Positions 1 through 41,169 of a DNA stretch of 41,169 nucleotides are shown piece by piece. The notes beneath the pieces are model-generated. The model was not told the DNA's origin. It saw only the letters and a program-made list of their open reading frames with translations, and made no database searches. The DNA is from a virus: positions 1 through 41,169 of IMG/VR virus record IMGVR_UViG_3300032116_000481; one strand, written 5' to 3'. A program made the translations under genes and the position numbers. The first letter of the stretch is position 1. Each line of letters starts with the position of its first letter.

Positions 1-156
1 GTTATTATACGAGATATTAATACATCAGGAGCAACTATTAATGGATTTCAAACGCCTCTTAACGCATCAATAACACTTGGAACTTCAAATGATATTGTAA
101 TGTGTATTCATAATGGAACACATTGGTTAGTTGCATCTCAATCTCTTAACGGATAA
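1..156 (+). CDS. C-terminal end of a fibre- or tail-like protein (partial)
   Basis: Frame 1 is open from the first base to a TAA at 154-156 and encodes 51 residues ending in HWLVASQSLNG. The peptide is rich in Thr, Asn, Ile and Gly, and the hydrophobic/polar alternation suggests beta strands. A closing G(T)HWxxxS pattern is common at the C-terminus of phage fibre or capsid-decoration proteins. Its place just before the head/tail adaptor genes fits a virion protein. The start lies outside the window, so the family cannot be settled. Confidence 0.6.
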   Translation, partial: VIIRDINTSGATINGFQTPLNASITLGTSNDIVMCIHNGTHWLVASQSLNG

Positions 157-169
157 TATTTTGATAATT

Positions 170-235
170 ATGAATTGGCCATCCGACTTCCCAAGCAAAC
201 ACGACCGATACGAAGATTACAAAGAAGAAAAATAA
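170..235 (+). CDS. Very small ORF, 21 aa, hypothetical
   Basis: ATG at 170 to TAA at 233 encodes a charged 21-residue peptide (MNWPSDFPSKHDRYEDYKEE then K). It sits 13 bp after the preceding stop and 3 bp before the next ATG, so it fits the tight packing of the strand. No family is recognised. It is short enough to be fortuitous, and only the packing supports it. Confidence 0.35.
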   Translation: MNWPSDFPSKHDRYEDYKEEK

Positions 236-238
236 ACT

Positions 239-307
239 ATGAGCTACTGCACACCTTGCCCGCCATGCGACTCGGAATTTCCGTTGTTGTGTGAACCACT
301 TGAATAA
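239..307 (+). CDS. Tiny cysteine-rich peptide, 22 aa
   Basis: ATG at 239 to TAA at 305-307 encodes a peptide with Cys at positions 4, 7, 10 and 18 in a CxxCxxC...C layout typical of metal binding. It ends 1 bp before the next gene's ATG at 309, as expected for translational coupling. A zinc- or iron-binding micro-protein is possible, but no family is recognised. The regular Cys spacing argues weakly against a random ORF. Confidence 0.45.
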   Translation: MSYCTPCPPCDSEFPLLCEPLE

Positions 308-308
308 T

Positions 309-707
309 ATGCCATACACATCTAAAAAAGTAAGTTTGCCAGAGGGCTTTGTTGACCTTGGCGAAGAAATGAATCCAGCAATGGCTATTGAGATTGAGCG
401 TGAACCATCTTCTGTTCACTATCCTTCTCTCTATTTTAGCAATGCTAAAGAGTTGATGGATTTCCCTAAAGAAGGAACTGCTGTCATTCACTTCAAGAAG
501 GTCATGGAGAAGAAAGAGACTATTATGCGCGATGGCGAAGAGAAGAAATGCTATTGCGTAGAACTTGAAATTCATGGTATCAAATCCAATGGTAAATCCA
601 AGATGGAACCAATGATGGAAGAAGAAGAGGATGACGAGGATGCTATTGAAAAAGGCTTGAAAGAAGCCGAAGGCGAAGAAGAAAACGAAGAAGAATACGA
701 AGATTAA
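309..707 (+). CDS. Putative head-associated (capsid-staple-like) protein, 132 aa
   Basis: The start is taken as the ATG at 309, because a GTG at 291 in frame would overlap the preceding micro-ORF. Residues 1-95 form a compact domain with YPSLYFSN near residue 38, a hydrophobic strand (EGTAVIHFKKV) and a run KKCYCVELEIHGIKS. The last 35 residues are almost all Glu and Asp. A short PSLY..-type domain followed by strands resembles small proteins encoded beside phage capsid genes, some described as capsid staples. That assignment rests on resemblance and position only. The strongly acidic tail could bind the basic inner capsid or neutralise a partner before assembly. Confidence 0.5.
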   Translation: MPYTSKKVSLPEGFVDLGEEMNPAMAIEIEREPSSVHYPSLYFSNAKELMDFPKEGTAVIHFKKVMEKKETIMRDGEEKKCYCVELEIHGIKSNGKSKMEPMMEEEEDDEDAIEKGLKEAEGEEENEEEYED

Positions 708-711
708 TTTT

Positions 712-1035
712 ATGGCTAAGAAAAACGAAATGCTCACTGAAGCTCCAACACCAACACCAGAAGCGATGCCGGGGGAAATGGCCGCACCAACTCCTGACAT
801 GGCTCCTCCTGCTGGTGGCAAGGTTATGGTTCAAATGCCATCTGATGCTTTTGATTCCATCTACACACTTGTTAGCCAGCTTCAATCTGGTCTTGAAACT
901 CTCAAGGCAGAGGTTGACGCTCAAAAGGGTGGCGAAGCCGTTGCTGTTGCCGAAGAAATGGCTCCAGAGGCTGTTGCAACCGCTGAAGACGAAGAGTTTC
1001 TTAAATCACTTGCGGCAGAAGGTTCGATGCGATAA
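712..1035 (+). CDS. Hypothetical virion-region protein, Pro/Ala/Met-rich, 107 aa
   Basis: It begins 4 bp after the previous stop. Residues 5-35 are Pro/Ala/Met/Thr-rich low-complexity sequence. Residues 38-70 (VMVQMPSDAFDSIYTLVSQLQSGLETLKAEV) form a likely amphipathic helix or short coiled coil. An acidic Ala-rich tail ends in EEFLKSLAAEGSMR. This composition is common in scaffold-like or head-completion proteins. No family is recognised, and the function is unknown. Position between head and tail adaptor genes suggests a structural or assembly role. Confidence 0.55.
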   Translation: MAKKNEMLTEAPTPTPEAMPGEMAAPTPDMAPPAGGKVMVQMPSDAFDSIYTLVSQLQSGLETLKAEVDAQKGGEAVAVAEEMAPEAVATAEDEEFLKSLAAEGSMR

Positions 1036-1044
1036 TGTCGCGCC

Positions 1045-4000
1045 ATGTTTGTCTCGCAAATCTTTGAGGAATGTGCTGAAATTCTAGGAACGACTGACGA
1101 AAGTAAAATCTTTCGTAAAATTCAGCAGGCAGTAGCGACCTTGATGGAGTCTGGTCACTGGACTCACTCTGTCGCTGATGTTGATGTATGCACTGGCTGG
1201 GATCGTTGTTCCATCACGCTTCCTCGTAACATTGATGTTCCTCTAGCGGTAAACATTGATGGTTCTCCTACATACTTCCGTAATCGTTTATTTCAATACC
1301 ATGTAAACAAAGGCGGAATGTTTAATTCCGTTGAATGGGCATGGGATGATCGCGGATATGTTGCGACACTCATGGACATTATTCAGCCATCACAGCTTGT
1401 TGCTGTTGCAGAGTTGGAGAATGATGTTGGCAAGATAATTCGCGTTCTTGGAAACGACCAGAACAACCGCGCACTTCGCTCACAACTTGCGAATGGAACT
1501 GGCGTTGATGGATTGCTTATTCCTATTCACTCGCAGAGTGATTTTGCTTATGGAACGATTGCACCAGATGATGCGACTGTAAAGACCCGTAGTGTTGCTA
1601 TTACGCCAATAAATCTCTTTACTAGCACAGCCTCTCACGGACTATCATCTGGTCAAGGAATGAGCGTTACAGCGGAAACTGGAACGATTCCTGTAGCGTT
1701 GGAGAATGGCCAGACATACTATATTGGAGTTATTGATGCGTTCACAGTCCAGCTTTTCAATGATCCTCTTAATGCTCAAGCGTTGAATTACCCAATCAAT
1801 CTTCAGAGCATTGTTGGTGCTGGGAATCTTGAATTTAAAGATAGCCGTGAATCACAAGTTGTCACCGCACTTCAACTTTCTCAAGCACCAGAATTTACAC
1901 TTGAGACTGCAAATCAAATTACATTCCCTACTGGGCAATCTTTGCCTTCTCCGCTTAACTCTGAAACGATTTACTATGCTAACGCTGAAGATGCAACGCA
2001 TCTGACAGTATTTGAGAGCGAGAATGATGCTAAAAAGAATATCAATCCAGTTTACACTACTGGAACTACTGCCTCGCTAAATGTTGATATTCGCAAGAGC
2101 ATTGATCCTCAGACAACTCTGACTTTCTCTGTTCGCCACTACTACAATGATGGAGATCAAGTCCAAGCATTTACCGCATCTGGAAATCTACCGAAGCCTC
2201 TCATTGCAAATCAAAATTATTTTGTAAATATTATTGATGAGTTTAGTGTTTCATTGCACGAAAATCAAGCTGATGCGCTTGCATCAAATCCAACAAATCT
2301 TGTAAATCCAATTATTCTAAAAGACTCTGGAAGCGGAACAAATTCTCTTGTTAAATTGATTCCAGCAACATCTATAACTGGGACAACTCAGCAAATAAGC
2401 GCATCTGGATTAAATATCGACACACCATCTGGAACTGGGGCTAATTTTCAAGCTGTAACGATTGGATCAGTAACATCAGTCAGGGTTGTTTCTCAAGGAA
2501 GTGGATATGTTTCAGACCCAGAAGTAACATTTTCAAGTCCTCCAATATTACCTGAATCCAGCCCATTCTATGGACTTCAAAGGCAAGCAACTGGATATTC
2601 AATTAGAGATACTGTAAACAATAAAGTTCTAAATGTTGTTATAACTGATCCGGGACTTGGATACACAGAGGCTCCAATAGTAACTATTGAACAGCCTATT
2701 CAGCAGTTATTGGCAGTCACATCAATAACAAAGGTTGGTGCAACTGATACAGTTTCTGCTGGCAATCTTACTGGCTCAGGAACTACTGCAACTTGTATTA
2801 TAAATAATCATGGATATTCAGATAATCAAGTTGTAACAATCAGTGGAGCAACACCATCTTATTACAATGGAACATTTACTATAAACAAAATAGATAATAA
2901 TACATTTACATATACAACTCTTTCAACAATAACAACAAGTCCTGCTACTGGAACAATTATATCTACAGCATATACTGGAACAGTGGCTACAGCAACCACA
3001 AATGAAACTCATGGATATGCTGTTGGAGATAAAGTTATAATTACTGGTGCAAGTCCAAGTGGGTTTAATGGCACAAAAACAATTTTATCTGTAAATGCTC
3101 TTGCGAAAACATTTACATATACAGTTTCATCTCTTCTTGGAAGTCCTGCCACGGGAGTTTCAATTGAATCTCAAAAAATATCAGGTTCTCCAGCTACCGC
3201 TGTAGCAACAATTACAAGGTCGTTTGTTTCTCATTTCAACAAAATATCTGGCGGCTATGGATACCTAACATCTCCACAAGTTAAAATTACTGGTGGTGGG
3301 GGGTCTGGGGCTATTGCAACAGCACAGGTAAATAGTTCTATTTTAGATGTAAATCAAATATCTGTTTCGTCTGGTGTTGCTACAGTAACAACAACTTCTC
3401 CACATGGATATGATGATGGTCAAACAATTGAAATATCTGATGTAACTGGCACTTTAGCAACATATCTTAACGGGCAACAGACTATAACTTCTGTTCCAAT
3501 TACTAGCAAAAACATCTCATCAATGACAAGGGTTACTGGTGGGGATATTGTTACTGTTGTTACTTCAACGAATCACAATTACTCGACTGGTGATGTTGTT
3601 AGGTTCAGTAATGTAAATCCATCTCAGTATGCTAATACTCCTTTTGTTGTTGAGGTTTATAGTGCAAATACATTTAAGTTTACAATAACAACAACAACCT
3701 CATCCCCTGTTCTTGGAGCAAGCCCTACATCTTATATTCCTAATTCGGCAGCAACAACATTTACATTTGAAGCACTTTCTGCTCCAAATGGAACGACTTT
3801 AAATGCTGGGATAACATCAACATCTGGAAATGTTACAGAAGTAAAAGCAGTTACCGCTGGAAGTGGCTATACAACAACTCCAATTGTTATTATTACTCCA
3901 TCGACTGGTGTATTTGTTAGCTTTACCTCTACTGGGTCGTTGCCATCTCCTCTTGTTTCTGGAACCGCATATAGGGCAGAAACTCCTTTGTCCTCTGGAA

Positions 4001-5535
4001 ACTTTACTGTTAAAAATACTGATTTTAGTGATATAAATATTACTTCATCTGGAACTGGAACATTGTATGTTTCGTTGTCCCGTGCATTCAGTGTTACATT
4101 CAATAATAACTGGGAAGGAGATTTTACAAATCTTTCTACTGGTCAGCAAATTTATTTTGGAACGGATTATCTTCTTCCTGCGACAAATCCTTCAATTGAT
4201 AATGGTATAACACCATTTTATCTAAATAAAATCAACAATTCTACTGGTAAAATTTATAATACCTTAGTTAATGCCAACGCTGGTTCTATAGTGGATGGAA
4301 CGCCAATTTCAATAACAACTCTTACAAGTGTTAGCACTACTGCAACAGCAACAACATCTACAAATCATGGATATGTTGCTGGAAATACTGTTACTATTAC
4401 TGGGGCTACACCTTCTGGATATAATAAAGTTAATGCTTTAATTATATCAACCCCTGCACTGAATCAGTTTACATACGCTATTGACAGCTCACTTTCTTCA
4501 GCTACGGGAACAATCAAGGCTTACAAAACAACTGGACTTATTGTCGTTCAGTCATTCGGTGCTGGTCAGTCATATTACGCATTGAGGAAATCATTTCAGT
4601 CTTTGCCATTTGGAAATCTAATTACTCCATCTGAAATTGTATTCTTGAGCGAAGATCAAATTGTTCGATTCTCTACGACTGATACTCTTCCTTCTCCCCT
4701 TGTTGCTGGAACCGACTACACCATAAAATTGTTCGGTGACTCAATCAAGGTTTACTTGGGAGGAATCTTGCAGTCATTGACAACGCCGGGAACTGGTCAA
4801 TTAAGCCTAGACATTCTTAGGGAGTTCAATGTCTTGCCATCTACAAGTATTGATGCTGATCAAGCTCACTTCAATACTGGAGATGCTGTTGTTCCTCGCG
4901 CTAAAGAAGGGGATGTATTGCCAACTGGATTGACTGCTGGAACTACATACTACGCTCGTAGGATTGATAACAATTCTTTTGAGCTTTACGACACACTTGC
5001 TCAAGCAAGAAATACTGCTTCTACTACTGGACGCAAGGCATACACAACAACTGGAGAAACTGTAGAATCAACATTCTTTATTGATTCTGTCACATTGCCA
5101 ACATTTGTGAAATCTGTTGCTCAAATCGACAAACCAATTACTGAAGGCTATGTGTCGCTCTACGCTTATGATTATGGCCGTAGCAATGACATGACTCTGA
5201 TCGGTCAATATCATCCATCTGAAGTTAATCCTCAGTATCGCAGGATTCGTATTGGTAAGCCTTGTGCATGGGCTAGGATTTCTTATCGCATCCAGACTCC
5301 AAGCATCACCAGCATCTACGACTTTATTCCACTAGAGCAAGAGCGAGCAATTATCACCGCTGTTCACGCTTGCGATTTGGAAGATAAAGATTTTGCTGAT
5401 CAATCGGCTCGCTATTGGCAGATTGCTTTTGCATATCTCAAGAATCAGCAAGAGAGCATTGATGGTCATGCAATGTCAGTCCCACAAATAAATGCGATTT
5501 GCTATGGTGATACATCTGATCCAGTAATGTTCTAA
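1045..5535 (+). CDS. Tail-tubular-A-like head-tail adaptor with a giant internal repeat insertion, 1496 aa
   Basis: Residues 1-165 look like the start of a T7 gp11-type adaptor (FEECAEILGTTDESKIFRKIQQAV, then a beta-rich stretch with TLPRNIDVPLAVNIDG). Residues from about 1350 to 1496 look like its end: TEGYVSLYAYD, RRIRIGKPCAWARISYR, then a helical FIPLEQERAIITAVHACDLEDKDFADQSARYW. Placed together these ends would give a protein near 300 aa, close to adaptor size. Between them lie some 1180 residues of Thr/Ser/Gly/Asn-rich beta repeats of three kinds. The next gene looks like the nozzle partner (gp12), which supports the call. The insert is visibly more AT-rich than the ends, as if gained separately. 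It probably decorates the tail and may bind a receptor or glycan; this is inference. Confidence 0.65.
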   Translation: MFVSQIFEECAEILGTTDESKIFRKIQQAVATLMESGHWTHSVADVDVCTGWDRCSITLPRNIDVPLAVNIDGSPTYFRNRLFQYHVNKGGMFNSVEWAWDDRGYVATLMDIIQPSQLVAVAELENDVGKIIRVLGNDQNNRALRSQLANGTGVDGLLIPIHSQSDFAYGTIAPDDATVKTRSVAITPINLFTSTASHGLSSGQGMSVTAETGTIPVALENGQTYYIGVIDAFTVQLFNDPLNAQALNYPINLQSIVGAGNLEFKDSRESQVVTALQLSQAPEFTLETANQITFPTGQSLPSPLNSETIYYANAEDATHLTVFESENDAKKNINPVYTTGTTASLNVDIRKSIDPQTTLTFSVRHYYNDGDQVQAFTASGNLPKPLIANQNYFVNIIDEFSVSLHENQADALASNPTNLVNPIILKDSGSGTNSLVKLIPATSITGTTQQISASGLNIDTPSGTGANFQAVTIGSVTSVRVVSQGSGYVSDPEVTFSSPPILPESSPFYGLQRQATGYSIRDTVNNKVLNVVITDPGLGYTEAPIVTIEQPIQQLLAVTSITKVGATDTVSAGNLTGSGTTATCIINNHGYSDNQVVTISGATPSYYNGTFTINKIDNNTFTYTTLSTITTSPATGTIISTAYTGTVATATTNETHGYAVGDKVIITGASPSGFNGTKTILSVNALAKTFTYTVSSLLGSPATGVSIESQKISGSPATAVATITRSFVSHFNKISGGYGYLTSPQVKITGGGGSGAIATAQVNSSILDVNQISVSSGVATVTTTSPHGYDDGQTIEISDVTGTLATYLNGQQTITSVPITSKNISSMTRVTGGDIVTVVTSTNHNYSTGDVVRFSNVNPSQYANTPFVVEVYSANTFKFTITTTTSSPVLGASPTSYIPNSAATTFTFEALSAPNGTTLNAGITSTSGNVTEVKAVTAGSGYTTTPIVIITPSTGVFVSFTSTGSLPSPLVSGTAYRAETPLSSGNFTVKNTDFSDINITSSGTGTLYVSLSRAFSVTFNNNWEGDFTNLSTGQQIYFGTDYLLPATNPSIDNGITPFYLNKINNSTGKIYNTLVNANAGSIVDGTPISITTLTSVSTTATATTSTNHGYVAGNTVTITGATPSGYNKVNALIISTPALNQFTYAIDSSLSSATGTIKAYKTTGLIVVQSFGAGQSYYALRKSFQSLPFGNLITPSEIVFLSEDQIVRFSTTDTLPSPLVAGTDYTIKLFGDSIKVYLGGILQSLTTPGTGQLSLDILREFNVLPSTSIDADQAHFNTGDAVVPRAKEGDVLPTGLTAGTTYYARRIDNNSFELYDTLAQARNTASTTGRKAYTTTGETVESTFFIDSVTLPTFVKSVAQIDKPITEGYVSLYAYDYGRSNDMTLIGQYHPSEVNPQYRRIRIGKPCAWARISYRIQTPSITSIYDFIPLEQERAIITAVHACDLEDKDFADQSARYWQIAFAYLKNQQESIDGHAMSVPQINAICYGDTSDPVMF
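1560..5090 (+). repeat. Coding repeat array of three interleaved beta-repeat families within the adaptor gene
   Basis: Family 1 has about five copies of a unit with NHGY or THGY, then V.I.GA.PS.YNG and a closing TFTYT (starting near nt 2770, 2985, 3370, 3540 and 4330). Family 2 has at least five copies of LPSPLVAGTxYY followed by an FxVxLxN strand (near nt 1690, 1930, 2180, 3940, 4685 and 4915). Family 3 has four copies of GSGYxxxPxVxI (near nt 2495, 2650, 3250 and 3855). The copies have diverged at DNA level, so the array is old or under diversifying selection. Confidence 0.75.
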
Positions 5536-7667
5536 TGAAAAGCGCACAGATAACTTCAGGAAGAGAGGTAAAGGTTTCTTCTGGTTGGATTCTTGGTGTC
5601 AACTCGGTAAGGAATCCTTGGGCATTGCCAGATAACCAGATTAAATGGGCAGTAAATTGTGCTGTTCGTGGCGGGGTTGTTCAGACTAGGCCGGGATACT
5701 CAATGCGTCTCTCGCTTCCTCCGGGAAATTTCCAAGGAGGAATCTTTTTCTCATCAAACAAGCAAGCAAACGCATCTGATACTGTGATCCAAAATGGAGT
5801 CACAAAAACTATTCCAGCGCAAATTTACAATCCAGATGGCACAACATCTGTTGCCGACGAGTTGCCGTTTGTGGTGTTCGCAGTTAATGGAAATGTTTAC
5901 TACTCTCCATTCCCCCTAAAACAACCGAAAAACTGGGAAGATTATCGACTTAAAGACATCAAGCTAGACCCCAATGTTGACCAGTTTGTTTTCACTTTAG
6001 CAACTCAAACCGCAAAGGTATCAACTGGAGGAGATGTCACAGTAACTCCGTCTCATCGTATCGTTGTAATACAAGATGGCATTTCTACTCCTGCCTACTG
6101 GGATGGATCAAACACAACAGGAATTCAAACAGATTCAATTCCCGTTGGATATTGGATGGCTTTTAGCGGAAACCGACTTTGGGTTGCATCAAAAAATATT
6201 GTCCTTGCATCTGATTTAGGCGATCCAATTTCATTTACAGAACGACTAACAGGAACTGGCCGTGGAGACTTTGCATTCGCTCGAATTGTCACTGGAATGA
6301 CGAACTACATCGGTCAGAACAATGATACGAAATTAATTGTTTTTACTGATCGTGCGACATATTCCCTTTCAAGTGGAATCTATGATCGGACTCAATGGGT
6401 AAGCACCATTAATTTCCAAACAACATTGTATCCGACGATTGGTTGCGTTGCAGGAAAATCAATTTCATTCCAAGCGGGTCAACTCTGGTGGTATTCGCAA
6501 GGAGGATTGATCTCCGCTGACATTGCGGCATCTGCCTATATTACTTCACAGTCTCTATATCGTGATATTGAGATGGCGCGAGTAAAAGCATATATGGCTG
6601 GTGACACATCAAAGATTTGCGCGATGTCGTTTGAGAACTACTTGCTCTATTCCGTCCCTTACTTAGAGCCATGTAATTCAGCAACGATGGTTCTTGATTA
6701 CGCTGCCGCCGCTGAATGGTCCGCACAACGCATTCCTTCATGGTGTGGCGTGTGGACTGGCACAAGGCCCGTAGAATGGATTTCTGGCGTTGTAAATGGA
6801 GCCCCACTTTGTTTCCATTTCTCTGTTGATTATGCCGCCACAAATGATGGTTCCTACAATCATCTTTGGGAGGCATTCATGCCGAATCGAGCAGACACAT
6901 ACTTTGACATTGATGTTGATGGAGGAATAACTGAAAAGGTAAATCGCATCTACTCGCAGATGGAAACAGGTCTTCTCGGTGATGGTCTTGATTTCAAACA
7001 ATTCCAGTATGGTGAAATTGAGGCTTGCGAAATTGGCGGAACTGTGGATGCAAGAGTTTCGTATCGCGGTTCAAAAGGATTCTATCAAAATATTCTTGAT
7101 ACTCGATTGCTTGCGGTGACTTCAGATTATCAGTGGGTGAATAGCGACTACGCTAAAGAAATTGCAAATCTTGGGTTCTTAAACACGCAATATCGCAGGC
7201 TAATTACTGAAAATAGTCAGCGCAGACAATCAGCCATCACTTGTGAATCCAGCCTTACAAACGACATCGACAAGGCATTCTCTGTTTTGATTGAGTGGTG
7301 CGGAGAGATGGGCATTGAATCACTGCGTATATTCATTGATCCGTGGAGCGAGCGCAGCACTGGCGTTCCTCAATCTCCAGAGACTAAATCATGCGTTACG
7401 GCACAAGACGGAACAAGTCTTGAAATTGACTTGCTTCCTAGTCCGTATGAGCAAGCAGATACAACACAAAAATCATGGTGGGCAAAAGAATTTAGGACTA
7501 CCACACTTCCATGCACGAGTGATCCTACAAAGTCTATTTCTGCTACTGCATCAGCAAGCTACTTGTCTGGAATCTCTCAAATTGATGCAAAGAACCAAGC
7601 TGGAATTCTTGCCCAGAATGCAGCAAACCAAGCCGCGCAACAATACCTTACACAGAACCCTTGTTGA
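5535..7667 (+). CDS. Tail-tubular-B-like nozzle / stabilisation protein, 710 aa
   Basis: The start overlaps the previous stop by one base (TAATG). The N-terminus has the pattern NxxRNPWALPDNQIKWAVNCAVRGGVVQTRPGY, in which a position of each strand is fixed by a reference or genome-like beta-propeller motif found in podovirus nozzle and stabilisation proteins. The middle is rich in WYSQGG, FTDRATYSLSSG and related beta-strand motifs compatible with propeller blades. The last 60 residues are Ala/Gln-rich and helical. T7 gp12 is about 790 aa, so the length fits. It should close the tail and form the exit channel under the adaptor encoded upstream. The family is inferred from synteny and motif style rather than from a signature residue. 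Confidence 0.6.
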   Translation: MKSAQITSGREVKVSSGWILGVNSVRNPWALPDNQIKWAVNCAVRGGVVQTRPGYSMRLSLPPGNFQGGIFFSSNKQANASDTVIQNGVTKTIPAQIYNPDGTTSVADELPFVVFAVNGNVYYSPFPLKQPKNWEDYRLKDIKLDPNVDQFVFTLATQTAKVSTGGDVTVTPSHRIVVIQDGISTPAYWDGSNTTGIQTDSIPVGYWMAFSGNRLWVASKNIVLASDLGDPISFTERLTGTGRGDFAFARIVTGMTNYIGQNNDTKLIVFTDRATYSLSSGIYDRTQWVSTINFQTTLYPTIGCVAGKSISFQAGQLWWYSQGGLISADIAASAYITSQSLYRDIEMARVKAYMAGDTSKICAMSFENYLLYSVPYLEPCNSATMVLDYAAAAEWSAQRIPSWCGVWTGTRPVEWISGVVNGAPLCFHFSVDYAATNDGSYNHLWEAFMPNRADTYFDIDVDGGITEKVNRIYSQMETGLLGDGLDFKQFQYGEIEACEIGGTVDARVSYRGSKGFYQNILDTRLLAVTSDYQWVNSDYAKEIANLGFLNTQYRRLITENSQRRQSAITCESSLTNDIDKAFSVLIEWCGEMGIESLRIFIDPWSERSTGVPQSPETKSCVTAQDGTSLEIDLLPSPYEQADTTQKSWWAKEFRTTTLPCTSDPTKSISATASASYLSGISQIDAKNQAGILAQNAANQAAQQYLTQNPC

Positions 7668-7670
7668 TAT

Positions 7671-7925
7671 ATGCCATCTATCATAACAGCTACAAAGGAA
7701 GTAACGGAGTTTCCGTTTCGATATATCTCGCCATTCAAGGATGATCCTGTTGTGCCATTGTATTCATCTGTTCCTTTATTCTCTCCCCAAGCTGGATGTT
7801 TGCCATGTGCGGCTTGTGGAAACTATGCAGACCGAAAAAAAATCATTGCACAACAGGCAAACCGATTTAAGGATTATATCCCTAATGAAATTGCGGGGAA
7901 TAATCCAAAGGCAGGATTTAATTAA
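7671..7925 (+). CDS. Small Cys-containing hypothetical protein, 84 aa
   Basis: It starts 3 bp after the nozzle stop with an ATAT-ATG leader. Residues 40-50 contain CLPCAACG, a CxxCxxC motif that could bind zinc, but there is no fourth or fifth obvious ligand pair. The rest has no recognised domain. The N-terminal EFPFRYISPFKDDPVVPLYSS stretch is beta-like. Its position between nozzle and ejection genes suggests a virion or assembly role. Function unknown. Confidence 0.55.
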   Translation: MPSIITATKEVTEFPFRYISPFKDDPVVPLYSSVPLFSPQAGCLPCAACGNYADRKKIIAQQANRFKDYIPNEIAGNNPKAGFN

Positions 7926-7930
7926 TAAAT

Positions 7931-8320
7931 ATGAAATCTAGAATCGACTATCGACTCGTTCCTAAAAACTCATTTGAATTTGCAAATTTACAAGACTTCG
8001 CTGAATCGTTTGACCACAAAATTGTCGAACATCCTAACATCAATGTTTACGCTCATTATCGGAATGGCGAGTTGTTTGGTTATTCTGATCATGTTTTCAT
8101 TCCTACTGTCTATCCAGCTTTTCACCCGTCTCATACAAGGCCGCAGGATGTGATTCAGGTGATGAGCGATTGGAGGGCGCACGCTCAACTTTCAGGAGGT
8201 CTAGGCTATATTGGTGTTCCACTTATTGATGATCGGCCAAAGTTTACTAATGATATTATGAATAAATTGGGATTGACTAAGATGGACAGAGAGATTTATA
8301 GTTACGATTCATTGACTTAA
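7931..8320 (+). CDS. GNAT-like small protein in the T7 gp13 position, 129 aa
   Basis: It begins 5 bp after the previous stop with the leader TTAATTAATAAATATG. The fold order looks like a shortened acetyltransferase: NVYAHYRNGELFGYSDHVFIP as two antiparallel strands, RPQDVIQVMSDWRAHAQ as a helix, GLGYIGVPLIDD as a strand, then KFTNDIMNKLGLTKMDREIYSY, the KLGF-type end seen in GNAT proteins. The canonical acetyl-CoA loop R/QxxGxG/A is missing, so it may be non-catalytic. In T7 a GNAT-like protein, gp13, follows gp12 and precedes the internal core proteins, and this gene sits in the same place. Function in virion assembly is inferred from that. Confidence 0.5.
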   Translation: MKSRIDYRLVPKNSFEFANLQDFAESFDHKIVEHPNINVYAHYRNGELFGYSDHVFIPTVYPAFHPSHTRPQDVIQVMSDWRAHAQLSGGLGYIGVPLIDDRPKFTNDIMNKLGLTKMDREIYSYDSLT

Positions 8321-8321
8321 A

Positions 8322-9323
8322 ATGGGCGGAAAAACTGTTGATCCAAGTAAATATATGTCGAGACGCGATCCATCGCGTGATGTTGCTATTGCTACGATGA
8401 TGCAACAGGCTCAACAGCAACAGATGGCGAATCAGGCTGAAATGTTGAGGCAGTATGCAGGAATGGCCCCACAGCCACAACAATATGATGCTTTGGCTCA
8501 ATCTCGTAGGGCGGCATCACTTGGATTGCAAAACATTTTAAGGCAAAAAGAACTGGAGCGCATTACAAATCCAGAAGCTGCTGCAATGCGAGAGGCTAGA
8601 GCAAAGCAGATGGAAGATTTAACCAGCAAAGAAAATGTTGACAAGTATATGCGCGAGTATATGCGAACGCAGGGTCTTCCAACACAATACGAAACAGGAC
8701 TTGCTGATTCCAGTATTGGCCGTGCCGCAATGTATGATCGTGCGCTGGCTGCTCGACAAGCGTATGAAGAAAATCTTGCCGCTCAAAGGCAAGCATTTTT
8801 GGCTCAGACAGCAGAACCTATTGGCGGAATTTCCCCTGAGACATCAGTTGCCGCCAAACAAGCAATGGAAGCCCAGAACCTTGCCGCTCAAGAAGCATAT
8901 AAGCAAGGAATGTTTGGTAGCGTTGCTGGATTTGGGCAAACTGGAGCGCAGTTACTTAATCAACAATTTGCTAATCTTGCTGGATTGCAGAATACACAAC
9001 AGCAATCTCAACAAGCATATAATCAAATGCTTCTTGGTGGAGAGCAACAAAACGCAGAAGCACAAAATGCAATTAATAGGGCATTGATTGGTGCTGCTGG
9101 AAATATTGCTTCTGGAGCGATTAGTTCTTATGGTAAAATGGGTGGGAGTGGTGGCGGATTGAATCCTGCTGGATTTTATGGTGGAGCAGAGCAAGCTGCT
9201 GGTGCTTATAATGTTCCAACAAGCCAACTTTCGTATCAACCCTCAACAGGTCTAGGTGGATTTGCTGGACTTGGAAAACAAGGCGGATACTACTACACGC
9301 CAGCAGGCTCTTTCGGAAGGTAA
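8322..9323 (+). CDS. Putative ejection / internal virion protein, 333 aa (paralogue A)
   Basis: The gene starts 1 bp after the previous stop. The product opens MGGKTVDPSKYM and continues with long Gln/Ala-rich helical stretches (residues 20-55 and 150-250). The middle motif YETGLADSSIGRAAMYDRALAARQAY is followed by FLAQTAEPIGGISPETSVAAKQAMEAQ. A Gly-rich C-terminus (about 265-333) includes an aliphatic GAAGNIASGAISS segment. It is clearly related to the next gene product. Gln/Ala-rich helical proteins after the nozzle gene are typical of podovirus ejection (inner core) proteins that leave the capsid with the DNA. The class is inferred from composition and position. Confidence 0.6.
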   Translation: MGGKTVDPSKYMSRRDPSRDVAIATMMQQAQQQQMANQAEMLRQYAGMAPQPQQYDALAQSRRAASLGLQNILRQKELERITNPEAAAMREARAKQMEDLTSKENVDKYMREYMRTQGLPTQYETGLADSSIGRAAMYDRALAARQAYEENLAAQRQAFLAQTAEPIGGISPETSVAAKQAMEAQNLAAQEAYKQGMFGSVAGFGQTGAQLLNQQFANLAGLQNTQQQSQQAYNQMLLGGEQQNAEAQNAINRALIGAAGNIASGAISSYGKMGGSGGGLNPAGFYGGAEQAAGAYNVPTSQLSYQPSTGLGGFAGLGKQGGYYYTPAGSFGR

Positions 9324-9327
9324 AACT

Positions 9328-10146
9328 ATGGGTGGACAAAGCGTTGATGCCAGTAAATATCTACAAAAGCCAGATGATACGGCAATGTATGCACTTCTTG
9401 CCGCTAAACAAGCTGGCGGAGGACAGTTCCTTCAAGGACAAGCTGAACTATTGAAGGAGTATGCAAAACTTCCACCAAAAATGCAGGCATTTGATTCTGG
9501 AAAAGTATCAAAAGAAGCGTCTGAGTTTGGTTTAGAAAACATATTCCGTTCCCGCGAGATTGAAAGGCTAACTGATCCAGCGGCTGCAAGAATGCGTAGC
9601 GAAATGGGGGGCAGAGTTGCAGAACTCACAGATATTGCAGCTACGCAGAGAAGCATGGATGATTGGGCTAAACGACAGGGCTTAATTTCTGGATACCAAA
9701 CAGGACTTGGGGCAAGCACTATTGGTCGATCCGCAATGTATGACATGGGAACAGAAGCTGGGCGTCAGGCTAGGCTTCGCAATCTTTCACTTCAACAAGG
9801 ATACCTTGCTCAAACACCTGCTCCAATTGGTGGACTTGATCCAGCAACGGCAATTCAGGCTGAAATGCAAGCAAAAGCCGCAAACTTGCAAGCGATGCAA
9901 CAATACCAGCAAAATGTATTTGCAGGAGGTCAGAGATTGCAACAATCTACTTCTGATTGGATCAATCAGAACCTTGGCGAGTTGCAACAGGCAAATCAAG
10001 TATCTCAACAGAATAAACAAAATTACGAAGAGTCAATGTATCAAAATGCTGTTCAAAATGCAGCATCGCAGAATGCAATGACTGGAGCGTTGATTGGTGC
10101 TGGAGGTGCTGTGGCTGGAGCCGCTGTTGGTGCGATTATTATTTAA
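9328..10146 (+). CDS. Putative ejection / internal virion protein, 272 aa (paralogue B)
   Basis: The ATG at 9328 is chosen because it gives MGGQSVDASKYLQKP, matching the start of the upstream paralogue, and has GGAAGG 8 bp upstream. Shared blocks with paralogue A include LGLENIF-type DFGLENIFRSREIERLTDPAAARMR, YQTGLGASTIGRSAMYDMG, and YLAQTPAPIGGLDPATAIQAEMQAK. The C-terminus ends in a glycine-zipper-like hydrophobic segment (ALIGAGGAVAGAAVGAIII) that could insert in a membrane, which paralogue A has in weaker form. The pair most likely arose by tandem duplication and may form a mixed inner core ring. Confidence 0.65.
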   Translation: MGGQSVDASKYLQKPDDTAMYALLAAKQAGGGQFLQGQAELLKEYAKLPPKMQAFDSGKVSKEASEFGLENIFRSREIERLTDPAAARMRSEMGGRVAELTDIAATQRSMDDWAKRQGLISGYQTGLGASTIGRSAMYDMGTEAGRQARLRNLSLQQGYLAQTPAPIGGLDPATAIQAEMQAKAANLQAMQQYQQNVFAGGQRLQQSTSDWINQNLGELQQANQVSQQNKQNYEESMYQNAVQNAASQNAMTGALIGAGGAVAGAAVGAIII

Positions 10147-10982
10147 TGAGACATCACCTAATAAATAAAACAATAAATAGAATAAAAGAGTGGAACAAAA
10201 GATGGCCTAGATCAGTTGTGTTATGGAGTGGAGGAAAGGACTCTACTGCATTACTCCATCTTATTCGATACGGAGCAGAGATTGATATTCCTGTTATCCA
10301 GTATCGTCAACCAAAGTTCCGTGAGCGATATGCCTATTCTGATCAACTTATCAAGGAATGGGGCTTAGAGGTATATGAGTATCCTCCAATGAAGGTGGCA
10401 TTGGCAGATGGGCCTGATGTGAATACTGGTGAGGTTAGATTTGATATGCTCCATTATTTTCAATGGGGTCAGAATTGTGTTGTGTTATCTTTGGGAACAG
10501 AGAAGCCAAAGGATGGCGAGAATTTTCTGTGTGGAGTTACTGACTTTTTGCAACGACCTACTGGAACATTCAACTGGCCATGGGGAGCAGTGTATATTGG
10601 AACCAAATACGAAGATACTGACCTAATCAAGGGCCATGTTCCGCTTGCTCAAGACATCCGAATTGTAGATGGTGCGCCAGTATCACTATATCCAATGCGA
10701 GACTGGACTGATGATGAGATATTCCAGTATCTTGAAGAAAGCGGAGTTTCTGCTGATCCAACTCGATATATTAAAGAAAATGGGAAATGGAAGAACAATC
10801 CAGACAAGTCACTAAATGCTGACTTCTACCCGACTTGTTTTAATTGCGTAAATCGTCATTTAGGTCGCCATGTGCATTGTCCTAAACTTAACGCTACTAT
10901 TACGAATATAAGTGATATGGTTCAATACGAGGATATAGTTATTGATGATCTTGGATTCCGTCCTGTTGAATGGAAGAAGTAA
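10146..10982 (+). CDS. PAPS-reductase-family (adenine nucleotide alpha hydrolase fold) protein, 278 aa
   Basis: The PP-loop SGGKDS lies at residues 28-33 after a strand SVVLW. PMRDWTDDEIFQYL (183-196) matches the L/MRDWT motif of phosphoadenosine phosphosulfate reductase-family enzymes. A Cys set C231, C234 and C245 (CFNC...HCP) could bind metal or be redox active. The single-Cys ECGLH tail of CysH is absent, so true PAPS reduction to sulfite is doubtful. Many phage members of this family are of unknown reaction: sulfur transfer or nucleotide activation are options. It overlaps the previous stop by one base and the next gene by 13 bp, so it is co-translated with virion genes. A role in DNA or protein sulfuration is speculation. 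Confidence 0.75.
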   Translation: MRHHLINKTINRIKEWNKRWPRSVVLWSGGKDSTALLHLIRYGAEIDIPVIQYRQPKFRERYAYSDQLIKEWGLEVYEYPPMKVALADGPDVNTGEVRFDMLHYFQWGQNCVVLSLGTEKPKDGENFLCGVTDFLQRPTGTFNWPWGAVYIGTKYEDTDLIKGHVPLAQDIRIVDGAPVSLYPMRDWTDDEIFQYLEESGVSADPTRYIKENGKWKNNPDKSLNADFYPTCFNCVNRHLGRHVHCPKLNATITNISDMVQYEDIVIDDLGFRPVEWKK

Positions 10983-11266
10983 CAAGTGAAGACTGTATTT
11001 CTTGCGGTGCTTGCTGTTCTTACAAATGGTCTTGGCCGATTTTTAAGCGTGACAGACTGGATGCAGAAAAGATACCGAAGGAAATGCAACGAGGAGACTA
11101 TCCTTTGATGAAAACTGAAAATAATAGATGTGTAGCCTTGCGAGGTGTTGTTGGAAATTGCGTATCATGCTCAATTTACTTTGACAGACCCGATGCTTGT
11201 AGGCATTTTAAACCGAATGGCGAATTGTGCCTTGAGGCAAGAAAAAAACTTAATATTAAAAAATAA
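10970..11266 (+). CDS. YkgJ-like Fe/Zn-chelating cysteine cluster protein, 98 aa
   Basis: Nine Cys occur in 98 residues: C9, C12, C15 and C16 (CxxCxxCC), C54, C64, C67, C77 and C87. The order CxxCGxCC...C...C..Y..RPxxCRxF is the signature of the YkgJ/UPF0153 family, which is thought to chelate iron or zinc. Its start lies 13 bp inside the PAPS-reductase-family gene, so the two are translationally coupled and probably act together, for example as a metal or electron partner. The reaction is unknown. Phage copies of both genes side by side are notable because they split two blocks of ejection proteins. Confidence 0.75.
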   Translation: MEEVTSEDCISCGACCSYKWSWPIFKRDRLDAEKIPKEMQRGDYPLMKTENNRCVALRGVVGNCVSCSIYFDRPDACRHFKPNGELCLEARKKLNIKK

Positions 11267-11268
11267 AA

Positions 11269-11898
11269 ATGGGTGGCTTACAAAAAACGGCTGGTAGAGT
11301 GCATAGAGCAGTATCAAAAGTTGTTGATCCATTGAACATAATGGACCCCGGCGGAGTTCTTCCGTCATCTTGGGCTGCTGGCAAAAAACCATTTCAATTT
11401 GATAAAAGCTTTGGAAAACTTCAATGGAATCTTGGTGGTGGCGGTGGTGGTGGTGGAGCGGATCAAAGCCAATATGATCCCGCGATGATGATGTATTTTT
11501 CTCAGATGCAATCACAACAAGCAGCGCAAGCTGAGGCTGCTCGTAAGGCACAAGAAGATGCTCTTGCTGAAGCTAGAAAGCAATCGGCAAGCACTACCGC
11601 ACAATTGGCAGAGCAAGCTGCTCAACAACAAATTTCTCAAGATGAAACAACTCGAAAAGCTAAAGAGTTAGAAGAACAAAAAGCACAACAAAATATTTAT
11701 ACTACTGCTGGTCAATCAGCAATTGGTGGTGGCTTTGATATAAATAAAGCAAGACAAGAACAGCTTGCAAATATTGCATTAGGAGTTAATTTACCATTTT
11801 ATAATGAATCATCGAATACAGGAGCAAGCGGAACTGGACGACCTGCAAATGTATTCAATTTACCAAAAACAACAGGAATAAAACTAGGAGGACAATAA
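11269..11898 (+). CDS. Gly/Gln/Ala-rich virion protein, 209 aa
   Basis: Begins 2 bp after the previous stop. Opens MGGLQKTAGRVHRAVSKVVDPLN, with a Gly run of eight residues near 57-64. A long Gln/Ala/Glu helix follows (about 78-145), probably a coiled coil. The C-terminus carries GTGRPANVFNLPKTTGIKLGG, which is shared with the next gene product. Composition and position suggest an inner-core or ejection protein. The codons for the final LGG form AGGAGG, which also serves as a Shine-Dalgarno for the next gene at a 7-bp distance. Confidence 0.55.
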   Translation: MGGLQKTAGRVHRAVSKVVDPLNIMDPGGVLPSSWAAGKKPFQFDKSFGKLQWNLGGGGGGGGADQSQYDPAMMMYFSQMQSQQAAQAEAARKAQEDALAEARKQSASTTAQLAEQAAQQQISQDETTRKAKELEEQKAQQNIYTTAGQSAIGGGFDINKARQEQLANIALGVNLPFYNESSNTGASGTGRPANVFNLPKTTGIKLGGQ

Positions 11899-11899
11899 T

Positions 11900-12397
11900 A
11901 TGGGAGGAATGTTTGGAGGAGGAGGAGGCGGCGGAAAAAGTAGAAATAGTGGGCCTGACCCAATGATTGCTATGATGGAGGCACAAGCTCGTGCAGCGGC
12001 TGAACAAGCCCGTGCCGCCGAAGAAGCAAGGAAAAAAGCAATGGCAGAACAGCAACAGCAATCCGCTAGTGCCGCTGCACAACAAGGAGAAATGGCTGCT
12101 AAACAGCAATTGTCTCAAGCAGGAATATCTCAGCAAGCAGCAGATAGGGCGGCATTGCAGTCAATGCAACAAGCTCAATCTACTGCTGGCTATCAAGCTA
12201 CTGCTGGTGGTGGGCAACAAGTTGGGCAAACGCAAAAAGCCGCTGCTATGGGAATTGGTGGAGCAGGAGCAATTGGAACGCCATCAGTAATGCCCGGAGC
12301 TGTTATGGCCGCAAACCTTGAGGCTGGGGGAACTGGTCGCCCTGCCAATGTATTTAAACTCCCTTCTGCTTCTAATCTTGCATTAGGAGGCTCCTAA
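11900..12397 (+). CDS. Gly/Gln/Ala-rich virion protein, 165 aa
   Basis: Opens MGGMFGGGGGGGKSRN, then a helical Ala/Glu/Gln region (25-105) and a C-terminus GTGRPANVFKLPSASNLALGGS. The tail block GTGRPANVFxLP...LGG matches the upstream neighbour, so the two are likely paralogues or share a docking peptide. The last codons again supply AGGAGG just before the next ATG, which overlaps the stop by one base. Function is inferred as virion core or ejection component; no family is recognised. Confidence 0.55.
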   Translation: MGGMFGGGGGGGKSRNSGPDPMIAMMEAQARAAAEQARAAEEARKKAMAEQQQQSASAAAQQGEMAAKQQLSQAGISQQAADRAALQSMQQAQSTAGYQATAGGGQQVGQTQKAAAMGIGGAGAIGTPSVMPGAVMAANLEAGGTGRPANVFKLPSASNLALGGS

Positions 12398-13986
12398 TGG
12401 CTGACTATTCCTTCTCTCCTCAATTTGCTAACCTTAGTGGTCTGCAACCATTGCCAGCACTCGATGTGACTCGCGGTGCTGCATTGCAGTTCCAGCCACT
12501 TCAAGCTATCCAGATTCAGTCTTCTCGACCAGAGCTTGTAGCTGAAGGCATTGCTGGTGCTGTTTCTAATATTGCTCAAGGCGCATTGGGTGGGATTACT
12601 GCTAGGTATGAGAAGGAAGAACAAGAAGCTAAAGAGAAGCGTAAGTATGCTCACGAGCTTATGCTTTATGGTGCTAAAGAGAAATCTGATAACGCAGATT
12701 TTTACGCAAAAGAAGAGGCTAGATTTATTTCTGAAAATAGCGGTAAACCGGGGTTTGCTAAAAAGTATGATGAATTTAAGAAGGCATATTCTGGATTTTC
12801 TGATAGGGTTCCAGAGACTAAAGTTGATAAGGAGCGTTCCGATTCTGAAACTGTAGAATATCCGCTTCCAGAGCAACAGCCAGAACTGAAAGCTAATTTT
12901 GAAACTCCAACTGGTGATTTTCCTGAAGAAAGACCGGGGGTATTTAGTTGGAAGCCTTCTCCAAGGGTTCCGCAAGAAAAACCAGCACTTGAGTCTATCC
13001 CAGTTTCAACAACTGCTGCACCTGCCGCTCCAGTGTTAGAAGACTTGCCAGCACCGAAATTCCCCGCACAGGCTGTTGCAACCCAAGAAAAGCCTCTTGA
13101 AAAAATTACTGCTGCTGAAGAATTTGAGGAACCCGTAGTTCCAACTACTTTGTTTGAAACTGAACCAGAAGCAAAGAATGCTGCATCTCAAATAAATAAA
13201 GAATTAAAGAAAACAAATCCAGATTATAGAATTGAAGTTAAGCAAGATAAAGATGGATTTAGTTATCTATCTCCTGTTTCTATTCGTAAAGAGCGTCTTT
13301 CAGAGGAACGGGAGGAAAAGAAAGCAAAGATTGAGGAAGAGAAACTTTCTTTACAGCAAGCAAAAGAAGAAAGAGACGCAAAAAAATCCGAACAAGATAT
13401 GGAGATTCGTCAGCAAAAAATAAAAGACGAAAATAAAACGCTTGCTGACCATGTTGAAACAGCAGCTACATCGTTAAGAGAGCTTGATGATATAATTTCA
13501 ACTATTGAAAAAAATCCTTGGTCTGTTGGTAGGATGAGTGCGCTTTACTCTAAAATGCCAATTGATACTGATGCAGCCAAAGTTAGAGCTAAACTTGAAA
13601 CAGTTGGAAGCACTGTTGCAATAAATGCTCTTACCTCGATGCGTCAGGCATCTCCAACTGGAGCGGCTGTTGGAAATGCTTCAGATAAAGACATGGCAAT
13701 GTTTAAGGCAACTGAAGGCTCTTTTGATCCAGATAACTTGAAATCAGAAGATATATTACCAGTTTTGAGAGAAATCAAACGCAAGCGTCAAAAAATCTAT
13801 AACGATGCTTCTGAAGTATTAAAGGCTAATAATCCAGAATATAATCCTCCAGAAATCAAATATCCTAAAAAAGAAAAAGTAACACAAACTGAAAAAGTTA
13901 GCGTTATTTCTCCAGATGGGAAAGTTGGTAAAATTCCAAAATCTCAACTAGATGAGGCTCTTTCTAAAGGATACAAACTTCAATAA
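12397..13986 (+). CDS. Large charged coiled-coil virion protein, 529 aa
   Basis: The start overlaps the previous stop by one base (TAATG), preceded by AGGAGG. Residues 1-45 are a hydrophobic SPQFANLSGLQPLPAL segment. Residues 60-130 are a Lys/Glu coiled coil. Residues 150-270 are Pro/Glu/Ala-rich and probably disordered. Residues 300-355 form a second dense Lys/Glu coiled coil. The last 180 residues hold a helical domain (TLADHVETAATSLRELDDIISTIEKNPWSVGRMSALYS ... MAMFKATEGSFDPDNLKSEDILPVLREIKRKRQKIYND). That last part resembles the C-terminal helical modules of large phage internal proteins in general style only. It sits where T7 has gp15. Function is inferred from position. Confidence 0.55.
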   Translation: MADYSFSPQFANLSGLQPLPALDVTRGAALQFQPLQAIQIQSSRPELVAEGIAGAVSNIAQGALGGITARYEKEEQEAKEKRKYAHELMLYGAKEKSDNADFYAKEEARFISENSGKPGFAKKYDEFKKAYSGFSDRVPETKVDKERSDSETVEYPLPEQQPELKANFETPTGDFPEERPGVFSWKPSPRVPQEKPALESIPVSTTAAPAAPVLEDLPAPKFPAQAVATQEKPLEKITAAEEFEEPVVPTTLFETEPEAKNAASQINKELKKTNPDYRIEVKQDKDGFSYLSPVSIRKERLSEEREEKKAKIEEEKLSLQQAKEERDAKKSEQDMEIRQQKIKDENKTLADHVETAATSLRELDDIISTIEKNPWSVGRMSALYSKMPIDTDAAKVRAKLETVGSTVAINALTSMRQASPTGAAVGNASDKDMAMFKATEGSFDPDNLKSEDILPVLREIKRKRQKIYNDASEVLKANNPEYNPPEIKYPKKEKVTQTEKVSVISPDGKVGKIPKSQLDEALSKGYKLQ

Positions 13987-13991
13987 TTTAT

Positions 13992-16988
13992 ATGGCAATT
14001 GATTTTGTTCCAGAAAAAGAGGAAAAGGAAACTGATATTAAATTCACTCCAGATGACGAGGTTTCTCCTGAAGAAGAACCTTCAATGACGGCAAAGGGAG
14101 TTGCGGGTGCAGTAGTTCGCGGCGTTTCCCCAACTCTTGCTCAAGCTGGAGCAGGAGCATTGCTTGGGATTCCGTTTGGCCCTCCCGGAATGGCTGTGGG
14201 TGCTGCTGGTGGCGTTGTTGCAGGTCAACTTGCAGACCTTACCATTGATTTGGTTAATTCAAACTTTGGAACAAATTATTCAAATACTAAAGATGCCGTA
14301 ACGCACGCATTGAATTGGCTAAAAATTCCTGAACCTGAATCTTCTGGAGAAAAGATTATTGAGGCTGTTTCTGCTGGCACATCACAAATGGGCGGTGGTG
14401 CAAAAGCACTTGGAACAATTAGTAAGGCAATTCAACCCGAAACAATTCTTCCTGTTGGTGAAAGAATTTCCGCTGAAGCGACTCGTAAATTTACTAAATT
14501 GATGGGAGAGCGTCCTGTGGTTCAAGCTGCCGCTGGTGCTGCTGCTGGTGGTGTCATGGAAAAGATGGGACAAGAGGGAGCAGGCCCATTGGCTCAACTT
14601 GGTGGAGGTCTTGGTGCTGGTGTTGCTGTTCCAATTGCAGCAGGGCTTGGCCGAGGCGCACTAACTCTTCTACCTAAATCTGCCGCTCGAAAGACAGCAG
14701 AAGCTGAAAAGCTTGCTTCCAGCGCATATCAGTCAATGGTTTCAGATAAAGCTCAAGCATTAGATGACTTGGCTCGTTCTCAAGAAGTAAGTAATGCTCA
14801 AGTTAAAATGATGACTGGTGACATTACTGGTGATCCCGGTCTTTTGGCTATGCAGGATATGCTAGAGCGTGAATCCAATATTCTTGCTAGTAGGAAGCTA
14901 GAAAATATTGCTGGTATGTCTCGCAAACTTGGTGAAGGACTTGCTCCCAGTGGGGCTTCCCCTGAAGAGGCTCAACAATACTTCAAATCAGTAATTGATA
15001 ATATCGTCTCTGAATCAGAGAAAAACAAACAGACTGCATTAGCTCAAGGAGATGCGGAGGCTGCTAAATTGATTGAAGAGGCTGGAGCAAAAGCGGCGGC
15101 AATCAAGGCCGAAGCAGATAAGGGAGTGCTTAATGCTGAAGATGCCTTCCAGCAAGTAAAAGATGAGTATGAAAATCTTTTCTCTGATCTTTCAACACTT
15201 AAAGAATCAACTGTAAAAGACAAGTTGAGCGAAAGCGCATTTGAAGCAATTAAGCGTCAGAAAGATCGTGAGAAAATTTATATCAATGATCTTTACGATG
15301 CCGCAGAAAAAGAAGTTCCTAAGTTCTATCAAAAGAACACAGCTGAAGCTAAGGCTGGATTGGTAAAAGAGTTTGGAGAAGAACGGCGACTCCCTGCTGA
15401 AGTTCAAAAAATCCTTGGTGAAGTTCAAGATGCAAAGGGAAACATGAAACTTCGCACACTTGATCAGCTTCGCGCAGATATTCGTGCTATTAATTCTGAA
15501 ATTCGTGCCGCTCAATCTAGTTCAGCCAGACAAGCAGAAGTTCCAGCCTTGATTAAATTCAAGCAATCGCTGAATGATGATATTGCATCCCTTGAAGATG
15601 TTAGTGGAAATCTTAAAAAGGCCAATCGCGCATATTATGAATATGCTCAAAGGTATAAAGAGGGAGCATCTGGAGATGTTTTTGGCCCCAAAGCACTTAA
15701 TTCTAAAACAATAGATCAGTTTATTGGAAGAAGTGAAGCCTCTGCATCTCCAGAAGAAATTCAAAGATTGCGTGATGCTATTATTGGTAAAAAGGATATT
15801 CCTAATCTAACGCCAGATCAAGTTGTAGCCGCAGAAGCTGATAGGGCAACAGCTATTCGTAATGTTTCGGACTGGGTATTAAGCAAGATGTCTGGTGAAG
15901 TAAAGGGAACTAAAACATCTAAATCCATTGAGAATTGGTTGCAAACCAAGGGAAATCGAATCCTTGAGATTTTCCCTGAATCCAGAAAAAGAATCTCTGA
16001 GATTCAAGATAAATTCGCAACTCTTGAAGATCAAGTTGCTAATGCTAAAAAATCAGTTCTTGATTTCAAGAAGCAGAGAATAGCAGAAGGACAAAATGCT
16101 TCTATTGTTGAGTCACAAGCTAATGCTTTAGCAAAAGAAATTGAAAAGAATTATCAAGAGCAAGTCAAAAAACTTGATGATGAAATAAAACTTGCTACTA
16201 ATCCAAACTCTAATCCTGCTGCAAGGTTTATTGGCGGAAATCCATACGAGGTTGTTAATAAAGTAATGTCTAACAAGGTTAATGCTGAACAGCAAGTTCA
16301 GAATCTGTTGGAACAAGCATCGAAAGACACAACAGGAAAAGCCACAGAAGGTCTTAAAAACGCATTTAGAGGATGGATGAATAGCCAAGCAAGGACAACA
16401 TCAAAAGAAAGCGTAGGCAAAGGCATTGCTTCACATGAGGCTAACCTTTCAGACTTCCAAGTTGATCTTAAAAAGATGAATGACTTGATGCAAAAAGGTT
16501 CTGCAACTAGGAACTCGCTTGAGATGGTATTTGGAAAAGACTCTCCAGAACTTGAAGCAATGGACACTGTTCGCCAACAGCTTGATATGATGTCTCGTCG
16601 TTCCAAGCTAAAGGTTTCTGGGTTTCAATCTCCAGAAGATAAAGCTCAAGATATTAAAGACACTGTTCTTGAGCTTGCTGGAATTGGTCTTGCAGGCATC
16701 AAGGGGTATGTTGCATGGAAGTCAACTGACCTTGTTAAGAAAGTTCAGCGTCAGTATAATAAGGAAGTCATTGATCTATTCAAGAATATGATGATTGATT
16801 CAATGACTGATCCAGAGCTTGCCCGTAAATTGCTATTGAAGGTTAATGAAGAAAACTTCCCAGCAATTCAGCGTATGTTTGCTACCTATGGCATTCAGAA
16901 TCTAAAGGCATCTGATTTTGGATTGAAAACAACTGAACAACCTGAAGAAGAAAATCAAGAAACTGAAATTTCTTTTGAAGAAGAATAA
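13992..16988 (+). CDS. Large internal virion / DNA-ejection protein, 998 aa
   Basis: Residues 35-80 are Gly/Ala-rich with a hydrophobic, membrane-seeking stretch (GAGALLGIPFGPPGMAVGAAGGVVAGQLADL), and a second Gly/Ala-rich segment lies at about 175-220. From about 330 to 860 the protein is mostly Lys/Glu/Ala coiled coil. The last 120 residues form a helical domain ending in a very acidic tail (EQPEEENQETEISFEEE). No lysozyme or transglycosylase motif is visible. It occupies the place of T7 gp16, the largest ejection protein, at the end of the virion operon. The membrane-active N-terminal segments and long coiled coils fit a protein that forms a channel through the cell envelope; this is inference. 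Confidence 0.55.
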   Translation: MAIDFVPEKEEKETDIKFTPDDEVSPEEEPSMTAKGVAGAVVRGVSPTLAQAGAGALLGIPFGPPGMAVGAAGGVVAGQLADLTIDLVNSNFGTNYSNTKDAVTHALNWLKIPEPESSGEKIIEAVSAGTSQMGGGAKALGTISKAIQPETILPVGERISAEATRKFTKLMGERPVVQAAAGAAAGGVMEKMGQEGAGPLAQLGGGLGAGVAVPIAAGLGRGALTLLPKSAARKTAEAEKLASSAYQSMVSDKAQALDDLARSQEVSNAQVKMMTGDITGDPGLLAMQDMLERESNILASRKLENIAGMSRKLGEGLAPSGASPEEAQQYFKSVIDNIVSESEKNKQTALAQGDAEAAKLIEEAGAKAAAIKAEADKGVLNAEDAFQQVKDEYENLFSDLSTLKESTVKDKLSESAFEAIKRQKDREKIYINDLYDAAEKEVPKFYQKNTAEAKAGLVKEFGEERRLPAEVQKILGEVQDAKGNMKLRTLDQLRADIRAINSEIRAAQSSSARQAEVPALIKFKQSLNDDIASLEDVSGNLKKANRAYYEYAQRYKEGASGDVFGPKALNSKTIDQFIGRSEASASPEEIQRLRDAIIGKKDIPNLTPDQVVAAEADRATAIRNVSDWVLSKMSGEVKGTKTSKSIENWLQTKGNRILEIFPESRKRISEIQDKFATLEDQVANAKKSVLDFKKQRIAEGQNASIVESQANALAKEIEKNYQEQVKKLDDEIKLATNPNSNPAARFIGGNPYEVVNKVMSNKVNAEQQVQNLLEQASKDTTGKATEGLKNAFRGWMNSQARTTSKESVGKGIASHEANLSDFQVDLKKMNDLMQKGSATRNSLEMVFGKDSPELEAMDTVRQQLDMMSRRSKLKVSGFQSPEDKAQDIKDTVLELAGIGLAGIKGYVAWKSTDLVKKVQRQYNKEVIDLFKNMMIDSMTDPELARKLLLKVNEENFPAIQRMFATYGIQNLKASDFGLKTTEQPEEENQETEISFEEE

Positions 16989-17030
16989 TTCATTGCATTC
17001 AAAGTAAAATTAACATACAACATAAAACCT

Positions 17031-17192
17031 ATGCCAATCCGTAAATGTGCCTCACAAAATTGTTTTGATCGTAATGTCTCTGCTGAAGTTAAATCTGGTA
17101 AGCCAGTAAAGCAAGCCGTAGCAATCGCCTATAGTGTTCAGCGCAAGGCTCGCGCAATGAAAGCGGCTAAGACTCGCAAAAAGGGCAAGTAG
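17031..17192 (+). CDS. Small basic conserved phage protein, 53 aa
   Basis: ATG at 17031 to TAG at 17190 encodes a protein of which about a third is Lys or Arg. The middle, SAEVKSGKPVKQAVAIAYSVQRKAR, matches the well-spread pattern K(S/N)..E...GKP.KQAVAIA.S found in many tiny phage and bacterial proteins of unknown function. Two Cys (6 and 11) are unusual for that pattern. Strong charge suggests nucleic acid binding. It follows a 42-bp gap after the ejection operon. Function unknown. Confidence 0.7.
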   Translation: MPIRKCASQNCFDRNVSAEVKSGKPVKQAVAIAYSVQRKARAMKAAKTRKKGK

Positions 17193-17194
17193 CC

Positions 17195-17290
17195 ATGACA
17201 CATGATTCTCTGGTTTCTCTTGTTCTTGCTATTGCTACTTTCGTCGGAGGTGGATACGCGATGGCCTCGGCGTTCTGGTGGGATCAGTAA
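17195..17290 (+). CDS. Single-span membrane micro-protein, 31 aa
   Basis: ATG at 17195 lies 2 bp after the previous stop. The product has one hydrophobic segment (SLVSLVLAIATFVGGGYAMA, residues 5-24) with a short polar N-terminus and a Trp-rich end. It could be a pinholin-like or accessory lysis peptide, since no other holin or endolysin is visible in the window. It could equally be a small membrane protein with another job. Size alone makes this tentative. Confidence 0.5.
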   Translation: MTHDSLVSLVLAIATFVGGGYAMASAFWWDQ

Positions 17291-17315
17291 AGATTCTAAG
17301 CACATAAATAAATAA

Positions 17316-17918
17316 ATGAAGTTTGAGGCGAAGTCAGTTGATCCATCACTAATGCCATTTAGTGATTCCGAGATTATCGGTGATCATCTGATTATCCCTG
17401 TGGTTGATTATGGTGCTAGGGAAGATCATTCATTCCTCGTAGCACTTGGTAAACTGGTCGAAACATTCGTCCGCTCAAAGTCGATTAGTGGTCATTCGAT
17501 TGCTGATGATGTTGAGAAGATGGTCTGTGAGCATATCGGATTGAACTGGGATGAGCATTGCGACTGGGTTCAGAGAGCATTGGATGAATCGGAGCGCAGC
17601 CGTGCGCTAATTCAATCTGTGATACTCCGCGATGGGCCTAGATACTGGGCGGAACTACATTTGTTCTCACTTCGCAACAGGAACTGCCAAGACCTAGCAT
17701 TCATGCAGAGTTGGTTTAAGAACTGGGTTGATTCTATTCCGTGGAATGGTTGCCCGTGCCAACAACATTTTGAAGACTATTGCAAGCAATTTCCTCCAGA
17801 TTTTTCAGACTTGTGGAAATGGGGAATTGGTATACATAACGATGTCAACTCGCGGAATGGAAGGTCAGTATTGTCTCTTTCTGATGCAGAGAATTTATGG
17901 AAAAAAAGACTTACATAA
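17316..17918 (+). CDS. Erv1/ALR-like sulfhydryl oxidase domain protein, 200 aa
   Basis: The C-terminal 95 residues follow the Erv1/ALR layout. GPRYWAELHLFSL (108-120) gives the WxxLH flavin helix. C146-P-C148 replaces the usual CxxC redox pair. Then PPDFSDLWKWGIGIHNDVNSRNG (160-182) carries the H174-N175-x-x-N178 FAD-binding motif, and LSDAENLW matches the final helix. The first 100 residues are not recognised and contain C71 and C82. Family members use FAD to pass electrons from dithiols to oxygen and so make disulfides. The C-x-C pair is an odd variant that may change redox potential or mean loss of activity. Leader ATAAATAAATAAATG, no SD. Function in disulfide formation in a virion protein is inference. 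Confidence 0.6.
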   Translation: MKFEAKSVDPSLMPFSDSEIIGDHLIIPVVDYGAREDHSFLVALGKLVETFVRSKSISGHSIADDVEKMVCEHIGLNWDEHCDWVQRALDESERSRALIQSVILRDGPRYWAELHLFSLRNRNCQDLAFMQSWFKNWVDSIPWNGCPCQQHFEDYCKQFPPDFSDLWKWGIGIHNDVNSRNGRSVLSLSDAENLWKKRLT

Positions 17919-18091
17919 GGGATTCGGCGCATGACCATAGGAAGGCTGGCGTTGATGGCAGCGACTATGATCCGTGGTTCTATGAGACTTGCAAGTTAGT
18001 TAATATTGCTTGCGATAAATTCTGGACAATGACAGCAGAGCGAGTTAGGCTTAACGAACTTTACTATAAATCTAGGTGGGGCAGAATATAA
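17897..18091 (+). CDS. Hypothetical protein, 64 aa
   Basis: It overlaps the end of the thiol-oxidase-like gene by 22 bp in another frame. The product is polar and aromatic-rich (DYDPWFYETCKLVNIACDKFWTM then RVRLNELYYKSRW), with a helical C-terminal half. No family is recognised. It fills the space up to the next ATG, 2 bp after its stop, which supports it being real. Confidence 0.5.
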   Translation: MEKKTYIRDSAHDHRKAGVDGSDYDPWFYETCKLVNIACDKFWTMTAERVRLNELYYKSRWGRI

Positions 18092-18093
18092 AT

Positions 18094-18345
18094 ATGGTTA
18101 ATAAATCAAATACATTAGGTGGGAATCATCCTGCATTTCCTGTGCAAGCGTATCCGGGCGATGCTGCAAATCCAAAGGTGCGCCCGAATACTGGCATGAG
18201 CATGAGGGACTATTTTGCGGCACAAGCCATGAATGGATTGCTTGCTAATCCAGAAGAGTTCGGTGAAAATATTCCCGTTAAGGATGTCGCAGAATTTGCT
18301 TTTGAAATGGCAAATGCCATGATTGAACAACGAGAGAAACAATGA
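18094..18345 (+). CDS. Conserved phage protein with MSMRDYFAAQAM motif, 83 aa
   Basis: ATG at 18094 is preferred over an upstream in-frame start that would overlap the previous gene. Leader is ATATAAATATG. The core NTGMSMRDYFAAQAMNGLLANP belongs to a pattern (GxSxRDYFAxxAM) present in many tailed phage and prophage proteins of unknown function. The C-terminus is helical. The N-terminal GNHPAFPVQ is also common in that group. Stop overlaps the next ATG (ATGA). Function unknown. Confidence 0.7.
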   Translation: MVNKSNTLGGNHPAFPVQAYPGDAANPKVRPNTGMSMRDYFAAQAMNGLLANPEEFGENIPVKDVAEFAFEMANAMIEQREKQ

Positions 18346-18485
18346 AAAAACAAACATCCGCGAGTCTTAAATTTGAGACTCCAACAATAACCACAACAGC
18401 AGACAGCAATCCGAAGAAAACAAACATTCGCGTTTCTATGATGAAACCGAAGAAGTCTAAAATAAATATCATCCGAAAGAAATAA
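18342..18485 (+). CDS. Small basic hypothetical protein, 47 aa
   Basis: ATG at 18342 overlaps the previous stop by 4 bp. The product is rich in Lys and Thr (KKQTSASLKFETPTITTT, then KKTNIRVSMMKPKKSK) and has no Cys or Trp. It is probably unstructured and may bind nucleic acid. The overlap and the immediate following gene support it. No family is recognised. Confidence 0.55.
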   Translation: MKKQTSASLKFETPTITTTADSNPKKTNIRVSMMKPKKSKINIIRKK

Positions 18486-18486
18486 T

Positions 18487-18738
18487 ATGAGCCAAGAAAA
18501 TACACAACCAGAGCAAATCAGCGAAGACCATGCTAAGGCCATTGACCATGTGCTGAAGCAAATCGACATTACTACTGTCTCTGCTCACGATGTCTTTGCT
18601 GACATCATCAATCGAGCAAAGCGTTTCAACTTTGAACTGATGGTTGCTTGCTCTTTAATGGAGAAAGTTCTTATTAAAGAAAAAACCGAATCTATTGAAC
18701 AAGGAAATGAAGATGAAGGACAGCGAGTGGAATCGTAA
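18487..18738 (+). CDS. Hypothetical acidic helical protein, 83 aa
   Basis: Starts 1 bp after the previous stop, with leader AAATAATATG. Predicted helices cover residues 12-65 (SEDHAKAIDHVLKQIDI and DVFADIINRAKRFNFELMVACSLMEKVLI). The C-terminus is acidic. No motif is recognised. It overlaps the start of the next small gene by about 30 bp. Confidence 0.55.
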   Translation: MSQENTQPEQISEDHAKAIDHVLKQIDITTVSAHDVFADIINRAKRFNFELMVACSLMEKVLIKEKTESIEQGNEDEGQRVES

Positions 18739-18871
18739 CGGAAAAGGCGACAAACCGCGCACCAAGACATGGGAGCGCAAGTGGCAAGATAACTACGATG
18801 AGATTGATTGGTCAGAGCATCGTAATAAAAAGAAAAATACTGATCGCAAAAAAGAGCGAATCAAGTATTGA
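18707..18871 (+). CDS. Small Lys/Arg/Trp-rich hypothetical protein, 54 aa
   Basis: ATG at 18707, or an in-frame ATG at 18713 preceded closely by AAGGAA. The product is about 40 percent charged, with three Trp (WNRNGKGD, TWERKWQDNYDEIDW) and a basic tail. It is the last gene of the rightward virion operon before a non-coding stretch. No family is recognised; nucleic acid binding is possible given the charge. Confidence 0.5.
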   Translation: MKMKDSEWNRNGKGDKPRTKTWERKWQDNYDEIDWSEHRNKKKNTDRKKERIKY

Positions 18872-19064
18872 GATTTAACTGCCCGTCACGCCTCTGGATT
18901 CCGATGGAATCTAATTCCGCATTGGGACAATATGCTGTGCGCAACCTGACATTCTGAATTGACAGATGAACCTGAAGGACGCTTCAGGGTAGGGCTTTTA
19001 ATTTATTAGGCCCAATTGGCGGAATGAGAGATATTTTATATCCCAAACCCCCGAAAGCCCGCAC
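18872..19064 (+). other. Non-coding structured stretch between the late operon and the HNH gene
   Basis: No convincing ORF. Hairpins seen: GATTCC/GGAATC at 18897-18911 with a 3-nt loop; CCTGAAG/CTTCAGG at 18971-18988 with loop GACG; GGGC/GCCC at 18992-19013 with an AT-rich loop; GATAT/ATATC at about 19030-19042. The CCTGAAG hairpin is followed by GGTAGGGCTTTT and may act as the late-operon terminator. I could not match a riboswitch, tmRNA or group I intron core. The stretch may belong to the inserted HNH unit. Confidence 0.5.
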
Positions 19065-19092
19065 TTGACTTTTGTTTTTTGTAATATAATAT
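19065..19092 (+). promoter_or_regulatory. Probable sigma-70-type promoter for the HNH gene
   Basis: TTGACT at 19065-19070 and TAATAT at 19087-19092 are 16 bp apart; an overlapping TATAAT at 19085-19090 gives 14 bp. The spacer is T-rich. The start codon lies only 6 bp downstream, so the transcript would have almost no leader. This is the clearest promoter in the window and belongs to the gene that looks most foreign. Confidence 0.55.
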
Positions 19093-19098
19093 TTGCAA

Positions 19099-19752
19099 AT
19101 GAAACTATTAAAAGTCGCAACAGGAATGCCTGTTGGAACATTTAAACATGGAGATAACCATCCAATACATGGAGATAAAAGAAAATTCTATAAATATTTA
19201 AATGGAACTGAATTATGGTATAAAAAAGAAACATTTGAAAGATATTTAGAAAAACAAAGAATTAACGCAAGAAAATATTATAAATTATTAAAGGAAACAA
19301 ATTACGAAAAATATATAAATAATAAAAAGAAATATAGGAACAGATATAAAGCAACAATTTCAGCTCGCTTATGGAGGCAAAAAAATAAAGAAAAACATAA
19401 TGCCAATATGAGAGAGTATTATAGAAAAAGAAAACAAGAACCAGAATATCGCATCAGGTTAAATTTAAGATCAAGGCTTAAAGACGCATTAAAAAGATCA
19501 TTTACAGGAAAACCATCACTATCTCTTATTGGATGTTCAATTGATTTTTTAAAAAAACATTTAGAATCAAAATGGATAGAAGGAATGTCTTGGGAAAACT
19601 ACGGGAAATGGCATATTGACCATATAATTCCTTGCAATAGATTTAATTTAACAATTCCAATACAACAAGAGGAATGTTTTAATTGGAAGAATCTCCAGCC
19701 ATTATGGGCAATAGACAATCTTAAAAAGGGAACAAAGACTTGTGCTATATAA
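19099..19752 (+). CDS. HNH-type homing endonuclease, free-standing, 217 aa
   Basis: The C-terminal domain has GKWHIDHIIPCNRFNL (H172, D174, H175) followed by CFNWKNLQPLWAIDNLKKG (198-211), the signature of the phage HNH group with WHIDHIIP and NLQPLWA. The N-terminal 150 residues are very Lys/Arg/Tyr-rich and probably bind DNA. Codon use and base composition are far more AT-rich than all neighbours, and the gene has its own promoter, so it looks like a recent mobile arrival between two operons. It would nick or cut a site in related phages lacking it. A TTG at 19093 in frame is an alternative start. Confidence 0.85.
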   Translation: MKLLKVATGMPVGTFKHGDNHPIHGDKRKFYKYLNGTELWYKKETFERYLEKQRINARKYYKLLKETNYEKYINNKKKYRNRYKATISARLWRQKNKEKHNANMREYYRKRKQEPEYRIRLNLRSRLKDALKRSFTGKPSLSLIGCSIDFLKKHLESKWIEGMSWENYGKWHIDHIIPCNRFNLTIPIQQEECFNWKNLQPLWAIDNLKKGTKTCAI

Positions 19753-19769
19753 TAAAATCTCCGTTCCTG

Positions 19770-20123
19770 CTACTCCCTCAACCAATCATTGTAATATTTA
19801 GCGAGAAGTAGTTTATTCTCGTTCTGTATGTCCTCGTAGGTTGGCTCTTGCTTTACTGGAAGGTCTGGATTCACATACCTCCAATCTTCTTGAGTGCTTA
19901 CAGGCTCAACTGGGACAGCGGGAGCAACCATGACATTATTGTTGTTTACTGGATTTACTCCATGCGTTGAGACATTTCCGCTATTGTCATTACGCAGATA
20001 CATATCCTTTATGTGAGGATAACCACCTTTGGGATATGTCAATGTGCGTGACTCTGTATATGTCTCTTTGCTGATGCTAGAGCAAGCTGGTAGTGCTAGA
20101 GCTATTAGTAGTATGTATTTCAT
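19770..20123 (-). CDS. Secreted lipoprotein, 117 aa
   Basis: A short Lys-containing N-terminus and hydrophobic KYILLIALALPAC form a lipoprotein signal, with C14 as the likely lipidated Cys. The mature part is polar and Asn/Pro/Val-rich (VNPVNNNNVMVAPAVPVEPVSTQ), probably extended, and ends in a helix. Phage lipoproteins include superinfection-exclusion proteins and outer spanins; the Pro-rich linker recalls the latter, but no inner spanin partner is adjacent. It lies downstream of a terminator-like hairpin, separated from the rest of the leftward operon. Leader TAATAAATAAATATG. Confidence 0.65.
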   Translation of the reverse strand: MKYILLIALALPACSSISKETYTESRTLTYPKGGYPHIKDMYLRNDNSGNVSTHGVNPVNNNNVMVAPAVPVEPVSTQEDWRYVNPDLPVKQEPTYEDIQNENKLLLAKYYNDWLRE

Positions 20124-20159
20124 ATTTATTTATTATTGATGTATTTATATTTTCCAAAA

Positions 20160-20200
20160 CCTACTATCAGGGAATTTTGTGGTTTTTCCCTGATAATAGG
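20160..20200. terminator. Strong hairpin, likely bidirectional terminator
   Basis: CCTACTATCAGGGAA (20160-20174) pairs with TTCCCTGATAATAGG (20186-20200), 14 of 15 positions, with an 11-nt loop. On the + strand it is followed by TATTATTTTTTAC; on the - strand by GTTTTGG. It separates the end of the resolvase gene from the lipoprotein gene, so leftward transcription is probably cut or reduced here. Confidence 0.7.
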
Positions 20201-20202
20201 TA

Positions 20203-20529
20203 TTATTTTTTACAACTATTTGATTTCAACCTCTGTGCGTTCTTCCGTCTTGTGTTTGACTTTGATTTGGTCAAGGATGATTTTAAGGCACTGTGGGTCG
20301 TCGTTAGGTATGATTCCAGCATATCGTAATTGATCGACCAGTAATTTCGCCCCGGCAAGGTTATCTTCATCAAGTAGTCGCGTTGCATACCTCGTAATTC
20401 GGAGAACAATGCGTTCCTTGCTTCCTTTTTGTGCCTTATTAGTATTCGGAAGTGTTTTCCTAGCAACTGGTTTAGGCTTGGGGTCAGATACCCGTGGAGT
20501 GTTAGTTTCAGTTCGTGAGTAGTTTCCAT
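20203..20529 (-). other. Overlapping second frame carrying a RusA N-terminal-like motif
   Basis: The +1-shifted frame inside the resolvase gene is open for 108 codons and begins METTHELKLTLHGYLTPSLNQLLGKH, then RILIRHKKEARNAL. The PSLNxLLGKHFR run resembles the conserved N-terminal strand and loop of RusA-like phage proteins, while its later part reads as unstructured out-of-frame sequence. A run AAAAAGG (complement of 20424-20430) lies just before the point where a -1 slip would join this N-terminus to the DEDN half. It may be a programmed frameshift, an overlapping gene or coincidence. Confidence 0.4.
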
Positions 20530-20581
20530 TGGCGTCTACCTTATATCCCATTTGTCGCAGAATCTCATGGGTAAAGTTCAT
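20216..20581 (-). CDS. RusA-like Holliday junction resolvase, 121 aa
   Basis: The C-terminal half carries the RusA layout: RLLDEDNLAGAKLLVDQLRYAGIIPNDDPQCLKI, with the D-x-D-N pair, a Lys five residues on, then DD, matching the catalytic Asp residues of RusA, followed by strands ending in RTEVEI. RusA cuts four-way junctions made in recombination-linked replication. The N-terminus (MNFTHEILRQMGYKVDANG then a basic Pro-rich linker) lacks the PPSxN strand of RusA; strikingly, that motif is found in another frame of the same DNA. Start at 20581 lies 1 bp after the upstream stop at 20583. Confidence 0.7.
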   Translation of the reverse strand: MNFTHEILRQMGYKVDANGNYSRTETNTPRVSDPKPKPVARKTLPNTNKAQKGSKERIVLRITRYATRLLDEDNLAGAKLLVDQLRYAGIIPNDDPQCLKIILDQIKVKHKTEERTEVEIK

Positions 20582-20582
20582 T

Positions 20583-20732
20583 CTATTTTTCTTCTTTGAC
20601 TTTTCCTTCTGCTGTCCATTTTGAAGAAGATAACTCGTCGTATAGCTTACTCCACTCTTCGCGTGACATTTGGCCGGATGCATATAGATCGTTGATCCTG
20701 CGCTGTTCTTCAATTCGTGTTGGCTCGCTCAT
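20583..20732 (-). CDS. SHOCT-like small protein, 49 aa
   Basis: The product EEQRRINDLYASGQMSREEWSKLYDELSS resembles the short C-terminal oligomerisation pattern L..L...G.(I/M)(T/S)xEE(F/W)..L...L. The remainder is a basic tail. Its ATG overlaps the stop of the upstream 43-aa gene by 4 bp and its TAG lies just before the resolvase start, so it is part of the leftward operon. Its function is unknown; small SHOCT units usually mediate self-association. Confidence 0.55.
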   Translation of the reverse strand: MSEPTRIEEQRRINDLYASGQMSREEWSKLYDELSSSKWTAEGKVKEEK

Positions 20733-20860
20733 TTAATTTTCTGTCCACATATAGGACAAATCTTGAAGTCTGGTTTTGTAATTACTTTTTCCCATGCCAT
20801 GCAGAATGACATATAGGCTATTAATAAAAGCGTAAATGCTGTTATAGTAGTTGTTTTCAT
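20729..20860 (-). CDS. Membrane-anchored zinc-ribbon micro-protein, 43 aa
   Basis: Residues 5-22 are a hydrophobic span (TITAFTLLLIAYMSFCMAW). The end DFKICPICGQKIK is a half zinc knuckle (CPxCG). With only one CxxC pair, metal binding would need a dimer. Leader AAAAATAAATATG lacks an SD. Sits 2 bp downstream of queD and overlaps the next gene by 4 bp. No family is recognised. Confidence 0.5.
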   Translation of the reverse strand: MKTTTITAFTLLLIAYMSFCMAWEKVITKPDFKICPICGQKIK

Positions 20861-20862
20861 AT

Positions 20863-21210
20863 TTATTTTTCCACAACTGCACCGCATGAATCAGTTTCCC
20901 ATAGCGTTACTTTTTTTACACAACCAAGTTGATTGTTAGCTTGGTTAAATATCCATGCTGCTATGTTTTCTGATGTTGAAGGATGTATAATTATATCATT
21001 TAGATACGAATGATCCAGTCTGTCAATTATTGGCTGGATTCGTTTTTTGATTTCATCAAAATCCTTTATCATTCCACTTTGATCTGTTCTGCCAGAAATT
21101 TCTATTCTTACCTTGTAGTTATGTCCATGTATTGCAGAACACGGATGCCCTTCAATCTTTAAATTGTGAGCCGCACTAAATGCAAAATCTTTAAATATGG
21201 TAGTCTTCAT
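20863..21210 (-). CDS. queD: 6-carboxytetrahydropterin synthase-like protein (QueD), 115 aa
   Basis: The zinc site H15, H28, H30 (FSAAHNL and HGHNY), catalytic C24 (HPCSAIHGH), LDHSYLND (65-72), PSTSENIAAWI (78-87) and LWET (103-106) match QueD of the 6-pyruvoyl tetrahydropterin synthase family, at the usual 115-120 aa. QueD converts dihydroneopterin triphosphate to carboxytetrahydropterin, the second step to preQ0. It overlaps the 80-aa gene upstream by 4 bp (ATGA), which itself overlaps the dpdA-like gene, so all three are one translational unit. QueC, QueE and FolE are not in the window and may be elsewhere in the genome or come from the host. Confidence 0.9.
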   Translation of the reverse strand: MKTTIFKDFAFSAAHNLKIEGHPCSAIHGHNYKVRIEISGRTDQSGMIKDFDEIKKRIQPIIDRLDHSYLNDIIIHPSTSENIAAWIFNQANNQLGCVKKVTLWETDSCGAVVEK

Positions 21211-21449
21211 TCTCTAACGCAGGTTATTTTTATTCCGTAGTGCCATCCAACAACTTCCACTTTCGCTCCCAGCTTGGCGCGGAGATGGTCAGCAAGGTCT
21301 TCTTGGAAGATTTGCTTTGGTGCGGATGCTAGGATTTCCATTAAATCCTCAACGATAAGCGTGTCATGGCTCGTTATTTTGATCTCGTATGTGTCAATCA
21401 ATTTCCCGTTTGGGCAAGTAGCCCTATGCGTGGTTTCGTATGTATTCAT
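21207..21449 (-). CDS. Small protein coupled to dpdA and queD, 80 aa
   Basis: It is joined by ATGA overlaps to the dpdA-like gene upstream and queD downstream. The product has one Cys near each end (C12 and C77), a central IVEDLMEILASAPKQIFQEDLADHLRAKLGAKVEVVGWHYG and final ITCVRE. The pattern looks like a small alpha/beta fold with two strands around a helix. No domain is recognised. Being locked between two 7-deazaguanine genes, it may be a subunit or adaptor of the modification pathway, which is inference. Confidence 0.65.
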   Translation of the reverse strand: MNTYETTHRATCPNGKLIDTYEIKITSHDTLIVEDLMEILASAPKQIFQEDLADHLRAKLGAKVEVVGWHYGIKITCVRE

Positions 21450-22036
21450 AATAGTTTTGGTTGGTTGTGAAGGTCGTATATTGCTTTACGCATATGGGTG
21501 TATCGCCCAAGTCCTGTTCCATCGAGCGAGTCAACTCCAAGATTTTCAAAATACTCAAAGCGTCCGGGTGTATTCACGCGACCAACATGAACCCATTTCT
21601 CTAATGCCTGAGCCGCTTTAATAATCTGAACCACATGGTGCGACATTTTCCAATCAGTAGAACCTCCAATAAAAATCGCAGTAAAATCATCCCAAGGAAT
21701 CTCCAAGTCTTCTTGCCCGTCTTGAGCAACAAACGCAAGTGGGAAATCAATTCTATTTTTCCATCTGTGAAACACCTCAATGGTTCTCCTTGCGCTTCCA
21801 ACAACATCTGGAACAGCAACCCATCGGCATAAGTGTTTTTCTGATCTTTGCCTTTCCAATAGAGACAAGAATCCTTTTAATTCAAATGTAGCAAATGCTC
21901 CATTGTCCATGCAGTAATGCTTTCCGGGAGCTTGAATAGCTCTACGAGTAAGCGGAGTAATAAGTTGCTCAACATGGCAACCAAGTTCTTCACCTGCTTT
22001 TTGAAGATTGCCAGATGTATCCAGCATTACAATCAT
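21446..22036 (-). CDS. dpdA: DpdA-like 7-deazaguanine DNA transglycosylase, 196 aa
   Basis: The protein is a short TGT-fold member: D44-NGAF (catalytic-type Asp), VAVPDVVGSARRT (73-84), LAFVAQDG (100-107), IFIGGS (121-126), HVGRVNTPGRFEYFENLGVDSLDGTG (150-175). This order (DxGAF, PD, QG, GGS, H.GRV, D.DGT) matches the phage DpdA group of tRNA-guanine transglycosylase relatives that swap guanine in DNA for preQ0 or related bases. It has no zinc domain of bacterial Tgt, and its length is that of the shorter phage types. The neighbour queD supports the pathway. Leader CTATAAATAAATATATG; it is preceded by a cloverleaf-like structure. Base identity cannot be read from sequence. Confidence 0.8.
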   Translation of the reverse strand: MIVMLDTSGNLQKAGEELGCHVEQLITPLTRRAIQAPGKHYCMDNGAFATFELKGFLSLLERQRSEKHLCRWVAVPDVVGSARRTIEVFHRWKNRIDFPLAFVAQDGQEDLEIPWDDFTAIFIGGSTDWKMSHHVVQIIKAAQALEKWVHVGRVNTPGRFEYFENLGVDSLDGTGLGRYTHMRKAIYDLHNQPKLL

Positions 22037-22051
22037 ATATTTATTTATAGG

Positions 22052-22137
22052 TTGAGAGCGAGCCGTTTTATGTGGTTACGGCTCAGGGGCAAATGATAAC
22101 CAGATACCACTCCGCCACAATCCCCTTGTTCTCTCAA
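22052..22137 (-). ncRNA. Candidate three-way-junction RNA in the dpdA/queD leader
   Basis: Three nested or adjacent perfect stems: TTGAGAG (22052-22058) with CTCTCAA (22131-22137); GAGCCGT (22060-22066) with ACGGCTC (22078-22084); GGGG (22086-22089) with CCCC (22122-22125) enclosing about 32 nt. This makes a closed multi-branch element of 86 nt in the 104-bp gap before dpdA. The 7-bp closing stem and size recall a tRNA, but there is no TTCRA T-loop or clear anticodon arm. Either strand could fold; leftward transcription favours the - strand. Confidence 0.5.
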
Positions 22138-22140
22138 AGG

Positions 22141-22641
22141 CTAAAAGGGTATGGAATCTCCTTCATCATCATGCGTCTTTGGAGTATGCTTTCCTCCAAT
22201 AGCAAGATGTGGGTAGTCTTTCTTCAACTGCTCAAGAACTGACTTGCGCTTCTTGTCGTATTCATCGCGGTTCTTCTCTCGCTTTGTGGCAAGAGGATTA
22301 AGCCAGCGAGCCTTGACTTGAGTCTTGCCTTGCCATTCAGATTCGTCGCATTGCAAGCGAACCCTGCGGCCAATGAAGGCATCAAGACTATCTTCGTTGT
22401 CCCAGTTGCCGTCCCATTGGAAAACTTGTTTAAGAGTCTCCTCTGTTCGTTCACGGCTCTTTTCTGATAGGTATCCATACCAGACCGACTCGCATCCATG
22501 CTGATCGCTATCTGGCATATCAACGATGCAAGGAATGCGAATGAATGGTGCTTTGCCTTCTGGATGATCTAGCCATCCGTTTCCGGGGGCTTTGACTGTG
22601 CAAATATACTTTCCGGGTTTATCAATGTATTTTTTATCCAT
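22141..22641 (-). CDS. Single-stranded DNA-binding-like protein, 166 aa
   Basis: The N-terminal part (GKYICTVKAPGNGWLDHPEGKAPFIRIPCIVD) looks like OB-fold strands as in DUF669-type phage SSB proteins. The middle (RRVRLQCDESEWQGKTQVKARWLNPL) is another strand pair. A Lys-rich helix follows, then a disordered acidic end DDEGDSIPF, the terminal acidic-plus-IPF tip through which SSBs bind partners. Together with helicase, resolvase and Erf nearby, a role coating ssDNA is likely. The call rests on the tail and the OB-like pattern. Confidence 0.65.
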   Translation of the reverse strand: MDKKYIDKPGKYICTVKAPGNGWLDHPEGKAPFIRIPCIVDMPDSDQHGCESVWYGYLSEKSRERTEETLKQVFQWDGNWDNEDSLDAFIGRRVRLQCDESEWQGKTQVKARWLNPLATKREKNRDEYDKKRKSVLEQLKKDYPHLAIGGKHTPKTHDDEGDSIPF

Positions 22642-22674
22642 AGTATTTATTTAGTAGCGTTGCTACGCGAGAGA

Positions 22675-22860
22675 TCAGAACTCAAAATCATCTTCCGCGC
22701 AAATCTTTTTTTCTACAAATTTTTCTTGGTAGATTTTTACTCCTAGTTCGTATGCCTTCATTGCATCATCATATTTTTCTGATTGGCGAGATGCCCAGAT
22801 ATGATTTGCAAAGTCGAAGCAATTACTGGCCTCAATGAATGCTGCATCAGTGTCACTCAT
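22675..22860 (-). CDS. Small hypothetical protein, 61 aa
   Basis: Its ATG overlaps the helicase stop by 4 bp (ATGA). The product is an acidic two-helix protein: NCFDFANHIWASRQSEKYDDAMKAYELGVKIYQEKFVEKK, then CAEDDFEF. The TPR-like alternation is weak. The coupling suggests it is made in proportion to the helicase. No family is recognised. Confidence 0.55.
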   Translation of the reverse strand: MSDTDAAFIEASNCFDFANHIWASRQSEKYDDAMKAYELGVKIYQEKFVEKKICAEDDFEF

Positions 22861-24110
22861 TTTTTCTTTTCTTGTTTTTCTGTTTGCTCAAATCGTGAAA
22901 TATCACCGCGCATGACAACTGGGAAACCTACTCCCCGTGCGCCTCGGCGGTTTTTCTCCACAACGATGCTGGAATTATTTTTCTCGTGAATGATGAACAA
23001 CGCATGGTCAGCGTGATGTCCGATTGCGCGAGACTCGCGTAGCTTTCCATCATCGTTCAGTTGGCTTGCAGTGACCACAAGAGACTGACTTTTTAGGGCA
23101 GTCAATTTTAATCTGCGAGTCAATTCTGAAATCGCTTGCTCACGATTATCAGCTTTCGGCATGGATACAATTTGCAGGTAGTCCACGATAATCACATCAG
23201 CCTTTCCTAGTGATGCCAATCGTTGTGCTTCTGCGTCGATTGCTCCAACTTCAGAGAGATCGTCACGAAGAGTGATTGGCATTTTATTCAGAGCTTGAAG
23301 CGCATTGGCGATTTCCTTGAATGATGCGACGAATGATGTCCCATCTCCAAAGTCACCTTGATTCACAATCTTCTTTCCGATGATGTTTGAAGCCATGCGG
23401 CGAAGGATTGTTTTGCACGGCATTTCAAGCGAGAAGATCGCAACAGACTTATTGTCCATCAGAGCTTCCAGAGCGATTTGGTAAAGCAAGATTGATTTAC
23501 CTCCCGATGTCTGCGCTCCGACAACAACCATTTCTCCTCGATGGAATCCACCTCCGAATCCCATGTCGAGATCGTGCATTCCAGTTTTGAATGTATCCAG
23601 CTTGTTTTTGTTTTCAAGATCATCGACTAGCTCATTGATGTGTTGATTGATTGTTTTGATTTCGGAATCAGTGACAACACATCCTGCGATTTGCTCTGAG
23701 AGTTCATTCAAGTCCATTCGCATCTCACGAATGTCTCTGTCTGAATTTGTGATTAGCTTGATAGCATCTCGGTATGATTTAGCCTTGATGAGTTGCTGGC
23801 GATAGTCATCAGCGATGGATACCGATACAGGGCCGGGAGCAATGTAGATGGTCTTAATCATCTCCATCACGGAATCAGTTCCACCAACCTCTGCGAGTTT
23901 ACCAGTTGTTTCTAGCTCTGAAATGACAGAAACTGCCGTGATAACTCCAGTTCGGCTATGGATGGCCTCAATTGCTTCAAAAACGCTTCTAGTGGCATTC
24001 TGGAAGAAATACGAGGGTTCCCAGTGAAGCTGTGAATAACAATCTGGATTGGATACGAGCAAAGAGATGGCTGCATTCTCTGCGGTGTTTGCGATTGGGA
24101 TTAAAGACAT
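22857..24110 (-). CDS. Replicative DNA helicase, DnaB family, 417 aa
   Basis: The start is set at 24110 (MSLIPIANTAENAAISLLVSNP, the typical DnaB N-terminus), which overlaps the upstream gene by 10 bp. A helical N-terminal domain spans to about 130. The RecA-like motor has Walker A GAQTSGGKS (198-206), SLEM (227-230), Walker B VIIVDYLQI (306-314) and QLN (motif H3) near 341, with an arginine-finger-like KNRRG at about 378. Length matches DnaB-type phage helicases. It unwinds the fork and works with the initiator encoded just upstream. ATGA overlap with the 61-aa gene downstream. Confidence 0.9.
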   Translation of the reverse strand: MSLIPIANTAENAAISLLVSNPDCYSQLHWEPSYFFQNATRSVFEAIEAIHSRTGVITAVSVISELETTGKLAEVGGTDSVMEMIKTIYIAPGPVSVSIADDYRQQLIKAKSYRDAIKLITNSDRDIREMRMDLNELSEQIAGCVVTDSEIKTINQHINELVDDLENKNKLDTFKTGMHDLDMGFGGGFHRGEMVVVGAQTSGGKSILLYQIALEALMDNKSVAIFSLEMPCKTILRRMASNIIGKKIVNQGDFGDGTSFVASFKEIANALQALNKMPITLRDDLSEVGAIDAEAQRLASLGKADVIIVDYLQIVSMPKADNREQAISELTRRLKLTALKSQSLVVTASQLNDDGKLRESRAIGHHADHALFIIHEKNNSSIVVEKNRRGARGVGFPVVMRGDISRFEQTEKQEKKK

Positions 24111-24754
24111 GGCGTGTAGCTTTGATTGATTCCAAGCATTGAGCCGGGAACATAGGGTTGTTTCTCCATTGGTTTTTCTGAACGAGCAATCCATTTTTCA
24201 ACGAATGCACGAGTTTTCTTGCGATTAGCATTTGCAGGCTTTGCAAGCCAAGCATCAATTTTCTTGAGTTCTATATCAATATTTACCCAGTCGTATGTTT
24301 TCTTGAGATATTCTACAAATTCTTCAGTTGTCCTTGTGTCTTTATTCTCCTTAGTTCTTTTTTCATTATTATAGTTCTTAGTAGTTGCCGATTTTCCCGA
24401 ATCGGGATTTTCCGTTGTCGGATTTTCCCGAATCGGAGATTCACCAAATGGCGATTCAGTCTGAGGAGCATCAAAAACGAAATACTCCCAGCCTCCCGGT
24501 TCTGCTCCGCAACGAGGTCTGCGCCACACATAGCAAGCCTCTAAAAGCTCTGCCATGCCGCTAGAGACGCTATCGTGACCATCCTTGGAAGCTGTAGCCA
24601 GATGAGAGATATGAACCTCCCAATCTGACGGCAGCGACAAAAGGTAGGACAACAGCCCCTTGGCCTTGAATGACAGCTTATCGCTATGCAGAAACTCGTT
24701 TGGAACTACAGTGAAGTTTGAAGTCCGCTTCTGCCTAAATATATTTTTACTCAT
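24101..24754 (-). CDS. Replication initiator / helix-turn-helix replisome organiser, 217 aa
   Basis: The N-terminus FTVVPNEFLHSDKLSFKAKGLLSYLLSLPSDWEVHISHLATASKDGHDSVSSGMAELLEACYV is the winged-helix pattern of phage replisome organisers. A low-complexity linker (residues 93-125, with ESP, ENP, ENP, GKS steps) follows, and a C-terminal helical part may contact the helicase. The linker DNA holds iteron-like repeats, as in lambda O where the origin lies inside the initiator gene. Its place directly upstream of the helicase supports a loader role. ATGA overlap with the 112-aa gene. Confidence 0.75.
   Translation of the reverse strand: MSKNIFRQKRTSNFTVVPNEFLHSDKLSFKAKGLLSYLLSLPSDWEVHISHLATASKDGHDSVSSGMAELLEACYVWRRPRCGAEPGGWEYFVFDAPQTESPFGESPIRENPTTENPDSGKSATTKNYNNEKRTKENKDTRTTEEFVEYLKKTYDWVNIDIELKKIDAWLAKPANANRKKTRAFVEKWIARSEKPMEKQPYVPGSMLGINQSYTPCL
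24390..24436. repeat. Iteron-like direct repeats inside the initiator gene, possible origin of replication
   Basis: GATTTTCCCGAATCGG occurs at 24390-24405 and identically at 24421-24436. A variant GATTTTCCGTTGTCGG lies between (24406-24421). Each holds a small dyad, CCGA-A-TCGG. The two identical copies start 31 bp apart, which is not a multiple of 3, so they are read in different frames (giving IRENP in one and DSGKS in the other). Identity therefore reflects selection on DNA, not protein. GATTC recurs at 24438 and 24453. Confidence 0.65.
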
Positions 24755-25089
24755 ACAATATCAGCAACAGATTTGCGTGTGTTAAAGCATCCAGCCAGAT
24801 CAGACTCTTGCGCCATGATCTTGCGAGCATAGCAAGCCCGATATTCATTCGGGAGCTTGTAGTCTTCTTGAGCATCAGAGTTGATGTAATACTGCCAGCG
24901 CAATACTTCATACATCATTCCAATGCCAATCTTACGGCTCTTATTTCGCTCCATGACTTGCCTTGTGAGCAATACGAGAGAACGATATACATCAGGATTG
25001 TCTTGATGGAATCGCTCAAACCTAGCTGGAATTGAGTTGTCATCACTCTTATTCTGCATGGAATAGATTAGTTTTTGTATGATATTCAT
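24751..25089 (-). CDS. Conserved phage protein of unknown function, 112 aa
   Basis: The pattern FERFHQDNPDVYRSLVLLTRQVMERNKSRKIGIGMMYEVLRW followed by DYKLPNEYRACYARKIMAQESDLAGCF is shared by many phage early-region proteins, which keep FxxxNPxVY, IGIGMLWEVxRW and N.YR..YAR.......L...F. No reaction is known. It overlaps the initiator gene by 4 bp, so it may serve replication. Confidence 0.7.
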   Translation of the reverse strand: MNIIQKLIYSMQNKSDDNSIPARFERFHQDNPDVYRSLVLLTRQVMERNKSRKIGIGMMYEVLRWQYYINSDAQEDYKLPNEYRACYARKIMAQESDLAGCFNTRKSVADIV

Positions 25090-25265
25090 TTGTATATGTT
25101 TTCTATTTGGTTAAGGATGTCTTCTGCTACGCTTGGTTCAAAGCCAATTTGCTTTTCTTTAATTGCTTTTCTGATTATTTGAATGGCTGCTTCGTGTTTC
25201 TTGATTCTATGTTCAAGAGATTCAATTGTATCTGCGAGTTGTTTTTGGTTTATTATTAGGCTCAT
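25086..25265 (-). CDS. Small coiled-coil protein, 59 aa
   Basis: ATG at 25265 (leader GGAATGAAATAAATATATG) and TGA at 25086-25088 overlapping the next gene's ATG by 3 bp. The product is Ile/Lys/Glu-rich: QLADTIESLEHRIKKHEAAIQIIRKAIKE has a heptad-like spacing. The end EPSVAEDILNQIENIYK is helical. No family is recognised. Confidence 0.6.
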   Translation of the reverse strand: MSLIINQKQLADTIESLEHRIKKHEAAIQIIRKAIKEKQIGFEPSVAEDILNQIENIYK

Positions 25266-25269
25266 ATAT

Positions 25270-25494
25270 TTATTTCATTCCGAATATGGACATTAGATCG
25301 TTTATTGATGCTGATCTTGGTTGAAAACTCTGTCCTGTTTTTTCAACAGACTCATCTTCTCCATCGTAGTATGCTGTATCCCATGTCGTATCGAATAGCT
25401 TACGCAATCCTTTAGCTGACATGGTAACATTGCCATCTCCTTCAAATGAAGGATTCTTCTTAACATATATTCTCCACAATTCATTCTTGGTCAT
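25270..25494 (-). CDS. Hypothetical early protein, 74 aa
   Basis: Start at 25494 (MTKNELWRIYVKKNPSFEG) overlaps the upstream gene by 14 bp; an earlier in-frame start would overlap it fully. The product contains VTMSAKGLRKLFDTTWDTAYYDG, and a C-terminal NDLMSIFGMK that could be a short binding peptide. It resembles small phage proteins starting MTKxELWxIYxxKNPSFEGD in general pattern. Function unknown. Confidence 0.6.
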   Translation of the reverse strand: MTKNELWRIYVKKNPSFEGDGNVTMSAKGLRKLFDTTWDTAYYDGEDESVEKTGQSFQPRSASINDLMSIFGMK

Positions 25495-25798
25495 ATACTT
25501 CTCCTTCGCCGAATGTTTGTTCGATAGCAAAAACAAGATCAATTCTTGCCCACTTCTGTCCATTTTCCTCGCCACAATGCAAACTTGCAATAAAGCCTCC
25601 CGTGCTAACATATTCACCTTTCTTGATAGCCATACGCATAAGACTTCTTGCCTCTCGCCTAATCTCATATTCATCTGGTGGAATCTTGCTATCCTTCCAT
25701 GTCCAATTAAGGTTCTGCATTACTAATTCAATTTTGCGAAAGTCGAACGAATCCATTATTTCATCGACTTGATTGTTTAATACTTCTTTCTTTGTCAT
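25481..25798 (-). CDS. Conserved phage early protein, 105 aa
   Basis: The pattern FDFRKIELVMQNLNWTWKDSKIPPDEYEIRREARSLMRMAIKKGEYVSTGGFIASLHCGEENGQKWARIDLVFAIE fits a recurrent phage family: a V(M)xxLxWTW motif, a helix, STGGF, then a closing strand. Function is unknown. Leader AACAAATAAATATATG without SD. Confidence 0.65.
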   Translation of the reverse strand: MTKKEVLNNQVDEIMDSFDFRKIELVMQNLNWTWKDSKIPPDEYEIRREARSLMRMAIKKGEYVSTGGFIASLHCGEENGQKWARIDLVFAIEQTFGEGEVYDQE

Positions 25799-25824
25799 AT
25801 ATTTATTTGTTAATGTTTTGTTTA

Positions 25825-26172
25825 TTATTGAAATGCCATTAAACGCAGATCAATGCGGTATTTTGGGTATCCAATAGCCTTGAGGCATTTGATCAGCGTT
25901 GTCTTGGGAACTGGATCAGTTTCCTCACGCTCATCAAATTGCAGCCAGTGGTCAAACTCGCTCCATCGTTCACTGACTAGACGATTGCTCCAGAAATCCC
26001 ACCAGACCATGCGAGCAATCTGCCCTTGCGCTCGTTCTGGTAGGCTCTTGATTCGCTCCATCCATTGGGTTGGCTGGAGCTTTTGAAGTGACTTCCATTC
26101 GCGGATCGCTTCTTTTTCAGTGAGTGACATATGATGCCGACTCTTTTGTTTATATCCTGTTCTAATTCTCAT
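25825..26172 (-). CDS. Hypothetical Trp-rich early protein, 115 aa
   Basis: ATG at 26172 overlaps the nuclease stop by 4 bp; an internal ATG at 26130 (MSLTEKEAIREW) is an alternative. The product has seven Trp, with helical KSLPERAQGQIARMVWWDFWSNRLVSERWSEFDHWL and a C-terminal KCLKAIGYPKYRIDLRLMAF. Such Trp-rich short proteins are common in phage replication blocks. No family is recognised. Confidence 0.6.
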   Translation of the reverse strand: MRIRTGYKQKSRHHMSLTEKEAIREWKSLQKLQPTQWMERIKSLPERAQGQIARMVWWDFWSNRLVSERWSEFDHWLQFDEREETDPVPKTTLIKCLKAIGYPKYRIDLRLMAFQ

Positions 26173-27176
26173 TTCTTTGCTTTCTTATCTTCGATAACTT
26201 TGTTAAATCCATCCTTGCGCTTAGCTTCTTCTTCAGCAACTGGAGTGCGATACTTCTCGCACAACTCGCGGAATGTTGATCCGGACATTGTGCCGCCAAG
26301 AGCATCAACCAGATCATCCATTCCCCACTTGCCCTTAATGGCAGCACGGACGATGGACACTCGATCAAAATACTCTGATCCCTTGACGCTGGACAACCTG
26401 AACCCCGGCAGATAATCGCCAGACTCCAGCTTCTTCTTTGCCAAATCCTTGAGTGGCTTGACTAGCTCAGACTCAAATACCTTATTGATTTCAAGGAATC
26501 GAGCGTGTCTTGCTGGGTCGTTGGCGATTTCCTCGCGCAGAACCGCAAGGTTGGCTGACTCCATTATAGCATGGGCTTCTTGGACTGGCTGGACAACGGC
26601 CACACATGAATCCTTCTTGGCGCACCATGAACAATAGCCACAAGCGGATGGTTGCTTGGCTGGATTGCTGTGAGCGTCCAGAATCCGATTAACGATGTTC
26701 TTGGCTTGCTCCAGCGTGAACTTATGCTCCACGATTTCCTTCTGGTCACAGAACACAAGGTAACAAGTCCACTCCTCGCAGAAATGTGACTCCATGTTAC
26801 CCCAAGCGTATGCCCCCATTTGTGCGTAGTAACTCCGCTGGATTCCCGTTTTCAGGTCTAGGCTTGTCTGAATATCTGGAATGCGAACATCTTCTGTTCC
26901 TTCATGTTCAATGCCGGGGGTTTGAACCTTTAGAAGTGCCTCGTCTGATATTATAGGGTTCTTCCCTGCAATCTTGCGGACTTCTTTCAAAGCCCATTTA
27001 AGAGCCTTAATGTCATCCTTGGACAAGTCAACTTCGTTAAGTTCACCTGTAGCCAATGCCTCGCGGAATCGTCCATCGAGCTTGGTTCCTCGTTGTGCGG
27101 CTGGGCCTGCCTCGCCTTGCTTGGACTCATAGCAAGGGCATTCGGCGAGCTTGGGTAGTAGTGAGTGTCTGATCAT
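26169..27176 (-). CDS. RecB/Cas4-like PD-(D/E)XK nuclease with Fe-S-type Cys set, 335 aa
   Basis: The core has AAQRGTKLDGRFREAL (His/Gly helix equivalent), GTEDVRIPD (93-101) and LDLKTG (106-111), giving D96 and D107-x-K109 of the PD-(D/E)XK fold, then YYAQMGAYAWG, the QxxxYAW motif of RecB/Cas4 nucleases. Cysteines C13, C179, C182, C185 and C191 could form the 4Fe-4S clasp found in Cas4 and AddB. The C-terminus (240-335) is helical and basic. It would trim DNA ends to make 3 prime single strands for the Erf annealing protein encoded nearby. Leader TAAATAAATATATG. Confidence 0.8.
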   Translation of the reverse strand: MIRHSLLPKLAECPCYESKQGEAGPAAQRGTKLDGRFREALATGELNEVDLSKDDIKALKWALKEVRKIAGKNPIISDEALLKVQTPGIEHEGTEDVRIPDIQTSLDLKTGIQRSYYAQMGAYAWGNMESHFCEEWTCYLVFCDQKEIVEHKFTLEQAKNIVNRILDAHSNPAKQPSACGYCSWCAKKDSCVAVVQPVQEAHAIMESANLAVLREEIANDPARHARFLEINKVFESELVKPLKDLAKKKLESGDYLPGFRLSSVKGSEYFDRVSIVRAAIKGKWGMDDLVDALGGTMSGSTFRELCEKYRTPVAEEEAKRKDGFNKVIEDKKAKK

Positions 27177-27184
27177 ATATTTAT

Positions 27185-27289
27185 TTAGTTAAGTTTAAGT
27201 GTGATGTATCCGATTACCAGAACGGGAAGAAGTATTTTTGCTGCTTCAAATCCCGCACAGATAAGAAAGAGAGTGTGATCTGGATTCAT
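27185..27289 (-). CDS. Single-span membrane micro-protein, 34 aa
   Basis: ATG at 27289 to TAA at 27185 encodes a hydrophobic peptide (HTLFLICAGFEAAKILLPVLVIGYITL) with short polar ends. It lies directly between the 76-aa gene (1 bp away) and the nuclease leader. Small membrane peptides in phage early regions often inhibit host functions, but nothing here shows a target. Confidence 0.5.
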   Translation of the reverse strand: MNPDHTLFLICAGFEAAKILLPVLVIGYITLKLN

Positions 27290-27520
27290 TTAGTCTGAAT
27301 ATCTCTTGGATTTTCCATTATAAAGGTGCTGACCATCAGTCATGGAGTATTCAAATGAGGAGGTTTGGCCTCCGCATCCGTGAGCGTTGATCAACTCGTT
27401 GACAGTATCATCATGCAACTTCTTGTCGCTGATGATAGTAAACTCAAACCATTCTGTGTTGCCAGAGTCGGACATTGCTGTCCGCTCTCCTTGGAAGTTA
27501 ATAGTATTATTGATTTTCAT
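27290..27520 (-). CDS. Hypothetical protein, 76 aa
   Basis: The product MKINNTINFQGERTAMSDSGNTEWFEFTIISDKKLHDDTVNELINAHGCGGQTSSFEYSMTDG is a short beta-alpha-beta-like sequence ending in a polar tail. A Met at residue 16 gives a possible later start. The stop abuts the next ATG. No family is recognised. Confidence 0.6.
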   Translation of the reverse strand: MKINNTINFQGERTAMSDSGNTEWFEFTIISDKKLHDDTVNELINAHGCGGQTSSFEYSMTDGQHLYNGKSKRYSD

Positions 27521-27653
27521 TAAGTATGTATTTATAGGTTGAAATGTATTGCTTGCAGTATTTCCGCATCAATTCACTTTTGCGATACTTGAAGCAGGTT
27601 TTAATCTCTATAAGCAAGGCTGTTAGTGCAGTAGATTTGTGTTGATATGGCAT
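27507..27653 (-). CDS. Small basic hypothetical protein, 48 aa
   Basis: ATG at 27653 follows the upstream stop (27657) by 3 bp, and the TAA at 27507 lies 14 bp inside the next gene. The product is Lys/Tyr-rich (LLIEIKTCFKYRKSELMRKYCKQYISTYKYI) with two Cys and could be helical and DNA-binding. It fills what would otherwise be the only empty stretch in this part of the operon. No family is recognised. Confidence 0.5.
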   Translation of the reverse strand: MPYQHKSTALTALLIEIKTCFKYRKSELMRKYCKQYISTYKYILNENQ

Positions 27654-27656
27654 GAT

Positions 27657-27833
27657 TCAGTCCCTTGGGTAGCTTTGACCATAGACGCGATTAGGATTTT
27701 GACGGCTCCAGTCATCGTGGAAGTCTCGCGCCTCTTGGAGTGTTTCATGCCATGTTGGTTGATCCTCCATGCGCTTGGGGGAGCGCACGGGTTCATCATT
27801 GTCGTCAATATCGTGATCAGGAAAGCGATCCAT
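27657..27833 (-). CDS. Small acidic/aromatic hypothetical protein, 58 aa
   Basis: ATG at 27833 is 1 bp after the erf stop. The product begins MDRFPDHDIDDNDEPVRSPKRMEDQ and ends DDWSRQNPNRVYGQSYPRD; it is very polar and probably disordered with one short helix (WHETLQEARDFHDDW). Frames opposite it are open but poor. Tight spacing supports it. Function unknown. Confidence 0.5.
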   Translation of the reverse strand: MDRFPDHDIDDNDEPVRSPKRMEDQPTWHETLQEARDFHDDWSRQNPNRVYGQSYPRD

Positions 27834-27834
27834 A

Positions 27835-28515
27835 TTATTTGACTCCTTTCTCTACTGCTTCAACAAACTTTGCCAGCTTGCCAACGATATTCTTGCGGTA
27901 TGTGGCATCCTCGACATCCTTCCAAGTTTGGCCTTCCTTGATCTTGCCCTTGGCGATTAGGAACGCATTCACTTCAGGAACATCTGCGAGTGTAGCCGCA
28001 ACTTCGGGAGTCCACCAATTTGCTTCCCAACTGATTTCTGGCGCATCAACCAATGCAGGTGCTTTCGCATTATTAGCCTCGCCTTGGGCTTCCTTGGGCG
28101 TGTTGGCAACCTTGACCACTGGAGCATCAACCTTTGGCCTTGGACGGCTGGCAGCGTTGCCATCGTCGTCCTCTGGCGCGATTCCACAAGCCGCCATAAG
28201 GGAATATCGGCGGGCATATGTTAGGGCTGACCCGTAGCCTTGCGCGTCTTGCTTGGTAGCTGGAACGCTGAATCGTCCGGCAGATAACCGCTCGCCTGAT
28301 TCGTGGATGAACACAGTTTCCACGGCCACACCTCCCTCGGCATCGTGCGTCTCTTGGATTAGTGCGATTCCATTATTATTAAGACCCTCAATGACAGCCT
28401 CGACACAAGCCGAAAGATCGGCGTATCGGGAACGGAAGTGAGGATTTGTGGATGATTTCAACGCAGGACCGAATTCGCGTTGTGCCTTGACTAGTGCGGA
28501 TGCTATTTCTTTCAT
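27835..28515 (-). CDS. erf: Erf-family single-strand annealing protein, 226 aa
   Basis: The Erf core is clear: EIASALVKAQREFGPALKSSTNPHFRSRYADLSACVEAVIEGLNNNGIALIQE (2-54), a strand pair VAVETVFIHESGERLSAGRFSVPA, and QDAQGYGSALTYARRYSLMAACGIAPEDDDGN (88-119), the GS-A-TYA(R/K)RY motif of the ERF superfamily. A Pro/Ala linker and an acidic-basic helical C-terminal domain follow. Erf anneals complementary single strands in phage recombination and circularisation. Its neighbours SSB, nuclease and resolvase form a full recombination set. Leader AAATAAATATAATG. Confidence 0.9.
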   Translation of the reverse strand: MKEIASALVKAQREFGPALKSSTNPHFRSRYADLSACVEAVIEGLNNNGIALIQETHDAEGGVAVETVFIHESGERLSAGRFSVPATKQDAQGYGSALTYARRYSLMAACGIAPEDDDGNAASRPRPKVDAPVVKVANTPKEAQGEANNAKAPALVDAPEISWEANWWTPEVAATLADVPEVNAFLIAKGKIKEGQTWKDVEDATYRKNIVGKLAKFVEAVEKGVK

Positions 28516-28560
28516 TATATTTATTTATTTTTTATTGGTTTATGTTCTAGGGGGAACAAA

Positions 28561-28767
28561 TTATTTTTCAGCAAGACCCCTTGAAATGGTTGTCTCGCAT
28601 TCTTGCGTCTGAATCTTTTGACCCATGAAATCATGCTCGCAGAGATAAACTTGCTTAATGATTTCGCCAGCAATGTTTTGGGTTGTTAAGCAATCGACAA
28701 TTGTATAAACTGATTTATTTCTTTCGCTACTCCTTGGAATAAATTTTGTTCCTATTGGATATTTCAT
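28561..28767 (-). CDS. Hypothetical early protein, 68 aa
   Basis: The product KYPIGTKFIPRSSERNKSVYTIVDCLTTQNIAGEIIKQVYLCEHDFMGQKIQTQECETTISRGL fits a small SH3-like barrel pattern (GTKFxPR...YTIVD...YLCEHDFMGQ) seen in several phage early proteins. Three Cys are present but without a metal pattern. Function unknown. Confidence 0.6.
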   Translation of the reverse strand: MKYPIGTKFIPRSSERNKSVYTIVDCLTTQNIAGEIIKQVYLCEHDFMGQKIQTQECETTISRGLAEK

Positions 28768-28904
28768 TTTGATAGGTAAAAATAAAGGGTAACGATTATT
28801 ATGTGGGCAAAGAAGATTTTAAGAAGGAAATCCGCTAGGCGTTGCCTGTCTCGTTCCTCCCTTTGCTTTTCCAGTATGTCTTGGATGGTTTTTGCGCGGT
28901 TCAT
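28764..28904 (-). CDS. Small membrane protein with charged N-terminal helix, 46 aa
   Basis: ATG at 28904 overlaps the upstream stop by 1 bp, and the TGA overlaps the next ATG by 3 bp. The first 24 residues are a charged helix (IQDILEKQREERDRQRLADF), then FLLKIFFAHIIIVTLYFYL spans a membrane. The layout (cytosolic coiled coil plus C-terminal span) is that of a tail-anchored peptide. Function unknown. Confidence 0.55.
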   Translation of the reverse strand: MNRAKTIQDILEKQREERDRQRLADFLLKIFFAHIIIVTLYFYLSK

Positions 28905-29050
28905 TATTTTGGTTTCTTGATTCCTTCAAATTCCATATCGGCGATCCCTTGGGCGTCACTGGTATCAAGTCCCTCGTTTTCTAGCTCTTGAACCCTTGCG
29001 ATCCATGCGGAATGCAATGGGCTGTCTTGATGGCATGGCGGGAGGCTCAT
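28904..29050 (-). CDS. Hypothetical protein, 48 aa
   Basis: ATG at 29050 is preferred because it overlaps the upstream TGA in ATGA form; an in-frame ATG at 29086 would lie deep in the upstream gene. The product is SLPPCHQDSPLHSAWIARVQELENEGLDTSDAQGIADMEFEGIKK, with a helical centre. The pattern LENEG(L/M)xxSDAQGIADxE is seen in several phage small proteins. Function unknown. Confidence 0.55.
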   Translation of the reverse strand: MSLPPCHQDSPLHSAWIARVQELENEGLDTSDAQGIADMEFEGIKKPK

Positions 29051-29214
29051 GCTTCCCCTTTCGCCTTGGACAATGCCGATTTGCATTGGTCAATCAAAAG
29101 AGAGTCTTGATCACCGAATGCGTCTACAATGGCTTGCAATGCGTCTTGCATTTCTTGGGATGTTCTTTTAAGGATAGCGAAACGGCTTTTGCGTTTGTGG
29201 CCTGTGGTGTTCAT
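29047..29214 (-). CDS. Hypothetical helical protein, 55 aa
   Basis: ATG at 29214 overlaps the upstream stop (ATGA) and its TGA overlaps the next ATG. The basic N-terminus (GHKRKSRFAILKRTS) is followed by QEMQDALQAIVDAFGDQDSLLIDQCKSALSKAKGE, two short amphipathic helices. It is coupled on both sides, so it is probably real. No family is recognised. Confidence 0.55.
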   Translation of the reverse strand: MNTTGHKRKSRFAILKRTSQEMQDALQAIVDAFGDQDSLLIDQCKSALSKAKGEA

Positions 29215-29483
29215 TTCAAGCCCTCCGATTTCAAGATTGCTGCTTGCGCTATTTCAATGGGAACGCTCGACCCTGTGAAATTTTCGCCTCCTATTGCGAT
29301 ATAATCAGCAAGAAGGAAACGCAAGGCAGAAAGCAAATCAGGAGCTGAAGAGATCAAACGCGCCGCCGCTGGATCAAAGGTTTTTGCATAATGGTTTCCT
29401 TGATTAGTGGTGATGATATAAAAATCCTCCACTTGAGTGACTGATAACGGGAAGGGGCCGGGTGTGTGGTTTGTGGTTTTCAT
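29211..29483 (-). CDS. Conserved phage protein with HTPGP and AxARLISSAPDLL motifs, 90 aa
   Basis: The N-terminus TNHTPGPFPLSV and the middle ARLISSAPDLLSALRFLLADY reproduce the frequent phage pattern HTPGPW...ANARLIAAAPDLLEAL. Families with this pattern are found in early regions of many tailed phages and have no known activity. ATGA overlap with the next gene. Confidence 0.75.
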   Translation of the reverse strand: MKTTNHTPGPFPLSVTQVEDFYIITTNQGNHYAKTFDPAAARLISSAPDLLSALRFLLADYIAIGGENFTGSSVPIEIAQAAILKSEGLK

Positions 29484-29620
29484 TTTCTGATTATTCTTTG
29501 AGTTAGATATTGGTAAGCGCGAATGATGCGGGAAAAATCAGCGTCTGAGATTGGCGCAAGACCTTCCTGCATAGTGTCGCGGAATTTATTGCGAAGGCGA
29601 TTAGTGTTGAAGGTTTGCAT
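29480..29620 (-). CDS. Small hypothetical protein, 46 aa
   Basis: ATG at 29620 lies 4 bp after the upstream stop (leader TAATCCTATG); ATG at 29638 is an alternative. The product MQTFNTNRLRNKFRDTMQEG then DADFSRIIRAYQYLTQRIIR is a basic two-helix protein. It overlaps the next gene by 4 bp. No family is recognised. Confidence 0.5.
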   Translation of the reverse strand: MQTFNTNRLRNKFRDTMQEGLAPISDADFSRIIRAYQYLTQRIIRK

Positions 29621-29624
29621 AGGA

Positions 29625-29939
29625 TTACATTCTTTCATTGCACACGATACGGGAAACGGAGCCGCGCCCGTCCCGATAAAAGGTTTCGAGATCCGCGTGC
29701 AATTCTTGCAAGGTTTCATCTAAGGACTCGCAATCTTCGCGCATGATAAAGCCAGACTCTAAAAAGCCGGCATTACAAGCTGAACCGAAAACGAGCTTGG
29801 TTTCTGTTTCTAATACTTCGAAATACTCCCCGCTTTCAATTTCAAGCGTGCCGAGATTGCCAGCATATCTTATGTCTGATAATTCCCAAGTTTTCATGGT
29901 TTGAAATGGTTTTTGTTTATGGATTAGAAATGTTCGCAT
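29625..29939 (-). CDS. Hypothetical protein, 104 aa
   Basis: The start is 29939, 3 bp after the upstream stop, with an internal ATG at 29897 as an alternative. From residue 15 the product reads KTWELSDIRYAGNLGTLEIESGEYFEVLETETKLVFGSACNAGFLESGFIMREDCESLDETLQELHADLETFYRDG, an alpha/beta pattern with an acidic helix. The protein has a GxFxxxGxI-type loop but no catalytic motif I can name. Confidence 0.6.
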   Translation of the reverse strand: MRTFLIHKQKPFQTMKTWELSDIRYAGNLGTLEIESGEYFEVLETETKLVFGSACNAGFLESGFIMREDCESLDETLQELHADLETFYRDGRGSVSRIVCNERM

Positions 29940-29942
29940 GGA

Positions 29943-30221
29943 TTATTTTTGAAACTGTAGGCCAGAGATAAAAGCCGATAGACGCTCGTAAGCGTCCCGT
30001 GCTGGAATGTGTCCCGCCCATATAGGAGTGGAAACGCCGCCTCCATCATTCACCATTAGATGAACACCGAAACCTCCGTAGCATTGTGAAAGAGAGAAGT
30101 TGCCAATGTTGGCGATTAGCTTCCCGTCTACTTGCTTAGTATAGGGAGTGGCTGGACGGTTGAGGATTGAATTGATTGTTTCAATTCGGGATTGCAGTTG
30201 TTTTTTGGTGATGCGGTTCAT
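29943..30221 (-). CDS. Hypothetical early protein, 92 aa
   Basis: A basic helix (ITKKQLQSRIETINSILNRP) precedes a small beta domain (GNFSLSQCYGGFGVHLMVNDGGGVSTPIWAGHIPARDAYERLSAFISGL). The pattern KxLQxxIxxIN..LNRPxxPYT then YGG..L......GG is frequent among phage proteins of unknown function. It follows the repeat leader CCCAAATAGAAAAACC. Function unknown. Confidence 0.65.
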   Translation of the reverse strand: MNRITKKQLQSRIETINSILNRPATPYTKQVDGKLIANIGNFSLSQCYGGFGVHLMVNDGGGVSTPIWAGHIPARDAYERLSAFISGLQFQK

Positions 30222-30229
30222 TTGATTTG

Positions 30230-30408
30230 GTTTTTCTATTTGGGTTTGGGTTGGGTTTTACTTAGTGAGCTTGTGAAATGCGACGGAAAGCCCGATGCGA
30301 GCGGCGATCATGGCCGCGCACACTAAAGCAAAGTCGAGTGTGCTTTGATCGACTGGAAGGGAGAGAATGTGGTTTATGGTTTGCATTTAGTTTTTCTATT
30401 TGGGTTTG
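30230..30408 (-). repeat. Duplicated 19-bp leader ahead of two early genes
   Basis: GTTTTTCTATTTGGGTTTG is found exactly at 30230-30248 and 30390-30408, each 5 to 9 bp upstream of a leftward start codon (30221 and 30386). A weaker copy lies at about 30665-30684 before the third gene. In the mRNA it reads CAAACCCAAATAGAAAAAC. It contains no SD; it may be a shared translation or regulatory leader or the trace of a duplication. Confidence 0.6.
30258..30386 (-). CDS. Small hydrophobic protein, 42 aa
   Basis: ATG at 30386 follows the duplicated leader. The product QTINHILSLPVDQSTLDFALVCAAMIAARIGLSVAFHKLTK has one moderately hydrophobic helix (FALVCAAMIAARIGLSVAF) that could sit in a membrane. It is flanked by gaps of 36 and 42 bp, and the leader supports it. 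Function unknown. Confidence 0.5.
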   Translation of the reverse strand: MQTINHILSLPVDQSTLDFALVCAAMIAARIGLSVAFHKLTK

Positions 30409-30428
30409 TTCTGAGGGGAACGGGAAGG

Positions 30429-30662
30429 TTAGGCGAAGAGTTGAGGGTGATGACGGAATATCCATTGGCTAGCCGTTTTTTGGATGGCGGCGAAAACCTC
30501 GCGGCCCGATGCGGTATGATATGCAGAGATTGTTCCGCATTCTAAATCTTTGGTGATGGTGAAAACGCCGGATTTAGTCATGCCCTCAATCATGGCTTCA
30601 ATGTGATAATATGGCAGAAGCCCCGAGATGGCTTTTTTCAGTGGTTTGATTTCGGTAGTCAT
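30429..30662 (-). CDS. First gene of the leftward operon, hypothetical, 77 aa
   Basis: ATG at 30662 is chosen because it follows a copy of the AT-rich leader (CGAAAAACCAAATG). The product TTEIKPLKKAISGLLPYYHIEAMIEGMTKSGVFTITKDLECGTISAYHTASGREVFAAIQKTASQWIFRHH has a helix-strand-strand-helix pattern. No family is recognised. As the first early gene it may be expressed at once on infection and could act against the host, which is speculation. Confidence 0.55.
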   Translation of the reverse strand: MTTEIKPLKKAISGLLPYYHIEAMIEGMTKSGVFTITKDLECGTISAYHTASGREVFAAIQKTASQWIFRHHPQLFA

Positions 30663-31149
30663 TTGGTTTTTCGTTTGAGTTTTCGGAGCGTCGCGGGTTG
30701 CGTCGTTCACTGAAAAGAGACTCTCGCGAAACTATCAAAACACCAAGAAAAAAAGTTTTCGCACACGCGCATTCTAATATTGACAAGCCCACGGAACCGC
30801 ACTGGATGCGGGTTTGCGGGCGTTTAAATTCACGAAAAAATCTTTCAAAAACATTTGTGGAAAATCTCAGACTGTGATTTTTGGAATCAATTTTGCAAAC
30901 TCCCGCCCGTTAGAGGCTGGGGAGTTTTGCCATCAATTTGCCAGATACATTTTCCATGCCATTCTGATAACTTCGCGAATTAATTATCATGCCAACTTTC
31001 AAAGCGAAATCTGATGAGAATCAGATTGAATGCGGATGAATTTTCATGCGTAGTCCGATCCGATTTGAGATGAATATCTCAATTGAGGAGCTTCTGACGA
31101 AGCTAGTTTAGGCTTGCAATTTTTAATCAGTCAAGCTCAAAATGTAGAA
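30663..31149. promoter_or_regulatory. Divergent control region between the leftward early and rightward late blocks
   Basis: No credible gene in 487 bp. Inverted repeats: 30897-30927 (listed separately); AATCTGAT/ATCAGATT at 31008-31027; TTGAGAT/ATCTCAA at 31065-31082; AGCTTC/GAAGCT at 31089-31104. A TTGACA at 30780-30785 lacks a good -10 partner. Promoters for both directions should lie here, but I cannot fix them. The density of dyads also fits a packaging site next to the small terminase gene. Confidence 0.55.
30897..30927. promoter_or_regulatory. GC-rich hairpin in the divergent region
   Basis: AAACTCCC (30897-30904) pairs with GGGAGTTT (30920-30927) and is continued by GCC/GGC (30905-30907 with 30915-30917), leaving a CGTTAGA loop. 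A short TTTT follows on the + strand. It could be a terminator keeping the two blocks apart, or a protein-binding site. Confidence 0.5.
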
Positions 31150-31632
31150 ATGACTGAAAAAACTTTAGGCAGACCAGAGACGCCATTCAATCAAGACACA
31201 GCAAAACACATTTGTGACCTGATCGAATCAGGCATGACACTGAATGCAATTTGCCAACTCCCCGATGTTCCAAGCATTCCCACTGTTTACAAATGGCTCG
31301 ACAATCAACCAGACTTCTTTCAAGACTACGCACGAGCGAGATCAAAGCAGGCTGATACATTCGCCGATATGGTCATGACTGAGGCGTTTAATTCTCACGA
31401 TGCTCAGATTGGCAGGTTACGGATCGACGCACTAAAATGGACTGCCTCCAAGCTCGCGCCAAAGAAATACGGGGACAAAGTAGAGATTGAGCAAACAGGG
31501 AACCAAAACTTCAAAATCAGCTTTTCCGTTCCGGATCGTGACACTAGGGACAGTCTGAAAGAACTATCTGCCCCGATTGCTAGGATTCAAGACGCCGAAC
31601 CAATCGAGGCCGAAATTGTGGAATCTGAATAG
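31150..31632 (+). CDS. Terminase small subunit (Sf6 gp1-like), 160 aa
   Basis: ATG at 31150 is used (MTEKTLGRPETPFN); an in-frame upstream start would add a poor 12-residue stretch. The N-terminus holds the DNA-binding helix-turn-helix: DTAKHICDLIESGMTLNAICQLPDVPSIPTVYKWLDNQPDFFQDYARARSKQADTFADMV, the pattern of Sf6-type small terminases, then RIDALKWTASKLAPKKYGDKVEIE. The protein recognises the packaging site and forms a ring that hands DNA to the large subunit. It is separated from the large subunit by some 3.7 kb of metabolic genes, which is unusual. Confidence 0.85.
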   Translation: MTEKTLGRPETPFNQDTAKHICDLIESGMTLNAICQLPDVPSIPTVYKWLDNQPDFFQDYARARSKQADTFADMVMTEAFNSHDAQIGRLRIDALKWTASKLAPKKYGDKVEIEQTGNQNFKISFSVPDRDTRDSLKELSAPIARIQDAEPIEAEIVESE

Positions 31633-32003
31633 ATAACGAGACACAATCTCAGCGCAGGTTTTGCTATACCCGAAAAGGGAGAATCTAGCTAGATTCCCCG
31701 AAATTGCACCCGATCGGGATTTGCTTCAATCTGTCGCATTGTGACAGGTTCAAGCATATGCGCCGAATTTCAAATTGTCGGAGATTGTACACTTTTACCG
31801 ACAGGGAATATTCCCGCAGGAACTTCTCCCGCATCTGGTATTTTTCCCGATCAGTAAAACTCTATTTGGTTCTCCTACCAAAAAACTATATTTGGTTACC
31901 CGACCAAATGGAGTAAATGGAAACCATCCCATGCAATGCCATTGCTGAAGCTAGAAGCCCCGCATTTGACTCTCCAAGCTTTTCGGGCATCATCCACGCC
32001 CCT
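31633..32003 (+). promoter_or_regulatory. Palindrome-rich non-coding stretch after the small terminase gene
   Basis: Inverted repeats in 371 bp: GAATCTAG/CTAGATTC at 31681-31696; CCCGATCGGG at 31709-31718; CTGTC/GACAG at 31731-31747; TTGTCGG with CCGACAG at 31776-31804; GGGAATATTCCC at 31804-31815; and two ATTTGGT dyads just upstream of the next gene. CCCGATC-type words recur. Such clustering near the small terminase suits a packaging (pac or cos) region or a set of operators. An ORF reading from 31917 would cover only the last part and looks non-protein-like. Confidence 0.55.
31865..31909 (+). promoter_or_regulatory. Two tandem ATTTGGT-N6-ACCAAAT dyads, candidate operators
   Basis: TTTGGT-TCTCCT-ACCAAA (31865-31882) and ATTTGGT-TACCCG-ACCAAAT (31890-31909) share the half-site and 6-bp spacing but differ in the spacer, as expected for protein-binding sites. 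They are 25 bp apart, just over two helix turns. They sit directly before the metabolic/packaging operon. No repressor gene was recognised in the window. Confidence 0.55.
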
Positions 32004-32210
32004 ATGTCCAAAAAAACCAAGACCGAACTAGAGATTTTATCCCACGCCTACGCCAAGACCCCAACGCCTGAAAATGCCGACCTTCTAATCAAGACCCTGC
32101 AGGATGCACTCAAAAGCCGGGAGGATAGCATCGCCGAACTTGAAAAGGGAGTCAGGACACTAGAGCTTTTTTTAGCTGAAAAAACCAATTGCGTAGAGAA
32201 GAAACCATGA
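32004..32210 (+). CDS. Small coiled-coil protein, 68 aa
   Basis: ATG at 32004 gives MSKKTKTELEILSHAYAKTPTPENADLLIKTLQDALKSREDSIAELEKGVRTLELFLAEK, two helices, the second a heptad-like coil. An in-frame ATG at 31917 adds a 29-residue stretch of uncertain nature. It ends in ATGA overlap with the MazG-like gene. No family is recognised. Confidence 0.5.
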   Translation: MSKKTKTELEILSHAYAKTPTPENADLLIKTLQDALKSREDSIAELEKGVRTLELFLAEKTNCVEKKP

Positions 32211-32695
32211 TAATGGGGAAGCCTATGAAATACGACACGCACCGCGAATTCGTTCGCAAACTTTGCAAGGCTGGCTCTGTCATCGCTGAGGAGCTAACGC
32301 CTGACGATTGTCATCGCCTGCACATGGCCATTGGAATCAGTGGCGAGGCCGGCGAATTGCTGGACTCAGTAAAGAAGGCCACTATCTACCGGAAGCCGTT
32401 AGATATTGCGAACATCGTCGAAGAATGTGGCGACTTGCTTTTTTATATTGCGGGAATGCTGGACTCTATCGGCGTTGATATTGAAAGCGCAATGGCCGCG
32501 AATACTTCCAAGCTTTCCATCAGATACGGGAAAGCGTACAGCGACAAATCAGCGGTTGATCGACTCGACAAGATGCCGACACTAGATAAAGACCACGGGA
32601 GCGAAATCAAGCAACCTGAGCCTGACGAGGATTTCAACGAGATTGTTCCTCGCGCCTGCAGCCTAGAAGATGAAGAATGCGAATCATGCCAATGA
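32207..32695 (+). CDS. MazG-like nucleoside triphosphate pyrophosphohydrolase, 162 aa
   Basis: Start at 32207 overlaps the previous stop by 4 bp. The motif GISGEAGELLDSVKKATIYRK (ExxE at about 47 and 50) and ANIVEECGDLLFYIAGM (ExxD at about 73 and 76) is the metal-binding EExxE/ExxD set of all-alpha NTP pyrophosphatases. KLSIRYGKAYSDKSAVDR matches the MazG C-terminal helix. The last 40 residues are acidic and Cys-containing (EDEECESC). It may remove modified or excess dNTPs, or lower alarmone levels as proposed for cyanophage MazG. It is followed by dCMP deaminase, so nucleotide-pool work is likely. Confidence 0.8.
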   Translation: MIMGKPMKYDTHREFVRKLCKAGSVIAEELTPDDCHRLHMAIGISGEAGELLDSVKKATIYRKPLDIANIVEECGDLLFYIAGMLDSIGVDIESAMAANTSKLSIRYGKAYSDKSAVDRLDKMPTLDKDHGSEIKQPEPDEDFNEIVPRACSLEDEECESCQ

Positions 32696-33084
32696 ATGAC
32701 AAGTCACAAGACTATTGGGAAGGATTCGCCGATGGACAGCGCGACATCGAAAGCCAGATGGACATTGAGGAACATTCAATTGACCCGAACGAGTTCATTC
32801 AAACGCTCGACTTGTTTGCAGGTTGGCTCATGGGTTTGATTCAAAACAACGGAAGCGATGAGATAGACGATGAAGGTGCGCCGATTTATTCAAACTATTC
32901 AAACGCCACCATCGCAGGACTCGCCGCCGCTTTCACATATGCAAGACTTTTGCGAGTAGTTTCAGCTTGCATTTTCCGATTGAATCAAAAGGATTTCACA
33001 GAGGAGCATTTTCACCATGAGCTGAATCATGCTTTGCATATGCTGGAAACGAATAGCAAAGAGGTATTGGACTATGAAGATTGA
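32692..33084 (+). CDS. Hypothetical acidic helical protein, 130 aa
   Basis: ATG at 32692 overlaps the MazG stop by 4 bp; two earlier in-frame ATGs lie inside that gene. It opens NDKSQDYWEGFADGQRDIES and is largely helical and acidic, with TIAGLAAAFTYARLLRVVSACIFRL in the centre and a His-rich HFHHELNHALHMLE. No family is recognised. Confidence 0.6.
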   Translation: MNDKSQDYWEGFADGQRDIESQMDIEEHSIDPNEFIQTLDLFAGWLMGLIQNNGSDEIDDEGAPIYSNYSNATIAGLAAAFTYARLLRVVSACIFRLNQKDFTEEHFHHELNHALHMLETNSKEVLDYED

Positions 33085-33394
33085 AAAGCAAGTCACAGAA
33101 CTAGCAGAGAAATACCACAAGCTAATCGCGGGAGATCATCACAAGGATCGAGATTGCCATTGGCACATAGAAACGAAATGGAGCTATGGAAACGATCCAG
33201 TTTTCATCGTTGAACATAAGGGATATCTTCACGAAACGGAGCGATCCACTTTTGACAAATACGAAACAGCTTTGATTTTCCTGCGCGATGAACTAAAAGA
33301 CGCAATAGAAATAGAAGAGTTTCACAAGGCAAACATCGACAGCATTAGGTTTCCAGATGACATCCCCGGAGAGTTGCGAGCCTTTGAACTATGA
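33074..33394 (+). CDS. Hypothetical protein, 106 aa
   Basis: ATG at 33074 overlaps the previous stop by 11 bp. The product KIEKQVTELAEKYHKLIAGDHHKDRDCHWHIETKWSYGNDPVFIVEHKGYLHETERSTFDKYETALIFLRDELKDAIEIEEFHKANI is alpha/beta. The HHKDRDCHWHIET cluster could bind metal. The helix-strand-strand-helix order recalls small phage proteins found beside deaminases. Function unknown. ATGA overlap with the deaminase gene. Confidence 0.6.
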   Translation: MKIEKQVTELAEKYHKLIAGDHHKDRDCHWHIETKWSYGNDPVFIVEHKGYLHETERSTFDKYETALIFLRDELKDAIEIEEFHKANIDSIRFPDDIPGELRAFEL

Positions 33395-33903
33395 ACTGGA
33401 ATGAATACGCTTTAGAGTTGGCAACTGTAGCAGCAAAGAAAAGCAAAGACCCATGGCGTCAGGTTGGAGCTTGTTTATTGCGCCATGATAACACAGTGGC
33501 AGGAATTGGCTACAACGGCTTCCCCGCTGGAATGCGTGAGGATTGGGTGGATCGAGATAAACGAAGGCTCTACATCGTCCACGCCGAGCAAAATGCTTTG
33601 AGGTATGTAAAGCCCGACGAATGCGCTTTGATTGCTATCACGCTTTTGCCCTGCAATGATTGCTTGCGTTCCATTGCATCCTATGGAATCAGGACTGTGG
33701 TGTATCGAGATATTTATGATCGAGACATCACGAGCATTTCACTAGCGCAAGACTTCGGAATAAAGTTGGTGAGATTGCAGGAGAAACGATTTTCATCATA
33801 TTGGGATCATTCAACAAAGCCATCAATGTTTGTCGTGAAAGAAAATGGAGTTGAGATTTATCGGGGAGGGTATACAGAAGGGGAGAAGATTTTAGGGAAA
33901 TAA
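33391..33903 (+). CDS. Deoxycytidylate (dCMP) deaminase, 170 aa
   Basis: The zinc site is complete: HAE (H64, E66) in VHAEQNAL, and PCNDC (87-91, C88 and C91). SKDPWRQVGACLLRHDNTVAGIGYNGFP is the N-terminal substrate loop typical of dCMP deaminases. The enzyme converts dCMP to dUMP to feed dTTP synthesis. The C-terminal 40 residues extend past the usual core end. It belongs to a four-gene overlapping run with MazG and is expressed with the packaging block, later than usual for nucleotide genes. Confidence 0.9.
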   Translation: MNWNEYALELATVAAKKSKDPWRQVGACLLRHDNTVAGIGYNGFPAGMREDWVDRDKRRLYIVHAEQNALRYVKPDECALIAITLLPCNDCLRSIASYGIRTVVYRDIYDRDITSISLAQDFGIKLVRLQEKRFSSYWDHSTKPSMFVVKENGVEIYRGGYTEGEKILGK

Positions 33904-33907
33904 ATAT

Positions 33908-35014
33908 ATGAGATTCCACGCAATCGGCTTGCCGCATACAGTCACATCAAAAGAATACAATGCCTGCGCCTATACTCAGAAGGTTGTAAAATTCGGCAAG
34001 ATGATGGTGGAGCGAGGCCATGAAGTCATTCACTACGGGCATGAGGATTCACAGCTTCAATGTTCCGAGCATGTCACAGTGTTGACGAATGATGATTTTA
34101 AAAAGTCTTATGGTTCGCATGATTGGCGAAAGACCTTCTTCAAGTTCAATATGCAGGACTACGCTTATCAGACCTTTTTCAAGAATGCGATTGAGGAAGT
34201 AGGGAAAAGGAAGTTGAAGCATGATTTCATTCTGCCTTTCTGGGGCAGTGGAGTGAGGCCAATTTGTGACGCGCATCAAGATATGATTTGCGTGGAGCCG
34301 GGCATTGGATATGCGGGTGGGCATTGGGCGCGGTGGAAAGTCTGGGAAAGTTACGCGATTTATCACGCATATTACGGCTTGCAGGCTGTTGGGAATTGTC
34401 GGCAAGACTGGTATGATGTTGTCATCCCGAATTATTTCGATGTAGAGGATTTCGAGTTTAACCCAAAGAAAGAAGATTACTTTCTGTATCTAGGCAGGGT
34501 TTACAGTGGAAAAGGTGTTGATGTAGCGATCCAAGCCACAGAGAGGGCAGGGGTGAAACTAGTTATCGCAGGTCAGAAAGAAGAAGGCTACAAGTTACCA
34601 GACCATGTTGAATATGTCGGGTATGCCGATGTGGAGAAGAGAAAGAAGCTAATGGCTAATGCAAAGGCTTCGTTCGTTCCTTCGCAGTATATTGAGCCAT
34701 TTGGAGGGGTTCAGGTTGAGAATTTGCTTTGTGGAACGCCAACGATTACGACAGACTGGGGTAGCTTTGCAGAGAACAATCTGCATGGCATCACAGGATT
34801 CCGATGCAGGACGATGGGTGACTTTGTGGATGCGATCAACAACATTGATGACATCAAGCCGATAGATTGTAGGAAGTGGGGCGAGAACTTCACGCTTGGG
34901 AAAGTTGCTCCGATGTATGAGAAATATTTTAGCGATGTTCTAGATGTCTATAGGGGCCAAGGCTGGTATGCTGATGGAAATGGCTTGTATGCAGGGATGA
35001 AGAATTACCCATGA
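33908..35014 (+). CDS. GT4-like glycosyltransferase (GT-B fold), 368 aa
   Basis: The C-terminal Rossmann half has DYFLYLGRVYSGKGVDVAIQA (typical FLGRL...KGVD), KLVIAGQ, HVEYVGYAD and ASFVPSQYIEPFGGVQVENLLCGTPTITTDWGSFAE (250-287), the EPFGxxxxEALxxGxPxVxxxxGG motif of GT4 enzymes. The N-terminal half (MRFHAIGLPH...MMVERGHEVIHYGHE) matches the acceptor domain start. Donor and acceptor cannot be told. Options are virion proteins, host surface sugars, or a modified base. The leader GGGAAATAAATATATG lacks a spaced SD. It lies upstream of large terminase in one operon. Confidence 0.85.
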   Translation: MRFHAIGLPHTVTSKEYNACAYTQKVVKFGKMMVERGHEVIHYGHEDSQLQCSEHVTVLTNDDFKKSYGSHDWRKTFFKFNMQDYAYQTFFKNAIEEVGKRKLKHDFILPFWGSGVRPICDAHQDMICVEPGIGYAGGHWARWKVWESYAIYHAYYGLQAVGNCRQDWYDVVIPNYFDVEDFEFNPKKEDYFLYLGRVYSGKGVDVAIQATERAGVKLVIAGQKEEGYKLPDHVEYVGYADVEKRKKLMANAKASFVPSQYIEPFGGVQVENLLCGTPTITTDWGSFAENNLHGITGFRCRTMGDFVDAINNIDDIKPIDCRKWGENFTLGKVAPMYEKYFSDVLDVYRGQGWYADGNGLYAGMKNYP

Positions 35015-35091
35015 ACTATATTATTTTAGGTGTTATAATTTATTGTATTATTCTATATTATATTGAACATGAAAGCTATCCTAGAATTTAA
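35011..35091 (+). CDS. Hydrophobic 26-aa membrane peptide
   Basis: ATG at 35011 overlaps the glycosyltransferase stop (ATGA) and the end overlaps the next start. The product NYIILGVIIYCIILYYIEHE is almost wholly hydrophobic. The DNA is unusually AT-rich. It may be a membrane micro-protein or a leftover; the coupled start is the main support. Confidence 0.4.
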   Translation: MNYIILGVIIYCIILYYIEHESYPRI

Positions 35092-35350
35092 TTTGCCAGA
35101 AGAACAAGACGACCATGCTTATGCTATCCATGGATTAGATGCATTGATAGTCATTAACGACTTGGAGCAAGAGATTAGAAGTAAACTTCGATATGATTCT
35201 GGCGAGTTTAAAGAGTTTAATGTTGAGAGTTACGACGATGACGGGAACAAAGTAAATCGCCGAGCAAGGGGTTGTGACGATACACTTGAGCAAGTGTGGA
35301 ATGTATTGCTTAGGTTTAAGCAAGAAAGGAATTTGCCAGAGCTGACATGA
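35069..35350 (+). CDS. Conserved small phage protein, 93 aa
   Basis: ATG at 35069 (a TTG two codons earlier is in frame). The pattern MKAILEFNLPEEQDDHAYAIHGLDALIVINDLEQEIRSKLRYDSGEF...LEQVWNVLLRFKQERNL is that of a wide phage family of unknown function (MKA.LEFNLPEE...A.......L..ID..LR.KLKY). It is usually found near replication or nucleotide genes. ATGA overlap with large terminase. Confidence 0.75.
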   Translation: MKAILEFNLPEEQDDHAYAIHGLDALIVINDLEQEIRSKLRYDSGEFKEFNVESYDDDGNKVNRRARGCDDTLEQVWNVLLRFKQERNLPELT

Positions 35351-37203
35351 TTGGCGGAAGCGTAAATAGAACGATTAAGTTAGCCGAGGAAATTCGGGAA
35401 GAGGCTGACAGGGATGAAGATGTTGGAATCGTGTATGCGGCAAAGCATATCATTCTAAATGCGGCATCTGTGAAAGGAAAGGTCGAATTGGATATACCAA
35501 AAGCGAAGGAAATAGTGAAGAACTATGTCCAGAGCTTGCTAGATGCAGACCAGTTTGAGGCAGCGGCAACGATTCTTTGGGGGCCACAAGTTTATGATTG
35601 GAGGCCAATGTCCAGTCAAAACACATGGAGATGTTTGTTCGATCAAGATAAATTGCTGATCCAAGGTGCAGGCGCGATGGGCAAGACCTTTGGTGCGGCG
35701 GCTTGGTTTTTGTTGGATTGGATGCGTGATCCTCACTATACTTGTATTAAAGTTGTATCATTGACTGCCGAACACGCACAACGAAATGTATTTGCAGCTA
35801 TTAAGAAGTTTTATACTACTGCATTGGTTAGACCAGAATTTGAAGGTAGTGAGACACTTGTAAAAAGTATCCAAGCTAATAGTGACAATAAAAATGGCAT
35901 TCACCTAGTTGCTGTTCCAAGGGGCGATAGTGGAACGGGAACATTGCGTGGTTTCCACCCTAGCCCAAGAAGTGGGAAATCCCACCCTAAATGGGGAAGG
36001 ATGTCTAGGACTCATGTTGTGTTGGACGAAGCGGAAGAAGTTCCCGCTGGTGTCTGGGAAGGATTGCAGAACATCTTGTCTGCGGCGGATACGGAAGGCG
36101 CAAAAGGACGAATCAAGATTTTTGCGGCAAGTAACCCGAAAGATAGGACAAGCGAATTTGGCAAGCGTTGTGAGCCAACAGCAGGCTGGGGGTCGATTGA
36201 CTGCGAGGATGACTTGGAATGGAAGAGTCGTGATGGTTGGCATATCTTGCGATTGGATGCCGCTAGGTGCGAGAATGTGATTGAGAAGAAGATCGTATTC
36301 CCCGGTCTTCAGACGCACGAAGGCTATCAAGCCTACGAATCCAAAGGCAAGACAGCAGAATATTATACCATGGCTAGGGGCTGGTTCCCACAGGAAGGTG
36401 TGTCCATGGCGATAATGACTCCAAGCATGATGGACAATGCCATGGGAATTACCCGCTTTATTGGGCCTGTAGTGCCTCTGTGTGCGTTCGACTTGGCTTT
36501 AGAGGGCAATGACCAAGTAATCTGTTCTTTTGGCAGATTTGGGCTTTCTGACGGCTATACACCAATGAGTGGCAGATTTGTTGATTACAAGAAGCCAAAG
36601 GTTGTCTTGCAACTCGACTCACAGATTCCATTTCCAAAGGCCGCGACATTGGAGCAGTCCACAAACATTATCAAATTCTGTAAGCAAATGCGTATTGCTC
36701 CGAACTGGGTATGCGTTGACCGAACAGGCAATGGTGCTGGCATCCATGATTCATTGAAGTCTGTGTGGGGAGATGTGCTTGGAGTAAATTATTCAACTGC
36801 CGCTACGGATACTCACATTCTTGGCGACGATTCCTTGCCAGCATCGCAACTTTATTCTGGTGTAGTGACTGAATTAATTTTCGGTCTAGCGAAATATTTG
36901 GAGTTTGAGTATCTGAAAATCTCGCCGGGGTTCCGTAGCGAGGAGTTGGTGCGCCAAGCTACTGCGAGACGATACAAGCAGAAAGGCCAAGGCTTGGTTC
37001 GTGTGGAGAGCAAAGGTGATTATTGCAAGCGCACACGGCAACATTCGCCAGACGCATTGGATTCGCTTTCCTTGCTTGTGTTTCTTTTGAGACAACGAGG
37101 AGGCGCAATTGCGACTATGACCGATGCAAAGCCAGAGTTGCCAACAAGAACAAAAGCCTTGCAAGGTATCGAAAAAATGGAGTATGTAGATTTTTCCGAA
37201 TAA
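35347..37203 (+). CDS. Terminase large subunit, 618 aa
   Basis: ATPase: Walker A GAGAMGKT (107-114), Walker B VVLDEAE (224-230) and coupling motif ASN (261-263). Nuclease: first Asp D382 (CAFDLALEG), second D458 (VDRTGNGAG), and third D569 (SPDALDSLSLL), the RNase-H-like triad. The N-terminal 90 residues are a helical extension. The protein powers DNA packaging and cuts concatemers. It is preceded by an overlapping small gene and followed by the Cys-rich gene and portal, the normal order. The large Gly/Ser-rich insert at 195-215 (SGTGTLRGFHPSPRSGKSHPKWG) is a little unusual. Confidence 0.92.
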   Translation: MIGGSVNRTIKLAEEIREEADRDEDVGIVYAAKHIILNAASVKGKVELDIPKAKEIVKNYVQSLLDADQFEAAATILWGPQVYDWRPMSSQNTWRCLFDQDKLLIQGAGAMGKTFGAAAWFLLDWMRDPHYTCIKVVSLTAEHAQRNVFAAIKKFYTTALVRPEFEGSETLVKSIQANSDNKNGIHLVAVPRGDSGTGTLRGFHPSPRSGKSHPKWGRMSRTHVVLDEAEEVPAGVWEGLQNILSAADTEGAKGRIKIFAASNPKDRTSEFGKRCEPTAGWGSIDCEDDLEWKSRDGWHILRLDAARCENVIEKKIVFPGLQTHEGYQAYESKGKTAEYYTMARGWFPQEGVSMAIMTPSMMDNAMGITRFIGPVVPLCAFDLALEGNDQVICSFGRFGLSDGYTPMSGRFVDYKKPKVVLQLDSQIPFPKAATLEQSTNIIKFCKQMRIAPNWVCVDRTGNGAGIHDSLKSVWGDVLGVNYSTAATDTHILGDDSLPASQLYSGVVTELIFGLAKYLEFEYLKISPGFRSEELVRQATARRYKQKGQGLVRVESKGDYCKRTRQHSPDALDSLSLLVFLLRQRGGAIATMTDAKPELPTRTKALQGIEKMEYVDFSE

Positions 37204-37204
37204 T

Positions 37205-37786
37205 ATGCCTAAACCAATCGAAGGACTAATTCCGCCCGGAGGACATCACTACATGGAGAGTGATGTTAAGATTACTGGCAGTAGTTACAAAAACCTACTT
37301 GAGAATGTAACGAATTATCGTGCAGAAAATCATATTCCGTTAGGTGATGTGGAAGGAGATGTAACTAATTATATCTGTGGTAATTGGCCTCACTTTTGCC
37401 ATGGAGTGGACATGGTTGTTGTAACGAGTGTAACGAGTCCTACAGGCAGAAGTGAGTTGATGAATGACATCTCGACTTGGGCTAGAAACATATTGCATTC
37501 CAACGAGAGGACTCAACTTGTTAGCGATGACTTGGCTGAACAACGAGCTAAGATTTGTAGGCAATGTCCGAATAATGTGAACTGGCGTGGAGGATGTTCT
37601 TCTTGCATTGCCGCAACGGATCGCATCTGTGCTAGTATCCGAAATGCTAGAGATACAAAATCCTCCGCAGTTCTAGGTGGATGTAAATTATTGCGACATG
37701 ATAACCGAACTGCGATTTTCTTTGACAAAGACAAGCTATCCGAATCAAATGATTTGCCAGAATTTTGCTGGTTGAATAATAAATAA
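37205..37786 (+). CDS. Cysteine-rich metal-binding phage protein between terminase and portal, 193 aa
   Basis: The start is 1 bp after the terminase stop. The second half carries RAKICRQCPNNVNWRGGCSSCIAATDRI (C118, C121, C131, C134) and then GGCKLLRHDNRTAIFF and LPEFCW, with further Cys at 142, 160 and near 188. The pattern C..CP.N..W..GC..C........LGGC.L..HDN...H.......LP..CW recurs in phage proteins next to portal genes. Zinc or Fe-S binding is probable. Residues 50-95 (GDVTNYICGNWPHFCHGVD) add C58 and C65. Function unknown; possibly a head-assembly factor. Confidence 0.7.
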   Translation: MPKPIEGLIPPGGHHYMESDVKITGSSYKNLLENVTNYRAENHIPLGDVEGDVTNYICGNWPHFCHGVDMVVVTSVTSPTGRSELMNDISTWARNILHSNERTQLVSDDLAEQRAKICRQCPNNVNWRGGCSSCIAATDRICASIRNARDTKSSAVLGGCKLLRHDNRTAIFFDKDKLSESNDLPEFCWLNNK

Positions 37787-37788
37787 TT

Positions 37789-40212
37789 ATGGCAGATGTT
37801 TTAAAACCGCTACCCGCAATTGTTACCGATACTTACGCTAACAAGGCTCCGCGCATTTCAGATCAAAGCAAACCAAGGACGCTAAACCTTGATGTTGTTG
37901 ATCCTTCTCCTACTAGCAATGGAGATACTGTTGATCCAAAGACGCTTCAAGTTCGTCGCACATTCAAAGATGCGTCTCAAGCTCACTCTGCCTATCGTCG
38001 CTTGAAGCAACAGAATGTTGAGCGCAACCGCAAGAATCAACTGATTCAAAAGAAGCTCAACAACGAGCCTCCATATGCTGCGAAGAAACTTGAAAGCATG
38101 GGGCAGAACTGGCGCAGTAATCGTCCGACAGGATTCTTGTCCACGATGGTTAGCCGCATTCAGCCTCCATTCAAACAAGTCATTGAGCAAGCCCCTACGC
38201 TGACATACACAAAGTTTCCTGTTGAGGGAGTTGACTCTGAAAACAAGACCAAGGTTTTCCGCGAAGAGATCACAAAATGTATCCGTGGATGGAAGGGCCA
38301 TGACGACATCGTTGCACAAGTTGTTCACGAGAATACCACCTTTGGATTTTGTGCATTGTGCTGGGATGATCTTCGTGACTGGAAGCCAGAGTTCCTTCGC
38401 CAAGACTACACATTCTTTTCTATCGAGACTCCACAAGAAACAGAAGCAACTCCAATCTGGGCGCGGAAACGCCGCTATCAAATTGCAGAGTTGTTGCCAG
38501 TTCTTGAAGACCCACAAATGTCCGCAATGGCAGGCTGGCACATCAAGAATCTCGTTAAAGCAATCAACAATGCAATCCCTGCTGGACGCACACTTGATGC
38601 TGATGACGATGCTCGCCGATACGAGGATTGGATTCGTGAAGGAAGCTACGGAGCAAGCTACGAGAACGATGCGAAGTATGTCGAACTAGGTGAGCTTTTG
38701 GTTCGTGAGCCAAATGGTAAGATTAGCCGTTTCCTTTTTGATGACAAATCTGGCGACGAGATTTGCACACAGATTGATCGTTACAGCAAAATGAGCGAAT
38801 GCCTCGCGTTGTTTTCTGTTGAGATTGGCAGTGGTGCATTAATGAGTTCCCGTGGTGCTGGGCGTGATCTTTACAATACTCATATTGCTGTTGAGAAGGC
38901 TCGCAACCTTGTTGTGGATAATTCCTATCTCTCTGGAATGTTGCTCCTCAAAAAAGGCCCGAATGCTAAAGCTGGTGCTACTCCGCTGACTGTCCATCAT
39001 CCTGTCGCTTATATCGCGGAAGGATATGAAGTGATTCCGCAGAATATGCCAGCGAATGTCCAAGACTTCTTGAACTTGGATCGCTTCATTTCTGGTCTTG
39101 CTGAAATCCAGATTGGCACATTCCTTCCAAGCTCTGCTCTTGGAGTGCGTGACCAGAAAGTTACTGCTTCTGAAATCAACAGGGTGGCCGCAATCGAGAA
39201 TCAAATCCGCGAAGGAATCTTGATGCGATTTACAAAGCAATACAGCAAAGCAGTTGAGCGTATGCAACGAGGCATCTGTCACCCAGAGCATATCAAAGCT
39301 GCTGCTGAGTTGAAGACCAAGCTAGACATCGCTCGCCAGATGGTTCCTAATGCTGTTTGGGCTAGGGCTGATGTTGTTGATGCGTTTGATCGTAGCGTCA
39401 TGGAATTGCCATCGTTCATGGTTCCATTCCAAGTGCCAGATCATTTGGATGAGGAAGCGATTTCGTGCGTTCTGAATATGCTTGAGCGCAATCTTCCTCC
39501 TTCGGATATTCTTCTCATGGCATACAGCCCTGCTGAAGAGTTGTTGCCAGATACACAAGCGCAGAACGATCAGATTCTCGACATGATGATCCAACGATAC
39601 ATGGGCAATCCTAATGTCAATCAAGACGAATTGCTCAAGTTGGATTGGAGTCGTAAACTTGGTGAGAGTATTGCGAATAGTGTCATTCTTCCGAAAGACC
39701 AAGTTGAGTCGCTTGCTATTGAAGCAACCCGTCAGCAGATCATCGAGCTTCAAAGCATCATCGCTGGTCAAGAGGTTCCAGTATCTCCGCGAGACAACGA
39801 TATGGTTCACTTGAATGTCATGGCTCAAAAGCTCATGCCACTCATCGAAAACGCTCCTGCTGGCTCTCTGCCCCCAGAGATGGTTCAACCGCTGAACAAA
39901 GCGTTGGAGCATTTCATGGGGCATATCATGCAAGCAGAAGCGAAAGGAATGGACTCAAAGATGATTTCGCAATTCAAGTCTGCCGCAGAGCAAGCGTTCA
40001 GTCATCTTACCGCAGGACATGGCACTCCTCCTCCAGAAGAGTTGATGCCAGCAGCCGCAGGTGGCGCACCATCTCCAGCAGCAGGCGGACGCACTGGACG
40101 AGTTGCACTTGGTCAATCCCGTGAGTTTGGAAAACTTGAAGGCGAAGTTCCTACACAATTTGGAATGGTTAATGATGTAGCTAATCCTCCAAAGCCTCCA
40201 ACTGCTGGATAA
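37789..40212 (+). CDS. Portal protein (podovirus-like), 807 aa
   Basis: Position directly after terminase and size (P22 portal is 725 aa) fit a portal. Features are: a long N-terminal region; EQAPTLTYTKFP; a Trp-rich wing; ALGVRDQKVTASEINRVAAIENQIREGILMRFTKQYSKAVERM, a long stem/crown helix with the RDxxxTAxEI motif common to portals; and a C-terminal Ala/Gln helix (about 690-760) that may form the barrel. The last 50 residues are Pro/Gly/Ala-rich. It forms the twelve-fold ring for packaging and ejection. Confidence 0.8.
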   Translation: MADVLKPLPAIVTDTYANKAPRISDQSKPRTLNLDVVDPSPTSNGDTVDPKTLQVRRTFKDASQAHSAYRRLKQQNVERNRKNQLIQKKLNNEPPYAAKKLESMGQNWRSNRPTGFLSTMVSRIQPPFKQVIEQAPTLTYTKFPVEGVDSENKTKVFREEITKCIRGWKGHDDIVAQVVHENTTFGFCALCWDDLRDWKPEFLRQDYTFFSIETPQETEATPIWARKRRYQIAELLPVLEDPQMSAMAGWHIKNLVKAINNAIPAGRTLDADDDARRYEDWIREGSYGASYENDAKYVELGELLVREPNGKISRFLFDDKSGDEICTQIDRYSKMSECLALFSVEIGSGALMSSRGAGRDLYNTHIAVEKARNLVVDNSYLSGMLLLKKGPNAKAGATPLTVHHPVAYIAEGYEVIPQNMPANVQDFLNLDRFISGLAEIQIGTFLPSSALGVRDQKVTASEINRVAAIENQIREGILMRFTKQYSKAVERMQRGICHPEHIKAAAELKTKLDIARQMVPNAVWARADVVDAFDRSVMELPSFMVPFQVPDHLDEEAISCVLNMLERNLPPSDILLMAYSPAEELLPDTQAQNDQILDMMIQRYMGNPNVNQDELLKLDWSRKLGESIANSVILPKDQVESLAIEATRQQIIELQSIIAGQEVPVSPRDNDMVHLNVMAQKLMPLIENAPAGSLPPEMVQPLNKALEHFMGHIMQAEAKGMDSKMISQFKSAAEQAFSHLTAGHGTPPPEELMPAAAGGAPSPAAGGRTGRVALGQSREFGKLEGEVPTQFGMVNDVANPPKPPTAG

Positions 40213-40254
40213 AACATTTGCACAATAACAAAATAACATATAACTAATAAAAAT

Positions 40255-40512
40255 ATGGGCGGATCACCTACAGAAATGCGAAAGAATGAAGCTGGCGCGG
40301 CTATGCCTAGCCAACCTGCTAAACTTGACACTCCTTACGAGCCTGAAGCATACGATAAATTCTATTCTCAGCGTGCTAACGCTAACGATCAAGAGATGCT
40401 TCGCAGTCTTGCTCGTGATCTTTACAACTCCGCTAAGGGAGCATTGAGCCAGAACTTTACTGGCCGCGATGCCTCTCCTGCCGCGACTGCTGATAATACA
40501 AAAAATAAATAA
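40255..40512 (+). CDS. Hypothetical head-region protein, 85 aa
   Basis: Starts MGGSPTEMRKNEAGAAMPSQPAKL and continues DTPYEPEAYDKFYSQRANANDQEMLRSLARDLYNSAKGALS, one helix between disordered ends. Leader AACTAATAAAAATATG. Lies between portal and a small DUF gene. It shares the MGG start with the ejection proteins. Function unknown; a head-completion or scaffold-assisting role is possible. Confidence 0.55.
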   Translation: MGGSPTEMRKNEAGAAMPSQPAKLDTPYEPEAYDKFYSQRANANDQEMLRSLARDLYNSAKGALSQNFTGRDASPAATADNTKNK

Positions 40513-40515
40513 TAA

Positions 40516-40755
40516 ATGAATTGGACGAGTGAAGACTCTGCCAAGTTTAGAGACTACTCACAAAAGAGTGGCTATAAGCTACGAGCATATTTGCAATCAA
40601 TGGTTCCGCTTTGTGATGGCAAGACAATCGAAGAGGTTGCTTTGCAGGCAAAATACAAAGAGGGCTATGAGAGGGTTTTGAAAGAAATTGATAGTATTAT
40701 TTCTTCCAAAACAAATGAAGACGATGCCTCTAATGGCACATTCACAACAATGTAA
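40516..40755 (+). CDS. Hypothetical head-region protein, 79 aa
   Basis: Begins 3 bp after the previous stop (leader AATAAATAAATG). The product NWTSEDSAKFRDYSQKSGYKLRAYLQSMVPLCDGKTIEEVALQAKYKEGYERVLKEIDSIIS is helical throughout, with a Thr/Asn-rich tail. The pattern KxREYxxxxGxKL...L......P.......E......G...G......E.. recalls small helical phage proteins near the portal. Function unknown. Confidence 0.6.
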   Translation: MNWTSEDSAKFRDYSQKSGYKLRAYLQSMVPLCDGKTIEEVALQAKYKEGYERVLKEIDSIISSKTNEDDASNGTFTTM

Positions 40756-40757
40756 TT

Positions 40758-41012
40758 ATGGAGACTATTAAAAAACGCTTTACTAAGATTGTAGTTAATA
40801 AAGCGACTGGCCGCACACGCACAGTTAAGTATGGTCAAGCAGGAAAGGCGGCAGATGGGAAAGATCGTATTCGCCCCGGCACTAAAAAGGGTGATGCTTA
40901 TTGCGCTCGTTCCTTGAAGATTAAAGGCGATTGGAAGAAGGATAAGAATAGTCCAAATAGCCTGTCGCGCCGGAAATGGCGTTGCAAAGGTGCTAAATCT
41001 ATGAAAAAATAA
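40758..41012 (+). CDS. Conserved basic phage protein (DUF6321-like), 84 aa
   Basis: The sequence RTRTVKYGQAGKAADGKDRIRPGTKKGDAYCARSLKIKGDWKKDKNSPNSLSRRKWRCKGAKSMKK matches a wide phage family with YGQAG...G..RIRPGTKKGDAYCARS....D....NSPNxLSRxKWxCxGxKS (I recall it as DUF6321). Two Cys (CAR and CKG) and dense basic residues suggest DNA or RNA binding. It sits where head genes begin. Function unknown. Confidence 0.75.
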   Translation: METIKKRFTKIVVNKATGRTRTVKYGQAGKAADGKDRIRPGTKKGDAYCARSLKIKGDWKKDKNSPNSLSRRKWRCKGAKSMKK

Positions 41013-41015
41013 ATT

Positions 41016-41036
41016 TTAGATAAAATTTTTATCTAA
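41016..41036 (+). terminator. AT-rich hairpin before the scaffold-like gene
   Basis: TTAGATAAA (41016-41024) pairs perfectly with TTTATCTAA (41028-41036) across an ATT loop. It is weakly GC-supported and has no long T run, so termination would be partial. It may set the ratio of portal to the head genes downstream, or act as an mRNA processing site. Confidence 0.45.
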
Positions 41037-41066
41037 TAAATCAATCAACCAACCAACCAAATAAAT

Positions 41067-41169
41067 ATGACAGACACAGAAGAAAACATCATTGATCCGG
41101 GCGTTACCGGATTCGGAAACCCCAGTCTTGATGCAGACAAGATTGATGACTCTACCGAACAGCAAATTG
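41067..41169 (+). CDS. Start of a head gene, possibly scaffold (partial)
   Basis: ATG at 41067 after AACCAACCAACCAAATAAAT. The 34 visible residues (MTDTEENIIDPGVTGFGNP then SLDADKIDDSTEQQI) are acidic and without predicted fold, like the disordered N-terminus of phage scaffold proteins. The rest of the gene is beyond the window. Following a portal, a scaffold is the usual next gene. Confidence 0.6.
   Translation, partial: MTDTEENIIDPGVTGFGNPSLDADKIDDSTEQQI

Follow-up and report, generated by a model that had tools for sequence, protein, structure and literature searches.

Three overlapping genes on the minus strand

The virus record IMGVR_UViG_3300032116_000481 is linear and 41,169 bases long, and the window analyzed here is that whole record. 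Its minus strand carries, in order, a gene for a 196-amino-acid predicted base-exchange enzyme of the TGT/DpdA type (mini-DpdA; positions 21446 to 22036), a gene for an 80-amino-acid protein (p80; 21207 to 21449), and a gene for QueD, a 6-carboxytetrahydropterin synthase of 115 amino acids (20863 to 21210). Each gene runs into the next through a 4-nt ATGA stop/start overlap on the same strand, at 21446 to 21449 between mini-DpdA and p80 and at 21207 to 21210 between p80 and QueD; both junctions appear as tcat on the plus strand. The initial annotation had placed the three reading frames and their overlaps correctly, and every motif that it quoted was found in the translations, both for mini-DpdA (D44-NGAF, VPD, VAQDG, GGS, HVGR, and DGTG) and for QueD (H15, C24, H28, H30, LDH, and WET).

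The same gene order occurs in relatives L002 to L005, L018, and L096, and identical 4-nt overlaps recur in such relatives, for example in L003 to L005, L018, and L096. Among the junctions measured, the overlap was present at 10 of 17 between mini-DpdA and p80 and at all 7 between p80 and QueD. Because both the order and the overlaps recur in relatives, the arrangement is not a product of chance. When the window was compared with L004, dN/dS was 0.03 for mini-DpdA and 0.07 for both p80 and QueD, values obtained with dS saturated. The three overlapping genes are real and under purifying selection.

Mini-DpdA resembles a reduced DpdA

No Pfam or NCBIfam family matched mini-DpdA, which falls in PHROG 15826 (E = 6.9e-39), labeled as of unknown function in PHROGs. 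Relatives with less than 60% identity were found by tblastn in 24 phage records, and a profile scan of viral contigs recovered 523 related stretches. Many of the relatives found by tblastn have already been named "DpdA-like tRNA-guanine transglycosylase" by SEA-PHAGES annotators, so the resemblance to DpdA is not new. Direct sequence searches of the PDB returned chance matches only, for canonical DpdA as well as for mini-DpdA, and a canonical DpdA HMM at E < 1e-10 misses the shorter protein. Comparison of profiles by hhalign matched mini-DpdA to phage DpdA with a probability of 96.2 (E = 2e-9); in this alignment D44-NGAF lies opposite the D-S-G-A-F of phage DpdA.

The AlphaFold2 model (pLDDT 93.3, pTM 0.89) places eight strands in barrel order. 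Foldseek matches in the PDB were TIM barrels, with ThiG first by E-value and TGTs forming the largest group from rank 5 onward (probability 1.00, TM-scores of about 0.50 to 0.58). In a viral fold library, 3 of the 20 best matches were named queuine tRNA-ribosyltransferase, including that of Arthrobacter phage Sonali. Residues D44, D77, Q105, G124, G125, and D172 were invariant across 51 sequences and follow what we take to be the TGT order of acid/base Asp, Asp, Gln, Gly-Gly, and nucleophile Asp. The initial annotation had staked its dpdA-like call on the presence of a TGT barrel; a confident beta/alpha barrel with mostly TGT matches in the PDB, the phage DpdA profile match, and the motifs in TGT order all bear that call out. 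On this combination of sequence and model, we read mini-DpdA as a reduced, very short transglycosylase of the DpdA/TGT type, predicted to exchange bases.

Several features are common to mini-DpdA and phage DpdA of PHROG 887 (9g, CAjan, Dp-1, and Rosebush): the barrel, the D-x-G-A-F acid/base motif, the GG loop, the C-terminal nucleophile Asp, and neighboring que genes. The two differ in family (PHROG 15826 versus PHROG 887), in size (196 amino acids versus about 225 to 310 in the phage DpdAs compared here), and in the glutamine of VAQDG, which is a histidine in other phage DpdAs. That this TGT glutamine is retained, together with the fact that TGT and archaeal QueF-Like enzymes work on tRNA, could point to a cassette directed at tRNA instead of DNA. 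We regard such a target as very improbable. The profile match is to phage DpdA, for which DNA modification has been demonstrated (PMC6884629), and several members of the mini-DpdA family belong to phages that carry a DNA dpdA/preQ0 cluster. In addition, the protein stops at 196 amino acids with neither a tRNA-binding PUA domain nor the zinc-binding C-terminal subdomain of TGT; since the zinc subdomain is a feature of tRNA-acting TGTs, its absence counts against a tRNA TGT and not against a DpdA-like enzyme.

Some phages carry two transglycosylases, with mini-DpdA beside canonical DpdA and preQ0 genes, as in Escherichia phage phiG7 (L010:7932-8524), Vibrio phage R29Z (L011:4767-5351), and Arthrobacter phage Sonali (L013:7932-8549). 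In phiG7 the mini-DpdA gene is split into two overlapping reading frames. The best match of mini-DpdA in the viral fold library was BFVD A0A0F7L9Z1, a protein of 499 amino acids from an uncultured marine virus (24% identity, TMq 0.75), in which the barrel may be fused to a second domain.

p80 as a minimal QueF/QueF-Like protein

p80 belongs to PHROG 37496, which has no annotation in PHROGs, and single-sequence searches with it returned nothing useful. A profile built from 11 relatives and searched against 177,635 PDB sequences gave the archaeosine synthase QueF-Like (5jyx) as the top match (E = 2.4e-4, with the runner-up at 0.16), and 5jyx again ranked first when the profile was widened to 39 relatives (E = 0.0015). 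Local hhalign alignment with QueF gave a probability of 88 (E = 3e-6), which fell to only 43 when the alignment was forced to be global (E = 4e-5). This comparison pairs p80 C12, D19, and E50 with C56, D63, and E98 of the QueF of L138, and the Cys-to-Asp spacing of +7 is the same in both proteins. The AlphaFold2 model of p80 (pLDDT 95) has the beta-beta-alpha-alpha-beta-beta topology of a T-fold, and its Foldseek ranks 1 to 13 were all QueF-Like chains of 5k0p or 5jyx (probability 1.00, E = 1.6e-5 to 9e-5, TMq 0.77 to 0.85), with other T-folds coming after rank 13.

The C12-P...D19 motif, encoded at positions 21393 to 21416 of the minus strand, aligns with the catalytic Cys and Asp of QueF and QueF-Like. 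C12, P13, D19, Y21, E34, Q49, G68, and H70 are invariant in all 39 sequences, and E50, which corresponds to the substrate Glu of QueF and QueF-Like, is conserved in 38 of the 39. A Gln-Glu pair replaces the His-Glu pair of QueF and QueF-Like, and the p80 alignment lacks the lysines that the QueF alignment shows in the NADPH motif E(S/L)K(S)xK. None of the 39 members matched the QueF family PF14489, even at E = 0.5, so that p80 is better described as "QueF-Like-like" than as a formal family member. With this qualification, sequence profiles and model together identify p80 as a minimal QueF/QueF-Like T-fold protein. The view that the 80-amino-acid protein has no known place in the pathway is corrected by the QueF-Like profile match, the T-fold, and the catalytic residues.

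By sequence and by fold, the closest PDB match of p80 is Pyrobaculum calidifontis QueF-Like (5jyx/5k0p), with which it shares the T-fold, the catalytic Cys and Asp, and the lack of a QueF-type NADPH motif. p80 is shorter (80 versus 109 amino acids) and has Gln-Glu where the archaeal protein has His-Glu, as well as an invariant His70. Unlike archaeal QueF-Like, it is viral and tied to a DNA-type transglycosylase, with no archaeal tRNA context. The phage QueF reductases of Dp-1, Cellulophaga phage phi38:2, and mycobacteriophage Funsized also share the T-fold and the same Cys and Asp, but they retain the NADPH motif E(S/L)KSxK, which p80 lacks, and their genes lie in full preQ0 clusters. p80 was not found by pattern scans of genomes from 84,980 species of bacteria and archaea, a result bounded by the patterns used, which suggests that p80 is confined to viruses that rarely integrate.

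p80 is coupled to transglycosylases and YhhQ

A search with p80 alone collected 47 viral loci, and in 46 of them a TGT/DpdA gene from one of two subfamilies adjoins p80. Counted by HMM assignment of neighbors over the nonduplicate loci plus the window, a transglycosylase lies nearby in 48 of 49 (28 mini-DpdA and 20 DpdA of the PHROG 887 type); the one exception, L098, has a truncated p80. The co-occurrence of p80 with dpdA, suggested earlier as a check, was thus positive. In Microcystis phage Mae-JY30 the PHROG 887 DpdA and p80 genes overlap by 4 nt, and in Rhizobium phage RHph_X2_30 a YhhQ gene (PF02592), a small gene, p80, and a PHROG 887 DpdA gene are consecutive.

Adjacency to a DpdA gene in all loci but one, in many cases with a 4-nt overlap, and the very small size of p80 would suit a noncatalytic partner or specificity subunit of DpdA, in which case the DNA would carry plain dPreQ0. 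A scaffold would have no need of C12 and D19, which are invariant in all 39 sequences, and we consider this role quite improbable.

The commonest supply gene adjoining p80 is YhhQ, found beside it in 16 of 49 records. PF02592 lies 14 to 255 bp from p80 in the 15 loci measured, and RHph_X2_30 is similar. This family comprises transporters of preQ0 and preQ1 (PMC5372724). A YhhQ-family gene is also immediately upstream of mini-DpdA in GreaseLightnin (L012:7382-7939) and ReqiPine5 (L014:7363-7896) and two genes upstream in Aoka (L015:7035-7562), an arrangement that suggests salvage of 7-deazaguanines. Mycobacteria have no Q-pathway genes at all (PMC6884629).

Pathway genes near p80 are fewer, with QueD in 8 loci and QueE in 3. 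The window's QueD matches the Pfam PTPS family (PF01242, E = 3.7e-33), exceeds the NCBIfam equivalog cutoff (TIGR03367, 97 bits versus 89.25), and retains the catalytic Cys and His residues H15, C24, H28, and H30, in agreement with the original queD call. FolE and QueC had been reported as absent, and in the 41,169-base record we likewise detected no FolE and no QueC above the cutoff; FolE was found in 0 of 15 p80 records.

QueC and p80 were mutually exclusive. QueC was found in 0 of the 49 p80 records (L090 to L136, L145, and L146), as against 40 of 75 mini-DpdA loci without p80, in which it adjoins mini-DpdA. Of 36 junctions measured between QueC and mini-DpdA, 34 were 4-nt overlaps. Close relatedness among many of these loci means that they represent fewer independent events.

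A predicted route to a modified guanine

Modification of phage DNA with 7-deazaguanines by DpdA is established, with dG+, dPreQ0, dADG, and dPreQ1 described (PMC6884629). In QueF and QueF-Like, a thioimide forms when the catalytic Cys attacks the preQ0 nitrile; QueF-Like, in which this residue is Cys21, then uses ammonia and not NADPH, and its substrate is preQ0-tRNA (PMC5485725). From the genes, the folds, the conserved catalytic residues, the missing NADPH motif, and the genomic coupling described above, we infer the substrates, DNA as the target, the order of steps, the product, and a protective role as follows.

The reading that we favor, with moderate confidence, is a minimal cassette for 7-deazaguanine in phage DNA, in which mini-DpdA inserts preQ0 and p80 turns it into deoxyarchaeosine. 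The preQ0 would come from the host pathway or from uptake: the host would supply FolE, QueE, and QueC, or preQ0 itself, and QueD would boost flux through the host pathway. Mini-DpdA would then swap guanines in phage DNA for preQ0, and Cys12 of p80 would attack the preQ0 nitrile, with Asp19 as the acid/base and ammonia as the added group. The product would be 2'-deoxyarchaeosine, which may protect phage DNA against host restriction enzymes. The initial annotation had predicted a 7-deazaguanine in the phage DNA. Such a base is supported by the identities of the DpdA-like protein and QueD, but the place of p80 as a QueF/QueF-Like protein in the pathway makes a processed base, deoxyarchaeosine, more likely than plain preQ0.

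Enterobacteria phage 9g provides the nearest precedent among dG+ cassettes, with FolE, QueD, QueE, Gat-QueC, and DpdA. Phage-encoded insertion of a 7-deazaguanine and a last step to G+, predicted here, are shared with 9g. Most pathway genes of the 9g cassette are missing from the present locus, however, and the last step would fall to a QueF-Like-like protein and not to Gat-QueC.

The same Cys/Asp chemistry could lead to another product, either dADG by hydration of the nitrile or dPreQ1 by its reduction, before or after insertion by mini-DpdA. Both bases are known from phage DNA, and the DNA of Dp-1 carries dPreQ1 and not dG+ despite a phage protein called "QueF-L" by HHpred (PMC6884629). Because that prediction failed, we hold the product of p80 at moderate confidence. 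The Dp-1 protein keeps its NADPH motif, unlike p80, and the missing NADPH-binding lysines of p80 speak against reduction. As for hydration, we are not aware of any nitrile hydratase with a T-fold that produces ADG. Overall, we regard a different nitrile-derived product as unlikely, if still deserving of some weight.

A different substrate is suggested by the distribution of QueC, for which our preferred reading gives no account. That p80 records lack QueC is odd if p80 acts on preQ0 and would also fit action on CDG, free or in DNA, for example by decarboxylation to 7-deazaguanine. p80 would then replace QueC, and the base would be dDG or some other derivative of CDG. Of the Que genes, those found with p80 are QueD and QueE, which carry out steps toward CDG. 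A phage CDG decarboxylase, DpdL, was reportedly predicted by Cui et al. in 2023; a text search of the literature for DpdL returned unrelated papers only. We considered the Gln-Glu pair of p80 as a mark of such a decarboxylase and rejected it as not diagnostic, as the QueF of phi38:2 has Gln-Glu together with an intact NADPH motif and adjoins QueC. Against CDG stand the invariant Cys and Asp, which are the nitrile-attacking pair of QueF and QueF-Like, and the frequency of YhhQ, a preQ0/preQ1 transporter family, beside p80; both favor preQ0 as the substrate. Action on CDG therefore seems to us rather unlikely.

Within the literature searched, three points appear to be new: the identification of p80, its almost constant association with DpdA, and the grouping of YhhQ, p80, and DpdA, although 2023 work on further DpdA subfamilies and enzymes could overlap with them. 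It is plausible, if a little short of probable, that p80 founds a hitherto unrecognized viral family of minimal T-fold enzymes acting on 7-deazaguanine within DNA and linked with two or more DpdA subfamilies and with uptake of preQ0 by YhhQ. If so, the family would represent a salvage-type modification of DNA with deoxyarchaeosine, or with a new base, that is encoded by three genes or fewer in many uncultured phages. Were p80 to work on DNA, it would be a DNA-acting T-fold enzyme, and strikingly small for an enzyme that modifies nucleic acids. It would also suggest a route past preQ0 for phages that lack a preQ0 pathway, by uptake and a one-step conversion. Two families without a function in PHROGs, mini-DpdA and p80, receive specific, testable roles, and the 523 mini-DpdA loci lead to the prediction that hundreds of uncultured phages carry modified guanine, some of them without recognized preQ0 genes.

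Other genes in the window and in related loci

A PP-loop gene on the plus strand of the window (10146 to 10982) was considered as the missing QueC and rejected, since it matches PAPS reductase (PF01507, E = 1.8e-7) and QueC only below the cutoff. Genes resembling PAPS reductase are likewise found close to mini-DpdA in ReqiPine5 (L014:8607-9524) and in Erythrobacter phage R6L (L016:9391-10434). Also on the plus strand, positions 17316 to 17918 encode a 200-amino-acid protein with a weak match to Evr1/Alr sulfhydryl oxidase (E = 1.6e-5), just under the Pfam cutoff.
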